From Gemmata massiliana (GTDB lineage: Bacteria; Planctomycetota; Planctomycetia; Gemmatales; Gemmataceae), in contig HG799467.1 in NCBI GenBank assembly GCA_000531095.1, positions 208,536-272,535 on the forward strand: a stretch of DNA of 64,000 nucleotides, given 5' to 3'. How positions within the stretch are numbered: position 1 is the stretch's first letter; each line of letters starts with the position of its first letter. Position numbers and translations under genes: made by a program. The notes under the pieces were generated by a model. It saw only the letters and a list, made by a program, of their open reading frames with translations. It did not search any database and was not told the DNA's origin. Below are positions 1 through 64,000 of this stretch, one piece after another.

Positions 1-856
1 GGGGATTGCACACTGATTGCCGCGATCCGGTTCGCGCGCTGAGCACCCATACCACCAGATCGTTCCCCGCGCCCGGATATCGCGAGACTGCCGTCAGTTT
101 CCGGAACCGGTGGTGTCCACCGCCTCGACCGCGGGCGCCGGGATGCATTATTCGAGGTGTTGCGACCAGACACCCGCGTGCGCCGAGCGTCACGACGACG
201 TTGTGCGCGCCGCGCGCCATCAGCTCCCGGGCAGCGGCTTCCGCTTCTTCCGGTGATTCAACGGGCTTACCCGTGAGAACGGCCGCCTCGTGTTCGTTGG
301 GGCAGAACACCGTCGAGAGCCGGTACGCCTCGGCGGGTATCGTCGTGCTGGCCGGGGCTGGGTTGAACACCACAGGCACACCGGCCCCGGCCGCGAACCG
401 CATCGCGGCCAAGTTCGTTTCGACCGGCACTTCTTGCTGGCACACGAGCACCCGCGCCGATTCGATCGCACCGCGTGTCGCGTCCACATCGGTCGGAGCG
501 AGTAGCCCGTTGGCCCCGGGCGTCACGGCGATCGTGTTGCGCCCCGCGTCGTCGACCGTGATGACGGCCGTACCGGTGGGAACGCCGTCTGTTGAAGTGA
601 CGCGACGGGTATCAATGCCTTCGGTGCGGAGGTGCGCGAGCATGTCGCGACCGAACAGATCGTTCCCGACGCGCGCAACGAGTACGACGTCCGCCCCGAG
701 ACGCGCAGCCATCACCGCCTGGTTCGCGCCCTTGCCCCCGTACCCCATCGTGAACCGGTGGGCGTGGAGCGTTTCTCCCGGCACGGGGAGCCGGGTCGTG
801 TAAGTGTTCAGGTCCAGGTTCGCGGAACCGACAACGCAAATCTTGGGAGGGGACAT
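1..856 (-). CDS. rbsK: Ribokinase (PfkB family), partial, frameshifted near the left edge
   Basis: Phosphorylates D-ribose to ribose 5-phosphate with ATP in the cytoplasm. The minus-strand frame opening at ATG 856 gives the PfkB start CVVGSANLDLN and the GYGGKGANQAVMAARLG substrate and nucleotide signature, then CPNEHEAAVLTG in the middle. Past about position 145 the frame is lost. The ATP-site segment AVEAVDTTGSG appears in a second frame near 105-140, and the C-terminal ANRIAAISVQS in yet another frame near position 10-45. At least two or three indels are therefore needed to restore the protein. The gene runs off the window. The indels sit at the window edge, so contig-end sequence errors are as likely as pseudogene decay. 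Confidence 0.85.
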   Translation of the reverse strand, partial: MSPPKICVVGSANLDLNTYTTRLPVPGETLHAHRFTMGYGGKGANQAVMAARLGADVVLVARVGNDLFGRDMLAHLRTEGIDTRRVTSTDGVPTGTAVITVDDAGRNTIAVTPGANGLLAPTDVDATRGAIESARVLVCQQEVPVETNLAAMRFAAGAGVPVVFNPAPASTTIPAEAYRLSTVFCPNEHEAAVLTGKPVESPEEAEAAARELMARGAHNVVVTLGARGCLVATPRIMHPGARGRGGGHHRFRKLTAVSRYPGAGNDLVVWVLSARTGSRQSVCNP

Positions 857-901
857 GACGAAAATCCGCGCGGGTGCGCCCGCGGTTGGGGCCGGGAGTG
901 G

Positions 902-1321
902 TTACACTACGCGCGAGTCTACACCCAGTTCCCCCAACAGCGCACGCACTTTTCCGCCGATCAGGTCGCGGACCTTGCGGAACTCTTCGGGCGGCATCTC
1001 GCGCGGGTCCGGAATCTGCCAGTCGAACCGGTGCTTCGCCCGCACGAGCGGGCACGCATCCCCGCACCCCATCGTCACGGCCGCGTCGATCTCGGTACCG
1101 TTGAAGTCGTCCAGCCCCTTCGAGGCGTGCGTGGTCAGGTCGTACCCGAGTTCGGCCATCGCCGCGACCGCCTTCGGGTTCACCTTCCCGCTCGGGCGGC
1201 TGCCGGCGGACAGCGCCTCCACCGCGTCCCCGCCGTACATGCTGGCGAACGCCTGGGCCATCTGGCTGCGGTTACTGTTCTCCACGCACACGAACAGCAC
1301 GCGGATCTTGCGGTCGCTCAC
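902..1321 (-). CDS. arsC: Arsenate reductase, low-molecular-weight phosphatase type
   Basis: Reduces arsenate to arsenite using an LMW-protein-tyrosine-phosphatase fold. The 139-residue protein has the P-loop C-V-E-N-S-N-R-S (Cys12 to Arg18, a CX5R motif), the resolving cysteines in MGCGDACP (Cys86 and Cys90) and the late Asp-Pro in IPDPREMP. The GTG start at 1321 overlaps the stop of the upstream aquaporin gene by 4 bases (GTGA), which implies translational coupling. The Cys spacing (C-x3-C) resembles the actinobacterial/planctomycete ArsC group more than Staphylococcus ArsC, so the electron donor (thioredoxin or another thiol) is not decided by sequence. No arsR or arsB is adjacent. Confidence 0.9.
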   Translation of the reverse strand: MSDRKIRVLFVCVENSNRSQMAQAFASMYGGDAVEALSAGSRPSGKVNPKAVAAMAELGYDLTTHASKGLDDFNGTEIDAAVTMGCGDACPLVRAKHRFDWQIPDPREMPPEEFRKVRDLIGGKVRALLGELGVDSRVV

Positions 1322-1989
1322 GAGCAGGCTCCGTTTCGGCAGCAGCCGGGTTGTTGGATGAGTGCGCACGTCGGAATCGCGATCACCGCCCCGAGGAGCG
1401 GGGCGGCGATGTAAACCCACAGGTGTTCCGTGCTCCCGGATACGAGCGCCGGGGCGAGCGACCGGGCCGGGTTCATACTCGCGCCGGAGATCGGCCCGGC
1501 GAACAGTGCTTCCAGAGCGATCACCGCGCCCACAATTACGCCCCCGAGCGCGCGCACCGAGGGCTCCGCGACCGTGACCGCGAGAACGACGAACACGAGC
1601 ACCGCCGTGAGCCACACTTCGAGTACGAATGCGTGCCACGGCGGGCCGTGCGGGAGCGTCGCCCCGAGCGTGGCGTGGTGCGGGTACATGGCAAACAGAA
1701 GGGCACTGGCCGCGAGCGCCCCCGCGAACTGCGCGAGAACGAACGGCGCCACCCGGCGCCCGGGGACGCGGCGCGCGAGCCACAGCCCCACCGTGACGGC
1801 CGGGTTCAGGTGTGCCCCCGACACGCTCCCGACCGCGTAGGCCATCACCAGCACCACGAGGCCGAACGTGAGTGCGACCCCGATGTGCCCGATCTTGCCC
1901 GGGTTCACGGAATCGAACACAATCGCGCCCGTGCCCGCGAAGACGAGAACGAACGTACCGAACAGTTCGGCGAACAGACGACGCGACAC
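1318..1989 (-). CDS. Aquaporin (MIP family), probable arsenite channel
   Basis: Six-helix inner-membrane channel of 223 residues with both half-helix motifs, SGAHLNPAV and SGASMNPARS. By my alignment to E. coli AqpZ the selectivity filter keeps the Phe and Arg, but the His and Thr positions are both Ala, which would widen the pore toward uncharged solutes such as glycerol or As(OH)3. The C-terminus ends in a short Cys-rich tail (QPGCCRNGACS) not seen in AqpZ, a possible As(III) contact. It is translationally coupled to arsC (stop and start overlap), as in the Sinorhizobium aqpS-arsC arrangement, so arsenite made by ArsC could leave down its gradient. The arsenic role is inferred from context. 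Confidence 0.85.
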   Translation of the reverse strand: MSRRLFAELFGTFVLVFAGTGAIVFDSVNPGKIGHIGVALTFGLVVLVMAYAVGSVSGAHLNPAVTVGLWLARRVPGRRVAPFVLAQFAGALAASALLFAMYPHHATLGATLPHGPPWHAFVLEVWLTAVLVFVVLAVTVAEPSVRALGGVIVGAVIALEALFAGPISGASMNPARSLAPALVSGSTEHLWVYIAAPLLGAVIAIPTCALIQQPGCCRNGACS

Positions 1990-2116
1990 GGGCGGACCTC
2001 ATTGTGGGGTGCGCCCATTGTAGGCCGGAGTCTGCCCACAGTCAGGGCATCGGGCTTCAACGATCCGCCCCCGTTCACTACAGTGTCCGCACCCACACCA
2101 CCAACCCCGGCCCCAT

Positions 2117-2578
2117 ATGCAACCTCAGTTTCCGGATCGATACGCACACGATCACCCGCCCGTGCGCAACGTGAACGAGGTCGTCACTGCGGATCTTTCG
2201 TGGGGCGCATGGGCCGCCGACCGCGTGGCCGGCGTGGTCGGGTCGTGGTGGTTCATCGGCACCCAGTCGGCACTGCTCCTGTCGTGGGCGGCACTGAACG
2301 CGGTCGCGTGGATGGAGCACTGGGATCCGTACCCGTTCATCCTGATGAACCTGTTCCTCTCGCTCCAGGCCGCGTACACCGCGCCGATGATTATGATGAG
2401 CCAGAACCGCGTCGCCGCGATGGACCGCGTGCGCGCCCAGAACGATTATGAGATCAACCTGAAGGCCGAGGAAGAGATCCGCGTCGTCCTGGAGCACCTG
2501 GAAGCCCAAAGCGTGCTCCTGCGACAATTACAGCAGGAAGTGCGCGAGATGCGGGCGCAACTCGGGAAGCCCGAGTAA
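2117..2578 (+). CDS. DUF1003 membrane protein
   Basis: 153 residues. Matches the DUF1003 pattern: two predicted membrane helices (about residues 40-62 and 73-95) followed by the family signature APMIMMSQNR and the D-Y-E-x-N-x-K-A-E-x-E-I stretch. The C-terminal third is a charged helix, probably a coiled coil (leucines at heptad spacing, about 115-150). The molecular function of this family is not established. It is transcribed divergently from the aquaporin-arsC pair, and the shared 127-base gap should hold both promoters. It ends 6 bases from the end of the convergent acetyltransferase gene. Confidence 0.8.
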   Translation: MQPQFPDRYAHDHPPVRNVNEVVTADLSWGAWAADRVAGVVGSWWFIGTQSALLLSWAALNAVAWMEHWDPYPFILMNLFLSLQAAYTAPMIMMSQNRVAAMDRVRAQNDYEINLKAEEEIRVVLEHLEAQSVLLRQLQQEVREMRAQLGKPE

Positions 2579-2584
2579 GCTCGA

Positions 2585-3178
2585 TTACCCCTTCTCGAAC
2601 GCCGCGAGTCGGGCGAGCAGGCCGTCTTTCACGCGCGGCCAGTCGGTGGTAGTAATCGCGAACAGCACGCTGTCACGGATGCGCCCGCCGCGCGTAATCA
2701 TGTGCGAGCGCAAAACGCCCTCGCGCGTGGCACCGAGTTTGGCGATCGCGGCCTGCGAGCGCGTGTTCCGGAAGTCGGTAAGGAGCTGCACGCGATTCAG
2801 CCCGAGCGTGTCAAATGCGTGGGCGAGGAGGAGAAGTTTACACTCCGGGTTCACCGCGCTGGCCCACTGATCGGGGCGGTACCACGTCCACCCGATCTCG
2901 ACGCGCTTGTGCTGCGGAACCGGGTCCAGGTAACTCGTGCCGCCGATCAGTTCCCCACTGGATAGCAGCCGAACAGCAAACGGGACGCGCTTACCGGCGT
3001 CGCGCAGCGCGAGGGCGTCGTTGAACACGCCGTCGAAGCCCGCGCCGCTCCCGAGCACGGTCATGTGTTCCCAGATATTGTCGTCGGCAGCCGCGCCGCG
3101 CAGCCCCTCACGGTGCTCCTCTGTGAGTGGTTCCAGGCGGACCCATCGCCCCGTCAAAACCGGTGCCGTAATCTCCAT
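2585..3178 (-). CDS. GNAT N-acetyltransferase, RimJ/RimL type
   Basis: 197 residues with the layout of the RimJ/RimL-like GNAT group: LTGRWVRLEPLTEEHREGL at the start, the central beta-strand IGWTWYRPDQWASAVNPE, and the acceptor-side segment LNRVQLLTDFRNTRSQAAI followed by LGATREGVLR. It transfers acetyl from acetyl-CoA to an amine, either a protein N-terminus or a small molecule; the substrate cannot be read from sequence. Convergent with the DUF1003 gene and upstream-adjacent to the small hypothetical gene on the same strand. Confidence 0.8.
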   Translation of the reverse strand: MEITAPVLTGRWVRLEPLTEEHREGLRGAAADDNIWEHMTVLGSGAGFDGVFNDALALRDAGKRVPFAVRLLSSGELIGGTSYLDPVPQHKRVEIGWTWYRPDQWASAVNPECKLLLLAHAFDTLGLNRVQLLTDFRNTRSQAAIAKLGATREGVLRSHMITRGGRIRDSVLFAITTTDWPRVKDGLLARLAAFEKG

Positions 3179-3197
3179 CGATGGCGCTCCGTTAGTT

Positions 3198-3527
3198 TCA
3201 CCCGCGAGTGTGGTGAATCAGATCGCGTTCCGTGTTGTAGCACTCCAAAGAGTAAGGGATACCCGCCGCGGTGAGTGGTTCGGTGACGCGCGGTAAATTA
3301 GCGCAAACGTCTGCGACAGAGCCGTGAATCAACACGTACTCCGGTTCCACCGCAGACCGCTCGATCACCAGCTCCGCGAACTCACACGTAATCTCGTAAT
3401 TGGTCCACGAGCACTTCCGCACGTCCCAACCGGAACGCGCGAACGCTCGCGCCACGAATTCCGGCGACCGGGACGTGTGTAGCGAACCGAACACGTTCGA
3501 TTCGTCCGGGAGTGCGGGACCGTCCAC
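3198..3527 (-). CDS. Hypothetical protein, coupled to the PhyH-type dioxygenase gene
   Basis: 109 residues and no family recognised. It starts with GTG at 3527, one base after the stop of the upstream dioxygenase gene, so the two are almost certainly co-translated. The sequence is a mixed alpha/beta soluble protein with a segment SPEFVARAFARSGWDVRK near the N-terminus and ERSAVEPEYVLIHGSVADV in the middle. The spacing suggests a small two-layer domain. No signal peptide or membrane segment. GC3 and codon use look like the neighbours, which supports a real gene. Confidence 0.6.
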   Translation of the reverse strand: MDGPALPDESNVFGSLHTSRSPEFVARAFARSGWDVRKCSWTNYEITCEFAELVIERSAVEPEYVLIHGSVADVCANLPRVTEPLTAAGIPYSLECYNTERDLIHHTRG

Positions 3528-3528
3528 G

Positions 3529-4362
3529 TTACTCCTCGTTCGGCCGGGCGCGGTTGTTCCAGTGCGCCGGAGTTTCGCCGCGAACGACCACGCCTTTGTC
3601 GTGCCAGCCCATGTACGCGCGCACGTCGCCGGGGGTGTACCGGAGCGTCAGCCCGCACCGGCGGCGGCCGCTGGTGTTCGCGTCGGACCCGTGGAGCAAC
3701 AGATCGGAGTGGAGCGAAGCTTCGCCGGCCTTCAGCTCCACGAACACCGGGGCGCCGTACTTCTCCACTTCGGGTACGGTCTGGTTCAGGATGTTGCTCT
3801 CGTCCGTTTCGCTCAACTGGTACGTGAGGTGGCCCAATCCCTGGGTTCCCGAAATGTACTTCATGCAGGCGTTCCCGCGGTCCGCGTCGTCGATCGCGAG
3901 CCACACGGTAACGGCCTTGCTCGGCGTGAGCGGCCAGTAGCTCGCGTCCTGGTGCCAGCTCACCGTTTTGCCGTCCCGGGGCATTTTGCAGAAGAAGTGC
4001 GAGCCCCACGCGACCACACTCTCCCCGAGCAGGTCCGACACGATCGCGACGATCCGCGGGTTCGTGAGCACGTCCCACACGCGCCCGTGGCGCAGGTGCG
4101 CCGAGCTGATCGAGTAACTGTCCTTGCCTTCCGACATGTACTTCGCGAGCAGGTTATCGAAGTATGTTCGTAGCCCCGCGACCTCATTCTCACTGAAAAT
4201 GCGCAGCGGGAGAATGTACCCGGTGCGGTTGAAGTGCTCGACCTGCTCGCGCGTGAGCACCTTCGGGTTCGTGTTGGTGCAGGTATGGAACGACAAATCG
4301 CGCTCGATCTGTTGCAAATCGTCCTGGCCCGGGATCGTCTGGAAGGTGTTCGGTGTGTTCAT
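3529..4362 (-). CDS. Phytanoyl-CoA dioxygenase family (PhyH) oxygenase
   Basis: 277 residues. Iron(II)/2-oxoglutarate-dependent oxygenase with a double-stranded beta-helix. The first His and Asp of the metal triad are in SWHQDASYWPL, and the distal His is probably in LLLHGSDANTSGRRRCGLT, where the Arg would bind 2-oxoglutarate. The start at 4362 (MNTPNTFQTIPG) is chosen because a longer in-frame extension upstream is Arg/Pro-rich and runs into the repeat region. Substrate unknown; family members hydroxylate lipids, amino acids or natural products. The coupled 109-residue protein downstream may be a partner. Confidence 0.85.
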   Translation of the reverse strand: MNTPNTFQTIPGQDDLQQIERDLSFHTCTNTNPKVLTREQVEHFNRTGYILPLRIFSENEVAGLRTYFDNLLAKYMSEGKDSYSISSAHLRHGRVWDVLTNPRIVAIVSDLLGESVVAWGSHFFCKMPRDGKTVSWHQDASYWPLTPSKAVTVWLAIDDADRGNACMKYISGTQGLGHLTYQLSETDESNILNQTVPEVEKYGAPVFVELKAGEASLHSDLLLHGSDANTSGRRRCGLTLRYTPGDVRAYMGWHDKGVVVRGETPAHWNNRARPNEE

Positions 4363-4463
4363 CGCACAGCTCGGTGGGGAGAGATGCGGGAATTTTACTC
4401 GGTCGCGCGCATCGCGTCTTGTGGGTATCCGCGCCGCGCTCCTACGATGGCGGGGGAGCGGAG

Positions 4464-4592
4464 AACCTCCCCCCATCCCCCTCTCTATAAGGGAAGGGGT
4501 GAAGGCGCGTGGTGTCTTCGATGATAAGAGTCACGCCTACCACTGAAACAGTCTGCTCCCCTTCCCTTTAGGAGGGGACGGGGTAGGTCTTT
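4464..4592. repeat. GC-rich hairpin repeat pair (CCCCTCCCT...AGGGAAGGGG family)
   Basis: The gap between the PhyH gene and the LCCL gene holds two inverted copies of a short C-tract/G-tract repeat: AACCTCCCCCCATCCCCCT with its hairpin at 4464-4500, and the reverse copy ending GGACGGGGTAGGT at 4556-4592. Each copy is itself a small hairpin, and the pair forms a larger one. The same family recurs at 14695-14733 and, in at least six copies, inside tilS at 41408-41755. Confidence 0.7.
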
Positions 4593-4605
4593 TAGGCTTC
4601 AAACG

Positions 4606-5250
4606 ATGAGTGACGACAGCGACCTACTCGGTCTGGACGATCTGCCCGACGAGGCCCGGAGCGCGGTGGACGCGGCCGAGCGCGCGGTCGCGGAGGTGCG
4701 CGAGCGCGCGGACTACGAGTCCGCCCAGATCCGCGCCGCGGCCGAGCGGGAGTGCGACGCGATCCGCGCCCGGGCCGAAGCGGAACTCGCCGCGGTGCAG
4801 CACGCCACCACGCGCGAACTCGCGCCGCTCGTGCGCGGGCTGCTCGACCAGCTCCGAGAGTTTCAGCAGCGGTACGCGCGCGAGGGGTTGCTCGATGAAG
4901 CGCTCGCGATCCGCGCCCGCGTGCGGCAATTGCGAGGTGACTTGCTCGGCGTGCGGCCCGACCCGGGCACCCTCACTGAGTTCACCCCGAGCGACATCGG
5001 GCGCACGGTCCTGATCGAAGTGACCGGGCGCACCGACGGCAACGTGTGGGGTACCGACGTCTACACGGCCGATTCGCGCCTCGCGTCCGCCGTGGTCCAC
5101 GCCGGGGTCGTGCGGGCCGGCGAGCGCGGGCTGGTCCGCGTCACGATCCTCGACGGCGCGGACCTCGGCTACACCGGCAGCGCCCGCAACGACATCATCA
5201 GCTTCGACTACGCGACCTACCCGATCGGGTACCGCGTCGAGCGCGTTTGA
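4606..5250 (+). CDS. Coiled-coil protein with C-terminal LCCL domain
   Basis: 214 residues in two parts. Residues about 10-125 are a long charged helix rich in Ala, Glu and Arg, predicted coiled coil. Residues about 130-213 read as an LCCL domain: the GNVWGTDVYTADSRLASAVV segment, then HAGVVRAGERG, then the YTGSARNDIISFDYATYPIG ending. LCCL domains were first named in eukaryotic secreted proteins, and planctomycetes carry many. There is no signal peptide, so the protein appears cytoplasmic. Function unknown. Followed 58 bases later by the TIGR02996 gene on the same strand. Confidence 0.75.
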   Translation: MSDDSDLLGLDDLPDEARSAVDAAERAVAEVRERADYESAQIRAAAERECDAIRARAEAELAAVQHATTRELAPLVRGLLDQLREFQQRYAREGLLDEALAIRARVRQLRGDLLGVRPDPGTLTEFTPSDIGRTVLIEVTGRTDGNVWGTDVYTADSRLASAVVHAGVVRAGERGLVRVTILDGADLGYTGSARNDIISFDYATYPIGYRVERV

Positions 5251-5308
5251 AGCTCCGGGTGGCGGGAACCGGCGCGCCTTTCCACCGAGAACGTGACCCG
5301 GAGCCGAT

Positions 5309-5938
5309 ATGGAACACCCCGACTGGTCGGCGCTCATGGCCGCGATCCTGGCCGACCCCGACGACGACACGGTGCGCCTGGCTGCGGCCGATTTTCTTGA
5401 TGAGAACGGCGACGGCGACCGCGCCGCGTTCATCCGCCTCCAGTGCGCACTGGCGCGACTGGAGGCGGATGAACGCGGCGAAACGCCCGAAGCAGATGAA
5501 CTACGAAAGAAGGAACGCGCGTTCCTGGGGCCGCTATCCCTTTTCCGGCCGCTCTGGGCGGCGGAAACGTGCCCCGAGTTGGTGCGCATGCCCCCACCGG
5601 CAAGCGCGGGGCCGTCACTCGCGATGCCACAGGTCGAAGGCGCTTACCGGCTGACGTGGGAGCGGGGGTTCGTCTCGAAGGTGCGATGCCCGGCGGTGGA
5701 GTGGCTCCGGCACGGCGTCGCAATCCGCGCCCGCCAGCCGGTGTACGAGGTCGCGCTCACGGACTGCTACCGGGCCGCCCGCGACACGTGGTACGAGCAT
5801 CTCGACGCGCTCCGCGGGCTGCGGTTCGTCGAACTCGCTTCCGGCGGCAGAGTCACGGTCGAATGGCTCCGGTCATGGCTGCCGGAATCCAACGTGTTCG
5901 TGTCGCCGAGCACCGGGGCGGGCTACCAAAGCAGTTGA
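5309..5938 (+). CDS. TIGR02996 (repeat-companion) domain protein
   Basis: 209 residues. The N-terminus (about 1-50) matches the TIGR02996 domain, a family expanded in Gemmata: DWSALMAAILADPDDDTVRL, then AAADFLDENGDGDRAAFIRL. The rest (about 60-209) has the Trp/Leu/Arg-rich composition typical of this paralogous family, with a degenerate leucine-rich-repeat feel (LRGLRFVELASGG). Role unknown. It is one of the clearest taxonomic markers in the window. Confidence 0.85.
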   Translation: MEHPDWSALMAAILADPDDDTVRLAAADFLDENGDGDRAAFIRLQCALARLEADERGETPEADELRKKERAFLGPLSLFRPLWAAETCPELVRMPPPASAGPSLAMPQVEGAYRLTWERGFVSKVRCPAVEWLRHGVAIRARQPVYEVALTDCYRAARDTWYEHLDALRGLRFVELASGGRVTVEWLRSWLPESNVFVSPSTGAGYQSS

Positions 5939-5980
5939 GGCGAAGGGCGCGCCTTTCGCCTCGTTCGGTGGTGTCTCAGC

Positions 5981-6556
5981 CTACTTGCCTTCCTTCGAGC
6001 GCCGGAGGTACTTGCCGTCTTCGGTCTGCACCTCGATCAGTTCGCCCTGTGTGATGAACGACGGCACCTGAATCACCAGACCCGTTTCCAGCGTGGCCGC
6101 TTTCGTCTGCGCGGCGGCGGTCGCGCCCTTGATACCCGGTTCCGTCTCGGTCACCTTCAGCGTGACGGTCTGGGGCAGTTCCATCGACAGTGCCCGGCCG
6201 TCGTAGAACGTGATCTTCACGTCGTCGTTCTCGCGCAGGTACTTCATCATGTCGCCGACCATGTCGCCCGACAGCGTCACCGGCTCGAACGACTCCTTGT
6301 CCACGAACACGAAGTCTTCGCCGTCCTTGTACGAGTACGTGTAGTCCTTGGTGTCGAGGTACACCACGTCCACCTTGTGGTCGGGGTGGACCCGCTCGTC
6401 GGTGATGGCCCCGGTGGTCATGTTCTTGAGCTTCAGGTACAGGATCGCGCGCCAGTTCCCCGGCGTGTTGAGGTCGCGATCGAGGCAGTAGAAGAGGGTG
6501 CCTTCCATGTTCAGCACCATGCCCCGCCGGATGTCGATCATCTTCGTCGCCGCCAC
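5981..6556 (-). CDS. efp: Elongation factor P
   Basis: Relieves ribosome stalling at polyproline. 191 residues from a GTG start at 6556, preceded by GGAGG 8 bases upstream. This start gives AATKMIDIRRGMVL, matching EF-P N-termini; a longer in-frame extension lacks similarity. Three beta-barrel domains fit the length. The tip loop reads NTPGNWRA, so the residue at position 34, where E. coli has the lysylated Lys, is Asn. No lysine or arginine is available there for EpmA- or EarP-type modification. Convergent with the TIGR02996 gene. Confidence 0.93.
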   Translation of the reverse strand: MAATKMIDIRRGMVLNMEGTLFYCLDRDLNTPGNWRAILYLKLKNMTTGAITDERVHPDHKVDVVYLDTKDYTYSYKDGEDFVFVDKESFEPVTLSGDMVGDMMKYLRENDDVKITFYDGRALSMELPQTVTLKVTETEPGIKGATAAAQTKAATLETGLVIQVPSFITQGELIEVQTEDGKYLRRSKEGK

Positions 6557-6807
6557 TGGAAGCCTCCGTTTAAGGGAGCCCACGTCCGTGTGGGCGGTCC
6601 CGGTGTGTGAAACGCTCAACCGTTGTTCTAGCAGACTCACGCCGGGCGGAGAAGGGAACGCGGCCCGCCGGTTCGGTGTTTCATACCCGCGAACGCGAGC
6701 CCGGTTCGCGCCCGCCCCCGAAACACCGAACACGAGCCTTTCGGGGCTGACTCCGCGCACCCGCCCCCTTACACTGCCGTAACCCACGACACCCCGGAGG
6801 TGCCCCG

Positions 6808-8826
6808 ATGTTCGCGCTGCCACGCATTCTCGCCGCGGCCCTGTTCGCCACGGCTACCGCCAGCCTCGCCGTATTCCCCGCGGGCGCGTCCCGTGCCGAC
6901 GGTCCCAAGGACAACATCGCCGACAACGTGCGCCCGGTCCCGCCGGTCGGGAACACGATCCCGGACGCCGACGCGGACGAGATCAAGAAGGGGCTGGTCG
7001 AACTCCAGCAGCTCATCAAGGACATCGGGAAGCACGACCTGCTGCCGGACGTGCAGGTGTACGAGAAAGCGGTGCGATGGGCGCTCGACTACAAGGAGAT
7101 CTACGACGGCAAGGGCGCGAAGCCGGCCACCAACGTGAAGAAGGCACTCGCGGCGGGCCTCGAACGGGCGAAACAGCTCAAGGGCGGTCAGGCACCGTGG
7201 ACGACGCAGACCGGGAGCGTGGTCCGCGCGTACACGTCGAAGATCGACGGCAGCGTGCAACCGTACTGGCTCATCGTCCCGAAGGACTACGACTTCACCG
7301 CGAAGACCAAGCACCGGCTCGATTTCTGGTGGCACGGCCGGTTCGAGAACGTCGTCGAAGCGGGGTTCATGGCCAACTCGCCCGGCACGGGCGGGATCAT
7401 CCCGGCCCCCGGCGCCCTCATCCTTCACCCGTTCGGGCGCTTCAGCAACGCGAACAAGTTTGCCGGTGAGATCGACACGTTCGAGTGCCTGGAACACGCC
7501 AAAAAGCACTACCGCATTGACGATTCGCGCCTCGTGGCTCGCGGGTTCAGCATGGGCGGGGCCGCGTGCTGGCAGTACGCGGTTCACTACCCGACGCTGT
7601 GGGCCGCGAACGCGCCCGGCGCGGGCTTCAGCGAGACGCCGGAGTTCCTGAAGGTGTTCCAGCAGGAGAAGCTCGAACCGACGTGGTACGAGCAGAAGCT
7701 GTGGCACATGTACAACGCGACCGATACCGCGGTGAACATCTTCAACCTGCCGACGGTCGCGTACAGCGGTGAAGTCGATTCGCAGAAGCAAGCGGCCGAC
7801 GTGATGGCGCGAGAGATGAAGAAGGTCGGGCTGGAACTGACGCACATCATCGGCCCGAAGACCGGTCACAGTTACGAAAAGGGCGCGAAGGCCGAGGTCA
7901 ACAAGCAGATCGATGCGTTCGTCGAGAAGGGCAAGCCGGCCAAACCGAGCGAGATCAAGTTCACCACGTACACGCTCCGCTACAACCAGTGCGGCTGGGT
8001 CGAAATCACCGGACTGGAGAAGCACTGGTCCGAGGCCAAGGTGACGGGCAAGACCGCCGACGGTACCTACGAACTGACCACGAGCGGTATCTCCGCGTTC
8101 AACATCACGACCCACGAACGCGACATCGTGGTGAAGATCGACGGCAAGACGGTCCTCACCGAGATGGGCATTCCGACCGACAAACCGCGCGTCAAACGGT
8201 TCGTCAAAGTCATCGGGCGCTGGGCCGTACCGGGCAACCTACCCGACGAACTGAAGAAGGCCCCCGGCCTCCAGGGGCCGATCGACGACGCCTTCATGGA
8301 CTCGTTCGTGATGGTCAAACCCACCGGGAAGGCCGCAAACGAAAAGGTTGGCGCGTGGGCCGCAAAAGAAATGAAGCACGCGACCGAACACTGGCAGAAG
8401 CAGTTCCGCGGCGACGCCCCGGTCAAGAACGACACCGAAGTTACCGACGCCGACATCAAGAACAGCAACCTCGTCCTCTGGGGCGACCCGTCGAGCAACG
8501 CGGTACTCGCGAAGATCGCGGACAAACTGCCGGTCAAGTGGACCGATAAGGGTGTGGTGGTTGGTAAGGACACTTACGGCGCCGGCACCCACGTCCCGGT
8601 GCTGATCTACCCGAACCCGCTGAACCCGAAAAAGTACGTCGTCCTTAACAGTGGATTCACGTTCCGCGAGTACGACTACCTCAACAACGCTCGACAGGTG
8701 TCGAAGCTCCCGGACTACGCGGTGATCGACGTCACCACCCCGCCGAACTCGCGCTACCCGGGCAAGGTTGCGCGGGCCGGGTTCTTCGGCGAGAAGTGGG
8801 AACTGCTCGAAAACGACGGAAAGTAG
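6808..8826 (+). CDS. Secreted alpha/beta hydrolase (prolyl-oligopeptidase/esterase type)
   Basis: 672 residues with an N-terminal signal peptide (cleavage probably after the Ala-Ser-Arg-Ala-Asp region, about residue 30). The alpha/beta-hydrolase core spans about residues 130-390. The nucleophile elbow is GFSMGGA with Ser248, the likely His is His354 in TGHSYE, and an acidic residue around GEVDSQ is a candidate third member. The C-terminal 280 residues form an additional domain not recognised. Upstream spacing (CCCCGGAGGTGCCCC before ATG) gives a good ribosome-binding site. Acts outside the cytoplasm; substrate unknown, probably an ester or peptide. Confidence 0.8.
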   Translation: MFALPRILAAALFATATASLAVFPAGASRADGPKDNIADNVRPVPPVGNTIPDADADEIKKGLVELQQLIKDIGKHDLLPDVQVYEKAVRWALDYKEIYDGKGAKPATNVKKALAAGLERAKQLKGGQAPWTTQTGSVVRAYTSKIDGSVQPYWLIVPKDYDFTAKTKHRLDFWWHGRFENVVEAGFMANSPGTGGIIPAPGALILHPFGRFSNANKFAGEIDTFECLEHAKKHYRIDDSRLVARGFSMGGAACWQYAVHYPTLWAANAPGAGFSETPEFLKVFQQEKLEPTWYEQKLWHMYNATDTAVNIFNLPTVAYSGEVDSQKQAADVMAREMKKVGLELTHIIGPKTGHSYEKGAKAEVNKQIDAFVEKGKPAKPSEIKFTTYTLRYNQCGWVEITGLEKHWSEAKVTGKTADGTYELTTSGISAFNITTHERDIVVKIDGKTVLTEMGIPTDKPRVKRFVKVIGRWAVPGNLPDELKKAPGLQGPIDDAFMDSFVMVKPTGKAANEKVGAWAAKEMKHATEHWQKQFRGDAPVKNDTEVTDADIKNSNLVLWGDPSSNAVLAKIADKLPVKWTDKGVVVGKDTYGAGTHVPVLIYPNPLNPKKYVVLNSGFTFREYDYLNNARQVSKLPDYAVIDVTTPPNSRYPGKVARAGFFGEKWELLENDGK

Positions 8827-8844
8827 CCAACGGGTGCGTGGCGT

Positions 8845-9000
8845 GGTGAACCCCGCCCGCAAGGGCACGGTGAACCCCGCCCGCAAGGGCGGTGGGTATC
8901 CGTCAGTCACAAGGGTGTTGGCCCGTCACCACCCACCGCCCTTGCGGGCGGGGTTCACTACGACCAGCAGCCACCACCCTTGCGGGCGGGGTTCACCTGG
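8845..9000. repeat. GTGAACCCCGCCCGCAAGGG repeat cluster, four half-copies
   Basis: The gap between the hydrolase and the phosphatase gene contains two direct copies of a GTGAACCCCGCCCGCAAGGG unit (from about 8846 and 8870) and two inverted copies (about 8929-8958 and 8974-8998). The arms can pair over roughly 25 bases and enclose the start of no gene. The same unit occurs as a perfect 26-bp inverted repeat at 58837-58940. A short C-rich tract of the other repeat family follows at about 9008-9020. Confidence 0.85.
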
Positions 9001-9074
9001 TCGGTTCGGCTCCCCCTCCCCTAACAAATAGAGGAGGACTCAACACAGGTTTTTCGCTTTCGCCCGGAGTTCGT

Positions 9075-10886
9075 ATGCCGCGTATCCCGGTCATTCTCGG
9101 CGCGTTGCTGATATTCGCGACCGTCGCAGGGGTCGGTGGGTATTTCCTGCTGCGCCCGCCCGAACCGAAGCGCCAAGCGCGCCCCGAACTCGCACCGGTC
9201 GATCCCGGCACACCGCCCGTTGATGATCGCAAGGCCGCGACCGAGCAACCGAAGCTCGTGGTGCTGGTGGTGTTCGACCAGATGCGCGGCGACTACATCT
9301 CGCGCTGGGCCGAACTCTACGGCCCCAACGGGTTCGAGCGCATCAAGAAGGACGGCGTCTGGTTCAGCGAGTGCTACATCCCCTACTCCTGCACGTCCAC
9401 CGGCCCCGGGCACGCCTCGCTCTCGACGGGCGCGCCGCCGAGCGTTCACGGGATCATCGAGAACGAGTGGTTCGATCGCAAGACCGGCACGCAAATGTAC
9501 TGCTGCCAGCCGAAGCGCCCGTATGAACTCGTTCCGCCGGTGCCCGAGAGCCTGGGCAAGCCCGGGCGCGGGGCGGCGACTGGCTACTCGCCCGAACGCC
9601 TGCTCGCGCAAACGGTGGCCGACTCGCTCAACGAGTCCACGAAGGGTCAGGGGCGCGTGTTCTCGCTCTCCATCAAGGACCGCACTGCGGTGCTGATGGG
9701 CGGTCAGAAGCCGACCGGCGCGTACTGCTTCGACACGCGCGACGGGCTGTTCCACACCGGTGCGTTCTACCGCGACGCCCCGCACCCGTGGGTCACCGAG
9801 TTCAACGCCGCGAAGCCCGCCGATGCGTGGTTCGAGCAGAAGTGGGAGAAGCTGCGGACCGACATCGACTACGCGAAGTTCAGCGGTCCGGACGACGCCC
9901 CGGGCGAAGCGGTCGGCTACAACGGCCAGGGGCGCGTGTTCCCGCACCCGTTTAAGGGCAAGCTCCCCGCCCCCGCGAAGGGCTACTACTCCGCCCTGGA
10001 GTGCTCGCCCTCCGGCAACGAGATGCTGTTCAGTCTGGTGAAAAAGGCCGTCACCGCGGAGAAACTCGGGCGCGGCGCGGTACCCGACCTGCTGTGCGTC
10101 AGCTTCTCGTCGAACGACATCATCGGGCACCAGTACGGCCCGGACTCGCAGGAAGTGATGGACGTGACCCTGCGCTCCGACAAACTCGTCGGCGAGTTCC
10201 TGACCTTCCTCGACACGGAAGTTGGCAAGGGGAAGTACACGATGGTCATCGCGGCCGACCACGGCGTGTGCCCGTTGCCGGAACTCCCGTCCACGAAGGC
10301 CAAGTACCCGGCCGCGCAGCGCGCGACGACCGAGGAACTGGCCACAGGACTCGAATCGGCGCTCACCGAGATGTACGGCAAGTCTGACGTGAAGACGAAG
10401 TGGATCGAGGTCTTCGACGACGATGTGTGGCCCTGGCTGTACCTGAATCACAAGACCATTGAGGCCCGGAAGCTGAAGGGCGAGGACGTCGCCGAGCGCG
10501 CACGCGACTTCGCGGCCGGGCGCGGGTTCGTCGAGACGGCGTTCACGCGGAAGGAACTCGAAGACGGGAAGTTCCCGCCGGAGCAACCGTTCAAGAAGCC
10601 CGTCGCACTCGCGTACCACCCGGACCGGTGCGGCGACGTCATCATCATTCCCAAAGCCGGCGTGCAGATCTCGAAGTACACGACCGGAACGGGTCACGGC
10701 AGCCCGCACCCCTACGACGCACACATCCCGTTCCTGGTGTACGGGGCGGGCGTTCCTGCGCTCGGCAAGCGCGCAGAAAAGGTGTCGTCGCTGTCGGTCG
10801 CACCGACGCTCGCGTGGGCGCTGGGCGTCCCCGCACCGAAGCAAGCAGCGCTGTTCCCTCCGGAAGTGTTTCCAGTGAAGAAATAG
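9075..10886 (+). CDS. Alkaline phosphatase family protein (PafA-like)
   Basis: 603 residues. An N-terminal hydrophobic segment (about 4-24) anchors or exports it. The alkaline-phosphatase-superfamily core begins with VVLVVFDQMRGDYISRW. The nucleophile region is TSTGPGHA (residues about 107-114), followed by HGIIENEWFD. Metal ligands lie in VIAADHGVCPLPE and in TGHGSPHPYDAH. The pattern fits PafA-type phosphomonoesterases, which scavenge phosphate in the periplasm, better than classical PhoA. GGAG precedes ATG 9075, and an in-frame extension upstream falls in repeat sequence. Followed by a strong terminator. Confidence 0.85.
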   Translation: MPRIPVILGALLIFATVAGVGGYFLLRPPEPKRQARPELAPVDPGTPPVDDRKAATEQPKLVVLVVFDQMRGDYISRWAELYGPNGFERIKKDGVWFSECYIPYSCTSTGPGHASLSTGAPPSVHGIIENEWFDRKTGTQMYCCQPKRPYELVPPVPESLGKPGRGAATGYSPERLLAQTVADSLNESTKGQGRVFSLSIKDRTAVLMGGQKPTGAYCFDTRDGLFHTGAFYRDAPHPWVTEFNAAKPADAWFEQKWEKLRTDIDYAKFSGPDDAPGEAVGYNGQGRVFPHPFKGKLPAPAKGYYSALECSPSGNEMLFSLVKKAVTAEKLGRGAVPDLLCVSFSSNDIIGHQYGPDSQEVMDVTLRSDKLVGEFLTFLDTEVGKGKYTMVIAADHGVCPLPELPSTKAKYPAAQRATTEELATGLESALTEMYGKSDVKTKWIEVFDDDVWPWLYLNHKTIEARKLKGEDVAERARDFAAGRGFVETAFTRKELEDGKFPPEQPFKKPVALAYHPDRCGDVIIIPKAGVQISKYTTGTGHGSPHPYDAHIPFLVYGAGVPALGKRAEKVSSLSVAPTLAWALGVPAPKQAALFPPEVFPVKK

Positions 10887-10902
10887 CCGAACACAACCCA
10901 CG

Positions 10903-10947
10903 AAAAGCCCGCGGCCCGGACTTGTTTAGTCCGGGCCGCGGGCTTTT
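10903..10947. terminator. Bidirectional rho-independent terminator
   Basis: A perfect 20-base stem (10903-10922 with 10928-10947) around a 5-base loop, rich in GC, flanked by AAAA on one side and TTTTT on the other. It lies between two converging genes, the phosphatase (+) and the DUF3467 gene (-), so it can end both transcripts. Confidence 0.9.
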
Positions 10948-10968
10948 TCGCATTCACGATCGATCGAA

Positions 10969-11316
10969 TCACATCCCGTTCGGGCGCTGTTGCTGCGGCA
11001 CGCGGAGCCGGCGGTTCGGGTCGAGTTCGACCACGCCGAACATCTGCTCGTGCTGCGCGACCGCCCGCTTCAGCAGGTCGGCGAGGCGTTTCGCGGTCAC
11101 GAAGTTCATGATGACCCGGTGGGTCAGCGTGATCGGGTCGGGACCGGCCGGCGTCACCACTTGGGAGAACGTGCCCAGTTCCAGGTACACTTCGTCCGCG
11201 TTCAAGTGGGCCTGAACGAAGTTCGCGTACACCGTTTCCCGGTTCGTCACGTCCACCGGGATCTGCACCTGCTGCTGCGGGTTCTGTGCGGGCGCCGGCT
11301 TGACTTCCTCGGACAT
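10969..11316 (-). CDS. DUF3467 protein
   Basis: 115 residues. Matches DUF3467: YANFVQAHLNADEVYLELG, then THRVIMNFVTAKRLADLL and the C-terminal FGVVELDPN. These small proteins are widespread in bacteria and archaea, and their role is unknown. A clear GAGGAG ribosome-binding site lies 8 bases before the ATG at 11316. No signal peptide. It stands alone on the minus strand, and the convergent phosphatase gene is separated by a terminator. Confidence 0.8.
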   Translation of the reverse strand: MSEEVKPAPAQNPQQQVQIPVDVTNRETVYANFVQAHLNADEVYLELGTFSQVVTPAGPDPITLTHRVIMNFVTAKRLADLLKRAVAQHEQMFGVVELDPNRRLRVPQQQRPNGM

Positions 11317-11516
11317 TTTGGCGACTCCTCGAGAGATTGGTGTGCGCTCCGCGCCGTCGTCACGTACAGTCGCGGATTGGCACAGTATAGGACAAACCGA
11401 CCACTCGTGTATACCGACGAGAAACGCCGCGAAAATCGAGTGGTGTGATAGTTCGGCGCGTGGGTTGATTGATACCCGATGAGCGCGGAATGTGACAGGT
11501 GAGTAGGGTCCGCGCG

Positions 11517-12317
11517 CTACTCCTTACCGAGCACAAGATCCACGACCCAGCACCCGCGCACGTGCGCCCCGGCACCGCGACAGTGGTCCAGGATGTCGGC
11601 GTTGTCGCACCCGGCGTCCTGAAGCGCATCAGCCAGGATCGGCACCGCAGAGAAGTCACGTGACTCGTACACCTGCGCCGCGAGTGCGAGAACGGTGGGG
11701 GTGCGCCACGCAGAGGAGAAGGCGACGGGGCGGAACGGGTTGCCGAAGATGTCGCGGAGCAAATCGGCCTGCGCAGCCTCTTCGACGCGCCGAGTCTGGT
11801 CCCCAAGAATCGCTACCTGATCAAAGAGTTCGGATCTCGCTGCGTCAAGCGTTCCGTCGTCCGGAAGCTCGTCGAGTCGGAATGATTCTTCCAGTTCTCG
11901 GATACGATATGCGGCTACGGCATTCGCCGCTCCGCCCCCGGCAGTGATGAAATACTCGTGTCGTGGCACGGGATGAGCAGGCGGAAAAGCTGCGGTAGCT
12001 GCACACGCAGCAGCGGCTCCTGCAGCTGCGTCGCCCCAGTAATAGAATATGGATTCTGGGCTAGACCGTTGGACGTCCTCTCGGGCACCTAGCGCCTCCG
12101 TGTGAGCGGCAATCAGGTCCACTTCGGCGGCTTTTCCGTCTGCGAATAACTCCGCAGTAAAAATGGCGCTACGACTTCGCTCATCAAGAAGCAGCGAGCT
12201 AACGCGGTTGCACGAAGCAATCGCAAACAGTCGTAATTTCCAGTTCCCCGCCCGGTTCCGAAGTTCCTCCAGCATCGGTACCGAATCGTCACACCTCAGC
12301 CATTCTGCTTCTGTCAT
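11517..12317 (-). CDS. Gemmataceae 'MTEAEWL' paralogous-family protein
   Basis: 266 residues. The start MTEAEWLRCDDSVPMLEEL and the end CDNADILDHCRGAGAHVRGC are the signatures of a family with many paralogues per Gemmata genome. LRDIFGNPFRPVAFSSAWRT in the middle is also diagnostic. The central part (about residues 75-160) is Ala-rich and variable, as usual in the family. Function unknown; paralogues are often found near TIGR02996 proteins. No signal peptide or membrane segment. Confidence 0.8.
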   Translation of the reverse strand: MTEAEWLRCDDSVPMLEELRNRAGNWKLRLFAIASCNRVSSLLLDERSRSAIFTAELFADGKAAEVDLIAAHTEALGAREDVQRSSPESIFYYWGDAAAGAAAACAATAAFPPAHPVPRHEYFITAGGGAANAVAAYRIRELEESFRLDELPDDGTLDAARSELFDQVAILGDQTRRVEEAAQADLLRDIFGNPFRPVAFSSAWRTPTVLALAAQVYESRDFSAVPILADALQDAGCDNADILDHCRGAGAHVRGCWVVDLVLGKE

Positions 12318-12544
12318 TGGCCGCCTCTCAACTTAGCATGACCGCTTCGGCACCGGTGCGAGTTCCGCGGCCCAGATCGTTCGCTCGGTCCTCGACAGAC
12401 CGCTTGCTCTGGGGCCGGGTTCGGGTACACTGCGGGTGTTCTCGTGGTCGGTTTAGCTCGTCGCTCTGCGACAGGACGATGTTGCGTCGTCCGAGCACAC
12501 TCCACCGCACTCGTCGCGGGGACCGCTGTTCCAGCACCGCTTTC

Positions 12545-12627
12545 GAGCAGTTGCTGCGCAGCTGCGCGGCGAACTGGAGCAACGCCGCGGGTCGTCGTGC
12601 CGCCGCGCAGCTGCGCAGCAACTGCTC
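12545..12627. repeat. 27-bp perfect inverted repeat
   Basis: GAGCAGTTGCTGCGCAGCTG with seven further bases (12545-12571) is repeated in reverse complement at 12601-12627, with a 29-base spacer. Each arm contains its own palindrome GCGCAGCTGCGC. The flanking GCACCG/CGGTGC extend the match imperfectly. It lies in the 430-base gap between the MTEAEWL gene and the HTTM gene, where I see no coding gene. Confidence 0.85.
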
Positions 12628-12682
12628 GGCGGTGCCGTGAGCGTTCCGCGTCCCCGGTCGAGAAGTAGACACCACAAGAACA

Positions 12683-12714
12683 CCACGGGCCAGGGAACAC
12701 TCCCTGGCCCGTGG
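12683..12714 (-). terminator. Hairpin downstream of the HTTM gene
   Basis: A perfect 14-base stem CCACGGGCCAGGGA around a 4-base loop. In the minus direction it is followed by TGTTCTTGT, a weak U-rich tract, so it may end the transcript of the HTTM operon, whose last gene stops at 12751. Confidence 0.55.
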
Positions 12715-12750
12715 CATTTCACGTTGAAGAGATGGCAAAGAGAGCGACCG

Positions 12751-14667
12751 CTATCGCGCGCCCACCGGTGTAGATGCGGTCGGGGCCGGAGGAACGCTCC
12801 CCGCCGGAGCCGGGAACAAGCGCTTCGCCAGTATCCCGCGCACGCCCGGCACCCACAGCACGAAGGCCAACGGCGAAAGCACCCGCAAGGCTCGGAACAG
12901 CGCCGTGACGCCGCGTGCGTCACTGTACCGGGTGCCGCCCGCGTCCGTCAGGGCCGGCGTGACGAGCCCGGAATCGGGGGTCAGCGCCACCTGCCCCTCG
13001 GTGTCCGCGGCGAGCGCGAGTGCCGCGGCGCGGCGCGATACCGCCGAACCGGGGTCGAACGCGAACGTCACCTTCGCCAAGCCCGTCCCGCCCCGGAGCC
13101 GGTCGCGGATCACGAGGTCCGGCAGGAACGCGAGCAGCATCACGATCATCAGCAGTTCAAACAGATTCAGCCCCATCAGCACGGCGATGCCCGCGTGCAT
13201 CGCGGTCGCGAGGAAAATGATGAACCACCGCAGCCGGGTCCAGAGCAGGAACGGCCCCGCGATCTCGATGAACAGCGTGGACCACGAACTGAGCGCCACT
13301 GCCGCGTAGTACAGCGGCTTGATGTTCGCCACCGCGCGCAGAACCCGCTCGTACCACTCGTATTGCATCAGGGTGAACTCCGGGTTCACCATCACATCCC
13401 AGACCGCGTGCCCGTCCCACCACGCCGGCCCCTTGAGCTTGGACAGCCCCGCCGCCACGTAGATGAAGCAGAAGTGGACCTGGATCAGCCGCAGCGCGAA
13501 CCCGGCCCCCTTCGAGGGCGGCGGGACCGCCAGGAACGCCCGCGTCGGGGCGTCGATCGCGCCCGTGCGGGCGAGGCTCGCGCGGGCCGCCCGGTACCGG
13601 GCGATCACGCGGTCCAGCGAGAGCGCGGCCCCGCTGTTCCCGATCATCAGGTAGAACAGCAGGATGTTCATCATCGTGTCCATCCCGAACAGCACCTGCT
13701 GCGTCCGGTGGATGTACCCGACGACCGCGACCCACACGAGCACCGACGTGACCCGCGTGAACAGCCCGAGGGTGAACAGCAGGATCGCGACCAGCACCGC
13801 CGCGTGGACCAGCGCCATCTGCGTCGGGTCCGTGACGTGGAACCAGATGGAAAAGATGCTGTGCCCGGTCCGCACCACCTTGTCCGGCTCGTTGTTCCAG
13901 TAATCGAGGTAGTCGATCCGCTTTGCGCGCTCCACGGGATCGGACGGGAGCGTGTAGAGGAAATTCACGAGCGCCCGGCGGAACTCGGGTCCGAGTTCGA
14001 CGAAGTGGTTGAGCACGTAGGCCCGCGCGCTGTTGTCGGCGCGGTTGAGCGGTAGGACCTCCCAGAACGCGCGCGCGTCCGCCGCCACCTGCTGGCGCGC
14101 CTCCGGCGGGAGCGCCGCGAGGAACGCGGGCGGGGCCGGTTCGTCCTTGGCCGGCGCCGAGCCGCTCGTGAGCACGTTCAGGTACCGGTCGCGGCGCTCC
14201 GGGAACGTCCGCATGCTCTGGAACCAGTTGAGCGCCTCGAGCGGGTGGTCCGGGTTCTCGCTCGCGCTGATGCGGCGGAGGAACTCGAGCGCGCGCTTGC
14301 GCTGGGCCTCGTCCGCGGGCAGCCCGCGGATGAAATCGACGACGGCCTTGCGCCGGTGCGGGAAGTCCGGCACCTTCGCGGGCACCACGTCCTTCGGGTT
14401 CCAGTCCCAAAACGGCGACACCTGCCAGGGGTACTCCTTGCGCTCGCGCTCGATGAACGCGGCCGAGTACCACCCGTGCTTGCCGAAGAACTGTTGCAGG
14501 TCCACGCTGTACGCGAGGTGCGTGTACAGCACCAATAGCCCGGTCGTGAGGCGGATGAACCCGAGCGTGGTCGGGTCCGCGGCCGGGAACCAGAACGCGA
14601 CCCACTTCTGCCACGGGGACCGGTACACGGGCTCGGGCGCGGTGTCGGGCGTCAACTCAGAGGCCAT
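12751..14667 (-). CDS. HTTM domain membrane protein (vitamin K-dependent carboxylase-like), long form
   Basis: 638 residues with several membrane helices (about residues 35-55, 270-300, 305-325, 330-350, 395-415, 440-470, 475-510). Reads as an HTTM protein: the first helix with FIRLTTGLLVLYTHLAYSVD and the GKHGWYSAAFIERER loop, the pair LFTLGLFTRVTSVLVWVAVV, and LIQVHFCFIYVAAGLSKLKG, which is typical of the family. About 220 extra residues between helix one and two (residues 75-265) form a charged insert not present in the short HTTM at 61630-62550. HTTM is related to vitamin K gamma-glutamyl carboxylase; the bacterial substrate is unknown. Downstream of its partner gene on the same strand. 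Confidence 0.85.
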   Translation of the reverse strand: MASELTPDTAPEPVYRSPWQKWVAFWFPAADPTTLGFIRLTTGLLVLYTHLAYSVDLQQFFGKHGWYSAAFIERERKEYPWQVSPFWDWNPKDVVPAKVPDFPHRRKAVVDFIRGLPADEAQRKRALEFLRRISASENPDHPLEALNWFQSMRTFPERRDRYLNVLTSGSAPAKDEPAPPAFLAALPPEARQQVAADARAFWEVLPLNRADNSARAYVLNHFVELGPEFRRALVNFLYTLPSDPVERAKRIDYLDYWNNEPDKVVRTGHSIFSIWFHVTDPTQMALVHAAVLVAILLFTLGLFTRVTSVLVWVAVVGYIHRTQQVLFGMDTMMNILLFYLMIGNSGAALSLDRVIARYRAARASLARTGAIDAPTRAFLAVPPPSKGAGFALRLIQVHFCFIYVAAGLSKLKGPAWWDGHAVWDVMVNPEFTLMQYEWYERVLRAVANIKPLYYAAVALSSWSTLFIEIAGPFLLWTRLRWFIIFLATAMHAGIAVLMGLNLFELLMIVMLLAFLPDLVIRDRLRGGTGLAKVTFAFDPGSAVSRRAAALALAADTEGQVALTPDSGLVTPALTDAGGTRYSDARGVTALFRALRVLSPLAFVLWVPGVRGILAKRLFPAPAGSVPPAPTASTPVGAR

Positions 14668-14694
14668 GACGGGATCTCACTACTTGCAACCAAG

Positions 14695-14733
14695 AACCTA
14701 CCCCCGGTCCCCCTCCCTACGAAAGGGAAGGGG
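14695..14733. repeat. GC-rich hairpin repeat, single copy
   Basis: AACCTACCCCCGGTCCCCCT followed by CCCTACGAAAGGGAAGGGG, one unit of the same family as at 4464-4592 and within tilS. It sits between the partner gene and the HTTM gene of the first membrane pair. Confidence 0.7.
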
Positions 14734-14826
14734 CCGGCGCGCGTTGACTGGCGCCCCGCGGGGCGCCTCGGACCCATCCGTTCGATTCGATTTCGTTTCG
14801 TCACAAGAGCCGCGGCCGGAGCGCCC

Positions 14827-16149
14827 TTACCGCAACTGGTTCCAGTCGAACACTTTGTCGCGGTACGCCGGGTCGTCCACGTCCCGCTCGCTCAGGTTGA
14901 GCGTGTCGAGCGCGTGGATCGACATGTAATCGATGTACTCGCGCGTGTTAGTGTCCCCCGGGGGGCGCCCGCCCGGGCGCGGGGCGACGGGCACGAGCCA
15001 GTAGAGCATCGGCTCCTGGGGGTTCAGCAGTTCGATGCGCGTCGATCCCGGCTTGTCCGGGTCCGGGACGAACCCGAACTCGCCCAGGAAGAACGGGCGG
15101 TACGTGGAGGGGTGGTACGGGTTGGTAATCATGTTGGGGCGATCGAAGGCGTTGACGAACTCCTCCACGCTCAGCGTCTTGTGCTCGAGCCGGTAGATCT
15201 TCACCGTCGTCTTGCCCGCGCGGGCCGCGTCCGTGTTCTCCAGAATGATGTGTGAGGCGTAGGACGGGAGCACGAACCGGGCGACCTCCGGTTGCGGGAG
15301 CCGGTACTGGGTCTCCTCACGGTCGGCCGGGTGGAGCGGGATGGACCGCAGCACCATCTTCCGGCGCGGGAGCATCTCGCTGTTCTCGGCGGTCGTCTGG
15401 CCCAGCCCCGGCGTGGCCCGCGCGATCTGCTCGGTGATCGAGAGCCGGCGGTAGTACGTGAGGCCGAGCGGGTCTTTTATGTCCGCCGGGCGCTTCGGCA
15501 GCACCACCCACCGCGTTTCGTACTGCGGGCGCCCCTGGGCGTCGGTGCCCGTTTCGGTCTTCAGCAGGCACACGATGACGCTGGCCGGTCCCGGCTCGGG
15601 CGAGTAGAAGTGGTAGGCGTTCCGGAGGTACAGGAACTGCAGGTACGGGTTGTACACGCGGATGAACGCCTGCTCCGTGACCCACGGCGTCGAGGGCGGG
15701 CTGGTCGTGGCGAGGAAGATCCCGGTGAAGTGGAACACCAGTACCGCGCTGAGCACCGGCACCCGGTACTCGGCCGGGGCGAGCAGGAGCACGGCCCACG
15801 AAGCCGCGACCGCGCCGGCCACACCGAACAGCAAGCGGAACGAGTCCCAGTGCGCGGGGGTGCCGACAACGGCCAGTGCCCCGGCCGCGGCCCCGAGCGC
15901 CCACGCCTGCCACAGGTCCGGGCGCATCGATACGGCGGCCCCGGTGGTGATCGCCCCGATGAACACGAGGAACAACCGGGCGGTGTGCAGCCCCCAGGGG
16001 GGGGCTCCCAGTGCGGTCGCCACCAGGCCCAGAACCGCCGCCCCTGCGACCAGCCCCAAACCGACGGACCCGACCTTACGAACGGAAGCCCATTCAAACG
16101 GCGGCACGACTTCTGCAATAGATTGTGCGGGTACTGCGTCCCGGTCCAT
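14827..16149 (-). CDS. Membrane partner protein of the HTTM gene (large form)
   Basis: 440 residues from ATG 16149, chosen because GAGG sits 6 bases upstream and a longer TTG start adds only five residues. About five hydrophobic helices (residues 25-180) precede a soluble domain (about 190-440). Just after the last helix comes the motif YHFYSPEPGPASVIVC, which matches in position and pattern WAMFAPGTPPYSVFAS in the partner of the second HTTM gene (62547-63329). The soluble part contains VVLPKRPADIKDPLG and IILENTDAARAG. No known enzyme family recognised. It precedes and is presumably co-transcribed with the HTTM gene. Confidence 0.7.
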   Translation of the reverse strand: MDRDAVPAQSIAEVVPPFEWASVRKVGSVGLGLVAGAAVLGLVATALGAPPWGLHTARLFLVFIGAITTGAAVSMRPDLWQAWALGAAAGALAVVGTPAHWDSFRLLFGVAGAVAASWAVLLLAPAEYRVPVLSAVLVFHFTGIFLATTSPPSTPWVTEQAFIRVYNPYLQFLYLRNAYHFYSPEPGPASVIVCLLKTETGTDAQGRPQYETRWVVLPKRPADIKDPLGLTYYRRLSITEQIARATPGLGQTTAENSEMLPRRKMVLRSIPLHPADREETQYRLPQPEVARFVLPSYASHIILENTDAARAGKTTVKIYRLEHKTLSVEEFVNAFDRPNMITNPYHPSTYRPFFLGEFGFVPDPDKPGSTRIELLNPQEPMLYWLVPVAPRPGGRPPGDTNTREYIDYMSIHALDTLNLSERDVDDPAYRDKVFDWNQLR

Positions 16150-16543
16150 GACGTCCTCGTTCAACGGTGCGGCGCGTGAAAATACGCTCCTTTAATCGGC
16201 GCGTGTTCCCGGTAGTCATAACCCTGATTCCGAGGTGCCCGTTGGTATCGCGCAGCCGGGGTCGCGCCACCCGCATTTTAGCCCCTCCGCCGGGCGTCCG
16301 ACATAGGGCCGTACAACCGTTGTTTTCGGACCTCTAGAACTAGCCAGATACCCCAATTTACCGTTGACTCCCATTTCGCCTCAACCTACCATCCTCACTA
16401 CACGAATTCGCCTGCCTCATACGGTTAAAGCTTCCCCACAAAGCGATAACTAGACGCGAAAACCCGGCGCTCGTTCAGTTGCGGACACGGAGCCGCGACC
16501 GGGGGCCGTTCGCACGCGAGGTGGGTGTCGAGAGGGCATCGGG
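16150..16543. other. Intergenic gap, probable promoter region
   Basis: No gene is supported here. The stretch 16330-16450 is clearly more AT-rich than its surroundings, so promoters for the divergent HTTM-partner operon (-) and the Cys/His-repeat gene (+) probably lie in it. I do not see a confident -35/-10 pair or a repeat. Confidence 0.4.
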
Positions 16544-16975
16544 ATGTACAGCATCGTTCTCATGGTCGCGGCTACTTCCGGCGGGGACATGGCGAGCTTC
16601 GGTGGCAAGGACAAGGCCGGGTGCCACGGCACCGTCGTCAGCGCCGGCTGCACCGGCACCGTCGCGAGCACGAGCTGCCACGGCTCGAGCTGCCACGGCA
16701 GCGGGATCTTCGGGCTCCGCAACGGCGGCGGGCTGTTCAGCAAGAAGGGCGGCTGCCACGGGAGCTGCCACGGCACCCCGACCGGCTGCACCGGTTACAC
16801 CCCGGCGGCCCCGGCCGTTGTTGCGGCCCCGGCCGGCTGCACCGGCTGCACCGGTTACACCTCCACCGGCTGCCACGGCTCGAGCTGCCACGGGGGCGGG
16901 ATCTTCGGGCTCCGCAGCAGCGGCGGCCTGTTCAACAAGAAGGGTGGCTGCCACGGTAGCTGCCACGGCAGCTAA
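16544..16975 (+). CDS. Cys/His/Gly-rich repeat protein
   Basis: 143 residues with about 15 CHG or CTG units. Two near-identical blocks of about 100 bases (16673-16774 and 16868-16972) each encode CHGSSCHG-x-GIFGLR, then GGLF-x-KKGGCHGSCHG. The spacing C-x3-C-H and C-x4-C-H is not the CxxCH of c-type cytochromes. The clustered Cys-His pairs suggest metal binding, or cross-linking if exported. The N-terminus (YSIVLMVAATSGG) is only weakly hydrophobic, so export is uncertain. ATG 16589 is an alternative start. Related small proteins with the same block are known to me only as unnamed Gemmata hypotheticals. Confidence 0.7.
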   Translation: MYSIVLMVAATSGGDMASFGGKDKAGCHGTVVSAGCTGTVASTSCHGSSCHGSGIFGLRNGGGLFSKKGGCHGSCHGTPTGCTGYTPAAPAVVAAPAGCTGCTGYTSTGCHGSSCHGGGIFGLRSSGGLFNKKGGCHGSCHGS

Positions 16976-17069
16976 GTGACTGCTTGAGCCGGGTACGCGA
17001 ACGGGGGCCGAAAGGCTCCCGTTTTGTTTTGTGGGCGCAGTTATAATTCCCACATTCGGAGGAACCTGA

Positions 17070-17615
17070 ATGGGCGCGCCCCTGGTTCGGCCGACGGTCG
17101 CGGAACTCGAGTTCCGACTCTACGACCGCCCGCTGCACCCCGAATTACTGGACGTCGTTGCCGTAAAGTCCGTGGCGCACGCCGGCGCGCGGCTCACGGT
17201 CCGGCTCACGCGCACGGGCCACTCTCTGAGTTGGGCCGGCCCCGGCGCCCATATAGAGGAAGTGATTACGACCACCGGAGCGGACCTGCCCGAAACGGGA
17301 TTGCGCCTCGCACACCGGTTCGACGGCGGGCGCCGCGGGAACTGTGCGTTCCCCACCGTGCGGTACCAGGTATCGGGCCAGATCGAGGTGCTGAAGCCGG
17401 AACAGTTCGTTCACGTCCACGCGGAACTACTGGCCGACGGCGCACGCAAGGGCCTCGTCTTCCACGGTCCTGAGAACAACCGGATCGGTCTATCGCCAAT
17501 CGGTGTGGTGATCGTGGAAGCCCTGCCCCAATGTCTGAGCGTGAATGCGTTTCACACGTTCCCTGAAGAATTCGCTGTCGTCAAAACACAATCATTGATC
17601 GAACCAATTTCGTAG
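17070..17615 (+). CDS. DUF2617 protein
   Basis: 181 residues. Matches DUF2617 along its length: VAELEFRLYDRPLHPELL near the start, RLTRTGHSLSWAGPGAHIEE, and the closing HTFPEEFAVVKTQSLIE. A strong GGAGGAA ribosome-binding site lies 8 bases before the ATG. The family is found in actinobacteria and planctomycetes with unknown role. No signal peptide. Convergent with the nucleotidyltransferase gene, 76 bases apart. Confidence 0.85.
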   Translation: MGAPLVRPTVAELEFRLYDRPLHPELLDVVAVKSVAHAGARLTVRLTRTGHSLSWAGPGAHIEEVITTTGADLPETGLRLAHRFDGGRRGNCAFPTVRYQVSGQIEVLKPEQFVHVHAELLADGARKGLVFHGPENNRIGLSPIGVVIVEALPQCLSVNAFHTFPEEFAVVKTQSLIEPIS

Positions 17616-17691
17616 TAAAGCACCGCTGTGGCTATCAATCTCTCTTTTGTCTGATCCGCGTTATCGGTGTTATCCGTTCTTCCTTCTTTCT

Positions 17692-18627
17692 TTAAACCCG
17701 TCGGCGGCGGGCGGCGATCAGAAACCGGTTCGCGCGTTCCGTGTCGGGCTTCTCCGGGAGCCGGGAACTCGCGAACGCTTCCTGAAACACGCGATCCAAC
17801 TCCAGCGCACGGGCCTCCACTGCCTCGAACGGCACTTCGCCGCGTCGAATGGCGAGCAACTCGTCGCGGTGCTCGCCCACGTCCACCCGAATGTCGCCCT
17901 CGCGGAGCGCATAAATGCCGCTGTGCAGGAGGCGGATCAGGTGCATCGCGTGCTTCGGCTTGTAGTGCCGGTTCGTGTCGAATCCCCGCTTCATCAATCG
18001 AAACTGCGACAGAACGTACCCCGAATACGTGCGGTACAGGTGCCGCGACAGGAACGCGGTGCGCATTTCGCGCAGTTCCGTTCCCGTTTCGTCGGTGTGC
18101 AGCACGGCGGGTGACCAGAGCACTTCGAGAATGTTCGGGTTCGCTTGAAGTGCGAGCCGCACGAACTTCTCGATCTCCCAATCGACTTCCTCGACGCCCT
18201 CCGTAAAGAACTCGACCTGTTCCGGCGGCTTGGTGAGCGCCCAGTGCCAGTCGGCGGGCGGCAGAAACACGCCGCGGCGGTCCTCGTCGGAGGACTCGGT
18301 CGCGAGTCCGAACGCGCGCGACCCGACCATCACCCGGTACACCACGAACGCGGACACGTCCGGCCCGGCGGTCGCGGTCGCTTCGACGGTGTGGTCCCCG
18401 CGCCGAACGAGCAGTTCACCAAACTTCAGCCGAAACGACGCGCCGTCCAGGAACCGCACGAGGTACGGTCGATCGTTCGACTCCGGCGCCTCCACCACTT
18501 CCCCCACGGTGCCGGCCGGCTTCACGACGTCCGTACCGGGCACGCGCCGGTCGTAGCGCAGCACCACTTGTGACCCAACCGGGATCAGGAAATTCGGCGG
18601 AAGGTTGTCGGCGCGGCCCTCGGACAT
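17692..18627 (-). CDS. Predicted nucleotidyltransferase (YcgL/RlaP type)
   Basis: 311 residues from ATG 18627 (AGAGG 4 bases upstream); a longer start at 18663 is possible. An N-terminal segment of about 80 residues looks like a small beta domain (VVLRYDRRVPGTD, TVGEVVEAPE). The nucleotidyltransferase core begins with YRVMVGSRAFGLATESSDED, the GS-x9-D-x-D signature, followed by RGVFLPP. WSPAVLHTDETG and DTNRHYKPKHAMHLIRLL fit the DNA polymerase beta-like group implicated in RNA repair. The substrate is not known. Confidence 0.8.
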   Translation of the reverse strand: MSEGRADNLPPNFLIPVGSQVVLRYDRRVPGTDVVKPAGTVGEVVEAPESNDRPYLVRFLDGASFRLKFGELLVRRGDHTVEATATAGPDVSAFVVYRVMVGSRAFGLATESSDEDRRGVFLPPADWHWALTKPPEQVEFFTEGVEEVDWEIEKFVRLALQANPNILEVLWSPAVLHTDETGTELREMRTAFLSRHLYRTYSGYVLSQFRLMKRGFDTNRHYKPKHAMHLIRLLHSGIYALREGDIRVDVGEHRDELLAIRRGEVPFEAVEARALELDRVFQEAFASSRLPEKPDTERANRFLIAARRRRV

Positions 18628-18848
18628 ACCACCTCTGGAGCAGAGAACCAAAGATTGGGGCACAGAAACCCAAAGGCAGACGACAGGGGTCTGAAGACAA
18701 GATTACAGACAGAAGTAGGAGCGTTGGGTTCAGAGTAGCCCGATAGTTCCTGCCAAATGGAGGGGCGGTATCGCCCCGGACACCGACGACCGCGTATCGG
18801 AATCACCTGCTGTTTACAGCTCAACGGCACTCGTGACAATTGATATAA

Positions 18849-19739
18849 GAACCGCAGGAAAAAATGATCGGCTCATAGGAACCACATACAGATGAGAGCA
18901 GCTCCCAGTACCACGAACGCCTTGTGTATGTCCCCGTCGGGATCGGTTCGCAACCGGAGCTTGCCGAAGGTGTGTAACCAGGCGTTGGTTCGCTCCACGA
19001 CCCGTCGATAGACGCCCAACCCACTACCGTGCTCGGTCCGACGCTTCGGGATCTTGGGGCGATGCCTCGGTCCCTCAGTTCCTCGCGATGGAGGGCCGAA
19101 TCGTAGGCTCGGTCGGCATACAGTTCTTCGGGTCGGGTGGTCTTGTCGGCTTCCCCGGAGAGGTCCGGGATGCGATCCACCAGGGGTAGCAACTGGGTCA
19201 CATCGGCGGCGTTGGCCCCGGTCACGGTGACCGCCAAGGGGATACCCTGGGCATCGGTCCGCACATGGTGCTCGGTCCCGGATTTACCGCGGTCCGTCGG
19301 GTTCGGGTCCGTGTCGTCGCCACCGCCCCGCGCCCGAGACTTGGTGCCGTCGGCCGCTCCGCGGGACCAGTCGATCTTGTTCGTATCTGGGAGCTCTTGC
19401 AGGAGGAGATGATAGAGCTTGTCCCAAGTCCGGCTTTCTGCCAGGCTCGGAGGTAGTTCCGACAGGTCTTGCCACAACCCCAGCCCAGTTCGGCCGGCAG
19501 GTCTTCCCAGTCGATCCCGGTCTTGAGGACGAAGATGATCCCGGTAAGAACCTTTCGGTAGTCCAAGGGCTTGCGCCCCGGGAAGCGAAAGCGGCGGGAT
19601 TTCGGAGCCGGCAACAACGGTTCGATCCGTTCCCACAGAGCATCACTCACGAGCGGCTTCGCCATAACATTTCCTCCCAAAAGCGATGGGAGATATCAAC
19701 GCACGCGACGTGCCCGGGACTCATTTTTTCCTGCGATTC
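18849..19739. mobile_element. IS5-type insertion sequence, decayed
   Basis: 891 bases bounded by imperfect 19-bp terminal inverted repeats: GAACCGCAGGAAAAAATGA at 18849-18867 and its complement at 19721-19739, one mismatch. It contains a single transposase gene on the minus strand, broken by two frameshifts. I find no convincing target duplication (TAA on one side, CTT on the other), consistent with an old insertion or later rearrangement. It lies next to the truncated RND pump gene. Confidence 0.8.
18873..19665 (-). pseudogene. IS5-family transposase, frameshifted
   Basis: The DDE transposase of the element is readable only by joining frames. MAKPLVSDALWERIEPLLPA opens at 19665. The frame changes near 19430 (before TWDKLYHLLLQEL) and again near 19055, after which IPKRRTEHGSGLGVYRRV, then ERTNAWLHTFGKLRLR runs to the stop at 18873. 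Catalytic context is visible: DWSRGAADGTKSRA, ELYADRAYDS, and VVERTNAWL near the end. Some IS5 relatives use a programmed frameshift, but no slippery heptamer is visible at either site, so mutation is more likely. Confidence 0.85.
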
Positions 19740-19754
19740 CTTGCATCATTGTTG

Positions 19755-21427
19755 CTATTGGCAGTCAATTGTAGAGACAGGCCGACCAACCAGAAAATAC
19801 AGTGGCGGAAGAAGTGACAGGTTTAAGAGTGTCGAGGTGACGAGCCCGCCGAGGATGACCACCGCGAGCGGGTACTCGATCTCCTGCCCCGGCTTGTTAC
19901 CCGTAATCGCGAGCGGGAGAAGAGCCAAGCCCGTTGCGAGCGCGGTCATCAGGATGGGCGCGAGGCGCTCTTCCGCGCCACGAAGAACGAGGCCCATGCC
20001 GAACGGCACCACCTCCTTGGTTTCGAGGTGCCGGAAGTGGCTCACGAGCATGATCCCGTTTCGCGCCGCGATTCCCAGTACCGTGACGAAGCCCACCATC
20101 GAACCGAGCGACACGACGCCCGTCGTGATCGTCACGGCGAACACTCCGCCGACCAGCGCGAACGGAATGGTGAGCGCGACGAGCAGCGTCGGTCGCCACG
20201 CGCCGAAGTCCACGAACAACAGCAGTACGATCCCGGCCAGTGCCAGTGCGGAGCGTGCGTACAATTTCCGTGTCGATTCCTGGCGCGCCTGGTACTCGCC
20301 CAGGAACTCCGGGTGGTACTCGCGCTCGAACGGGATCTGCTTCACCTTCTCCTCGACCTCGCGCGCGACCGACCCGAGATCCCGCCCGGACACGTTGCAC
20401 GTCACGTCCAGGCGCCGACTCGTGTTCTCGCGCCGCACCTCGTTCGGTGCGGACACGATGCGCACGTCGGCCACGTCCTTCAACCGCACCTGGGTGCCGT
20501 TCTGCACGTCGATCGGCAACTCCTGAACGGCTCCCAGACCGGAACGGAGGTTGCTCGCGCCCCACACCACCACGTCGAATTTCTTCTGCCCGTCGAACAC
20601 CTCGTCCACCTTCTGTCCCTTCAGGAGCACGGTCGAGGCGCGGCGCACGTGGCCCGGCGTAAGGCCGAACTTGCGGAGGTCTTCGGGGCGCAACTGGACG
20701 TTGATTTGGGCGACCAGCACCCGCGGTTCGACCTTCAGGTTCGTAACCCCGGGCACGTCCTTCATCGCGGCCTCCACGTCCTTCGCCTTCGCGCAGCACC
20801 GCCGTGTCGGGGGCCGTAGAGCCGCACGACGACGCTCCCGCTCGCGCCGGTGAGGACTTCTTTGATGCGCTCGCGCAGGTAGGTCAGGAGGTCGTGGTAC
20901 AGCCCGGGGTAGGCGTACACGACGTCCGCGATCTTCTTCACCGTCTGTTCGTAGTCCGCGTCCTCCGGGGTACTGATCCACATTTCGGTGAAGTTCGGCC
21001 CGACCGGTTCGTCCGCCACCTCCGCGCGCCCGATGTGCGAGCCGAAGTTACGAACGAGCTTCTGTCCCTTCTCGTCTTCGAGCGCGCGCAGCTCCTTGCT
21101 CGCGGCCGTCGTCACGCGGTTCATCGCTTTCACCGAGGTACCGGACTTTTCCACGAAGTGCATCAGGAAATCGGTTTCCTGGAAGTTCGGCAGGAATTCT
21201 TGACCGAGTCGCGTGACCGCGGCCCTCGTGACGGCGAACGCGAGAACCCGTGCCGCGAGGCACTGCCACGGCCGGGCCACGAACGCCAGGAATACGAGGC
21301 GGTACGCGCGATTCAGGACGCGCGTGAGCGGAGGGTCGCGTTCCGCGGTGTGAGTGCGACCCGTGAGCAGCATGTACGACATCGCGGGCGTGACAGTGAG
21401 CGCGACGAACCGTGACGCGGCGATTGC
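19755..21427 (-). pseudogene. Remnant of a CzcA/CusA-type RND efflux pump
   Basis: Heavy-metal RND transporters export metal ions across both membranes. Only the C-terminal part is present. It begins abruptly inside a helix (ASRFVALTVTPAMSYMLL near 21427) and has no N-terminal half. One frame runs to VRLYGP near 20815; after at least two indels the next starts at [15 protein letters not shown] and continues to [11 protein letters not shown] by 19755. TM helices such as [19 protein letters not shown] and [20 protein letters not shown] are intact. The 5-prime loss, the frameshifts and the adjacent decayed IS mark it as non-functional. Confidence 0.85.
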
Positions 21428-21742
21428 CACGACGCAGGCCACTGTGCCCGCACAGTCAAGCCGCTGGTACCGGAGGAGTGCGACCGGCCGCTTGTCGTAA
21501 AGGGGGCGCCCCGGCACGCGGTGAAAAACATTCAAAAAAGGCGACACCTTACCTCTTGACAGGCTTCAAGTCGTGAGAAATAATCGGCATCATCCCAGAA
21601 GTGGTAAGTATTTGTCTAATTGTTTTGCGAATTCGCACGTGTTGTGGCGCGTGCGAATCGCTCTCGGCTAAAGTGCCCGCCGGCCGCAAGCCGGCCGCGC
21701 GATCCGATGCCCGTTTCTGCACCAATGGGTGAGTGCTCTCAG

Positions 21743-22207
21743 ATGGAACTCCAGCGCAAGAAGCGGACGCCCCTCCTCGCAGCGCTCGGGGGTGCCGCCG
21801 TCCTACTGGCACTTCTGCTTGTCGCTTCGTGGGCGCTGTTCGGCTCGCTCGGGGTGGGCGCTCGCTACCTCCGCGGCGAGCGGTTGATCGTCGCGCCGAC
21901 GCGAATCGATACCGGTGCTCGCCCGCAGGGGGCGCAGGAGCGAACTCGGGTGACAGTTCACAACTACACGGGCGGTGAGGTGACATTGCTGGGCGGGCAG
22001 GCGTCTTGCAGCCGATGCCTCGCCGTCTCTGACCTCCCTCGAACGATTCCGGCCCGAGGCTCTTTCGAGTTGGAACTCGAGGTGCGGTTCGCCGGCCAGC
22101 CGGGGCCGTTCGTGCAGGAATACGTCGTCTTCACCGACAGCCCGGCGCGCCCGCACGTGCGGGTGACGATTTCGGGCGCGGTGCTGGAACAAGCGGTGGA
22201 GCGGTAA
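21743..22207 (+). CDS. Membrane-anchored DUF1573 protein
   Basis: 154 residues from ATG 21743; in-frame starts at 21707 and 21725 are alternatives. One N-terminal membrane helix (about residues 10-33), then a single immunoglobulin-like DUF1573 domain: TRVTVHNYTGGEVTLLGG, then ASCSRC, then RGSFELELEV and YVVFTDSPARPHVRVTISG. It faces outward by topology. DUF1573 is an ASH/MSP-like fold of unknown role, much amplified in planctomycetes. First gene of a six-gene plus-strand cluster. Confidence 0.8.
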   Translation: MELQRKKRTPLLAALGGAAVLLALLLVASWALFGSLGVGARYLRGERLIVAPTRIDTGARPQGAQERTRVTVHNYTGGEVTLLGGQASCSRCLAVSDLPRTIPARGSFELELEVRFAGQPGPFVQEYVVFTDSPARPHVRVTISGAVLEQAVER

Positions 22208-22261
22208 ACCTCCCGACGTGCGGGAAGGGCTGCGACGCCGTTGGTGCCGAGGAGGAAGCTC

Positions 22262-22576
22262 ATGACGAAGTGGTTGAAAGCGGAGGTGCTGGGCGCTGCC
22301 CTCACCAGCCTGGCGCTGGTCATGCTGGCGGTGGGGGGCGTCTTGGTGGCCCCCACCGCGGGGTTCGCCGACGACGGATCGGTCACGGCGCCAGTCGCCG
22401 CGGGCTGCAACCAGAGCTTGTGCGATCGCGTTGATGTTTGCCAGAAGGATCGGACGCCCGGCAACTGTGCCGACGCCACGAAGACCGCGACGTGCACCGG
22501 CTGGATCTGCTTCTGCACCTGCAAGACGATCGTCGGCGCGGACGGGGTGCAGTACTGCGACTGCGCCGACGTGTAG
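22262..22576 (+). CDS. Secreted small cysteine-rich peptide
   Basis: 104 residues. ATG 22262 is preceded by GAGGAGGAAG, a near-ideal ribosome-binding site; a TTG 21 bases upstream is unlikely. The signal peptide is clear (hydrophobic about residues 12-32, cleavage near GFADD). The mature part, about 65 residues, has ten cysteines, including C-x6-C, C-x-C-x-C (ICFCTC) and a closing YCDC. No known toxin, bacteriocin or metallothionein pattern is matched. The cluster encodes a thioredoxin-like fusion, which suggests that these cysteines need disulfide handling outside the cytoplasm. No function known. Confidence 0.8.
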   Translation: MTKWLKAEVLGAALTSLALVMLAVGGVLVAPTAGFADDGSVTAPVAAGCNQSLCDRVDVCQKDRTPGNCADATKTATCTGWICFCTCKTIVGADGVQYCDCADV

Positions 22577-22650
22577 GGGCGGCCGAACGACGCCTCGTCC
22601 GAACCCGCTCGGGACGGGCGGGGCGGCAGCGAACGCCCGCTCTCGACAGG

Positions 22651-22688
22651 TCGCGACCGGCCGAGTGCACTCGCTTGGCCGGTCGCGA
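22651..22688 (+). promoter_or_regulatory. Hairpin after the cysteine-rich gene
   Basis: TCGCGACCGGCC (22651-22662) pairs perfectly with 22677-22688 around a 14-base loop. No U-tract follows, so it is not a standard terminator. In a polycistronic message it could stabilise the 3-prime end of the short upstream gene. It lies in the 274-base gap before the next gene, where nothing else is seen. Confidence 0.5.
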
Positions 22689-22850
22689 AGGTGATCACGT
22701 GAGCCGCTTCGATCGAGCGGTCGCGCTTTCAACGGGTGCCGCAGTCGTTGATCGGGCGCTGTGCGGGTTGACGCCCCCCGAACCGCGACACCAGCGGCTC
22801 CTCTTCGGTCTTTCTGTCCTTCCGTTGGGTTGTTTTAACAGGTGCCGATC

Positions 22851-23831
22851 ATGCATCGCGTCTGGCGGCTGCTAGCGCTACTCGGTCTGCTCGCGGGCCC
22901 CCGCCACGCGTGCGTGGCCGCGGAGGGCGACGAACTTCGCGAGACGTGCCTCCAAAAATGGGCGGCGCTCGAGAAGTCCGCCGAGAACTTGGCCACCACG
23001 TACACCCGGAACGAGCCGGCCCTTGTCGGGAAGGTGCCGATCCCGACCAAGTACAAGTTGCTGGCGAGCGGGAACTCGGTGCTGGTCTGGAACCGCGCGC
23101 CCTTGAAGTTCGACAACTTGGGTTTGGGCGAGATCGAGCGGGTGGTGGGCCGCACCCCGGACTACACCTACCTGCTCGAGCGGAAGGTCGGGAGCGAGGC
23201 GTACCGGCTCGGCTACCTGGGGCAGGAGCCGGAGGACTTCGCGAAGAAGCTCGCGAGCAGCCGGCAACCCCGGCTGGTGACGACCTACGTGCAAGGCCGC
23301 CCCGCCGCCGACTGGTTCACGAACCCGCTCTGTGCCGTCCGCTCGCTGACGCGGGTTCAGAAGGACGGGCGGAGCCTGATCCAACTGGACGCCAGCTACA
23401 CCCCGGCCCAGGAGAGCGCCCAGAACCACCCGTTCACGGTGACGGCGTGGTTCGACGAGGGGGCCGGCGGGGCCGTCCGGAAGTACGAGTCCAAAGTGTC
23501 CTACGGCACCGTGACCGTCACGGTCGACTATGCCGAGCCGGCGGGTGAGACCCCCCGACCGCTCCGGGTGACCGAGCGGTTCGATTACCTCCCGGAGAAG
23601 AAAAGCCCTCCGGCGACGGGTTCCATCGAGTTCGAATCCTGGGACCGCCGTCCGGTCGCCCCGGAGGAGTTCCTGATCAGTCAGTTCGGGTTGCCCGAGC
23701 CCCAGAGCGTGACCCCGCCGCCGCCGCCGCGGTCGTGGCTCTGGGCGTGGCTGGTCGGCGGGGCAGTTGTCGTGGGAGCAGTCGGCATCCTGCTCCTGCG
23801 GCGTGGGCGTCGTGCGGCTGCTACCGAGTAA
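22851..23831 (+). CDS. Exported protein with C-terminal membrane anchor
   Basis: 326 residues from ATG 22851, with CAGGTG 6-8 bases upstream. Signal peptide at about residues 5-25 (LLALLGLLAGPRHACVA). The exported body (about 26-285) is beta-rich, with segments YTRNEPALVGKVPIPTKYKL and YGTVTVTVDYAEPAGE, loosely recalling lipoprotein-carrier-like folds of planctomycete DUF1571 proteins, but I cannot assign it. A Pro stretch (PPPPPR) leads to one C-terminal helix (WAWLVGGAVVVGAVGILLL) with an Arg-rich inner tail. Third gene of the cluster. Confidence 0.7.
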   Translation: MHRVWRLLALLGLLAGPRHACVAAEGDELRETCLQKWAALEKSAENLATTYTRNEPALVGKVPIPTKYKLLASGNSVLVWNRAPLKFDNLGLGEIERVVGRTPDYTYLLERKVGSEAYRLGYLGQEPEDFAKKLASSRQPRLVTTYVQGRPAADWFTNPLCAVRSLTRVQKDGRSLIQLDASYTPAQESAQNHPFTVTAWFDEGAGGAVRKYESKVSYGTVTVTVDYAEPAGETPRPLRVTERFDYLPEKKSPPATGSIEFESWDRRPVAPEEFLISQFGLPEPQSVTPPPPPRSWLWAWLVGGAVVVGAVGILLLRRGRRAAATE

Positions 23832-23857
23832 CCCTACCTCCCGGAACGAGGGCTGCT

Positions 23858-24304
23858 ATGTACCGTGCTACTGGCGCCGGCCTTTTGGCTGTCGCGGTCG
23901 GTCTGGTCGGGTGGGGGCTGTCTCTCTACTCCACGCCGGCGGGGTCCGCGTCGCACACCGCCCCGCAGGGCGGAGGGGCTAACTCGGACGGACTGACAGG
24001 GGGGCTCGCGAACGATCTCGGGGTGGTGAAGGCGTCATCCACCGCGCAGACCCGGTTCGAGTTCCGCAACGAGTCCGGCCGCACGGTCCGCATCACCGGT
24101 GCGGCGGACGGCTGTCGGGCCGGGCTGTGCGTGGTCCTGCGGACCGAGTTGCCACTGGCTGTGCCGGCCGGGCAGACGGCGTGCCTGGAGTTCGACTGCT
24201 ACACCAAGACGCCGGGGCCGTTGAGTGAGCGGGTCGCGGTGTACACCGACGTGCCGTCGCAAGCGGTTCTCAAGCTGACCATCACCGGTGAGGTGGTGGA
24301 ATGA
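23858..24304 (+). CDS. Exported DUF1573-like protein
   Basis: 148 residues. N-terminal helix (about 5-25), then one DUF1573-type domain: TRFEFRNESGRTVRITGAAD, a Cys pair in GCRAGLC, and SERVAVYTDVPSQAVLKLT. It is related to the gene at 21743-22207, so the cluster carries two diverged copies flanking the peptide and the anchored protein. The stop overlaps the ATG of the MauE-thioredoxin gene (ATGA at 24301-24304), which implies tight co-translation with that gene. Confidence 0.75.
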   Translation: MYRATGAGLLAVAVGLVGWGLSLYSTPAGSASHTAPQGGGANSDGLTGGLANDLGVVKASSTAQTRFEFRNESGRTVRITGAADGCRAGLCVVLRTELPLAVPAGQTACLEFDCYTKTPGPLSERVAVYTDVPSQAVLKLTITGEVVE

Positions 24305-25140
24305 ACCCGCGCCCGACGCCCGGGTACGCCGCCCTGAGCGTGATACTCGGGCTGACGCTCGCGGCCGCCGGCGGCCTCAAAACCGCGGAAACCTTGCTCG
24401 GCGCCCCGCCCCCGCCGCTCGGCTCGGGTCGCCTCCCGGCCGCACTGCTTAGCGGCTGGCCGGTGGTCGAGTTCGCCCTCGGGCTGTGGCTGGCGAGCGG
24501 CGCCCGACCGTCGGCGGCGCGGGCGGTGGGGATCGTCCTCCTCCTCGCGTTCAGCGGGTTGACGCTTCACCAAGTCGTCACCGGCCTCCGGGATTGCGGG
24601 TGCTTCGGGCCGGTAAAGGTTCCTCCGACCGCGACGCTCGCGTTCGACCTGACGATGCTCGCGGGCCTCGTGGCTCTCAAGCCGCGCCTCGCCGAACCGC
24701 CCGCCCGCCGGTGGGCGGTGGCAGCGGCCGTCGGCCTGTTCGTCGGGTGCGCCGCGCTGCCCGCGCTGCTCCGGCCCGCACCGGCGGAGCGGTTCGAGGT
24801 CATCGACAGCTCCGATTGGGTCGGTCGGCGGTTCCCGCTGCTCGAAGAGACTGACATTGCCGACCGGCTCCGCGCCGGCGCCTGGCTCGTGGTGCTGCAC
24901 CGCTCGGGTTGCGAAGAGTGCCGGCGGCAGGTGCCCCGGCTCACCGAGCAGGCCCGCCTGGGAGGGGCGTCGGTTGCACTTGTCGAAGTTCCCACTGTCG
25001 GGGGCGAGGCCGGAGACATGGAGCGGGGCATCGGCGTGCCGGGCCGCCTCCGCGCCGACCGGACGTGGATCGTCCAAACCCCGCTGGCGGTGTGGGTCAG
25101 GGACGGGGTCGTGACCGGTTTCGAGCCAGCTTCGCCGTGA
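24301..25140 (+). CDS. MauE-like membrane protein fused to a thioredoxin-like domain
   Basis: 279 residues. The N-terminal part (about 1-160) has four to five helices and resembles MauE/DoxX-type proteins, with a conserved Cys pair in DCGCFGP (Cys99 and Cys101) at the outer face. The C-terminal part (about 165-279) is a thioredoxin-like domain with a CEEC active site (Cys204 and Cys207) in [15 protein letters not shown] and a second strand [12 protein letters not shown]. MauE and MauD cooperate in methylamine dehydrogenase maturation, forming disulfides in the Cys-rich small subunit; here both roles may be joined. Target inferred: the 10-Cys peptide of the same cluster. Confidence 0.8.
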
Positions 25141-25165
25141 GCGATCTAACCAGGAGAGATCAACT

Positions 25166-26062
25166 ATGGGCGCGAGGGCGGGCCGGTGCGGTTTTACTCT
25201 CATCGAGCTGCTCGTCGTCATCGGGATCGTGGCCGTGCTGATGGCCCTCCTGCTCGGGGCCGTCCAACAGGCCCGCGCCGCCGCCGCCCGGCTCAAGTGC
25301 GCGAACAACCTCGCCCAGCTCGGGCTGGCCCTCCACGGCCACCACGACACCACCGGGGCCCTCCCACCCGGGGTGACCCCGGACCGGGCGAACGAGCTGT
25401 ACCCCCGGATGTCGTGGCACACCCGCCTGCTCCCGCACCTGGAGCAGAAGCCGCTTTGGGACGTGACGGCAGCCGCGTACACTCAATCTCGGGACCCGTT
25501 CGCCGCTCCGCCCCACACCGGTCTAGCCACGCCCCTGGCGGTGTTCGGCTGCCCGCTCGACAGCCGGACCCAAGCCCCCCAGTACGCCCGAGAGAAGCGG
25601 TGGGTCGCGCTGACCAGTTACGTCGGGGTGCTCGGGACGGACCTGTTCCACCCCAACGGAGTGCTGTACGCCGGGTCGAAGACGCGGCTAGTCGATATCT
25701 CCGACGGGACAAGCAACACGGTCATGGTTGGGGAGCGGCCACCGAGCAGCGACATGTGGTACGGCTGGTGGTACGCCGGGGTCGGACAGCTCCAGACCGG
25801 CTCGCCGGACATGCTGCTGGGTGTGCGGGAGATTAACACCGGCGGCTACGTCAACTGGTTCTGCCCGGCCACCCCCTACGAGTTCGCCGCGGGCCGCCTC
25901 GACGACCAGTGCTCGGTATTCCACTACTGGAGCTTGCACCCACGCGGCGCGCAGTTCCTTTCTGCCGACGGGAGCGTTCACTTTCTGACTTACTCCGCCG
26001 CCACGATCCTGCTGGCACTGGCAACGCGAGCCGGCGGCGAGTCCGCTTCGCCGGATTGGTAA
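25166..26062 (+). CDS. DUF1559 protein with type II pseudopilin N-terminus
   Basis: 298 residues. The N-terminus [20 protein letters not shown] is a prepilin cleavage/methylation signal with Glu at +5. Then come the DUF1559 hallmarks: [50 protein letters not shown], and the ending [25 protein letters not shown] precedes the ATG. Hundreds of such proteins occur per planctomycete genome and are thought to be exported by a type II-like system. It closes the six-gene cluster. Confidence 0.9.
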
Positions 26063-26276
26063 GGGCTAACCGCCGGGCGCCAAAAGGGGTCTGCCGGGGC
26101 GCTCCGGTCGTTCCGGTAGTGGAACCAAAGTGCTCGACAAGGGCCGCGAACAAAACTGTGCGTAATGCCGTCACGAATCGCCCCGGTTACCGAGCGCTCA
26201 CCGTCTGCCAAAGTTATGGCTCTTGTTGTGTCACTTTGTTATCGGCAATGCAGGATAAACCGGAGATGAAATCCGA

Positions 26277-26867
26277 TTATGATGATGGCGCCGAACGTGG
26301 GGTTTGGGCGCGGTAGTCGCGCAGGTATTGTTCGATTCCGTCCCGGCTCTGTCCGGGCTCGAAGCCGTGGTCCTGCATCTCGGCGATCGCTCGTTCGGCC
26401 GACCACCTCTGGCACTCCATCCGAAAAAGGGCACACATGGCCCCGGTGCGGTGGATGCCCGCGAAACAGTGGACGAGTACCGGGTGGTTGGCCGGGTCGC
26501 ACACGATGTCCAGGAACGCCCGCACGACTCGTTCGGCCGGGAGTTCGCCCCTCTCGTCCAACGACCACGGCTGAGGGACGATTCGGATGTGACGCACGCT
26601 GTGGGCCGCGCACAGTTCCGCCTCCCATTCGTCGGGGTAGGGCCGATCGGGGTCGCGCACCGTTCGCAGCGTGACGACGGTCTTGATCTGGTACGCGCGC
26701 AGAGACAGCCTCAGTCCCGTCGGGGTCTGCTGCCCGCTCCGGTAGAGAACGCCCCGCTCGACCGTGTGAAAGTTTCGGGTGTGGTACTCCACGCCCCACG
26801 CCGCGAGCGAACCGCCCACCACGGGAAGGCCCGCGGCGAGCGCAAGGAACCGCCGTCGCGTCATCAA
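26277..26867 (-). CDS. Tat-exported dual-specificity/tyrosine phosphatase
   Basis: 196 residues. The start MMTRRRFLALAAGLPVVGG has a twin-arginine-like signal. The phosphatase loop is HCFAGIHRTG (Cys134, Arg140; HCX5R), in the context HPVLVHCFAGIHRTGAMC. A candidate general acid is Asp104 in WSLDERGELP. YRSGQQTPTGLRLSLRAYQI and VVTLRTVRDPDRP fit the bacterial DSP-like family. The ATG at 26867 overlaps the histidine kinase stop by 4 bases (ATGA), so it is the last gene of that operon. Substrate unknown; an extracytoplasmic phosphatase coupled to a sensor kinase is unusual. Confidence 0.85.
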   Translation of the reverse strand: MMTRRRFLALAAGLPVVGGSLAAWGVEYHTRNFHTVERGVLYRSGQQTPTGLRLSLRAYQIKTVVTLRTVRDPDRPYPDEWEAELCAAHSVRHIRIVPQPWSLDERGELPAERVVRAFLDIVCDPANHPVLVHCFAGIHRTGAMCALFRMECQRWSAERAIAEMQDHGFEPGQSRDGIEQYLRDYRAQTPRSAPSS

Positions 26868-28339
26868 AGCTCTCCTCCTTGAGTCGAACTGTGCGGGCCG
26901 AATTCGGCCGTGCGTTCTTCACGCGCCAAAGATAGGGGCAGGCAAATCGTGACCCGACACCCCTGGCCGCCTTCACTCGTCAGAGCAATCGTGCCGCCCA
27001 GAGCGGAAGCGATTCGGGCGGCGACGGCCAACCCCAACCCCACGCCGGGTACGCCCCGTTTTCGCGCGGCTTCGGACCGAAAGAACGGGCGAAACAGGTG
27101 CGGCAACTCGTCTGCCGAAATTCCGCACCCCCGGTCTTCGATTTCCACCCACACGTCGCTCGCGGTGCGACCGGCGCGCGTCGCGACGGGTGTTCCCGGT
27201 TCGCTGTACTTGAGGGCGTTGTCGAGAACCGCGTCGAGCAACTCGCCAAACAAATCCGGGTGAATCGCCGCGGGCACTGCTCCATCGGGAGTTTCAAAGG
27301 TGAGATCTCGGGAGCGCGGGTTATCGGTCCACTCCCCCAGCCGCGCGGGAACCCACTTCGCCAGGTCGATGCGCTCCAAACCGGGGAGCCGGGCGTCGGA
27401 TTCCGAGCGGGCCAGAAACAGGAGCGCTTCGATCACCCGCCGGAGCCGGCCGGCCTGTTCCAAAACCGCGCCGAGTACCCGTTGATATTCCTGGGGCGGG
27501 CGGTCGCGGCGCAGCGCAACCTCGATCTGCCCGATGAGGGCCGTGAGCGGCGTGCGGAGCTGGTGCGACGCCTCGCCCGCGAACCGCCGCTCGCGCTCGA
27601 ACGCTTCCATTAGTCGATCGAGTAAACCGTTGAACGCACTCGTCAGGTTCGCGATTTCGTCCGTGGATCGCGTATCCGGTAAGCGCTCGGTCAAGTCGGT
27701 GCCCATCGCTCGCGCGGTCTCGGCCATTCGCGTGACTGGGGCGAGCGCCCGCCGACAGACCGCGCGACTGGCAACGAGCGCGACGGCGAGAACCGCGAGC
27801 GTGAGACCCGTTAGTGTTGCCGCGAGGGTGCGGAGCGTGCCGTGAACGGGATCGAGCGGTACCGCAACCGTCAGCACGAGCGCTGAGAACTTTCCGCGCC
27901 GGAGTGGGACCGGGTGTGGGGCCAGTTCTGGTGCGAGTCGGATACGCGTCGCCTGCCACGCGCGGCCCGCACGGTCCACCCGGCGCGGGTTCCGGTGCCC
28001 GGTGCGGAAGCCTTCTTCGGCTTCCGTCAACAGTTCCCGCGCGCCTTCCTGGGTGGATTGATCGACGACGGTTCCGTCGTCGGTGGTGACGTTCCACCGG
28101 AGTTCGTCCCCGAAGGGGCTCGATGTAAACGGGAACGGCCGCGCCTCCGGTTCCCACTCGACGCCGTCGGGCTTGATCTCCGCGGCCGAAGCCAGCGTGC
28201 GCGCGGATGCGTCCAATCGGTCGTCCAGTTGCCGCGTCAGGTGGCGGTGCGCGAGGACGTACAGCGCCGCGGAGAACGCGACGAGTACCGTTGCGAGTGC
28301 GGCCAGGAAGAACAGTGATAGACGGGTCGTGAGGGTCAC
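26864..28339 (-). CDS. Sensor histidine kinase
   Basis: 491 residues. Two membrane helices (about 8-30 and 170-190) bracket a periplasmic sensor of about 140 residues. Then HAMP (about 190-245), the HisKA box with the phosphorylated His in FAGEASHQLRTPLTALIG, and the ATPase domain with N-box DAVLDNALKYSEPG, D-x-G-x-G in IEDRGCGIS and G2 in VGLGLAVAAR. Its start overlaps the response regulator stop by 4 bases. Classical OmpR/PhoB-type pair. The signal sensed is unknown, but a PepSY-like periplasmic protein is encoded just upstream. Confidence 0.93.
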   Translation of the reverse strand: MTLTTRLSLFFLAALATVLVAFSAALYVLAHRHLTRQLDDRLDASARTLASAAEIKPDGVEWEPEARPFPFTSSPFGDELRWNVTTDDGTVVDQSTQEGARELLTEAEEGFRTGHRNPRRVDRAGRAWQATRIRLAPELAPHPVPLRRGKFSALVLTVAVPLDPVHGTLRTLAATLTGLTLAVLAVALVASRAVCRRALAPVTRMAETARAMGTDLTERLPDTRSTDEIANLTSAFNGLLDRLMEAFERERRFAGEASHQLRTPLTALIGQIEVALRRDRPPQEYQRVLGAVLEQAGRLRRVIEALLFLARSESDARLPGLERIDLAKWVPARLGEWTDNPRSRDLTFETPDGAVPAAIHPDLFGELLDAVLDNALKYSEPGTPVATRAGRTASDVWVEIEDRGCGISADELPHLFRPFFRSEAARKRGVPGVGLGLAVAARIASALGGTIALTSEGGQGCRVTICLPLSLAREERTAEFGPHSSTQGGEL

Positions 28340-29013
28340 TCGAGCTCCCCGAACACGTACCCGCGCCCGCGGACCGTCTGAATGAGGCGCGGGCCGTGCG
28401 CTTCGAGTTTCTTACGCAGTTCCATGACGTGAACTTCAAGTGTGTTCGAGATCCCGTCGTACCGCTCGTCCCAGACGGCCTCGTAGATCCGGGTGCGGCT
28501 CAGCACTTCGCCCGGGTGCCGGAGGAACAGTACCAGGAGGGACTCTTCCTTCGCGGTCAGGTCCAGTTTTGCACCAGCACGCTCGGCCCGGTGGGTCGCG
28601 AGGTCGAGTTGCACGTCGGCGTAGGAGAGCGTGGTACCCGACGTCGCGCCGGGCCGGCGGGCCAAAGCGCGGACGCGCGCGAGCAACTCCTCGAACGCGA
28701 ACGGCTTGCACAGATAATCGTCGGCACCGCAATCTAATCCCTGAACGCGGTCAGAAACGGCGTCGCGTGCGGTGAGCATGAGCACCGGCGTATCGCAACC
28801 CGCTTGCCGGAACTTCTTGAGGAGGGTCAGCCCGTTCGGACCCGGTAGCCACCAGTCGAGCAGGATCACGTCCCACACGGCGGTGCGCAGGTGGTGCCAC
28901 CCGGTGTCACCGTCCACGGCCCATTCGACCTGGTACCCCTCTTCGCGCAACCCGCGGGCGACGAAGTCGCCGATCGCCGGTTCGTCCTCAACGAGCAGAA
29001 TGCGGATTCCCAT
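28336..29013 (-). CDS. OmpR-family response regulator
   Basis: 225 residues. Start at ATG 29013 (MGIRILLVEDEPAIGDFV); an in-frame extension upstream is Arg/Pro-rich and crosses a 26-bp palindrome. Receiver domain with acidic pocket in LLVEDE, phospho-Asp in DVILLDWWLPGPNG, Thr in LMLTARDA and Lys in CKPFAFEELL. Winged-helix DNA-binding domain from about residue 125, with EVLSRTRIYEAVWDERYDG and VRGRGYVFGELE. Binds promoters as a phosphorylated dimer. Overlaps the kinase gene by 4 bases. Confidence 0.93.
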   Translation of the reverse strand: MGIRILLVEDEPAIGDFVARGLREEGYQVEWAVDGDTGWHHLRTAVWDVILLDWWLPGPNGLTLLKKFRQAGCDTPVLMLTARDAVSDRVQGLDCGADDYLCKPFAFEELLARVRALARRPGATSGTTLSYADVQLDLATHRAERAGAKLDLTAKEESLLVLFLRHPGEVLSRTRIYEAVWDERYDGISNTLEVHVMELRKKLEAHGPRLIQTVRGRGYVFGELE

Positions 29014-29030
29014 ATCACCGCCCCGAAAGC

Positions 29031-29056
29031 GCGGGCGCCCGAATTCGGGCGCCCGC
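29031..29056. promoter_or_regulatory. 26-bp perfect palindrome upstream of the response regulator
   Basis: GCGGGCGCCCGAA joined directly to its reverse complement with no loop, centred on GAATTC. It lies in the 109-base gap between the PepSY-like gene and the response regulator gene. It could be an operator for the regulator, an attenuator-like hairpin in the operon message, or part of a repeat family. Confidence 0.6.
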
Positions 29057-29122
29057 GGACGTGGTCCCGTCGGCCTTTTTGCCAGCCCCGGCCGCGCCGT
29101 CACGCGAGCCGGGCTTGGCTTA

Positions 29123-29614
29123 TTACTTCTCCGATTTTTTCTCTTCTTCGTGCTTGATCTTACCGTCGGCGAGAATCTCCACCTCGATCTCCTTTTTCGC
29201 GGCCGTGACGAGGAGCACCTCGTAATAGTCGAGTGCCTCTTTCCCGTCCTTCACGGAGTAGACGCTCTCGATGATCTTGAAGGTGGCCTTCGCGTACTTC
29301 TTCTCGAGCGCATCGGTCACGGCCTTCGGGAGCTCTTTGGCGTCGATCTGTTTTTCGATGGTGGTGATGACGCCCTCCGGGGTGAGGGTCACGTCGATCG
29401 TCTTGCCGGCGTTCTTCAGCTCCACCTCGTACACCGTCTTGTCCTTCTCGGTTTCCTTGCTCGCACCGATCACCTCGGCCTTCGGGAACCGCTTCTTGGC
29501 GGCTTCCAGAACGGCCTTCGGCACCTTTTCCAACGGAACCTTTTCTTCGTCCGCCCGAACCGGGGCCGTGCCCAACACGAACGCGACGACCGTGGCGGCT
29601 GCGAGGTAACGCAT
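29123..29614 (-). CDS. Periplasmic PepSY-like protein
   Basis: 163 residues with signal peptide (about 1-22, cleavage after VRADE). Two PepSY-like units: LEKVPKAVLEAAKKRFPKAE with VYEVELKNAGKTIDVTL, and then DAKELPKAVTDALEKKYAKA with YYEVLLVTAAKKEIEVEILA. Such small proteins are common next to two-component systems and may inhibit proteases or bind the sensor domain. GAGGAG precedes ATG 29614. First gene of the operon that continues with the regulator, kinase and phosphatase. Confidence 0.8.
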   Translation of the reverse strand: MRYLAAATVVAFVLGTAPVRADEEKVPLEKVPKAVLEAAKKRFPKAEVIGASKETEKDKTVYEVELKNAGKTIDVTLTPEGVITTIEKQIDAKELPKAVTDALEKKYAKATFKIIESVYSVKDGKEALDYYEVLLVTAAKKEIEVEILADGKIKHEEEKKSEK

Positions 29615-29818
29615 GGCTTGCTCCTCAATACGCGGTCGGCCGCTCTCAACGTGGGCGGACCGGAACCGACGCGGGCGTACTGTACCCGACCGCGGTAAAT
29701 CGAGGATGAAGCGAAGATAAGAAATACTTTATCCCCGCGTCACGGCCCGCTTAGGTCCATCGGGTACGGTGTCGACTGTCCAGATCGGAGCCGTTCAACT
29801 GAAAAAGGACCGACCCAA

Positions 29819-30865
29819 ATGCGTCGCGAACACGGATCAGTTTCGGGGTTTCTGCACCAACATTTTCTCTGGCTCCTGATCGCGGCATACGCTGCGGCCG
29901 GGGCGGTGCCGGGGGCCGGCCGTTGGATTTCGGGACTGGCGGGGGCGGGTTGCGTATTGGGGCACCCGGTTCGAGTATCCGCGCCAGCGGTGATGCTCGG
30001 CGTGCTTCTGTTTGCCGCCGGGTTCGCGGTTCGGGGCGAGCACCTGTGGGGCATGTTCCGGCGGCCCCTTTCTCTTGTGGTCGGGCTGGTTGCGAGCGCC
30101 GCCGTGCCCCTCATCGTGCTGACGGTGGTCGCTCCCGTACTGTTGCTCTGGCACGATCCCGCAGAGGCGCGCGACCTGCTCGTGGGCCTGGCGGTGGTAG
30201 CCGCGATGCCGGTGGCGGGTTCGTCGGCGGGTTGGGCCCGCGCCGCCGACGGCGATTGCGCGCTGAGTCTCGGCCTCGTGCTGCTCTCGACTGTGTTCAG
30301 CCCGCTCACGACTCCACTCGCACTCGGTGCGGCGGGTGCGTTTGCCCCGAGTGGTGCGAGCGAGATATTGAATCACCTCGCCGGATCGGGTGGTGCGGGC
30401 GTGTTCGTCGTTGTGTGGGTGGTTGTCCCGACCGGCTTGGGCCTCCTCAGTCGTTGGGTGGTCGGCGGGAGCAGGGCGGACGCGACCGGGCCGTGGGTGA
30501 AGCTGGTCGCGTCAGTGATCCTGCTGGTTTTGTGCTACACGAATGCCTCAATGTGTCTGCCCGGTGTTGTTGCCGATCCCGATTGGGACTTTTTGGCGCT
30601 GATCGCGGTCGCGGCCGGAACGATGTGTGTGGCGGCGTTCACGAGCGGGTTCGTGGCCGCGCGGTCCGTGCGCGCCGACCCCGCACAGCGCGCGGCACTC
30701 GTGTTCGGCGTCGGCATGGCGAACAACGGTGCCGGGTTGGGTCTGGCGGCAGGCGCGCTCGCGGGGTGCCCGTTGGCGCTGTTGCCGGTGGTCGCCGTCA
30801 ACCTCATCCAGCACCTCGTTGCGGGGTGGGCTGATGCCCGACTCCGATACGAGAAAACGAGATGA
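29819..30865 (+). CDS. Bile acid:sodium symporter-family (BASS) transporter
   Basis: 348 residues with about nine or ten membrane helices. Matches the BASS/SBF fold: PVAGSSAGWARAADGDCALS, followed by LGLVLLSTVFSPLTTPLAL in the first crossover motif, and VFGVGMANNGAGLGLAAGAL in the second. These are sodium-coupled carriers of organic anions; the substrate here is unknown. It opens on the plus strand after a 204-base gap from the divergent PepSY operon, so both promoters lie at 29615-29818. Confidence 0.8.
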   Translation: MRREHGSVSGFLHQHFLWLLIAAYAAAGAVPGAGRWISGLAGAGCVLGHPVRVSAPAVMLGVLLFAAGFAVRGEHLWGMFRRPLSLVVGLVASAAVPLIVLTVVAPVLLLWHDPAEARDLLVGLAVVAAMPVAGSSAGWARAADGDCALSLGLVLLSTVFSPLTTPLALGAAGAFAPSGASEILNHLAGSGGAGVFVVVWVVVPTGLGLLSRWVVGGSRADATGPWVKLVASVILLVLCYTNASMCLPGVVADPDWDFLALIAVAAGTMCVAAFTSGFVAARSVRADPAQRAALVFGVGMANNGAGLGLAAGALAGCPLALLPVVAVNLIQHLVAGWADARLRYEKTR

Positions 30866-31092
30866 GGCCGAATCTGAATTTAGCCGTGGTCACCGTCGGT
30901 ACCGATTGCGTATTGTTTGGCGAGCGTCGCCTCAAGTTCACCATTTAGTGATTGGCCGGACAGCCTCCGAATGAATGGGCGCGACACAGAGTACGTCACC
31001 TTGAAAGCCGGTTTTGTAAGATGTCGGGCCGCCTCGGACCTCGTGGGATGCGTTTTATGATCGCTCGTCTGGACAACCTGTGAACGCACGCA

Positions 31093-31957
31093 GTGTTCGG
31101 TCAACGGACCGGCTTGACCGTGGCCGTGTTCGACGCGCGGGCGGCGGACGTGGTTCCGGTGATCGAAGCGGTGCAAGGGCCTCGAGCGCCACGACCGGTA
31201 CCGGGCCGTGGGTTGGGGCGACGACTTCGACCTGTGCACCGCGGACCAACTGCTGCTGACCGTGATCTGGCTGCGCCAGTACCCGACCAACGAGGTTCTG
31301 GGATTCCTCTTCGGCGTGCCGGGCTCGACCGCGAGCCGTGCCCGCGCCCGGTGCGTGCCGGTGTTGGAGCGGGCCGGTCGGAACGCGATGCGGATACCCG
31401 ATCCCGGGACCGCAAGGCGCACGCGCCTCCGGCCCTACAGGACACGCCCGGGTTGGCGGTGGTGATCGACTCGTTCGAGCAACGGACCCAACATCCCAAG
31501 CGCCGCCAGCGGGCATATTACTCGGGCAAGAAGAAGGCCCACGCTCAAGAGCCAAGTGGCCGTGGACGAGCACTCCGGTCGGGACGTGTCCGATTCGGTT
31601 CCGGGGCCGTGGGCGGACATCCAGTTGCTCAAGACGTCACGGTTGTTCACGCGCCTCCCCAAGAGCGTCGGTGGGATCGGGGACTTGGGTTACGTGGGGA
31701 TCGGTGCGTTGCACCCGTTGGGATTGGGTGCGTCGCCGCGTCAAGCCTCGCCGGAAGGACCGCCCGTCCGAGGACCGGAAGTATAACCGTGCGTTCCGCC
31801 GGTGCCGGATCGTGGTCGAACACGCGATCGGTCGGTGGCGCCGGTTCCGGGCGGTGGCGCACGTGAACCGGCACCGGCGCCACGGGCACGCGATGCGGGT
31901 TCGGGCCATCGCCGGGTTGGTCAACCGCATGCTCGACCACCGATCGGTTCCCTGAAC
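31093..31957 (+). pseudogene. IS5/DDE_Tnp_4-type transposase, heavily frameshifted
   Basis: A full-length transposase can be pieced together across about five frames. GWGDDFDLCTADQLLLTVIW opens the HTH part (from about 31208), followed by RQYPTNEVLGFLFGVPGST and then the first catalytic Asp in LAVVIDSFEQRTQ (another frame). AVDEHSGRDVSDSVPGPWAD comes next, then the second Asp in GDLGYVGIGALHP and the Glu in VVEHAIGRWRRFRAVAHVNR. It ends at the stop near 31957. No intact frame covers more than about a third, so it is inactive. I could not define the terminal inverted repeats. Confidence 0.85.
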
Positions 31958-32349
31958 GGGTCACGGGTAAGGGGCGGAACACACCACCCGCTATCGTGAA
32001 TTAGGTCTAATACACTGTCCACGATCCTCCGTGGGGAGCTCCACTCGTTGGGATAGTTCCACTGGCCGAAGTAGATCTTTTTCCCGCGGATTTTCCTCGT
32101 TCGACGCTTCATAGCGTGCAGAAAAAGAGGGAAGTTGGGGTAGGAGTTGTCCGGCTTGATTGGCGTGCCACGCGCAATAGAATCGTTATTAGACGTGGCT
32201 CTCGCTCCTGTAAATGGTGGTTGCGGCTCTCACCAGAATTTGTGCAATACTTTAGATGTATCCAAATACACTGGGTATCGAATCTGGTGTCAACGTCGCA
32301 GCGGTTTTGGCAAGGGGCAGAGTGAATTGTCAGGGATTTGAAGCGAAAG
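31958..32349. other. Intergenic gap before tRNA-Lys
   Basis: No gene supported. The sequence is noticeably more AT-rich than the rest of the window, especially 32150-32340, and contains stretches that look like neither neighbouring codon usage nor the known repeats. The tRNA promoter should lie at the right end. Possibly leftover foreign DNA between the two decayed transposons. Confidence 0.4.
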
Positions 32350-32422
<73 letters not shown>

Positions 32423-32829
32423 CTATTTTAAGTAACGGCTGAGGCGGCACTTGCGCCGCAGTCGTGTCATTTCTCTATTGATGCCATCAATATAAGTAAT
32501 CAGGATTGAAACCTGATTTCTTGATGGTATCTGCATGCCCCGCAAGCCCAAACCCTTCCTGCATTAAGGTCACTACTACACCACAGTGGGTGGAACGTGG
32601 CGGAAACTCTGCACAGAGGCAGAGGGTTTCGACGCGGCCGTTGTTGCTCTCGCCACGTTGACGGCGAAACCCATTGCTAATTCTCCTGTTGCGCAAAATC
32701 CCCCGCCTCCGACGACCGGCCTGACACTTTCCGACGCGATTGCAGAATACCTGTACTTTCCGCGAAGTTATAAGCCGCCGGAGTGAGTTGGTGTCTGAGG
32801 AGTAGCGGAGTGCCGGTCCGCTCGGGAGG
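32423..32829. other. Intergenic gap after tRNA-Lys
   Basis: No gene supported. A 66-codon open frame at 32586-32786 lacks a ribosome-binding site and normal codon bias, and I reject it. No integrase, direct repeat of the tRNA 3-prime end, or clear terminator is visible. Confidence 0.4.
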
Positions 32830-34143
32830 ATGGTGTTACCACACAACCGTCCCGACCCGAGTAGTTTTCTGCACGGGCGAAGACCCTCGATCCGCGTTCC
32901 GGGCGCCGACTCGCACTGCTGTTCTTGGGTCGGATCCTAGCCCGCGGGGGCCGAGCCCTTAGTTGCTGGATTCGCGTTGCCGGGCTGTCGAGCCCGTACC
33001 GCCGGTGCTACGCCACCGTCACCGCCGTCGGGCGACGCACCGAGCGCATCGCCACCCGTGTGCTGTTGGAACTCATCAAGCCGCGGGTAGACGGAGCGGC
33101 GCGCGTGGTGCCGGCGCTCGACGACACCCCGACGGAGCGGTACGGATCCAGGGTCCAAGGGGCCGGAGTGCATCACAACCCGGCAGCCGGTTCGTCTACG
33201 GGCATGTGTGGGTCGTTCTCGGGTTGCTGGTAACGCACCCGCTCGGCGGGGTCGTCGCGTTGCCCCTGTTGGCCCGGTTGTACATCCGCCAGAAGGATCT
33301 CGGGGACGCCCCCGAGAACGCTCGGCCGGTGTTCGCAACCACGTTGGTGATGGCCGTGGAACTGGTGCGGTGGGCCCACGGGTGGCTGAAATGGTGGGCC
33401 AAGGCCGTGTGGGTGGTGGCCGACGGGGCGTATGCCCAGGCTCCGGTGCTCAAGCCCCTGCGGGCACTGGGGTGACGGTGGTGAGCCGACTCCGCAGGGA
33501 CGCGGCCCTGTGCTCGGTACCCGGGGCGCGTGACCCGAAGAGGCGCGGGCGCCCGCGCGTGTACGGAGAACACCGGGTGTCGTTGGCCAAGCGGGCCGGA
33601 CAGGCGCGCGGGTGGACCACGGGCACGTTCACCCTGTACGGGAAGGCGGTCGAGAACCGGTACAAGACGTTCGTGGCGGCGTGGCGCCCGGCCGGTGGGG
33701 CAATTCGAGTGGTGCTGGTGGACGAGCCCAAGGGTTGGGTCGCGTTCTCCTGCACCGACACCACCGCGACCGCGGCCCAGATCCGGGGCCTCGTCGCCGA
33801 CCGATTCAGCCTCGAAATCGCGTTCCGCGATCTCAAGCAGGTGGTCGGAGCGGGCCAACCGCAGGTGCGCGGGTTGACCTCGAACGTGGGGTGCTTCCAC
33901 CTGTGCGCCTGGGCGTTCACGGTGACCGAGGTGTGGGCCTGGGATCGGAACACCGAGGCACTGGTCGCCCATCGGTCCGCGTCCCCGTGGGACGATCCGA
34001 ACCGGCGCCCGAGCCACGCCGACAAGCGCCGCGCCTGGCAACGCGAGCTACGGGCCGAAGAGATTCAGGCCGTTGTGGGAGACCCGCACGACGCGGCGAA
34101 AATTCAGAACCTGGCGAAGCGGTGCCTCGATCTCGCTGCGTGA
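32830..34143 (+). pseudogene. IS701/IS4-type DDE transposase, frameshifted
   Basis: Starts at ATG 32830 (MVLPHNRPDPSSFL), shifts frame near 32880, then LLFLGRILARGGRA runs on to the first catalytic Asp in ALDDTPTERYG (about 33118-33150). It shifts again near 33180 before FVYGHVWVVLGLL, and once more at about 33474, where one missing G turns LRALGVTVVSRLRRDAALC into a stop. The last frame is intact to 34143 with RVYGEHRVSLAKRAGQARG and DRFSLEIAFRDLKQVVGAG, the latter holding the catalytic Glu. The family is common in planctomycete genomes. At least three indels, so inactive as read. Confidence 0.88.
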
Positions 34144-34455
34144 AACCTATAACCTCGCGCAAAGTACAGTATCAAATATCAGTGATGAAATGAAGCTCCG
34201 GATGGGATTAGTAGCGAGTCGTTTCAGCTCAGGAATTGGTCAAATTGAATCGATGATGTGGATATTGTTTGACAGTGTCGTGGTCCGTATCGCACGGGGG
34301 GCACTGCCGAGACGGATCAGTTCCCCCAAAACACCGTGACGTTCTGACACAAGATGCGCGCGCACATTACGCACGTTACGCGGAATGCCGATAGTATCCG
34401 CGGCCCGACTCCTCATTCCTTGCCGCGCCCCGATAGTGGGGCACGGAGGATTGTC
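34144..34455. other. Intergenic gap before the porin gene
   Basis: No gene supported. The left part is AT-richer and probably contains the right end of the decayed transposon. The right part (about 34340-34455) should hold the porin promoter. GGAGGA at 34446-34451 is the porin ribosome-binding site. Confidence 0.4.
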
Positions 34456-35871
34456 ATGCGCGCGGAATTCCGACAGGTCGTGATTGCATCTGTGGGGCTA
34501 TTGCTCTCCGGGGCACTCGCGATCGGACAACTTCCCACAACGACGGCGCCCGTTCCGAACCCGGGGCCGACTGTGACTGAGCCGTCGGCCCCGGAAGCAA
34601 CAGCGCCCGTTGTTCCCGAACCTACCGGGGAAGCGGCAGCGGCACCCGAAAACCCATACGCCGGTGACCTGAGAACGCGCCTTCGTGCGCTCGGGGATCC
34701 CCTCGGGCTGCGCTCGCGAGCGGCCGACCGCGGGATCACGTTCGACTTGTTCGCGACTCAGTTCTACCAGGGCATTGCCAGCGGGGGACAGGAGCGAACG
34801 TTCCCCTTTGGTGGGAAGATCGACTACCTGCTCAACATTGACGGCCAGAAACTCGGCCTGTGGCAAGGGCTCTTTGTGAACCTGCACGCCGAGACGCGCT
34901 ACGGCCGGTCCACGAACGAAATCGACGGCTTGATCGCGCCGAGTAACCTCCCTCTCAATTTCCCCCGAGAGGACGCGAACATTACCTCGATTACCGGGTT
35001 GAAGTTGACCCAGGCGCTGTCCGAATCGTTCGCACTGTACGCCGGGAAAATCAACACCCTCGACGAGTACCCGCTGCGGTACAGCCCCGGTTTGGGCAGC
35101 AATAAACCGGGGCTGGGTGGGTTCTTGAACACGTCGCTCGTGTTCAATCCGATTGCGGCGCGCACGATCCCCTACGCCGCGGCCGGTGCCGGGTTCGCGG
35201 TTTTGCGCGAGGGCGAACCGCTGTTCACGCTCTCCGTGTTCGACCCCGAGGAGCGGGCGACCAGTGACCTCTCCGGGTTGTACAACCGGGGCGTCGTCCT
35301 CGTACCCGATTTGGTCTTACGGACCCAGTTCCTGGGGCGCCCCGGCGTGTACAACTTCGGCGGTACGTACAGCAGTGCCAAATACCGCTCGTTCGACCCG
35401 GCCGCGTACCTGAACATTCCGTTCATTCGCTCGGCGGTTGCTCGTACCAACACGGCCCCACAGGAAACCGGTTCGTGGTCACTGTACGCGAACTTTTACC
35501 AATCGCTTTGGGCTGATCAGTGCGACAACAAGAGAAATTGGGGCCTGTTTGGTCAGTTCGGGCTCTCGGACGGGAACCCGAACCCGGTCCGGTTCGTGGC
35601 CAACGGTGGTATCGGCGGGCACAGCATGATCCCGGGGCGCAAACTCGACACGTTCGGGATCGGGTACTTCTATCTCGGGCTGAGTGACAACTTTAAGTCG
35701 CTTGCGCGGCCACTTCAGCCCCAACGGGACGAGTACGGGGTGGAGCTCTTCTACAACATCGCCATTACCCCGTGGGCCCGGTTGACGACCGACCTCCAGA
35801 TCGCGCGCCCGAGCACGATCGGGGTCGACACGGCGATCATCCCGGGGCTCCGCTTTCAACTGCTGTTCTAG
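34456..35871 (+). CDS. OprB-family carbohydrate-selective porin
   Basis: 471 residues. Signal peptide (about 1-25), then a Pro/Ala-rich linker (about 25-65), then the OprB barrel: RLRALGDPLGLRSRAADRGI, LLNIDGQKLGLWQGLFVNLH, ALYAGKINTLDE, and closing AIIPGLRFQLLF with the terminal Phe of outer-membrane beta-barrels. GGAGGA 5 bases before ATG 34456 decides the start; the frame extends 34 codons further upstream without a site. A 16-strand porin in the outer membrane implies sugar or small solute uptake. Stands right of a decayed transposon region. Confidence 0.88.
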   Translation: MRAEFRQVVIASVGLLLSGALAIGQLPTTTAPVPNPGPTVTEPSAPEATAPVVPEPTGEAAAAPENPYAGDLRTRLRALGDPLGLRSRAADRGITFDLFATQFYQGIASGGQERTFPFGGKIDYLLNIDGQKLGLWQGLFVNLHAETRYGRSTNEIDGLIAPSNLPLNFPREDANITSITGLKLTQALSESFALYAGKINTLDEYPLRYSPGLGSNKPGLGGFLNTSLVFNPIAARTIPYAAAGAGFAVLREGEPLFTLSVFDPEERATSDLSGLYNRGVVLVPDLVLRTQFLGRPGVYNFGGTYSSAKYRSFDPAAYLNIPFIRSAVARTNTAPQETGSWSLYANFYQSLWADQCDNKRNWGLFGQFGLSDGNPNPVRFVANGGIGGHSMIPGRKLDTFGIGYFYLGLSDNFKSLARPLQPQRDEYGVELFYNIAITPWARLTTDLQIARPSTIGVDTAIIPGLRFQLLF

Positions 35872-35977
35872 TCCGGTTCGATTTGAGACCGGTATTCCTC
35901 TCAACCGGGAGACCGCATTCGCCGATTGTAATAGTTGGTGCAATTGCTCCGCTGTGGGCGCGGCTCTGGGCGAGCGT

Positions 35978-37217
35978 ATGCGAGCCGCCATCGCACGAAC
36001 TATTCCGGCACTGGTCGCCGTGCTCGCGGCCTTACCGGGGTGCTCTTTCGGCCCCAAGGCGCTCGAGCGAACCCACGGCAAGTACGCGACTGCCGTTCAG
36101 CGCGTGGAAGAGGAACAGTTCCTCAAAAACGTCGTCCGGCTCCGGTACGCTGAGGCCCCGCGGAACCTCGATGTGGCTGCTATTGCGGCCCAGTACGAGT
36201 TCACCGCCGGGACCGAGGCGCGCCCTTTCTTTTCCACCGAAGCGCCCGGGAACCCGTTCCGCAGTTTCGCCTCGGTCCTCCCGTTCGCCTCCATTGAGGG
36301 GTCGAATCGTCCGACGGTCAGCCTCGATCCCCAGGACGATGCGTCCACCATCCGCCAGTTTCTGACCCCTATTTCGGACGAAACGCTCGTCTTTCTGACC
36401 CAGTCCGGGTGGCCCGTGTCGAGTATCGTCCGCATCTGGGCCGACCGAATTAATGGGGTACCGAACTGGGTTCCGGCCAGTGGCCCGCCACGGGATGTAC
36501 CACCGGACTTCCAGCGGTTCCGGCGGGCGGCCGGGTTGCTCCAAGTCGTCCAGGACCGGGAGTGGGGGTCCATCAAAGCCGAAGATCGAACGACGGAACT
36601 GAGCGACCCGTTACCGGCCAACGCCGTGAATAGTTCGTCCGTCACCCAGGCGGCCAAAGACGGGTTCGAGTACCGCCGCAAGGGAGACGAGTGGGTGCTA
36701 ACGGGAGCGCAGGCTCGTGTTTCAGGTGAACCCGAACGGGCGCGGGGCGCCCGAACTTGCGGAACTGGAAGGGTTACTCAACCTGAATGCGAGCGGGGAT
36801 CGGTACGAGTTGGTTGTAGCGTCCGGAGTTCCGGACCCGGCGAAGAACCCGGTGGCCGGACGCGGCGTTCCGCCTCACCCCACGGTCCACGGCCCAGGCT
36901 CTGTTCTTCCTGGCGAACGGTGCAGACGTTCCGCAAGAACACGTGGCGCGCGGGCTGGTCCGGTTGCCGCCCGACGGGACCGCTCGACCGAGGCGGCGGA
37001 GGGCGTTTTCCGCGTCCACTCGTGTCCGGGGCACCCGCACAAGCCGCCACAATGCGCCTACGTCTCGGTGTGGTATCGTGACCACTGGTTCTACATCGAC
37101 GACCGCGATCTGGAGAGCAAGTCGACGCTGCTCTTGATGCTCCAACTTCGCCGGTTGGACTTTCAGCGGCAGCGGATCGGCAACGTGCCAGCGCTGACGC
37201 TCCCCGTTGGTCGGTAA
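35978..37217 (+). pseudogene. Planctomycete lipoprotein of unknown function, frameshifted
   Basis: Begins with a lipoprotein signal (AVLAALPGCSFGP, lipobox LPGC). The first frame (35978 to about 36711) is coherent: LKNVVRLRYAEAPRNLDVAA, then TPISDETLVFLTQSGWPVSS. The reading then shifts at about 36711 (to LVFQVNPNGRGAPELAELEG), at about 36862 (to STAQALFFLANGADVPQEHV) and at about 36985 (back to TEAAEGVFRVHS), ending with CAYVSVWYRDHWFYIDDRDL, then LLLMLQLRRLDFQ before the stop at 37217. The three-frame splice makes one sensible protein of about 410 residues, so it is a recently broken gene or contains sequencing indels. No family recognised. Confidence 0.75.
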
Positions 37218-37695
37218 CTGCTGTCTTCGGTCAGCGGATGCCCCATTGATCGCCCGGCCGTCACACTTTACTGCATCGAAACTCGGCGCCCGCTGTACCC
37301 GCCGATCACTTCTCGAACCCGAATACTCTTTTCCAATCTTTCTTCACGTCCACCACCGTCCAGGTTGATATTTCTTGCGATCGCTTTGGTAGCGCGGTCG
37401 CTCTACGTACTCGTGGTGGGTACTCGAATTCCGCACGCAGAACCTTGATTTTCTCGCACAGACGTGGTGGACGTGCTTTGGTTTGTGTGCCTACCGTGTG
37501 TATTTGCCGCAGGGCGTCTTGCTTGCCTCATATTGGATCGATCGGGCTGCTCGGGCGAAACGTGTGGTGCTTTTGGCGCTCACGGAGACTCCTGCCTGGG
37601 TAAAGGGGCGGGGTTGAATCGCGGAGCAGTGCGTCGGCTGGGGCGACGAGCGGTGCCTTTCGACTGTCACCGCTCGTCGACTCTGGCTGTCGGGC
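37218..37695. other. Intergenic gap with one hairpin
   Basis: 478 bases without a supported gene. A 12-base stem CGACGAGCGGTG (37644-37655) pairs with 37668-37679 just beyond the 3-prime end of dapA (minus strand). No U-tract follows in either direction, so it is a weak terminator candidate at best. The remainder is AT-richer and shows nothing recognisable. Confidence 0.45.
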
Positions 37696-38593
37696 TCACT
37701 TCAGCAAGCCGTAGTTCACGAGCGTCTGGCGCACCTTCGCTTCGCCGGCCGCGTCGATCGGGCACATCGGCAGGCGCATCTCGCCGTTGCCGCGCCCGAG
37801 GAGCTTTATCGCGGTCTTCAGCGGGATCGGGTTCGTCGCCACGCCGAGCATGTCGCGGCAGAGCGGGAACAGCTTCCGGTGCCACTGAAGTGCTTCGTCA
37901 AACTTACCCGCGGCGAACGCCTTTCACCAGCGCCATCATGTCGCGCGGGACGATGTTACCAACCACGCTCACCACGCCCTTGCCGCCGATGCTCATGAGC
38001 GGAAGCGTGAGGCTGTCATCGCCGCTCAAGATCGTGAGGTCGGTGAGGGCCGCGACCTGCGAGGCTTGGTCCAGGGAGCCGGTTGCTTCCTTCACGGCGA
38101 CGATCGTGGGGCACTTCTCGGCCATTCGCGCGAGCGTTTCGGGCAGGATGTTGCTCGCGGTGCGGCCCGGGATGTTGTAAACGACGATCGGGAGGTCGGT
38201 GGCTTCCGCGAGCGCGGCGAAGTGGCGGAAGTAGCCCTCTTGCGTCGGCTTGTTGTAGTACGGGCCGACTTGCAGCGTACCGTTCGCGCCGGCCTTCTTC
38301 GCGGCCTTCGTCATCCGGATCGCTTCGGAGGTCGAGTTCGATCCAGTGCCGGCCATGATCTTCGTGCGCCCGCGGGCACGCTCGCACACGAACGAGACCA
38401 CGCGCTCGTTCTCGTCGTGCGTGAGGGTCGGCGACTCACCGGTGGTGCCGCACGGCGCGAGCGCGTCGGTGCCCTGCTCGCAGTGCCAGTCCACGAGTTT
38501 GCCGAGTTCGTCCCAATCGACTTCGCCGTTCTTGAACGGGGTGATAATGGCGACGGTGACACCGGCGAACAACTCGCCGCGAGTGGCAGCCAT
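37696..38593 (-). CDS. dapA: 4-hydroxy-tetrahydrodipicolinate synthase, one-base frameshift
   Basis: Condenses pyruvate with aspartate semialdehyde, the first committed step of the lysine/diaminopimelate pathway. [20 protein letters not shown] opens the barrel. [18 protein letters not shown] is signature 1, [14 protein letters not shown] is the Tyr region, and the Schiff-base Lys is in [15 protein letters not shown]. The frame ends early at 37904, but removing one base near 37919-37921 restores [20 protein letters not shown] and continues to the natural end LVNYGLLK with stop at 37696. Full length would be about 298 residues. Either a sequencing indel or a new mutation in an essential gene. 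GAGG 8 bases before ATG 38593. Confidence 0.88.
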
Positions 38594-38706
38594 GACGAAC
38601 CTCGGCACGTTAGAAGGAGCTATTTCGTTAAGGAGTCAAGTTACGGAACGTTGCGGGGGCGATCAAGTTTGACCGAAGAGCACCCGGGGTTGAAACCCGG
38701 GTTCCG

Positions 38707-39381
38707 TTACGTGTTCTTCCGGGCCAACGTCAGCCCGTCGGCGAACGGCAGGAAACTGAGCGATACGCGGTCGTCGCTGTGGACCTTCTCGTTGAGTGCT
38801 CGGATCGCGAGCGTGTCCATGTCGGTCACGCTCAGATCGGCGGGTTTGCCGTCCCAAAGCGTGTTGTCGATCGCAATTAGTCCGCCGGGTCGGACCAGTT
38901 CCAGGCACCGCTCGTAGTAGACGTTGTAACTCGACTTGTCGGCGTCGATGAAGGCGTAGTCGAAGGTGCCCGCGTGCCCGTTGGCGAGCAGGTCCGCGAG
39001 TGACTGAGCGGCCGGAGCGATGCGGAACTCGACCTTGTTCGCCAACTCCGCGGCGGTCAGGTGCTTCTGCGCGATACCCGCATAAACGGCGCTGAGTTCG
39101 CAGCACACGAGCTTGCCGTCGGTCGGGAGCACGCTCGCGACCCACGCGGCTGAATACCCCGTGAACGTGCCGACTTCGAGACACTTCTTCGCGCCCATCA
39201 GTTGCACGAGCATCGCGAGGAGCGGCCCCTGTTCGGGGGCGATCTGCCACTCGCACTCCGGGAGCTGGGCGGTTTCTTCTCGGAGCGCGCGGAACGTATC
39301 AGGTTCTCGCAGCCCGATCGACAACACGTATTCGTAGAGCCGGTCGGTCATGGGCGTTGGGCGCACGAAGCTCGGCAACAT
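38707..39381 (-). CDS. SAM-dependent O-methyltransferase (class I, CCoAOMT type)
   Basis: 224 residues from ATG 39381 (GAGG 8 bases upstream); ATG 39351 is an alternative. Matches O-methyltransferase family 3: CEWQIAPEQGPLLAML, the SAM-binding CLEVGTFTGYSAAWVASVLP, the divalent-metal site FDYAFIDADKSSYNVYY and PGGLIAIDNTLWDGKPAD. It methylates a catechol-like hydroxyl; the physiological substrate in planctomycetes is unknown. Upstream of dapA on the same strand with a 113-base gap. Confidence 0.88.
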   Translation of the reverse strand: MLPSFVRPTPMTDRLYEYVLSIGLREPDTFRALREETAQLPECEWQIAPEQGPLLAMLVQLMGAKKCLEVGTFTGYSAAWVASVLPTDGKLVCCELSAVYAGIAQKHLTAAELANKVEFRIAPAAQSLADLLANGHAGTFDYAFIDADKSSYNVYYERCLELVRPGGLIAIDNTLWDGKPADLSVTDMDTLAIRALNEKVHSDDRVSLSFLPFADGLTLARKNT

Positions 39382-39495
39382 GTGAGAACCTCGGGGAATC
39401 GCGGCGCGGGCGTGGGGATAGTATAAACGCGGACGGGGCACGAACCGGTTGTCCGGTCCGCGCCCCGTGCTATTTGCTCGATTTCGTGGTCGGAA

Positions 39496-40206
39496 TCAGC
39501 GCCCGTCGGCGATGCCGTTGCTCGCCTTGTGGTCGACGTGCATTCGGGCAATTTCGATGGCGAGGTTCTCGATGAACTGGCCCTTGAAGGAGCTCTCGGA
39601 CACGGCGTCGGCCGAGCGCACCCCGGTGCGCGGGTACGAGAACGAGAGCGGGTACTTGTCCTTGGGCATCCCGTCCCCGGCCCCGACCTCGTACACGGTC
39701 ACCTGGATCTCGGCCCGGCCCTCGTAGATCTGGTTCTGGCTCCCGGGCTGGTACAGGCGCATCTTCTCCATCCAGATTTCCAGCACGAAGTCGGCACCGA
39801 GTTTCTGACCGATGTCGTCGGCGCTCATCTTCTTCCACGTCGGGTTCTGCATCTTGAACTTGTCGACCTGGGTCTGGGTCAGGATCTTCAGCTTGCGCTT
39901 GTCCTTGGTTTCTTTGGCCAGTTCGGGCATCTGGCGTGCGATCTTGTCGGCCAGTTCGTTGGCGATGGTCGCGAACTGCGGCGCGCTCCCGGGGGCTACC
40001 TGCGGGAGCAGGGCCACCACAACCTCGTCCTTGTCCTTTTTCGGGCCGTCCTTGGCGAATGTCAGTGGCGACGGGGCGGGCACCTTGTCGTCGCGTGCGA
40101 AGATGAACGCCGCGACGTTCAGCGGGCTGCACCCGATGGCCGCGACCGCGAAGACCGACCCCCACACCGCCCGGCGGGCCCACTTTCCGGCTTTGCTACG
40201 GTTCAT
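39496..40206 (-). CDS. Lipoprotein of unknown function
   Basis: 236 residues. N-terminal Arg/Lys segment, hydrophobic helix (about 13-25) and a lipobox ending in AAIGCSPLNV, so it is membrane-anchored and faces the periplasm. The body has a beta-rich central segment (VVVALLPQVAPGSAPQFATI), a Lys-rich helix (KETKDKRKLKILTQTQV) and the closing IENLAIEIARMHVDHKASNG. The pattern recalls outer-membrane assembly or peptidoglycan-linked lipoproteins, but no family is recognised. It is 114 bases past the O-methyltransferase gene. Confidence 0.7.
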   Translation of the reverse strand: MNRSKAGKWARRAVWGSVFAVAAIGCSPLNVAAFIFARDDKVPAPSPLTFAKDGPKKDKDEVVVALLPQVAPGSAPQFATIANELADKIARQMPELAKETKDKRKLKILTQTQVDKFKMQNPTWKKMSADDIGQKLGADFVLEIWMEKMRLYQPGSQNQIYEGRAEIQVTVYEVGAGDGMPKDKYPLSFSYPRTGVRSADAVSESSFKGQFIENLAIEIARMHVDHKASNGIADGR

Positions 40207-40332
40207 CCGTGAACCCCCCTTACAACAGAATTCGGCAACAGAATTCGGAAGACAGTATTCGGAGAACCGCGGGCAGAGTCGGCGCTTTGGGCGCTCCGCG
40301 CCCGTAGCCCGTCGATTTCTGCCCGCCGGTTC

Positions 40333-40902
40333 TTACCCCCAAATCAGCAGCACGCCCCAGCGTGCGAGCATAAGAAAAACAACGGCGCCGGTGACGCACG
40401 TAAAAATCAGTTCGCCGGCCCCTCGGCGCTTCGGGACGAAGAGCGGCTGCCCCCGCAGCCCGCTCGCCAGTGCCCACACTAAAGTCAGCGCCCAGATCAC
40501 GCAGATCGTGGTGCCCACCCAGTTCGCCCGGAGGGACGCGGACACGTCCCCGTGAACCAGGAGGGCGAAGCTCGTTGTCATCCCGCACGAGGGACACGGT
40601 TTGCCGGTCAGCACCGCGAAGTTGCACGGCGGCATCCCGAGCTGCGTGTGCGTGGACATCGTCCGCGGCGCGCCGTCCTCGTCGTAAGGATGGATGTAGG
40701 CCGCTGCCGCGAACACGGCCGTGAGCGCCGCCGCGAGTGACAGTAGCGCCGCCCGGACCACGCGCTTCAGCCGGGCCGCGTCTTCCGCGGGGCGAAGCAC
40801 CTTTGCCCGGGGCGGCCTCTCGTCGCGGGTGTTCGTATCGGGTTGTTCGGGGTGCACGCATAGCCTCCGACGGGTCGCGACGCAAGCGGACTTTCTCATC
40901 AC
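40333..40902 (-). CDS. DUF2752 membrane protein
   Basis: 189 residues. The DUF2752 signature is clear: THTQLGMPPCNFAVLTGKPC, followed by PSCGMTTSFALLVHGDVSAS, with the CPSCG cysteines. Three hydrophobic helices (about 50-72, 130-150, 165-185). An N-terminal Arg-rich cytoplasmic tail of about 45 residues may be over-called; starts further in are possible. Function unknown. Divergent from tilS with a 23-base gap. Confidence 0.8.
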   Translation of the reverse strand: MMRKSACVATRRRLCVHPEQPDTNTRDERPPRAKVLRPAEDAARLKRVVRAALLSLAAALTAVFAAAAYIHPYDEDGAPRTMSTHTQLGMPPCNFAVLTGKPCPSCGMTTSFALLVHGDVSASLRANWVGTTICVIWALTLVWALASGLRGQPLFVPKRRGAGELIFTCVTGAVVFLMLARWGVLLIWG

Positions 40903-40925
40903 CCGGGCGCGTGCCGGGATGATAT

Positions 40926-42267
40926 TTGGAATTCTACTCGGAGCGGGAACGTAGCGTGACGCGCGTGTTGCGGGCGGTACGGCGGTTTACGGCGAGTCGG
41001 CCGGGACCGGGCGTTGTGGCAGTTTCCGGTGGCGCGGACAGCGTGGCGCTCCTGTGTGCGCTGCGCGCGTGCGGCGCGGCTGTTGTCGTGGCGCACGTGA
41101 ACCACCGGCTCCGCGGAGAAGAGTCCGATGGCGACGAAACTTTCGTGCGCGAACTGTGCGCGGCGCTCGGCGCAGAGTGCTACGTTCGGAGCGCGGATGT
41201 AGCAGCCCTCGCGAGTGGGAGCAACCTCGAATCCACCGCGCGCCGGGTGCGGTACGAGTTCTTCGCGGAGGTGGCGCACGCGATCGGCGCGGCCTGGGCC
41301 GCGACCGCCCACACCGCCGATGACCAGGCCGAAACGGTGCTCCACCGACTGATTCGCGGCACGGGATTGCAGGGATTGCGGGGGATCGCGGCTGAGCGGA
41401 GGGCGGCAGAACCTACCCCCCCGCCCCCCTCCCTGAAGGGAAGGGGGAGCAAAGACAACCTAACCCCTAACCCCCTTCCCTAAGAAGGAAGGGGGAACAG
41501 AACCAAAAGCAGAAGCCGGCACATCGGAGACACTGGTTTTAAGCCCCTCTCCGTTTAGGGGAGGGGTTGGGGAGGGGTTACAGCCACAACCTCCCCCCCC
41601 GGCCCCCCTCCCTGAAGGGAATGGGGAGCAGGCGCGCGATCTCGCTGTGCTTGAGGCTACGTCGGCCGACGGTTCTTTCTCCCCCTTCCCTTCAGGGAGG
41701 GGGATGGGGGGGAGGTTCTGCCGGCAACTCCCTTCCCTTCAGGGAGGGGCGATTTCCGGGCTTTCCATCCTCCGCCCGCTCCTTACAGTTTCGCGCGTCG
41801 ATGTGCTGGCGTACCTCGCGGAGATCGATCAGCCGCACCGTACCGACAGCACGAATGCGGACACGAAGTTCACGCGCAATCGCATCCGGCACGAACTGTT
41901 GCCGTTGCTCAAAACATTTAACCCCGATGTCGTGTCCGCACTCACGCACCTCGCGGAGCACGCCACCGAAGCACACGAGGTGATTTCGTTCGCCGCGGCC
42001 GAGTTGCTCGCCCGAGCCGGGCGCCCCAGCGCCGCAAATGTGCGAATCCTCGACGCGAGTACGCTCGCCGGAGCACCGCGTGCCGTGACGCGGGCCGCGT
42101 TGCGATTGCTTTGGGAACGCGAGGGTTGGCCAATGAACGACATGACGTTTGATGCGTGGGAGCGCGCGGTCGAGGTTGCGTGTCGTAACGCCGGCGCCTG
42201 TGATTTTCCCGGTGGCATCAGCATGCGATCCGCGGGGCGGGTGGTTCAGATCGCGTCGCGAAAGTAA
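40926..42267 (+). pseudogene. tilS: tRNA(Ile)-lysidine synthase, interrupted by hairpin repeats
   Basis: TilS attaches lysine to C34 of tRNA-Ile(CAU) so that it reads AUA. The N-terminal part (40926-41407) is intact: ATP loop VVAVSGGADSVALLCALRAC, VVVAHVNHRLRGEESDGDE, and AHTADDQAETVLHRLIRGTG ending in LQGLRGIAAER. The C-terminal part reads LSILRPLLTVSRVDVLAYLA, TDSTNADTKFTRNRIRHELL and onward to the stop at 42267. Between them (41408-41755) lie about 350 bases of GC-rich hairpin repeats with a stop at 41481, and the two halves are in different frames (offset by one). A GTG at 41647 could restart the second half. Either a disrupted gene or a split enzyme. Confidence 0.85.
41408..41755. repeat. 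Array of six or so GC-rich hairpin repeats inside tilS
   Basis: Units begin near 41410, 41457, 41540, 41588, 41676 and 41727, each a C-run/G-run hairpin such as CCCCCTCCCTGAAGGGAAGG, with AACCTNCCCC edges in both orientations. The same family is found singly at 4464-4592 and 14695-14733. Spacing and orientation are irregular, which excludes a CRISPR array. The block separates the two halves of tilS. Confidence 0.85.
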
Positions 42268-42367
42268 AAGGTAAAAAGCAAAAGGGAAAATGGCGCCTGC
42301 GCCGCATCTGTGCTTCGTTTTACCTTTTGAATTTTGCCTTTTTACTTGTTGGAACCGGAGGTTCCTG

Positions 42368-43948
42368 ATGTTGCGTCCGATTCGCCGCGCGTTGCTGAGT
42401 GTGTCCGACAAGACTGGGCTTGTGGACTTCGCGCGCGAACTTGCTTCCAAGTACGGCGTCGAACTGATCGCCACCGGCGGAACCCGGAAGGCGCTGGCCG
42501 ATGCCGGTCTGCCGGTGAAGGACATCAGCGAACTGACGAAGTTCCCCGAAATCCTCGACGGGCGCGTGAAGACGCTCCACCCGGCGATCTACGCCGGGCT
42601 GCTGGCCAAGCGCGACAAGTCGGAGCACATGCAGACGCTCGTTGAGCACGCGCTGCCCGAAATCGACCTCGTGGTCTGCAACCTGTACCCGTTCGAGCAG
42701 ACCGTCGCGAAGCCCGGCGTGACCGAGGCCGAAGCGATCGAGAACATTGACATCGGTGGGCCGTGTATGGTCCGCGCGGCAGCGAAGAATTTCGCGAGCG
42801 TGACGATCATTGTGGACCCGGTTTCATACGGCCCTGTCCTGAAGGAACTCGGCCAGAACGCGGGCCAACTGAGTCGCGAAACGCGCCGGGAACTGGCGAG
42901 CGGGGCGTTTGCCCGGATCGCTGCTTACGACCACGCCATTGCGAACTACTTCCTGACGGGCGGGGCGCCGGGCGAAGTCAATTTCGACGACCCCGATGTT
43001 CTGCCGCTGCTGTTTATTCCCAACCAGAAGCTCCGGTACGGCGAGAACCCGCACCAGCGCGCCGCGTTCTACTCGGACGGCACCGCCGACCATCCCTGCG
43101 TCGCGACCGCGGAGCAGTTGCACGGCAAGGAACTCAGTTACAACAACATCCTCGACCTCGATTCGGCGCTGAACCTGGCGCGCGAGTTCGCGGCCCCGGC
43201 GTGCGTGGTGGTGAAGCACAACAACCCGTGCGGTGCGGCGACTGCCGGTAAACTTGCGGACGCTTTCGGGCTGGCCTGGGACGGTGACCCGCTCTCCGCG
43301 TTCGGCGGGATCATCGCGTTTAACCGGCCCGTCGATGTCGACACTGCCAGTGCCCTCATGGACCCGAAAGCCAAGCGGTTCATCGAGTGCGTCATCGCTC
43401 CGGACTACGAGCCATACGCGCTCGAAGGGCTCAGGAAGTGGAAGGAGAACGTTCGGCTCCTGAAGACGGGCGACCTGACCGGCTTCCCGAAGGGGCTCGA
43501 CTACCGCCGCGTGGACGGCGGGTTGCTCGTGCAGGCTCGCGACTACGGTGCGGACAAGCCCGATGCGTGGAAGGTCGTCACCAAGCGCAAACCCACGGAG
43601 GCCGAGTTCCACGCGCTGCACTTCTCGTGGTTCGTGTGCAAGCACGTGAAGTCGAACGCGATCGTGCTCGCTCGCGATACACAGGTCGTCGGCGTCGGAG
43701 CGGGGCAGATGTCGCGAGTTGTCTCGGTCGAGATCGCGGTGAAGAAGGCCGGCGAGAAGTCGAAGGGTTCAGTGCTGGCGTCGGACGCTTTCTTCCCGTT
43801 CCCGGACAACGTTCATGCCGCGGCCGCGGCCGGCGTGACCGCGATCATCCAACCGGGCGGGTCCGTGAAAGACCCGGACAGTATTGCCGCGTGCGACGAG
43901 CACGGGATCGCCATGCTGTTCACCGGCGTCCGGCACTTCCGACACTAA
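42368..43948 (+). CDS. purH: AICAR transformylase/IMP cyclohydrolase
   Basis: 526 residues, the normal length. Catalyses the last two steps of purine synthesis: formylation of AICAR, then closure to IMP. The N-terminal cyclohydrolase has [58 protein letters not shown]. The C-terminal transformylase has [42 protein letters not shown], then [15 protein letters not shown] is 7 bases before ATG 42368; the frame extends upstream to 42290 without a site. Follows the broken tilS on the same strand. Confidence 0.95.
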
Positions 43949-43960
43949 ACATCAAGGAAC

Positions 43961-44053
43961 AGAGCGGCCGCAGATCAACGCGGATGAAACGCGGATCAAA
44001 TCAAGAATTTTGTTTAGATCCGCGTTTCATCCGCGTTGATCTGCGGCCGCTCT
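43961..44053. terminator. 37-bp perfect inverted repeat, probable terminator
   Basis: Arms 43961-43997 and 44017-44053 are perfect reverse complements with a 19-base spacer. They begin AGAGCGGCCGCAGATCAACG and are followed by CTTTTATT on the plus strand. It lies 12 bases after purH and just before the M42 peptidase gene, so it can terminate purH transcription. The arm sequence looks like a dispersed element rather than a plain terminator. Confidence 0.8.
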
Positions 44054-44079
44054 CTTTTATTGGATTGGAGAGAGCAGAG

Positions 44080-45150
44080 ATGGAGCACACGTCGCACGAG
44101 TTCTTGAAGAATCTGCTCGAAACGCCCAGCCCGTCTGGGTTCGAGCAGCAGATTCAGCAAGTGGTCCGCGATCGCATGAAGCCGTTCGCGGACGAGATCC
44201 GCACCGATTCGCACGGGAACGTGTTCGCGGCCCGGTTCCCCGAGGGGCGCCCCGCTGACGCCCCGCGCATCATGCTCGCCGGGCACTGCGACCAGATCGG
44301 CCTCATGGTGCAGTACATCGATTCCGACGGGTTCCTCTACATCCAGCCCATCGGCGGCTGGGACATGCAGATCCTGCTCGGCCAGCACCTGACCGTTTGG
44401 ACGAAGAGCGGCGGCATTCACGGGGTCGTGGCGCGGCGCGCGATTCACCTCCTGAAACCGGAAGAGCGCGGAAAGGTGCCGGACTTCACCGACGTGTGGG
44501 TAGACATCGGCGCGAAGAACCGCGAAGAGGCCGAATCGCTCGTGCGGTGCGGCGACCCGCTCACGTTCGCGCTCGGCTACCGGCCGCTCCGCAACGGCCT
44601 CGCGGCCAGCCCCGCGATGGACGACAAGGTCGGGCTGTGGGTATGTATGGAGGCCGTGCGGTTGCTCCAGGGGCGCCCGCTCAAGGCCGCGGTCTTCGGC
44701 GCATCGACGGTGGCCGAGGAGATCGGGCTGCGTGGGGCAACGACGGCCGCCTACTCGATCAACCCCACCGTGGGTATCGCGGTAGACGTGACGCACGCGA
44801 CCGACACCCCAGGGAGCGACAAGAAGTCGCAAGGCGACATCAAGTGCGGCGCCGGGCCGGTCGTGTACCGTGGGCCGAACATCAGCCCGCGTGTGTTCGA
44901 CCTGCTTGAAGAAACCGCGAAGGCGCACGACATCCCGGTGCAGGTACGCGGAACTCCGCGTGCCACCGGCACCGACGCGAACGCGATTCAGATCGCGCGC
45001 GAGGGCGTCGCCACGGGGCTTATCGGCATCCCGAACCGCTACATGCACAGCCCGGTCGAAGTGATCCACCTCGACGACCTAACGAACGCGGCGAAGCTCC
45101 TCGCGGAGTTCTGCGCGGTAGTCGGTCCGGAGACAAACTGGATTCCGTAA
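44080..45150 (+). CDS. M42-family aminopeptidase (FrvX/glutamyl aminopeptidase type)
   Basis: 356 residues. Binuclear-metal aminopeptidase forming large tetrahedral assemblies in the cytoplasm. Motifs: metal-binding AGHCDQIGLMV near residue 70, SPAMDDKVGLWV (bridging Asp), STVAEEIGLRGATTAAYSI (catalytic Glu pair), GIAVDVTHATDTPG, and the late His in NRYMHSPVEVIHLDDL. The first His motif reads H-C-D rather than the usual H-x-D-E. GGAGAGAG precedes ATG 44080; the frame is open far upstream but overlaps purH and is not coding there. Confidence 0.9.
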   Translation: MEHTSHEFLKNLLETPSPSGFEQQIQQVVRDRMKPFADEIRTDSHGNVFAARFPEGRPADAPRIMLAGHCDQIGLMVQYIDSDGFLYIQPIGGWDMQILLGQHLTVWTKSGGIHGVVARRAIHLLKPEERGKVPDFTDVWVDIGAKNREEAESLVRCGDPLTFALGYRPLRNGLAASPAMDDKVGLWVCMEAVRLLQGRPLKAAVFGASTVAEEIGLRGATTAAYSINPTVGIAVDVTHATDTPGSDKKSQGDIKCGAGPVVYRGPNISPRVFDLLEETAKAHDIPVQVRGTPRATGTDANAIQIAREGVATGLIGIPNRYMHSPVEVIHLDDLTNAAKLLAEFCAVVGPETNWIP

Positions 45151-45168
45151 CCGATCAGCCACAAGTAG

Positions 45169-45240
45169 CCGGGACCGCGGATGGCCTTTTCTTCCACTTC
45201 TGGGTGGTGAGAGCGGGCGTCCGCGGTCCCGGTTCTTTTA
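45169..45240 (+). terminator. Rho-independent terminator after the M42 peptidase
   Basis: CCGGGACCGCGGA (45169-45181) pairs with 45220-45232 over 13 bases, followed by TTCTTTTA. The long 38-base loop contains TTTTCTT. Confidence 0.75.
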
Positions 45241-45441
45241 TCCGCAGCCAATTTCCGCGTTCCGAATTGCGCTGAAGCATGAAAATTCAGTCAGATTCTG
45301 TCCTTCGGATGCCGGTCGTCGGGAATCCGGACGTGATTGGAATTTCCGACGGCCCCACGCGCCCGAAATCCCTGCGTCTCGTGGATCGCGCTCTACTCTT
45401 GTTCCGGCGACAATCACCCAGTCCGGCCGGAGCTTTCGTCC

Positions 45442-46620
45442 GTGGCAACACACACGCAACTTCCGCGACTCAACTCGCCGTTCCTGAGTGCCGTTCGTAA
45501 AAGTGGGCTGCTCACGCCGGACGACTTGGTAGCGGTGTTCGCGAACGCTTCTCTCGACCCCACAACCGCCGAACCGCTCCAGGTCGCGGCGCTGCTCGTG
45601 CGAAAGAAGCTGTTGACGAAGTTCCAGGCGATGCAGTTACTCAACAACCGGACGCAGGGCTTCGTCCTCGACAAATACAAGATCCTCGACGGCATCCGGC
45701 AGGACCGCGTCGGGATGGTGTTCAAAGCGGAACACACGACGACCAAGCGCACGGTGGCCCTGAAGGTGCTGCCGTGCGACCGGGCCAGTGACCCGACCAT
45801 TCTGAAAGCGTTCATGGACGAGGTGCGGGGCGCCGCGAAGGTGGACCACCCGGCCGTGGCCCGCATCCTCGATGTGGGATACTGGCAGGGGACGCACTTC
45901 GTCGTCTCCGAATTCGTACCGGGACCGACACTGGATAAGATCGTCGCGGAGAGGGGGCCGCTGACGCCGGACGCCGCCGCGCAGCTCATCGCACAGGTTG
46001 CTGTGGGCCTGATGCACGCGCACTCGTGCGGGCTGATCCACCGCGACCTGAAGCCCGGTAACCTCGCACTGATGCCGGACCGGAGCGTGAAACTCATCGA
46101 TCTGGGGCTGACGCACATGCTCGAAAGCCCGTGGGCGCGTGTCACGAAGCGGATCAGCACGAAGGAGTACGCGGAGGAGATCGCGCACATCGCGCCGGAG
46201 CAGGCGTGGGGCTGCGAGATGGATTGCCGCAGCGACGTGTACAGCCTCGGCTCGACGTTCTACTACCTGCTGACGGGCCAGGTGCCGTTCCCGGGGCTGG
46301 CCCCGGAAATGATGGCCGAACGGCAGATCCGCGGGGTGCCGTCGCCGGCCGATCTTCGGCCCAAGATCTCCCCCGAGTTGGCCCGGATCGTCATGAAGAT
46401 GGGGGCGAAAGACCCGCACACGCGCTACCAAAACGCGCGCGAGGTGGTTCAGGCGCTCCAGGCGTGGCTCCCGCTCGCACAGTGTCGGGCGCTCGGTATC
46501 TCCGCGGAGCACCCGAGCTTCGGGGCGCAAGAAGACTCCCGCACGCACGCGGCCGTGACGTCGGCCAAGCCCGCGAAGGGCGGCATCTTGGGCTTCGTCC
46601 GCGGGCTCTTCGGGCGGTAA
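45442..46620 (+). CDS. Serine/threonine protein kinase
   Basis: 392 residues from GTG 45442 (GGAG 9 bases upstream); open frame further upstream lacks similarity. An N-terminal helical segment (about 10-70) with LTKFQAMQLLNNRTQGFVLD is typical of planctomycete kinases. Kinase domain about 75-345: the glycine loop is weak (GIRQDRVGMVFKAEH), then VALKVL (ATP Lys), HRDLKPGNLAL (catalytic loop), IDLG instead of DFG, APEQAWGC and SDVYSLGSTFYYLLTG. No transmembrane segment or sensor domain follows, so it is cytoplasmic. The C-terminal 45 residues are low-complexity. Confidence 0.9.
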   Translation: MATHTQLPRLNSPFLSAVRKSGLLTPDDLVAVFANASLDPTTAEPLQVAALLVRKKLLTKFQAMQLLNNRTQGFVLDKYKILDGIRQDRVGMVFKAEHTTTKRTVALKVLPCDRASDPTILKAFMDEVRGAAKVDHPAVARILDVGYWQGTHFVVSEFVPGPTLDKIVAERGPLTPDAAAQLIAQVAVGLMHAHSCGLIHRDLKPGNLALMPDRSVKLIDLGLTHMLESPWARVTKRISTKEYAEEIAHIAPEQAWGCEMDCRSDVYSLGSTFYYLLTGQVPFPGLAPEMMAERQIRGVPSPADLRPKISPELARIVMKMGAKDPHTRYQNAREVVQALQAWLPLAQCRALGISAEHPSFGAQEDSRTHAAVTSAKPAKGGILGFVRGLFGR

Positions 46621-46700
46621 CGTTCTCGATCAACCATTGCGGCATTTCGCGACCGGCGTTCTCCTGCGATAATGGGTACACGCCCAGACGAGGAGACGCC

Positions 46701-47003
46701 GTGCCTACTCCGAACTCACCAACACCCACGATCGCGCCGCCGGCCCCGACCGGTTGGAGCGAGGCGGATCTCCATGCCTTGGTCGCGTCGGATTTCTGGT
46801 ACCACACGGTGGCCCCGCGGGAGCTCATCTTGCAGTACCGTGGGAAGCACGTTGCTATTTTCGGCGAACAGATCGTTGATGCCGACAGCGACTTTGACGA
46901 ACTCGCGCGCCGATTGAATACAAAAAGTGATGCCATACCATTCAATCGGCTCCTACTCCGGTACGTGCCGACCGATGAGGAAACGGTTCGGTTTCGCTAC
47001 TAA
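46701..47003 (+). CDS. Small hypothetical protein (DUF5678-like)
   Basis: 100 residues from GTG 46701, with AGGAGA 4-9 bases upstream. A Pro/Thr-rich lead (1-20) precedes a compact domain: HTVAPRELILQYRGKHVAIF, IVDADSDFDELARRLN and LLLRYVPTDEETVRFRY. The YRGKHVAIFGEQIVDAD pattern is like DUF5678, which often precedes retropepsin-like genes. Here the next gene, 15 bases downstream, is exactly that, so the pair probably works together. Confidence 0.65.
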   Translation: MPTPNSPTPTIAPPAPTGWSEADLHALVASDFWYHTVAPRELILQYRGKHVAIFGEQIVDADSDFDELARRLNTKSDAIPFNRLLLRYVPTDEETVRFRY

Positions 47004-47018
47004 CGTCGGAGAACGGAT

Positions 47019-47552
47019 GTGGCCCGCGTCCGCCTCTATCTGATGCCCGCCGCCAACAACACGGTCTTTCGATTCGTTCGACCCGGTGGGCAACGCGATT
47101 CGATTCCCGCTCTCCGACTTCGTGCTTTGGTGAGTTTGATCGCGCACGTGCGCCCGGGTGGTCCGGCTTCTGCCAGAGCCGGGCTTCCGGAGTGCATCGT
47201 AGACACCGGCTCCCACCTAACGGTGATTCCCGAATACATTTGGCGCCACTTCTATCCGGGCGCGGTGACGCCTCTGCCGTTCGATTCAGCGATGTCGCAC
47301 GTTCAACGCTCGGTGTCGCTGGGTGGGGGTACATTTCCGTATGAACTCGGTGAACTTGCGGTCCAACTGACCGATTACTCGCACCGCACGATGGACCTGC
47401 GCGTCGTTGCTCAATTGACGCACGACAACGGGGTGCTCACGATCCCGATGGTCCTCGGCTTGAGTGGCGGGGTGACCGACGGGCGCGTGCTGCGTGCCGA
47501 ACCCGATCCGAGCGCACCGTTCGGCCAAGCGTGGTCACTTGAAGACCCTTAA
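47019..47552 (+). CDS. Retropepsin-like aspartic protease
   Basis: 177 residues from GTG 47019 (GGAGAACG upstream). The catalytic motif is CIVDTGSHLTVIPEYIW (D-T-G) at about residue 62, with a second-half segment NGVLTIPMVLGLSGGVTDGR that fits the single-domain pepsin fold. Retropepsins act as homodimers, each giving one Asp. No signal peptide. Substrate unknown. Coupled by short spacing to the DUF5678-like gene upstream and followed 63 bases later by a degenerate ImmA-like gene. Confidence 0.75.
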   Translation: MARVRLYLMPAANNTVFRFVRPGGQRDSIPALRLRALVSLIAHVRPGGPASARAGLPECIVDTGSHLTVIPEYIWRHFYPGAVTPLPFDSAMSHVQRSVSLGGGTFPYELGELAVQLTDYSHRTMDLRVVAQLTHDNGVLTIPMVLGLSGGVTDGRVLRAEPDPSAPFGQAWSLEDP

Positions 47553-47615
47553 ACGAGTGCCGCGGGCGGTAATTCTGACTTTCCCATTCGAGTGGTTTGT
47601 GTTTACATTTCTCGT

Positions 47616-48338
47616 ATGGATTTCTCGCAAGAAGAACTGGTCGAAACCATCGATCGCCTCATCGCGGGGTTGATCGAACGCGCTGGCGTGACCGTGGGGC
47701 CGGTCAGCGCGCTCGCGCTCGCCGAGCACCACTTGGGCATCCCGGTTCAGTTCGTTGAGCCGGCGGAGGAAGACGAATCCGGTCGGCGCCGGCCGCGCTC
47801 GCGCCCGGCCGGGAACGGGATCATGCTCACCACCGACATGAGCGCCGAACAGCAACAGCGCGCGGCGGCCGGTGGGATCGCTCAGCTTCTAATGCCGGAG
47901 ATCTTCCGCAAACTCAGCGTGCCCCTCGGGAGCGAGAGCAAACAGTTCCAGGCGCACGTGCGCGGGCTGGTCGTTCCCCGCGTGCTGATCCCCTCGCGCC
48001 TGTTCCGGGCCGCGCTCCGGGATTGCAAGTACGACGTCCCGGCTCTCAAACAGGTTTTTTCCACTGCGAGCATGGAAATGGTCGCGGCGCGGCTACTCGA
48101 TCTGGACGCCCCGTGCGTCATCGCGGTGGTGGACGACGGGGTCGTGGCGAGCCGACGCGGGAACCGGGCGCCGGCCGCGCGCAAGCTCGAAGCGGCCGAA
48201 CAAGAGTGCGTGGACCGAGTCACGGAGCTCGATCTCCCGCACCGGGCGCGCGTCGGGGACTGGACGGCATGGGGGTGGCCCGTCCCGGATCGCCCTTTTC
48301 GCCGGATTCTTCTGCGCGCCGTGCCCGACGACGTATAA
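47616..48338 (+). CDS. Degenerate ImmA/IrrE-like protein
   Basis: 240 residues from ATG 47616. The layout resembles ImmA/IrrE metallopeptidases: SALALAEHHLGIPVQFVEPA, then GIMLTTDMSAEQQQRAAAGG at the position of the R-x-T-x-A-H-E-x-x-H helix, IAQLLMPEIFRKL, and later the DVPALKQVFSTASMEMVAAR segment that in ImmA reads as the 'La..F.VS' strand. The HExxH zinc motif is missing (RAAAGGIAQLL instead), so no peptidase activity is expected. Possibly a DNA- or protein-binding regulator. The assignment is by pattern only. Confidence 0.55.
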   Translation: MDFSQEELVETIDRLIAGLIERAGVTVGPVSALALAEHHLGIPVQFVEPAEEDESGRRRPRSRPAGNGIMLTTDMSAEQQQRAAAGGIAQLLMPEIFRKLSVPLGSESKQFQAHVRGLVVPRVLIPSRLFRAALRDCKYDVPALKQVFSTASMEMVAARLLDLDAPCVIAVVDDGVVASRRGNRAPAARKLEAAEQECVDRVTELDLPHRARVGDWTAWGWPVPDRPFRRILLRAVPDDV

Positions 48339-48612
48339 TATCATCACGTTGCGTTCACACGGCGGTCGCCATAGCATTCAGGGCTGGCGACCGCCGGACC
48401 GTTTCCGGCCACCCGGAAGTTTCGAGTGCCGAGTGCTGAGTGCCGCGAACCGATAAGCGACACAACTACCGAACTTATCTTTCAGCACCGGACACTTTGC
48501 TCTTCCGAATCGAGACCGCCCTTTACAACCGCCGGCCGGGGCGGGATGATTTTTTGTGTTCCCGTCCGCACCCCTCAGCCGTGCCGGACCGACAGACCAG
48601 GAGCGCTCGGCC

Positions 48613-49098
48613 ATGACCGACGACCGCATCCCCATGACGCGGGAAGGCTACGACAAACTCAAGGTCGAGTTGGATCGCCTTCGCGGTGCGGAGATGATCG
48701 AGATCACCAAGCGCGTCGCCACGGCGCGCGAGATGGGCGATTTGAGCGAGAACGCCGAGTACCACGCCGCGCGCGAGGACCAGGGGATCCTCCAAGCCCG
48801 AATCAACGACCTGTCCGACCGCCTCTCTCGCGCGACCATCGTCGACACCGCGCTGCTCCCCAAAGACACGATCGCCTTCGGGAGCAAGGTGAAGGTCATG
48901 GACCTCGACGTCGACGAAGAAGAGACGTTTGAACTCGTCGGGCCGGGCCAAGAGAATCCCGATAAGGGGCGCATCCTGACCACGAGCCCCATTGGGCAGG
49001 GGCTGATCGGCCGGAAAAAGGGCGACACGGTCAAAATTCAAGTGCCCAGTGGCACCATCAAGTTTAAGATCCTGGAAATTACGACAGCGAATATATAA
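48613..49098 (+). CDS. greA: Transcription elongation factor GreA
   Basis: 161 residues, standard for GreA. Rescues backtracked RNA polymerase by stimulating transcript cleavage. The N-terminal coiled coil carries the acidic tip MGDLSENAEYHAAREDQ. The C-terminal FKBP-like domain includes VKVMDLDVDEEETFELVG and TTSPIGQGLIGRKKGDTVKI. AGGAG lies 10 bases before ATG 48613; the open frame upstream is not coding. Confidence 0.96.
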   Translation: MTDDRIPMTREGYDKLKVELDRLRGAEMIEITKRVATAREMGDLSENAEYHAAREDQGILQARINDLSDRLSRATIVDTALLPKDTIAFGSKVKVMDLDVDEEETFELVGPGQENPDKGRILTTSPIGQGLIGRKKGDTVKIQVPSGTIKFKILEITTANI

Positions 49099-49137
49099 AT
49101 CGCGCGGAACGTGAAATTATTGCGGGGTAATGATTGG

Positions 49138-49180
49138 AGTGTGTCCGTTTTTCACTTGCACGAGAAAAAACGGGCACACT
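49138..49180. terminator. Hairpin downstream of greA
   Basis: AGTGTGTCCGTTTTT (49138-49152) pairs with 49166-49180 over 15 bases with one T-G wobble and a 13-base loop. No U-run follows the stem on the plus strand, so termination strength is uncertain. Confidence 0.5.
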
Positions 49181-49310
49181 CGACACGTACAGGTGCTAGA
49201 GAGGCTTACAATTTCTTGCCAACACAGTGTTGGCGGGCACGGGTTGTTGCCGATACTACTGTTAGAAACGGCACCTACACCGTTTCTGGTCGGGCCGCCA
49301 GGAGGCGGGC

Positions 49311-49823
49311 ATGTCAGATCCCCGGCTTCACAGCTTGCACTTGGAAGGACAGCCCAGGCGGGACACGTTCCGTTCTGCGCGCGAGAAGCTCCAAGCGGCT
49401 TGTGGCAGCCAAACGATGGCCGGCAACGCCCGCGTGCTCGACGACGCGGCTCTAGTCGTTTCGACTCTCGCAGCACCGGTTGGAGGTGCGGGCGGGAGCG
49501 GGATTGCGGGGCGCTTTACCTTCTATCTCAAAGACGGCACCAACGTTTACCCGCTGCACCTCGGGATGAATAGCATCGGTAGGCTACCCGATAACGACGT
49601 TGTGGTGCGGGACGAGTGCGTGTCCCGGCGCCACTGTGCGGTGCTGATTCACTCGGACCTTCGGTGTGAACTGCACGACGTCGCCTCCAAGAACGGCACA
49701 CTTCTGAACGGCAAAAAGATCCCCCAGCCTCAAAAGCTTCAATCCGGCGACCAGATTACGCTCTGCAACCGCCGCCTCACGTTCCACATGGTCGAAGCTG
49801 CGAACGAACCCGCCGCGAGTTAA
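49311..49823 (+). CDS. FHA-domain protein
   Basis: 170 residues. An N-terminal 60 residues of low similarity precede an FHA domain (about 65-160): MNSIGRLPDNDVVVRDECVS, RRHCAVLIHSDLRCELHDVA, then SKNGTLLNGKKI. The Gly-Arg, Ser, Arg-His and Asn-Gly residues of the phosphothreonine-binding face are all present. It likely binds phosphoproteins made by kinases such as that at 45442-46620. CAGGAGG precedes ATG 49311. Confidence 0.88.
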   Translation: MSDPRLHSLHLEGQPRRDTFRSAREKLQAACGSQTMAGNARVLDDAALVVSTLAAPVGGAGGSGIAGRFTFYLKDGTNVYPLHLGMNSIGRLPDNDVVVRDECVSRRHCAVLIHSDLRCELHDVASKNGTLLNGKKIPQPQKLQSGDQITLCNRRLTFHMVEAANEPAAS

Positions 49824-50016
49824 GTGACACTCTCAAGCTTCCAATCTCGATCAACATCTACACGAACCCGTCTGGTATGATGGGTGGAATAAGAGGATTT
49901 TGACGATTGTTCCGTGCGACGATTTAGTCGCTACATTCACTATATTCATTAGCTTTCGTGTCCCCTGGTCGCGCGGCCCGATAACCCCAATCGCCACACC
50001 TGCGAGGGTTACCGTT

Positions 50017-50340
50017 ATGGCCACGTTCTATTTGCTCCCGCCGCGCGAGTGCCTCGAACGAGCCGTTGGCGATCTGTTCACAAAGTTACTCCCGGGTCTG
50101 CCGCTACCCGCGGATGCGTGGGATGCGATTGCCGGGCAACTCGCCAGCGCCACGGGATGGGCCGAGGACGTGTTTCTGGTTCCGCGAGACGAGCTGCCGG
50201 ACGGCGACCCGGCCCCGGCGCTCGTTGAGGGGTTCGGGGCCGATCCGGGCGACCAAGTGGTGGACGTGAGCCTCGCGCGCCCGGCCCGAACATGGGTCGT
50301 AACGCCCGCTGACGTTTCCGGTGTTGCGCACGCGCGATAA
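50017..50340 (+). CDS. Planctomycete conserved hypothetical protein
   Basis: 107 residues from ATG 50017. The start MATFYLLPPRECLERAVGDL and the middle VFLVPRDELPDGDPAPALVE, with GFGADPGDQVVDV, recall a small family I know only as planctomycete hypotheticals. No signal peptide, probably a soluble alpha/beta domain. The open frame extends 39 codons upstream without a convincing start. Function unknown. It precedes the poly-Arg protein by 86 bases. Confidence 0.65.
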   Translation: MATFYLLPPRECLERAVGDLFTKLLPGLPLPADAWDAIAGQLASATGWAEDVFLVPRDELPDGDPAPALVEGFGADPGDQVVDVSLARPARTWVVTPADVSGVAHAR

Positions 50341-50426
50341 GATAAATAAACCACGGTTCGCCTCTCTCGATCCGTGAGCCGCGCCCGATGCGACGCCGCG
50401 GCCACCGGCACCAGAAACACACACAA

Positions 50427-50972
50427 ATGACTGACCCTCTCGATAACAACGACGACTGGGCCGATCTCGCACGCGAGTTCGCGCTGGACAAGCCGTCCGC
50501 ACCGGCACCCGCGGACCGCGAAGACCGTGCCGAAGCAACCGAACCGCTCGCGGATGATGCCGCGCCCGAAGGTGCTGAGTCCGAAGGCGCGGAGGAATTC
50601 GACGACGCCGATGACGCACCGGGCGGTGACGGCGCCGACGGTGATGCGGCGCCCGGCACCGGGCGCAAACGTCGCCGCCGCCGTCGCCGTCGTCGTAAGG
50701 GTGGGGCGGGCGATGCCGCGGCCCCCGTTGCCGGCGCCGCGAGCGAAGAAAACGGCGAGTCGGGCGACGAGAGTGACGAAACCGCCGAAGTGGTTTCATC
50801 GAACGATGATTATGACGCACCCGCGGGGGAAGAAGTGGAAGACTTTGAAACCGAGCCGGCGCCGCTGGCGGCCGAAGAAGACACGGCCAACGAGGTGCTC
50901 CGCGAACTGATCGCGACCTGGAACGTGCCGTCCTGGGACAGCATCGTGAGCGGCTTGTACCGCCCCGGATAA
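50427..50972 (+). CDS. Acidic disordered protein with a poly-arginine tract
   Basis: 181 residues from ATG 50427. The first 25 residues (DWADLAREFALDK) and the last 25 (EVLRELIATWNVPSWDSIVS) look structured. Between them lies a long Asp/Glu/Ala-rich disordered region interrupted by GRKRRRRRRRRRKGG (about 91-105). The net acidic body with one strongly basic patch is like nucleic-acid-binding or ribosome-associated linkers. No family known. Codon use is normal, so it is a real gene rather than a repeat artefact. Confidence 0.65.
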   Translation: MTDPLDNNDDWADLAREFALDKPSAPAPADREDRAEATEPLADDAAPEGAESEGAEEFDDADDAPGGDGADGDAAPGTGRKRRRRRRRRRKGGAGDAAAPVAGAASEENGESGDESDETAEVVSSNDDYDAPAGEEVEDFETEPAPLAAEEDTANEVLRELIATWNVPSWDSIVSGLYRPG

Positions 50973-51044
50973 GTCTCTGTTTCGCGCTCCGGAGCAAAGT
51001 CAAGATCCGGAGCGGGAGCCGGGAACCGGAAACTGGGAGCTGAT

Positions 51045-51497
51045 ATGGCGGACGCGATCATCGATGTTGTGGGCGTGGACGAGCTGCCACTCATCATCGA
51101 CATGTACAACCAGATTTTCCGCCCCACGAAGACGATCGAGTCGTTCCGTCGACGGTACATGGGGCGCCACAACATTTTGCAGCTAGTGGCTCGCGTGAAG
51201 GACAAACCGGCCGGGTTCTTCCTCGGGTTCGAGCTGAAGCCCGACACGTTCTTCGCGTGGTTCTACGGCGTGATGCCCGACGTGCGGCGCATGGGCATCG
51301 GCTCCCAATTGATGGAAGCCGCACAGAGCTGGGCCGCGCAGCACCACTACGAAACGATCCGGCTGGAGTGCCACAACACCCACCGGCCCATGCTCCACCT
51401 CGCCATCGAACTCGGGTACGACATCGTCGGTCTCCACTGGGACGCCGACCGCGGTGACAATCTTATCATGTTCGAGAAGAGTTTGACCGACAGGTAA
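51045..51497 (+). CDS. GNAT acetyltransferase
   Basis: 150 residues. Acetyl-CoA-dependent N-acetyltransferase. Motif A is GVMPDVRRMGIGSQLMEAAQ (the R-x-x-G-x-G/A loop), motif B includes YETIRLECHNTHRPMLHLAI, and ELGYDIVG follows. PAGFFLGFELKPDTFFAWFY is the beta4 region. The substrate cannot be predicted. Followed by a very strong hairpin terminator. Confidence 0.88.
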   Translation: MADAIIDVVGVDELPLIIDMYNQIFRPTKTIESFRRRYMGRHNILQLVARVKDKPAGFFLGFELKPDTFFAWFYGVMPDVRRMGIGSQLMEAAQSWAAQHHYETIRLECHNTHRPMLHLAIELGYDIVGLHWDADRGDNLIMFEKSLTDR

Positions 51498-51507
51498 TTC
51501 CCGGCGG

Positions 51508-51563
51508 AGTGTGCGGGGTTCGGGGCGCGGAGACTGGTCTCCGCGCCCCGAACCCCGCACACT
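51508..51563 (+). terminator. Strong hairpin terminator, 26-bp stem
   Basis: AGTGTGCGGGGTTCGGGGCG plus six bases (51508-51533) pairs perfectly with 51538-51563 around the loop CTGG. TTAACAC follows. It lies 8 bases after the GNAT gene. Confidence 0.85.
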
Positions 51564-51646
51564 TTAACACATTCTCGTCTAAATCGCTCTTCCTTTCGCC
51601 CCTTCTCACCTAATCCCTCTTTTCCCCGCGGGTCGCGTGGAGCAGA

Positions 51647-52939
51647 ATGAGCACGGTCGTTGTTCCGGGGGTGGTCATGCGCGGCGTTGTCACTGTGATC
51701 TTGGCCGGGGGCAGGGGAACGAGGCTTGAACCACTTACACGCGACCGCGCGAAGCCGGCCGTGCCGTTCGGCGGGCTGTACCGCATTATCGACTTCACCC
51801 TGTCGAACTGCATCAACAGCGGGCTGCGCCGCGTGCTCGTGCTCACGCAGTTCAAGTCGCGCAGCCTGGACCGCCACATCCGCCACGGGTGGAGTTTCCT
51901 CAGTTCCGAACTGGGCGAGTCGGTCGAGGTTCTGCCGCCGCAGCAGCGCATCGACGAGACGTGGTACAAGGGCACCGCGGACGCGATCTACCAGAATATT
52001 TATTCGCTCGAACGCGAGAACGCGGAACACGTCCTGATCCTCGCGGGCGACCACATTTACAAGATGGACTACGGGCACATGATCCGTGCCCACATCGACC
52101 GCAAGGCGGACGTAACCATCGGGTGCATCCCGGTGCCGCTCGACGAGGTCCGGCACTTCGGCATCATGCAGGCCGCGGCCGACGACCGCGTGGTGAACTT
52201 CCTGGAGAAGCCCAAGACCGCGGACTCGATGCCCGGCGACTCGCACCACGCACTGGGATCAATGGGTATTTACGTCTTCAAAACGCGGCTACTGTTTGAA
52301 CTGCTCTGCCAAGATGCGGCGAAGACCGGTACGTCTCACGATTTTGGCAAGAACATTATTCCGTACATGATCGAGGCCGGTCACAAGGTGATCGCGCACC
52401 GGTTCCTCGACCAGAACCGTAAGGCCGTTCCGTACTGGCGCGACGTGGGCACTCTCGATGCGTACTACCAGGCGAACATGGACCTGGTCGCGGTCGAGCC
52501 GGTGCTGAACATGTACGACGCGACGTGGCCGATTCGCACGGTCCAACCGCAGTTGCCGCCGCCGAAGTTCGTGTTCACCGGCGAGGGGTCGGCCGGTCAC
52601 GCGCGCCGCGGGGAAGCTCTGGACAGCATCGTGTGCGCGGGGAGCATCGTTTCCGGCGGGCATGTCCGGCGCAGCATCCTTTCGCCCCGCGTGCGAGTGA
52701 ACAGTTACGCGGTAGTAGAAGACTCGATCCTGCTCGACGGCGTGGACGTGGGGCGCTACTGTCGCGTGCGCAAGGCGATCATCGATAAGGACGTGAAACT
52801 CCCGCCGTACACGGTCCTCGGTTACGACACCGAGTTCGACCGGCGCCGCGGGTTCACTGTAACCGACGCGGGCGTTGTCGTTGTGTCGAAGGCCGAGCCG
52901 CCCGAAACGTTCCAGGCGCCCAATCCGTTGCCCAACTGA
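51647..52939 (+). CDS. glgC: Glucose-1-phosphate adenylyltransferase
   Basis: 430 residues, typical for the bacterial enzyme. Makes ADP-glucose from ATP and glucose 1-phosphate for glycogen. Nucleotide-binding VTVILAGGRGTRLEPLTRDR, then AKPAVPFGGLYRIIDF, SNCINSGLRRVLVLTQFKS, DHIYKMDYGHM, HFGIMQ and FLEKPK, PYWRDVGTLDAYYQANMDL. The C-terminal left-handed beta-helix (about 310-400) includes VRRSILSPRVRVNSYAVVED. ATG 51647 is used; ATG 51677 is an alternative starting nearer the nucleotide loop. Confidence 0.95.
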   Translation: MSTVVVPGVVMRGVVTVILAGGRGTRLEPLTRDRAKPAVPFGGLYRIIDFTLSNCINSGLRRVLVLTQFKSRSLDRHIRHGWSFLSSELGESVEVLPPQQRIDETWYKGTADAIYQNIYSLERENAEHVLILAGDHIYKMDYGHMIRAHIDRKADVTIGCIPVPLDEVRHFGIMQAAADDRVVNFLEKPKTADSMPGDSHHALGSMGIYVFKTRLLFELLCQDAAKTGTSHDFGKNIIPYMIEAGHKVIAHRFLDQNRKAVPYWRDVGTLDAYYQANMDLVAVEPVLNMYDATWPIRTVQPQLPPPKFVFTGEGSAGHARRGEALDSIVCAGSIVSGGHVRRSILSPRVRVNSYAVVEDSILLDGVDVGRYCRVRKAIIDKDVKLPPYTVLGYDTEFDRRRGFTVTDAGVVVVSKAEPPETFQAPNPLPN

Positions 52940-52956
52940 CCGCACGAGAGGTTCTC

Positions 52957-53445
52957 ATGACCCGTTTCGCGCTGATCGCTGTTGGACTGATGGCGTTTCC
53001 GGTCGTAGCTCGCGCCGCGGACGAGGCCAAGGGCGAGAAGGCCGCGCACACGGTGTACGATGCGTACTTCGAGAAGAACAACTCCGGGCTGAAGGGCGAC
53101 GCGACGTACACCGCACTCACGAGCAAGGACGGGTTCGAGAAGGTGTTCGCGGCCCGTCCGCCGCTGATGGGCGGGAAGAAACCGGTGCTGCTCGCGCCCG
53201 ATGCGTTCGACAAGCAGTTCGTCGCGGCCGTTATCAAACGCGGACCCGCCATTACGACGTACAAGATCGAGGCCGTGACGCTCGACAAGGACGGCACCCT
53301 GTACGTGCAGTACAAGGCGGAAAGTGGGCCGGCGGGTACCGCGACCTTCGCCAGCCCGCTCATCGTGAGTGTCCCGAAAGAGGGCGCGAAGAAGGTCACG
53401 TTCATCGAGAACGGTAAGACCGTCAACACAGTAGATGCGAAGTGA
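52957..53445 (+). CDS. Secreted hypothetical protein
   Basis: 162 residues with a signal peptide (about 1-21, cleavage after VARAA). Mature part: KAAHTVYDAYFEKNNSGLKG, then FAARPPLMGGKKPVLLAPDA and YKIEAVTLDKDGTLYVQYKA, a beta-rich small domain. No family recognised. It begins 17 bases after glgC with GAGAGG upstream, so it is probably in the same transcript, though its exported location argues against a direct role in glycogen synthesis. Confidence 0.7.
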   Translation: MTRFALIAVGLMAFPVVARAADEAKGEKAAHTVYDAYFEKNNSGLKGDATYTALTSKDGFEKVFAARPPLMGGKKPVLLAPDAFDKQFVAAVIKRGPAITTYKIEAVTLDKDGTLYVQYKAESGPAGTATFASPLIVSVPKEGAKKVTFIENGKTVNTVDAK

Positions 53446-53465
53446 GTCGCGGGTCCGAGGGACTT

Positions 53466-53533
53466 CACCCGCTCGTTGACACTCGTGGTGTGCCAAGAGG
53501 CTCGGGCGAACCGCGAGTGTCAACGAGCGGGTG
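53466..53533. repeat. 20-bp perfect inverted repeat
   Basis: CACCCGCTCGTTGACACTCG (53466-53485) and its reverse complement at 53514-53533, 28-base spacer. It lies between two convergent genes and could terminate both, but the arms are C-rich rather than ending in a T-run. Confidence 0.8.
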
Positions 53534-53571
53534 GGGCTGCCGAGAATTCGACGGCCTTGGTGTGTGAGAAC

Positions 53572-54096
53572 TTACGACTTGTGACTTGAAAGAAGCCGTT
53601 CCCACAGCAAGAGCGAAGTAATAGTCTTCGCGTCGCGGATGGTGCCGTCCAAGCACATGCGGATGGCTTCATCGAGGCGCACGGTGACCGGTTCGAGTTG
53701 CTCGTCCGGTTCCGGGCGAGCGGTACCGGGGGTCAGTTCTTCGGCCACGAAAAGGTGCAGTTTCTCGTCCATCACCCCGGGCGAAGCGTACACGTAGCCG
53801 AGGCTCCGCCACTTCGCCGCTTGGTAGCCCGTTTCTTCGAGCAGTTCCCGCTTCGCGCACACTTCGAGTGCCTCGTTTGGCTCCACCGTGCCCGCGGGCG
53901 CTTCCCAGAGCGTCTCACCGATCACGAACCGGAAATTGCGCAGCAGCACCACGTGCTCCGCGTCCAGAATCGGCAGGATGACGACCGCGCCGGGGTGCCG
54001 GATCGCGTCGCGACGGATCGTCTTACCGTCGGCCGTGGTAAGTGTGTTCACTTCAACGCGGATGCGCCGGCCGACGTGAACGGTTTCAACGGACAT
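53572..54096 (-). CDS. Nudix hydrolase, ADP-ribose pyrophosphatase type
   Basis: 174 residues. Hydrolyses nucleoside diphosphate derivatives, probably ADP-ribose to AMP and ribose 5-phosphate. The Nudix box is GTVEPNEALEVCAKRELLEE followed by TG, with the G-x5-E-x7-R-E-x2-E-E spacing intact. VVILPILDAEHVVLLRNFRF before it and YVYASPGVMDEKLHLFVAEE after it match the ADPRase subgroup. Confidence 0.88.
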   Translation of the reverse strand: MSVETVHVGRRIRVEVNTLTTADGKTIRRDAIRHPGAVVILPILDAEHVVLLRNFRFVIGETLWEAPAGTVEPNEALEVCAKRELLEETGYQAAKWRSLGYVYASPGVMDEKLHLFVAEELTPGTARPEPDEQLEPVTVRLDEAIRMCLDGTIRDAKTITSLLLWERLLSSHKS

Positions 54097-54282
54097 GGGA
54101 GTCCTCTATTGGGACCGGGTCAAGTTACAGAGCAGGGGCCGAAATACCGCGGAGAACCCGTCCTTTTGCGGCCCCGAGTCCGGAACTTGCAGCGCGGAAC
54201 TCTGGAACTGGTAACGTGTAAGATGGTAGATTAACAGTTGTCCGCCGACAACCCGTTCGCGGCGCGTGAGTGAGTCCGTCCG

Positions 54283-55488
54283 ATGCGCGATCCGATGAGT
54301 TGGTCGATCCCGCTGTTCCGACTGTTCGGTATCCAGGTCCGAGTTCACGTCTTCTTTTTCATTGTCACACTCGGTCTGTTCTTCCGGCAGATGCAACTAA
54401 CGCAGTACGACAACGTGTGGTGGGGCGACAAGTTCCTGCTCACTGTTGTGGCGCTGTTCGGAATCATTTTGTTACACGAATTCGGTCACTGCTTTGGGGC
54501 ACGTTACGTCGGGGGCGATGCAAGGGAGATCCTGATCTGGCCACTCGGTGGGTTAGCGTTCACGGAGATCCCGCACCGGTGGAAACCGCTGTTTACCACG
54601 GTTGCGGCCGGCCCTGGGGTGAACGTGCTCATCTGCCTCGTGTGCGCGGGCGGGATACTCGCTGCCGGGTTCGTTCCAACGCTCGACCCGACAATCGACC
54701 CGCACCGCGTTGAGGCGGCGAAGCTCCGCGACAGTCGGATTTACACCAGTTCGTACAAGGTGAAGCTCTACAAAACCGGCACCGCCGAGGAGCCGACGCT
54801 GAAGGAGTTCACGAAGAAGCAGGAAGAGTACGAGACCGCACACGGGAAGGGTTCGTTCCCCAAACCCAGCGATACGGCCAAGTTCACGGAAGCCGTGCAG
54901 GAGATGGGCTACGAACGGGCCGTGCTTCCGGTGTGGGTGGTGTGGGCTTACCGTATCTTCTGGCTCAGTTGGCTCTTGTTCCTGTTTAACATGCTCCCGG
55001 CCTACCCGCTCGACGGCGGGCAACTGCTCCAATCGCTCGTTTGGGCGCGAACCGATTACCGGCGCGGCGTTGTCGTTGCTGCGTACACCGGGATCACGGT
55101 TTCGATCGTGTTCCTGATCGTGTCCATTGCGTGGAACGAGTCGTTGTTCATGGGGCTCGCACTCTTCATGCTGTATTCCGCTTCGATAAAGCTGATGCAG
55201 TTGGATACGGAGGACGGGCCGTTCGGGTACGATTTCTCGGCGGGCTACACGAGCCTGGAGAGGGACGACGAACCGCCCCCGCAACCGAAGCGCCCGGGAC
55301 CGGTGGCCCGGTGGTTGCAGGCGCGCAAGGCGCGCCGGGTCGCGCGCGAAACCGAGGCGAAACAGCGCGACGAGGAGCGCATGGACCTGCTCCTCGAAAA
55401 GATCGCCCGCAGCGGCCAGGGATCACTCACCGATGAGGAGCGCCAGTTCCTCAAGCGCGTCAGCGCTCGTAAGCGGAATACGTCGTAA
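54283..55488 (+). CDS. Site-2 protease family (M50) membrane metalloprotease
   Basis: 401 residues. Intramembrane zinc protease with about five helices. Metal ligands: HEFGH (His65, Glu66, His69) and Asp in AYPLDGGQLLQSL. An extracytoplasmic or cytoplasmic insert of about 95 residues (130-225) splits the core, with charged sequence KVKLYKTGTAEEPTLKEFTK. The C-terminus (about 320-401) is a charged cytoplasmic tail with ARETEAKQRDEERMDLLLEK. It probably cleaves membrane-bound regulators; the target is unknown. Confidence 0.88.
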   Translation: MRDPMSWSIPLFRLFGIQVRVHVFFFIVTLGLFFRQMQLTQYDNVWWGDKFLLTVVALFGIILLHEFGHCFGARYVGGDAREILIWPLGGLAFTEIPHRWKPLFTTVAAGPGVNVLICLVCAGGILAAGFVPTLDPTIDPHRVEAAKLRDSRIYTSSYKVKLYKTGTAEEPTLKEFTKKQEEYETAHGKGSFPKPSDTAKFTEAVQEMGYERAVLPVWVVWAYRIFWLSWLLFLFNMLPAYPLDGGQLLQSLVWARTDYRRGVVVAAYTGITVSIVFLIVSIAWNESLFMGLALFMLYSASIKLMQLDTEDGPFGYDFSAGYTSLERDDEPPPQPKRPGPVARWLQARKARRVARETEAKQRDEERMDLLLEKIARSGQGSLTDEERQFLKRVSARKRNTS

Positions 55489-55505
55489 AACAAGAGTTTG
55501 GATTT

Positions 55506-55640
55506 TACCCCGTCGGGGTGAGATTCCTCAGCCCAGGGCAACGCCCTGGGATCTGTGTAGGGGCGACGAGCAACACGGTTCGCTGTTGGTATCCACCCAG
55601 GGCGTTGCCCTGGGCTGAGGAATCTCACCCCGACGGGGTA
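55506..55640. repeat. 45-bp perfect inverted repeat upstream of hisS
   Basis: Arms 55506-55550 and 55596-55640 are exact reverse complements with a 45-base spacer. Each arm contains smaller palindromes (ACCCCGTCGGGGT and CCCAGGGCAACGCCCTGGG). The structure ends 19 bases before the hisS start codon, so any folded transcript would sit directly in front of the hisS ribosome-binding region. Confidence 0.9.
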
Positions 55641-55659
55641 CAGAGGAAGATAAGGGCCA

Positions 55660-57384
55660 ATGTCTAATCTGATTACCCCCCGAACACTGTCCGGGTTTCG
55701 TGATTACCTGCCGGCGGTCATGCTCGCTCGCGAAGAGGTGCTGCGCCGTGCCCGCGAGGTGTACCGCTCCTACGGCTTCACTCCCATCGACACGCCCGCG
55801 TGCGAATCACTCGATGTGCTGCTGGGTAAGGGGGGCGATGAGTCCGACAAGCTCGTGTACCGCGTGCTGAGCGCCCGTGGCGACAAAGCGGAGATGGGGC
55901 TGCGGTTCGACCTCACTGTGCCGTTCGCCCGGTTCAGTGCGCAGTACATCAACGAACTCGGCACACCCTTCAAGCGCTATGCGATGGGACCGGTGTGGCG
56001 CGGCGAGCGCCCGGGGCAGGGGCGGTACCGCGAGTTCTGGCAGTGCGACTTCGACACCATCGGCACCACGTCCAACGCCGCCGACATCGAAACGGCCCTC
56101 GTCATCAACGACCTCTTCACCGCAATCGGCTTCGACAAGTTCGAGATCCGCATCAACAATCGGAAATTGCTAAATGGCGTGCTGAATGAAAATGGGCTTG
56201 GCCAAGAGGTGATTCCAATACTTCGGGCGGTAGACAAATTGCCCAAAGTTGGACGCGAGATTGTCAAGCAAGAACTCGTTGGTATGCGTCGGGAAGTCGC
56301 CGTCAACTTCGTAAGCAAACTTAGAGACATTATCTCGAAAACTGAATTGCCTCCTAACGTGGAGAAATTGAGCGCTCTGTGCAATTCGATGCTCGATTTC
56401 CTTTCCAAAGGACTAATTGATGCTGGTGTGGGACATGTGATTCAGGACTTACCGGCTCTTTTCCTTGAAATTGTTATTCAAGGGTTTACAGATAAGATCC
56501 GCCAGGGTCACCTGGATAGTGACCCTGAAGCAGTCGCCATCCGCAAGCAAATCCTTCAAAAACACGGGACAGATGGCCTTGAGTTCTTTGATCGTGTTGT
56601 TGCTATTGCTGGACGGCATGCGTTACCTGCCCTTGACGATTCTGCCGCTCGCGAACTTATTGACCGCCTGTCTGGTGTGGGATTAACTCCAGGGCAGGCA
56701 GACACAGTTTTAGATTTCGTGTCTCTGGCGGGCTCGAATACGGAGTTGATTGGCACTGTGTTTGAGAGGTACGGAAGAAACCAATTAGTCGCACAAGGTG
56801 TTCAAGACTTATCTCAGCTTCTGGTGGTGGCGAAAACTGCGGGTATTCCCGAAGAGCGCATCAAGATCGACCTGAGTATCGCGCGCGGGCTGGATTATTA
56901 CACCGGCACCATTTACGAAACGTTCCTGACCGACCTGCCGGGCATCGGCAGCGTGTGCAGCGGCGGGCGGTACGACAACCTCGCGAGCAAGTACACGAAG
57001 CAAGTGCTCCCCGGGGTGGGGGCGTCGCTCGGCGTGGACCGGCTCATCGCCGCGATGGAAGAACTGAAACACCCGCTCCTCACGGGGCAAACTACACCGG
57101 CTCAAGTGCTGATCGTGAACTTCGACGCGACCCGTTTGGGCGACTACCAGCGCATCGCTCGTGCGCTCCGGGCCGCGTGCGTAAACGTCGAAGTGTACCC
57201 CGACACAACGAAGAAGATCGGGACGCAGTTCGCCTACGCTGAGAAGCGCGGATTCAAGCTCGCGGTGGTCGCTGGTCCCGCCGAATTCGAGCAGGGCGTG
57301 TGGAAGGTCAAGGATTTGGCGAAGCGCGAAGAGGCCGCGGTGTTGGAAGCGGAACTGGTCGAGCGCATCAAGCAACAGGTGTGA
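55660..57384 (+). CDS. hisS: Histidyl-tRNA synthetase
   Basis: 574 residues, longer than the usual 420-480. Class II synthetase. Motif 1 region LSGFRDYLPAVMLAREEVLR, motif 2 RYREFWQCDFDTIGT, the histidine boxes IARGLDYYTGTIYE and SVCSGGRYDNLASKYTKQ, motif 3 GVGASLGVDRLIAAMEE, and an anticodon-binding C-terminus. Bases about 56155-56830 differ sharply in composition from both flanks (28 of 60 GC at 56341-56400 versus 41 of 60 at 55861-55920) and use AT-ended codons, though the frame stays open. This suggests replacement of the middle by recombination with foreign DNA. Confidence 0.93.
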   Translation: MSNLITPRTLSGFRDYLPAVMLAREEVLRRAREVYRSYGFTPIDTPACESLDVLLGKGGDESDKLVYRVLSARGDKAEMGLRFDLTVPFARFSAQYINELGTPFKRYAMGPVWRGERPGQGRYREFWQCDFDTIGTTSNAADIETALVINDLFTAIGFDKFEIRINNRKLLNGVLNENGLGQEVIPILRAVDKLPKVGREIVKQELVGMRREVAVNFVSKLRDIISKTELPPNVEKLSALCNSMLDFLSKGLIDAGVGHVIQDLPALFLEIVIQGFTDKIRQGHLDSDPEAVAIRKQILQKHGTDGLEFFDRVVAIAGRHALPALDDSAARELIDRLSGVGLTPGQADTVLDFVSLAGSNTELIGTVFERYGRNQLVAQGVQDLSQLLVVAKTAGIPEERIKIDLSIARGLDYYTGTIYETFLTDLPGIGSVCSGGRYDNLASKYTKQVLPGVGASLGVDRLIAAMEELKHPLLTGQTTPAQVLIVNFDATRLGDYQRIARALRAACVNVEVYPDTTKKIGTQFAYAEKRGFKLAVVAGPAEFEQGVWKVKDLAKREEAAVLEAELVERIKQQV

Positions 57385-57399
57385 CCTTCGGACGCGCCC

Positions 57400-57963
57400 A
57401 TGAAGTCCGACAACCACTACGAGGTGGCGTTCGATGCGTACCTGCGCCAGTGCGGGGCCGCAGTCGTTCCCGTGGTGGAGGCGCGCCGGAGTTACATCGA
57501 TGTGAGTGAGGTGAAATCGCCGGACTTCATTGTGGTCGGTCCGCGTGACGCGAAGCTCGTTGTGGACGTGAAGGGCCGCAAGTTTCCCGGCGTGGGGAAG
57601 GGCGGTAAGTCGCGCAACATCTGGCAGAACTGGTGCGAACGCGAAGACGTGGATAGCCTGCTCCGCTGGCAGGACAAGTTCGGTGACGGGTTTCACGGTG
57701 TGCTCGCGTTCGTGTACGATCTGGCTCTTCACATCGAGTTGCCGGCGGGCACGCCGGACGTTTTCGTCTTCCGCGGGCGCGCGTACTTGTTGCGCGGCGT
57801 ATTTGTGACGGATTACCGCGCCCACATGCGCACCCGCAGCCCGCGCTGGGGAACGGTACACCTCGCGACCGACGATTTTCGCACACTCGTGAAGCCGATC
57901 TCGCACTTTCTCGCACCGCCACCGGACGTGATAGAATTGACCGCGGAAGCCGCTCTGGGCTGA
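57400..57963 (+). CDS. Putative PD-(D/E)XK nuclease-like protein
   Basis: 187 residues, 15 bases after hisS. The N-terminal half fits the PD-(D/E)XK fold: Glu8 in NHYEVAFDAYLRQ, Pro41-Asp42 in KSPDFIVVG, then Asp56-Val-Lys58 in LVVDVKGRKFPG. A tryptophan-rich stretch follows (NIWQNWCEREDVDSLLRWQD). No signal peptide or DNA-binding domain. Conserved HYE-type planctomycete proteins of this pattern are unnamed. Nuclease activity is an inference from the motif spacing. Confidence 0.65.
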   Translation: MKSDNHYEVAFDAYLRQCGAAVVPVVEARRSYIDVSEVKSPDFIVVGPRDAKLVVDVKGRKFPGVGKGGKSRNIWQNWCEREDVDSLLRWQDKFGDGFHGVLAFVYDLALHIELPAGTPDVFVFRGRAYLLRGVFVTDYRAHMRTRSPRWGTVHLATDDFRTLVKPISHFLAPPPDVIELTAEAALG

Positions 57964-58023
57964 CCGCTTTCTATCTTCGCGCTTCACGCTGATTGGTGCG
58001 AGCGCGGCCGGGCGCCAAAGATT

Positions 58024-58824
58024 GTGACCATGAAGCCTCTGAAAATCGGGATCGTTGTCGAGTCCACGCAGTTATCGCTGCGTCAGGCGATCGAATCCGC
58101 TGCGCGAATGGGCGCACGCGGCATTCAGGTGGACGCCACCGGCGACCTCGCGCCGGACGCGCTGGGTGCAACCGGTCGGCGCGAGTTCCGCAACCTGCTC
58201 CGATCATTCGACCTCGAACTCGCTGCGCTAAACGTTCCGGTGCGACGCGGACTGGACGTGGCCGCCGATCTGCAGCCGCGCCTGGAGCGCGTGCGCAAAA
58301 CGATGCAGCTCGGGTTCGATCTCGGCGCGCGCCGGGTCGTTGTCGCGTGCCCCAAATTGCCCGAAGATGCGGCCGCGCCCCGCGCGCAACTCATGCGCGA
58401 ATCGCTCCTGGCGCTCGGCGGGTACGGGGACCGCGTCGGGAGTTTCGTCGCGCTGGAAATCGGGTACGACCCGGCCGAGAAGGTGAAGGAGTACCTCGCC
58501 GGGTTCGATGTGGGCAGCCTGAAGGTGACCTACGACCCCGCGAACTTCCTGCTCCACGGGCACGACCCGCTCGCGAACCTGATGCCCCTCGAAGGGCTAG
58601 TCGCGCATGTTCACGCACGCGACGCGCGCTCGGCCGGTGTGAGTCGCGGGTTGCAGGAAGTCCCGCTCGGTGCCGGCGACATCGACTGGATGGCCCTGAC
58701 CGCCACGCTCCAGGTGCTGGAGTTCGACGGCTTCCTGACAGTCGAACGCGAACAGGGTGAGCACAAACTCGCGGACGTGACCAACGGCGTGAAGTTCCTC
58801 AAGCGCTTCGCACTGCCGGTGTGA
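58024..58824 (+). CDS. Sugar phosphate isomerase/epimerase family protein
   Basis: 266 residues from GTG 58024 (ATG 58030 is nearly equivalent). TIM-barrel of the xylose isomerase-like/AP-endonuclease-2 family: KIGIVVESTQLSLRQAIESA, ALNVPVRRGLD, VALEIGYDPAEKVKEYLAGF, VTYDPANFLLHGHDPLANLM, and AHVHARDA with the metal-binding His. The ending EVPLGAGDIDWMALTATLQV, then GFLTVERE, matches the family. Metal-dependent epimerase or isomerase; substrate unknown. The Glu-Ile at VALEIG is the position usually occupied by a metal-binding Glu. Confidence 0.85.
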   Translation: MTMKPLKIGIVVESTQLSLRQAIESAARMGARGIQVDATGDLAPDALGATGRREFRNLLRSFDLELAALNVPVRRGLDVAADLQPRLERVRKTMQLGFDLGARRVVVACPKLPEDAAAPRAQLMRESLLALGGYGDRVGSFVALEIGYDPAEKVKEYLAGFDVGSLKVTYDPANFLLHGHDPLANLMPLEGLVAHVHARDARSAGVSRGLQEVPLGAGDIDWMALTATLQVLEFDGFLTVEREQGEHKLADVTNGVKFLKRFALPV

Positions 58825-58836
58825 CGCCGTCCAGGT

Positions 58837-58940
58837 GAACCCCGCCCGCAAGGGCGGCGGGTCGGTCACACTCACCCGCCCGCTGTCCTTGTGGACAGGG
58901 TCGGTCACACTTTCACCCGCCGCCCTTGCGGGCGGGGTTC
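58837..58940. repeat. 26-bp perfect inverted repeat (GTGAACCCCGCCCGCAAGGG family)
   Basis: GAACCCCGCCCGCAAGGGCG plus six bases (58837-58862) and its complement at 58915-58940, 52-base spacer. Same element as at 8845-9000. It separates the convergent isomerase-like gene and the OxyR-like gene and may serve as their shared terminator. Confidence 0.88.
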
Positions 58941-58950
58941 GCTTAGCACC

Positions 58951-59826
58951 TCAGCGCTTCGTCACATCCACGAGCGCGCGGAGCGACGGTGGGCGGAACC
59001 GCTGCTTGTGCCAGACGGCGCACAGGGTTCTCGTGGGGATCGGCTTGCCGAGCGGTCGGTACACGCACTGCTTCCCCGTATCCGCGGTCGCGGCCATTTC
59101 GGGAACGATCGACACTCCCTGACCGGCCGCGACCATCGCCAGCAGGGTAACGATTTGCTCCCCGCGGCAGACCACGCGGGGTTCCAGCCCTCCGCGGTGA
59201 CACAGGCTCAATACCTGGTCGCCGAAGCAGTGCATGTCGTCGAGCAGGATGAACGGTTCCTCGAGCACGTCGGCGAGCCGAACTTCCGTCTTCGACGCGA
59301 GCCGGTGCTTGGCCGGGAGCGCCATCACGAGCGGTTCGGCGAACAGTTTTTCGACGTGCAGCCGGTCGTCGCGGATCGGCATCGCCATGAGCGCGACGTC
59401 GAGTTCGCCCGCGAGCAGGTCCGCGAGCAGGCGCTCCGTGAGGTCTTCTTTCAGTTGAAGTTGCACGGCCGGGTGGTCCTTGCGGAACCGCGTGACCGTG
59501 GAGGGGAGCAGGAACGGCGCGATCGTCGGGATCGCCCCGACGCGGAGCGACCCGCCCTCGGCCGAATCGCGGACCGCGCGCTCGGCCTCCTTCACCGCCG
59601 CGAGGATGCGTTGTGCGTGCCCGAGTAGCTCGTGCCCCGCGTCGGTGAGCACGACCTTGCGCCCCAATCGGTCGAAGAGTCGGCGGTTCAGACCGTGCTT
59701 TTTGCTCTCCAGGCGCATGATTTGTTCGCTAAGCGTGGGCTGTGTCACGTCCTCGCGCTCGGCGGCGCGCGTGAAACTACCCGTCTCGGCGACGGCCACG
59801 AAGTATTTGAGCTGGTGAATCTCCAT
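58951..59826 (-). CDS. oxyR: LysR-family regulator, OxyR-like
   Basis: 291 residues. Winged-helix N-terminus MEIHQLKYFVAVAETGSFTR followed by VTQPTLSEQIMRLE. The effector domain contains DDMHCFGDQVLSLCHRGG with Cys200 and Cys209, nine residues apart, the same spacing and nearly the same numbers as the peroxide-sensing Cys199/Cys208 of E. coli OxyR. It would form a disulfide on peroxide and activate defence genes. No catalase or peroxiredoxin gene is adjacent, so it acts on distant targets. Divergent from the small membrane protein gene at 60014. Confidence 0.85.
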   Translation of the reverse strand: MEIHQLKYFVAVAETGSFTRAAEREDVTQPTLSEQIMRLESKKHGLNRRLFDRLGRKVVLTDAGHELLGHAQRILAAVKEAERAVRDSAEGGSLRVGAIPTIAPFLLPSTVTRFRKDHPAVQLQLKEDLTERLLADLLAGELDVALMAMPIRDDRLHVEKLFAEPLVMALPAKHRLASKTEVRLADVLEEPFILLDDMHCFGDQVLSLCHRGGLEPRVVCRGEQIVTLLAMVAAGQGVSIVPEMAATADTGKQCVYRPLGKPIPTRTLCAVWHKQRFRPPSLRALVDVTKR

Positions 59827-60013
59827 AGCCGCTTCCGATGAGTGGTGTTTTTTGAATCGCTAACACCAGTTCTACCACACGGGGCCGCGGCTGAGAAGTC
59901 GGTAGGCGTGGGGTGTTGCGAATCGGGCGCGAACCGGCGAGAATTGTGTCGGGAGCGAAAATCTGTGCTCCCGGGCAGCGAAGCGCAGGGTGAACTCACT
60001 TCCGGGGTGCCCC

Positions 60014-60241
60014 ATGTCGATCGAAGATGCGATCGCGAAGGATCTGGTCGCGGTGCTGTTCGTGACGTTCCTTTTCGGCGGTGGGGCGCTGTGGCTCATC
60101 GTGGCAACTATTGCCGAGCAGTGGCGCAAGCTCCGTGTGGCCGATCGCAACGCGGCCCTCAAACAATCGATGATCGAGCGCGGGTACCGGCCGGACGAAA
60201 TTGTTCGTGTACTGAACGCGGCCAGTGGTGACGGGCCGTGA
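60014..60241 (+). CDS. Small membrane protein
   Basis: 75 residues from ATG 60014. One helix (about 10-35, AVLFVTFLFGGGALWLIVAT), then a short charged tail ending SMIERGYRPDEIVRVLNAAS, which resembles the C-terminal 'ERG..~EI..vL' tail found in SHOCT-like and other small membrane proteins. Role unknown. Ends 25 bases before selA on the same strand. Confidence 0.6.
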   Translation: MSIEDAIAKDLVAVLFVTFLFGGGALWLIVATIAEQWRKLRVADRNAALKQSMIERGYRPDEIVRVLNAASGDGP

Positions 60242-60266
60242 CCAGCGCCGCCCGTACACTGTTCGC

Positions 60267-61652
60267 ATGAGCGATAACCCGTTTCGCGACCTGCCCTCTG
60301 TAACGAAAGTTCTCAACACGCCCGCACTGCTGGGGGCACGCGAGCGCCATTCATCCGAAGCGATTACCGCACAAATTCGTGTTGCGCTCGACGGGATCCG
60401 CGCCCGGCTCGTGGCCGGTGAACCGCTTACGCTCAACGTCGATGCAATCGCGGCCGATGTGCTCACTTCTCTCGATACGCAAGTTGCGCCCGTAATCCGT
60501 TCGGTCATCAACGCGACCGGTGTCGTGCTTCACACTAACCTCGGTCGTGCTCCGCTTCACGAAGACGCCGCACGCGCGGCCTACGAAGCGGCACGCGGGT
60601 ACCTGAATCTCGAACTCGATCTCACCACAGGGAAACGCGCATCTCGACAGGGGAACGTTCGCGCGGGGCTGAGGGCCATTACGGGCGCGGAAAGTGCGAC
60701 CGCTGTGAACAACTGCGCGGCCGCGACCGTGATCGCGCTGCGTGCGATTGCGCAGGGGAAAGAGGTCGTCGTCTCGCGCGGGCAACTCGTCGAGATCGGC
60801 GGCAGTTTCCGCATCCCAGACGTGATGGCCGCGAGCGGCGCCACGTTGCGCGAAGTGGGCACCACGAACATTACCCGGCTCAGCGACTACGAGCGCGCGA
60901 TTAACCCGAACACCGCGGCCCTGATGCGGGTGCATTGCAGCAATTATCGCGTGCGCGGGTACACGAAGTCCGTGGAACTCGCGGAACTCGTCGAACTCGG
61001 GCGCAAGCACAACCTTCTGGTGATCGACGATGTGGGGAGCGGGCAAGCGATCGACCTGACGCCGTTCGGGTTACCGGGCGAGCCACTCGTTTCGGCCAGC
61101 GCCGCGTGCGGTGCGGACCTCGTGCTCTTTAGCGGCGACAAGCTCCTCGGCGGCCCGCAGTGCGGCATCATCGCGGGCAAGGCGGCACTGATTCAACAGA
61201 TCGAACGCGACCCGCTCATGCGCGCGTTCCGGCTCGACAAAATGACACTCGCTGCTCTCGAAGCGACATTGCTGCTCTATCGCAACCCGACGAAGGCGAT
61301 TCGCGATGTGCCTGTTCTGCGCATGCTGACGACCTCACCCACAGACCTGAAGCGCCGCAGTGAAGCGTTCGCGGCGTGGGTGCGGGAGATTCCCGGGGTA
61401 ACGGTCGGGGTGTGGGAGGACGAGTCGTTCGTCGGTGGCGGTTCGCTTCCCGACGTCAGCGTGCCGACGACCGTGCTCGGACTGAGTGCGGACGGAGTGA
61501 GCGAAACCGAATTCGCGTCGCGGTTGCGCACGGGAACGCCCGCGGTGGTAACGCGCGTGCAAGACGGTCGCGTGCTGCTCGATTTGCGCTGCGTTTTTGA
61601 TCGCCAGGAGGCCGAACTACTGGAAGCGATTACTTTGGCGGCTCGGAAGTAG
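60267..61652 (+). CDS. selA: L-seryl-tRNA(Sec) selenium transferase
   Basis: 461 residues, the expected SelA length. PLP enzyme that converts seryl-tRNA(Sec) to selenocysteyl-tRNA(Sec) with selenophosphate. SelA N-terminal domain NPFRDLPSVTKVLNTPALLG. PLP fold with NATGVVLHTNLGRAPLHEDA, TAVNNCAAATVIALRAIA, VVSRGQLVEIGGSFRIPDVM, and the Lys that binds PLP in ADLVLFSGDKLLGGPQCGII. ATG 60267 is used; a GTG 42 bases upstream overlaps the small membrane gene. Implies the organism uses selenocysteine; selB, selC and selD are not in this window. Confidence 0.93.
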   Translation: MSDNPFRDLPSVTKVLNTPALLGARERHSSEAITAQIRVALDGIRARLVAGEPLTLNVDAIAADVLTSLDTQVAPVIRSVINATGVVLHTNLGRAPLHEDAARAAYEAARGYLNLELDLTTGKRASRQGNVRAGLRAITGAESATAVNNCAAATVIALRAIAQGKEVVVSRGQLVEIGGSFRIPDVMAASGATLREVGTTNITRLSDYERAINPNTAALMRVHCSNYRVRGYTKSVELAELVELGRKHNLLVIDDVGSGQAIDLTPFGLPGEPLVSASAACGADLVLFSGDKLLGGPQCGIIAGKAALIQQIERDPLMRAFRLDKMTLAALEATLLLYRNPTKAIRDVPVLRMLTTSPTDLKRRSEAFAAWVREIPGVTVGVWEDESFVGGGSLPDVSVPTTVLGLSADGVSETEFASRLRTGTPAVVTRVQDGRVLLDLRCVFDRQEAELLEAITLAARK

Positions 61653-62550
61653 TCGGGGCGCGAAGCCGTTCCCAGGGGACGAACACCGCGTAGCACGCGA
61701 GTGAGTACAGCGCGAAATGGCCCACTTCCATTGTGAACAACGTTCCGACGTGGAAGAGCACGCCGAGCGCGAGCGTCGCGGTTCGCGTGCGCTTGAGCAC
61801 AGCAAGAACGGGGAACCCGAGTTCCCACACGAGCGTTACGAGGGCCGAGAGCCGGTGGAGCCACACGGGGAACTGGTCCGCGGCGCTGGGGCACAGGGAC
61901 CACGCGAGGTCGTGCGAGGTCCAGTACATCGCGAACCCGCTCCGCCACAACGGGCTGATGCCCTTGTAGTAGCCGCAGAAGAAGTACATCACCGCGAGTT
62001 GCACGAAGAGCACTTTGACCGGCCAGCCCGGAACGAGCACCGGGCGCGGGTCGTTTTTGCCGCGCACCGACGAAACGCCCCACACCGCGCCCGAGCAACT
62101 CACCGCGATCATCAAAAAGAGTGTGTGACGCAGGCGGTCGCCGCCGTTGTGAAGACCCGGGTTGAGGTTCCACACGGAGAGGGCACAGATCCATACGATC
62201 AGCCCCGAAACGAGTGGGCGCCAGCCGATTAATAGTGCAACTGCCGAAGCGATCCACACGCCGAACAGCGCTTGCCCGCCCCATTCGGCCGGGAGCCAGC
62301 GCAAAACCGACCAGTACATGTGGTCGGCACGGAACCGACCGTCGTAGAGGCGCTGGCTAATTGCGTCCGGTCCGAAGAACGCAGTGAAGTGTGGCAGGTA
62401 TTCGACAAAGATGTCCACGAGCAGCACAAGTGCCGTCGCGATCCGGAGCGCGGCGACGCGCTCGGCGGGCACCCGTTCGGTCCACCAGTTCCACCGTGAC
62501 AGCGGCCACGGGAACCAGGGCTGTGTGCCGATGAGTCGCGCGCTACTCAC
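61630..62550 (-). CDS. HTTM domain membrane protein (vitamin K-dependent carboxylase-like), short form
   Basis: 306 residues from GTG 62550, which overlaps the partner gene stop by 4 bases (GTGA). Membrane helices at about 28-48, 75-95, 100-125, 135-155, 195-215, 240-262 and 270-295. HTTM features: the first helix RVAALRIATALVLLVDIFVE, WNLNPGLHNGGDRLRHTLFL, then VQLAVMYFFCGYYKGISPLW. It lacks the 220-residue charged insert of the long form at 12751-14667. Its 3-prime end overlaps selA (convergent) by 23 bases. Enzymatic role unproven. Confidence 0.85.
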   Translation of the reverse strand: MSSARLIGTQPWFPWPLSRWNWWTERVPAERVAALRIATALVLLVDIFVEYLPHFTAFFGPDAISQRLYDGRFRADHMYWSVLRWLPAEWGGQALFGVWIASAVALLIGWRPLVSGLIVWICALSVWNLNPGLHNGGDRLRHTLFLMIAVSCSGAVWGVSSVRGKNDPRPVLVPGWPVKVLFVQLAVMYFFCGYYKGISPLWRSGFAMYWTSHDLAWSLCPSAADQFPVWLHRLSALVTLVWELGFPVLAVLKRTRTATLALGVLFHVGTLFTMEVGHFALYSLACYAVFVPWERLRAPTTSEPPK

Positions 62551-63329
62551 GGCGCCACCCCCACCGGAACGAACTCCATTTTCGTCACGTCGAACGCATC
62601 GACCGCGTTGGTGTCGGGCCACCACCGGGCGAACGGGCGCTCGGTCACCGTGCGCGGGGAATCGTGCGGTTCATCCGGATTCGGCGTGGTGATGTACCGG
62701 TGTTTCAGAATCACCACATGCGGGCGGTCGCGGTGCGGGTTGTCGGCGAGGTACTCTTTTAAACGCGAATCGAGCCAGGCGCGGATCTCGCGGCGCGAGG
62801 CACGCACGATGTCCGGCAGATCGGACCAGAGGTCCGGCCGTTCCGCAATTATCTCTGGGGATGCGTACCACACCGGAATCACGAATTGCGACTCAAAGTG
62901 AAAGTGCCGGCACTGAACAAGTGGGGCGCGGTACGCGGTGCTTATGTAAGTTCGTGGTTCGTAGTGCGACAGCAGCGTATCGCGGGTGCCGTCGTCCCAT
63001 TGAAATTCTGTGCTCGCAAACACCGAGTACGGTGGCGTACCCGGCGCGAACATCGCCCATCCTTGCTCCTGCCCGGATACTTCGGACCAGAACGTGAGTA
63101 GCTCACTGGCACGCTCCGCGGTCCGCTGGAGCGGTTCGGACGTGGTGAACGTTCCTTTGGCTTGGTAACCGTAGGTGATCGGTTCGAGTGGCGGCTCGGA
63201 CGGGCGGAGCGGTACGAACACCACGAAATTCGCAGCAACGATGTAAACGAGTTGCCATGTGGCGAACAGCCCCACCAGTACGGCGAAGCCGCGGCGCACG
63301 CGCGACGGATTCGGGTTCGGGTCTGTCAT
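62547..63329 (-). CDS. Membrane partner protein of the HTTM gene (small form)
   Basis: 260 residues from ATG 63329; a longer in-frame start at 63371 (14 codons) is possible. One N-terminal helix (about 12-35), then a soluble extracytoplasmic domain. The motif WAMFAPGTPPYSVFASTEFQ just after the helix is the family-type 'MFaP.p' seen next to HTTM genes, and matches in place the FYSPEPGPAS of the large partner at 14827-16149. WLDSRLKEYLADNPHRDRPH, then VVILKHRYITTPNP follows. Translationally coupled to the HTTM gene. Confidence 0.75.
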   Translation of the reverse strand: MTDPNPNPSRVRRGFAVLVGLFATWQLVYIVAANFVVFVPLRPSEPPLEPITYGYQAKGTFTTSEPLQRTAERASELLTFWSEVSGQEQGWAMFAPGTPPYSVFASTEFQWDDGTRDTLLSHYEPRTYISTAYRAPLVQCRHFHFESQFVIPVWYASPEIIAERPDLWSDLPDIVRASRREIRAWLDSRLKEYLADNPHRDRPHVVILKHRYITTPNPDEPHDSPRTVTERPFARWWPDTNAVDAFDVTKMEFVPVGVAP

Positions 63330-63466
63330 CGGGTGGTCGCGAGTAACGGGTGTTTCGGAAACGTAGCACACCTTCGGGCACGCGGCCGGCTACACCTTTC
63401 CTCCCATGCGTAAAATGCCCGTATCAGGTTCCCGCGTTCACGGACCACAGACTCACGGACCGTTCG

Positions 63467-64000
63467 ATGACAACCGCAACTTCGGTTCCCGCGCCGGCAG
63501 AGTACCAGTCCGCACTCACGGGCGCGGCGCTTTTCGATACTTCCGGGGCCGCCAAACTCCTACTAACCGGCCCCGATGCGCCGATGTTCCTCGGCAACCT
63601 CAGTACCAACGACATTAAGGCGCTTCCATTGGGTGGTGGAGTCGAGGCGTACTTCTGCGATGCACGAGCGAAGGTGAAGTTCCAGGCGTGGATCTATCAC
63701 GTTCGACTGAGCGATGCCCGCCACGCGATGTGGATCGAAACGACCCCCGGGCGCAACACAGAACTGGTGCAATACCTCGACCGATACCTCATCTCGGAGC
63801 AGGTTGAAATCGCTGATCGCACCGCGGACTTCGCGCAGTTCCACCTCGCCGGGCCGAAGGCCGCGGCCGTACTCGGTGCCGCGCTCGGAGAAGCGGTGCC
63901 GGAACTGCCCGAGTTCGCCCACATGGAACGCACGTTCGGGCGCGACGCGACGTGCTCCCTGCGCCGGCGCGATCAACTCGGCGTGCCGGGGTTTGACATC
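63467..64000 (+). CDS. GcvT/YgfZ-like folate-binding protein, partial
   Basis: The frame from ATG 63467 stays open to the window end (178 codons). The sequence begins MTTATSVPAPAEYQSALTGA, then ALFDTSGAAKLLLTGPDAPM and LGNLSTNDIKALPLGGGVEA, the first domain of the aminomethyltransferase fold. It then reads AYFCDARAKVKFQAWIYH, LVQYLDRYLISEQVEIADRT and FHLAGPKAAAVLGAALGEAV. The pattern fits YgfZ/IbaG-type proteins that act with tetrahydrofolate in Fe-S cluster repair, though the C-terminal CgwG-type motif is beyond the edge. The 3-prime part is missing. Confidence 0.75.
   Translation, partial: MTTATSVPAPAEYQSALTGAALFDTSGAAKLLLTGPDAPMFLGNLSTNDIKALPLGGGVEAYFCDARAKVKFQAWIYHVRLSDARHAMWIETTPGRNTELVQYLDRYLISEQVEIADRTADFAQFHLAGPKAAAVLGAALGEAVPELPEFAHMERTFGRDATCSLRRRDQLGVPGFDI

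Follow-up and report, generated by a model that had tools for sequence, protein, structure and literature searches.

Palindromes that code for protein have so far been known mainly from Rickettsia and from scattered intragenic REPs, and the Rickettsia palindromic elements (RPEs) were reportedly described by Ogata in 2000 and 2002. In GTAG REPs the palindrome bears GTAG as a tag on its 5' side, and a REPIN is built of a pair of REP-like hairpins, inverted to each other, and a spacer. In the portion of a MITE review drawn on here (PMC10969869) the Rickettsia elements are described as in-frame fusions with many genes, something that other prokaryotes are suggested to have as well. The cited part of another study (PMC3733652) places REPs within genes of several species, many of them genes of DNA synthesis and repair, including those of O. 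terrae of the PVC group. As both RPEs and intragenic REPs are on record, the kind of element considered here is already known. Searches of the open-access literature for such repeats in Gemmata, Gemmataceae or Planctomycetes, and for a palindromic insertion in tilS, gave no report of this among the matches listed (titles and beginnings of abstracts). As far as those matches show, what is new is the genus, the frame open on both strands, the position of most tested doublets in long frames and the recurrent use of one tilS loop.

The Gemmata element resembles RPEs in being a multi-copy palindrome of about 100-150 bp which lies in frame within unrelated genes and gives a recurrent peptide. It differs from them in belonging to another phylum, in being a hairpin doublet with a Pro/Gly-rich peptide (PTPPSPLPEGKGE...FSPFPSGRGDGGVGS), and in being open on both strands; by analogy, we would suggest that it works like an RPE and not that it is one. 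With the intragenic GTAG/CGTC REPs, as they appear in the cited part of PMC3733652, it shares the presence of REP dimers within genes, those of DNA synthesis and repair among them. Unlike those REPs, which are mostly intergenic according to the same source, 33 of the 44 Gemmata doublets tested are situated within long open frames. By eye the arm ends read AACCTAC...GTAGGTT, with no GTAG seen at the 5' end, which would put the tag on the opposite side. In having a pair of inverted, REP-like hairpins and a spacer it also resembles REPINs. According to the portion of PMC3116915 used here, REPINs are mobilised by RAYT transposases. A RAYT gene flanked by REP, the trait of the REPIN/RAYT systems, was not found in the genome under study, where three matches to PF01797 mark Y1 transposases with no type A 15-mer (see below) within 1.5 kb of any of them; a type B arm lies about 1.25 kb off the weakest match. 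RAYT was considered as the mover and set aside, none of the three transposases being tied to the type A element. No target-site duplication, a trait of MITEs, was seen by eye at the element ends.

The window, i.e. the whole stretch of 64,000 nucleotides that was analysed, is C6:208536-272535 of a genome (G000) of 9,269,192 bases in 22 contigs. In the window tilS is interrupted at about 41404-41752 by GC-rich hairpin repeats with a stop codon and a one-base offset, just as the sequence-only reading had described it with its figure of about 350 bases. The N-terminal half (40926-41483, plus strand) contains the PP-loop domain with SGGADS, an SGGxDS motif invariant in the relatives compared, and runs into the insert, where it ends with TAA at 41481-41483. 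In a profile search it matched ATP_bind_3 (E 1.1e-35) and positions 3-137 of TIGR02432 (E 1.2e-35, 123 bits versus a cut-off of 93.6). The C-terminal half (41647-42267, plus strand) is counted from its first start codon; its frame is preceded by TAA at 41461-41463, is open from 41464 to 42267, and matches TIGR02432 at positions 140-189 (E 1.4e-11). Hardly any profile position is therefore lost between the halves, which are readable and conserved, as had been claimed. Both frames share 17 nt on the plus strand (41464-41480), in runs of C of which one is shorter than in G008, the nearest relative; owing to this overlap, a one-base change in run length suffices to part them. The single open reading frame that the window lacks is found in 14 of the 16 tilS genes of the genus.

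The inserted palindrome array (41404-41752) occupies the loop between GLQGLRGI and LRPLL. Its first element is a lone arm of the type A palindrome (AACCTAC...CCCTCCCTGAAGGGAAGGG; 41410-41452, the ends taken from comparison of element copies), followed by a type B doublet (41458-41579, arms at 41473 and 41544) whose unit occurs also in G012, by a type A doublet (41588-41717) with 15-mers at 41606 (+) and 41687 (-), and by a trailing type A single arm (41728-41749); the edges of both doublets were set by eye. The insert contains five copies of a 20-nt arm at an identity of at least 70%, and its inverted repeats measure 43 nt (74% identity) and 37 nt (92%). The window's loop of 382 nt (41388-41769; 383 nt folded) has a fold energy of z = -8.9 against 100 dinucleotide shuffles. 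The genome contains 47 copies of the characteristic 15-mer, CCCTCCCTGAAGGGA, and none of its reversed control. The sequence-only reading had seen the same hairpin family elsewhere in the window; this is weakly borne out by one pair of this palindrome type, degenerate and apparently intergenic, at about 4470-4590.

It is very probable, in our judgement, that this gene gives a single TilS with translated mobile palindromes in its loop and that its break in the assembly is a homopolymer error. A mobile palindrome array would sit in a surface loop of TilS, the palindromes would be read through in frame, and the gene would yield a single TilS, about 445 aa in length, whose loop is long, disordered and rich in Pro and Gly. 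The copies would be translated and tolerated, and the frame break would come from miscalling of homopolymers in runs of C. The tilS insert itself is real and very likely translated, and it is one case of a habit found in several species of the genus.

The gene was present in 37 of 41 genomes searched and in 16 of the 19 within the genus. Besides the window's tilS, the only one of these 16 that is not a single open frame is that of G006, severed by contig ends within the repeat. In G008 a homologous palindrome array lies in frame within a tilS ORF of 433 aa, in G012 a type B doublet alone is likewise in frame, and most of the 14 single-frame genes of the genus hold a palindrome in the same loop. 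Bounded by GLxGLxG(I/M) and xRP(L/M)L (3 of 26 rows were unmatched and dropped), this loop has 12 aa in all nine motif-matched relatives outside the genus, from the same family or order, and from 7 to 114 aa within it; as the loops were taken from open frames, their lengths are multiples of three by construction and are no separate evidence. By fold energy the loops of G008, G010 and G015 hold palindromes of type A or B-like sequence, and those of G003, G009, G013, G014 and G016 carry palindromes of other sequences by eye, all in frame, the z of palindrome-bearing loops ranging from -4.7 to -12.8. The signal is weak in G005 (-2.3) and G012 (-1.8); fold energy gave no palindrome in the loops of G002, G011 and G017, and the loop of G001 is too short. 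The G013-type loop palindrome, GTGGGCAGTGGGCAGTGG, is found in 10 of the 19 genus genomes. On a tree of 20 TilS, built without rows G022 and G024 and with G009 and G014 scored as having no insert though the fold test later showed palindromes in them, the inserts require at least four changes, three of them forced by starred branches.

Neither the profile nor the protein search found tilS in G004, G007 and G018, the first of which is rated 100% complete; the gene may have fallen into a gap that the assembly has at the repeat, or may truly be absent. There the G008 TilS query matched the insert peptide instead. Nine such loci were translated, giving in-frame copies in MutL (G004) and RNase R (G007), the other seven having stops or no Pfam match; four listed matches lay outside this set. 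We lean towards the view, as part of a joint reading with the coding adaptation of the palindrome discussed below, that one TilS loop is a recurrent landing site, taken in different species by some six types of palindrome that look unrelated by eye.

A type A doublet consists of two inverted arms, each a hairpin, with the outer ends AACCTAC...GTAGGTT conserved, and measures about 132 bp, with a central core of 96 nt (99 or 102 in some copies). Its 15-mer was found in 12 of the 19 genus genomes, G000 included, and, with two hits each, in 2 of the 83 further genomes from the order, and the reversed control was absent from all 102 genomes. All 49 sites (75 hits of the 15-mer) were taken from G008, which is a single contig. 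According to coding scores, 28 of them have coding flanks on the same strand, with 22 in frame (p 1.2e-6 versus 1/3) and 20 stop-free; 17 sites have one coding side, three have neither and one has flanks on opposite strands. Among the six sites with same-strand flanks scored in differing frames, four can nevertheless be read across the element in an open frame. An open frame of at least 80 aa on each side was present for 17/21 doublets in G008, 7/10 in G012 and 9/13 in G002, compared with 150 of 360 same-length shuffled blocks put at random places. A score with fixed margins put 6 of the 21 G008 doublets in frame and stop-free, one in frame with stops, two in differing frames, six as one-sided, five with neither side coding and one on opposite strands. 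By the same score 6 doublets were in frame in G012, with 3 differing and 1 neither, and 6 in G002, with 1 having stops, 2 one-sided, 3 neither and 1 opposite. In view of these outcomes the coding score is noisy, and the open frames are clearer.

Of the 21 exact G008 doublets, 20 are stop-free in frame +3 and 19 in frame -3; frames +2 and -2 contain a stop in every one of them. Shuffling the spacers (2000 rounds) gave means of 12.0 (+3) and 13.0 (-3) with a maximum of 19 for each, so that the -3 count only ties the maximum. The respective frames are stop-free in 9/10 and 10/10 of the G012 doublets; G002 adds little here because its frames +1 and -1 are nearly stop-free too. In translation, 21 open-frame copies of G008 read (P)TPPSPLPEGKGE...FSPFPSGRGDGGVGS, with variants. 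The doublet length is a multiple of the codon in 36 of 40 cases in the clade of G000, G008 and G012 and in 15 of 35 in the other species listed, a count which takes in 6 of the 8 doublets of G001 and leaves out the 21 of G016. As a rule for the whole genus such a length fails, being confined to the clade.

Which proteins carry the element was looked at with Pfam. Matches were obtained for 19 of the 20 scanned G008 ORFs that run through a copy, the hosts here and in the other genomes having been picked for long frames and not at random. Among them are QueG, a RecD2-like helicase, CheA, an SMC hinge, CCA/poly(A) polymerase and CobW, and further U32 and M16 peptidases, penicillin amidase and a P-type ATPase, as well as MgsA/RarA, in which one domain is matched in two stretches. 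In G000, 3 of 16 scanned ORFs were judged to have the copy in frame between or within domains, namely in a carboxyltransferase (two stretches), a poly(A) polymerase and a SMUBP-type helicase; the rest had no match, a one-sided match or N. These observations lead us to suggest, with somewhat more belief than doubt, that the palindrome is adapted to coding sequence: with one frame stop-free on both strands and a length that is mostly a multiple of three in the clade, it could land and be read through in either orientation and would seed disordered Pro/Gly-rich segments into at least twenty or so conserved proteins.

An AlphaFold2 model of the G008 TilS (27 sequences) has a pLDDT of 81.1, with 291 residues at 90 or above and residues 172-262 nearly all below 50, and its best Foldseek match is 3a2k, TilS with tRNA. 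The model thus predicts the insert to be a disordered loop off an intact TilS enzyme. The enzyme does look needed in G000, in agreement with what had been claimed about reading AUA. ARAGORN, run at all places of the 78 tRNA matches of this genome, named four CAU tRNAs, and AUA makes up 88 of 57,810 codons (1.5 per 1000) in a mechanical ORF set, rare yet used. A tRNA-Ile with the UAU anticodon was considered as a bypass and set aside, there being none among the ARAGORN calls at these 78 places. The fourth CAU tRNA is among the genes of tRNA clusters, of which one has 19 genes at G000:C9:203900-207000 and another 13 at G000:C4:636000-639300.

Homopolymer undercalls are typical of pyrosequencing. 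The insert of G000 compared with that of G008 has one-base gaps at the C-runs at 41424 and 41464, among other length differences. Fifteen repeat sites of G000 were compared with their G008 orthologues, namely tilS and 14 sites out of the loci of 30 of the 47 15-mers; at 10 of the 15 the frames of the flanks differ in G000. In the 11 pairs with an open frame of at least 100 aa on each side in G008, G000 is out of frame in six (two with N) and in frame in five (one with N), a comparison which is asymmetric and biased by the selection of the G008 frame for openness; in the flanks of these sites the frame is changed in 1 of 22. This difference, six of 11 at repeat sites versus one of 22 in flanks, makes a homopolymer error probable. 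Three site pairs were aligned, one of them without a usable result; in the other two the gaps fall on C-runs that have fewer bases in G000. The portion of the Gemmata massiliana draft report used here (PMC4672568) gives 454 sequencing with Newbler assembly, 22 scaffolds, 9,249,437 bp and 76 tRNAs, from which we infer that G000 was made by 454 sequencing. On the sequence comparison, the apparent tilS split most likely goes back to miscalled homopolymers, in the runs of C that the palindromes contain.

Were the frame break real, it would be a young loss of function, with AUA read in another way or the strain impaired. The window contains no N (N runs exist in some contigs of the assembly) and AUA is rare, both of which would suit such a loss, but this tilS is the sole one found by a profile search of the whole assembly, which also leaves the second copy suggested by the sequence-only reading without a candidate. 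Together with the missing call of a UAU-anticodon tRNA-Ile, the good fit of both halves to the profile and five more orthologous inserts out of frame in the same assembly, this makes a real break improbable. Slippage at a C-run in transcription or translation, restoring a full-length product from the broken frame, would agree with the frame overlap falling exactly on C-runs; it seems more improbable still, given that 14 relatives encode the frame directly and that nothing pointing to a conserved slippery site was noticed.

Two further proposals of the sequence-only reading fare no better. Removal of the insert from the RNA could be imagined from its strong hairpins, yet it would give no selection for a stop-free frame through the copies, and such a frame is what they have; we give it very little credence. 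The conservation of both window halves would agree with a TilS working as two polypeptides, but the break falls inside the PP-loop domain profile and the relatives have one ORF, so that we hold this for the least credible of the readings. A translated palindrome array with a homopolymer error in its C-runs is what we continue to favour.

A genus in which most of the exact doublets tested lie in open frames, often those of conserved genes, would make the conversion of mobile DNA into protein sequence testable, together with its cost to host proteins and the selection for a frame open in both orientations. Also, homopolymer errors within such repeats can mimic split essential genes.

Several smaller observations were made besides. 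Close to its end, at 37922, the dapA gene of the window (37904-38608, minus strand) shifts into another frame relative to G008, from which it differs by one extra base. This is probably another base error, in a direction opposite to an undercall, G000 being longer and not shorter. A second gene of the DHDPS family, at C3:951291-952153, is split over two frames in G000, and both of these broken genes count in favour of errors in the assembly. A 264 kb error comparison aligned only the right part of the window to the G008 stretch and so gives no general error rate. At 55519-55596 the window has length differences relative to G008 in hairpin-like sequence that is not of the tilS family, and at 40224-40263 it carries a 13-bp tandem repeat, AACAGAATTCGGA, where it is 13 bases longer than G008.
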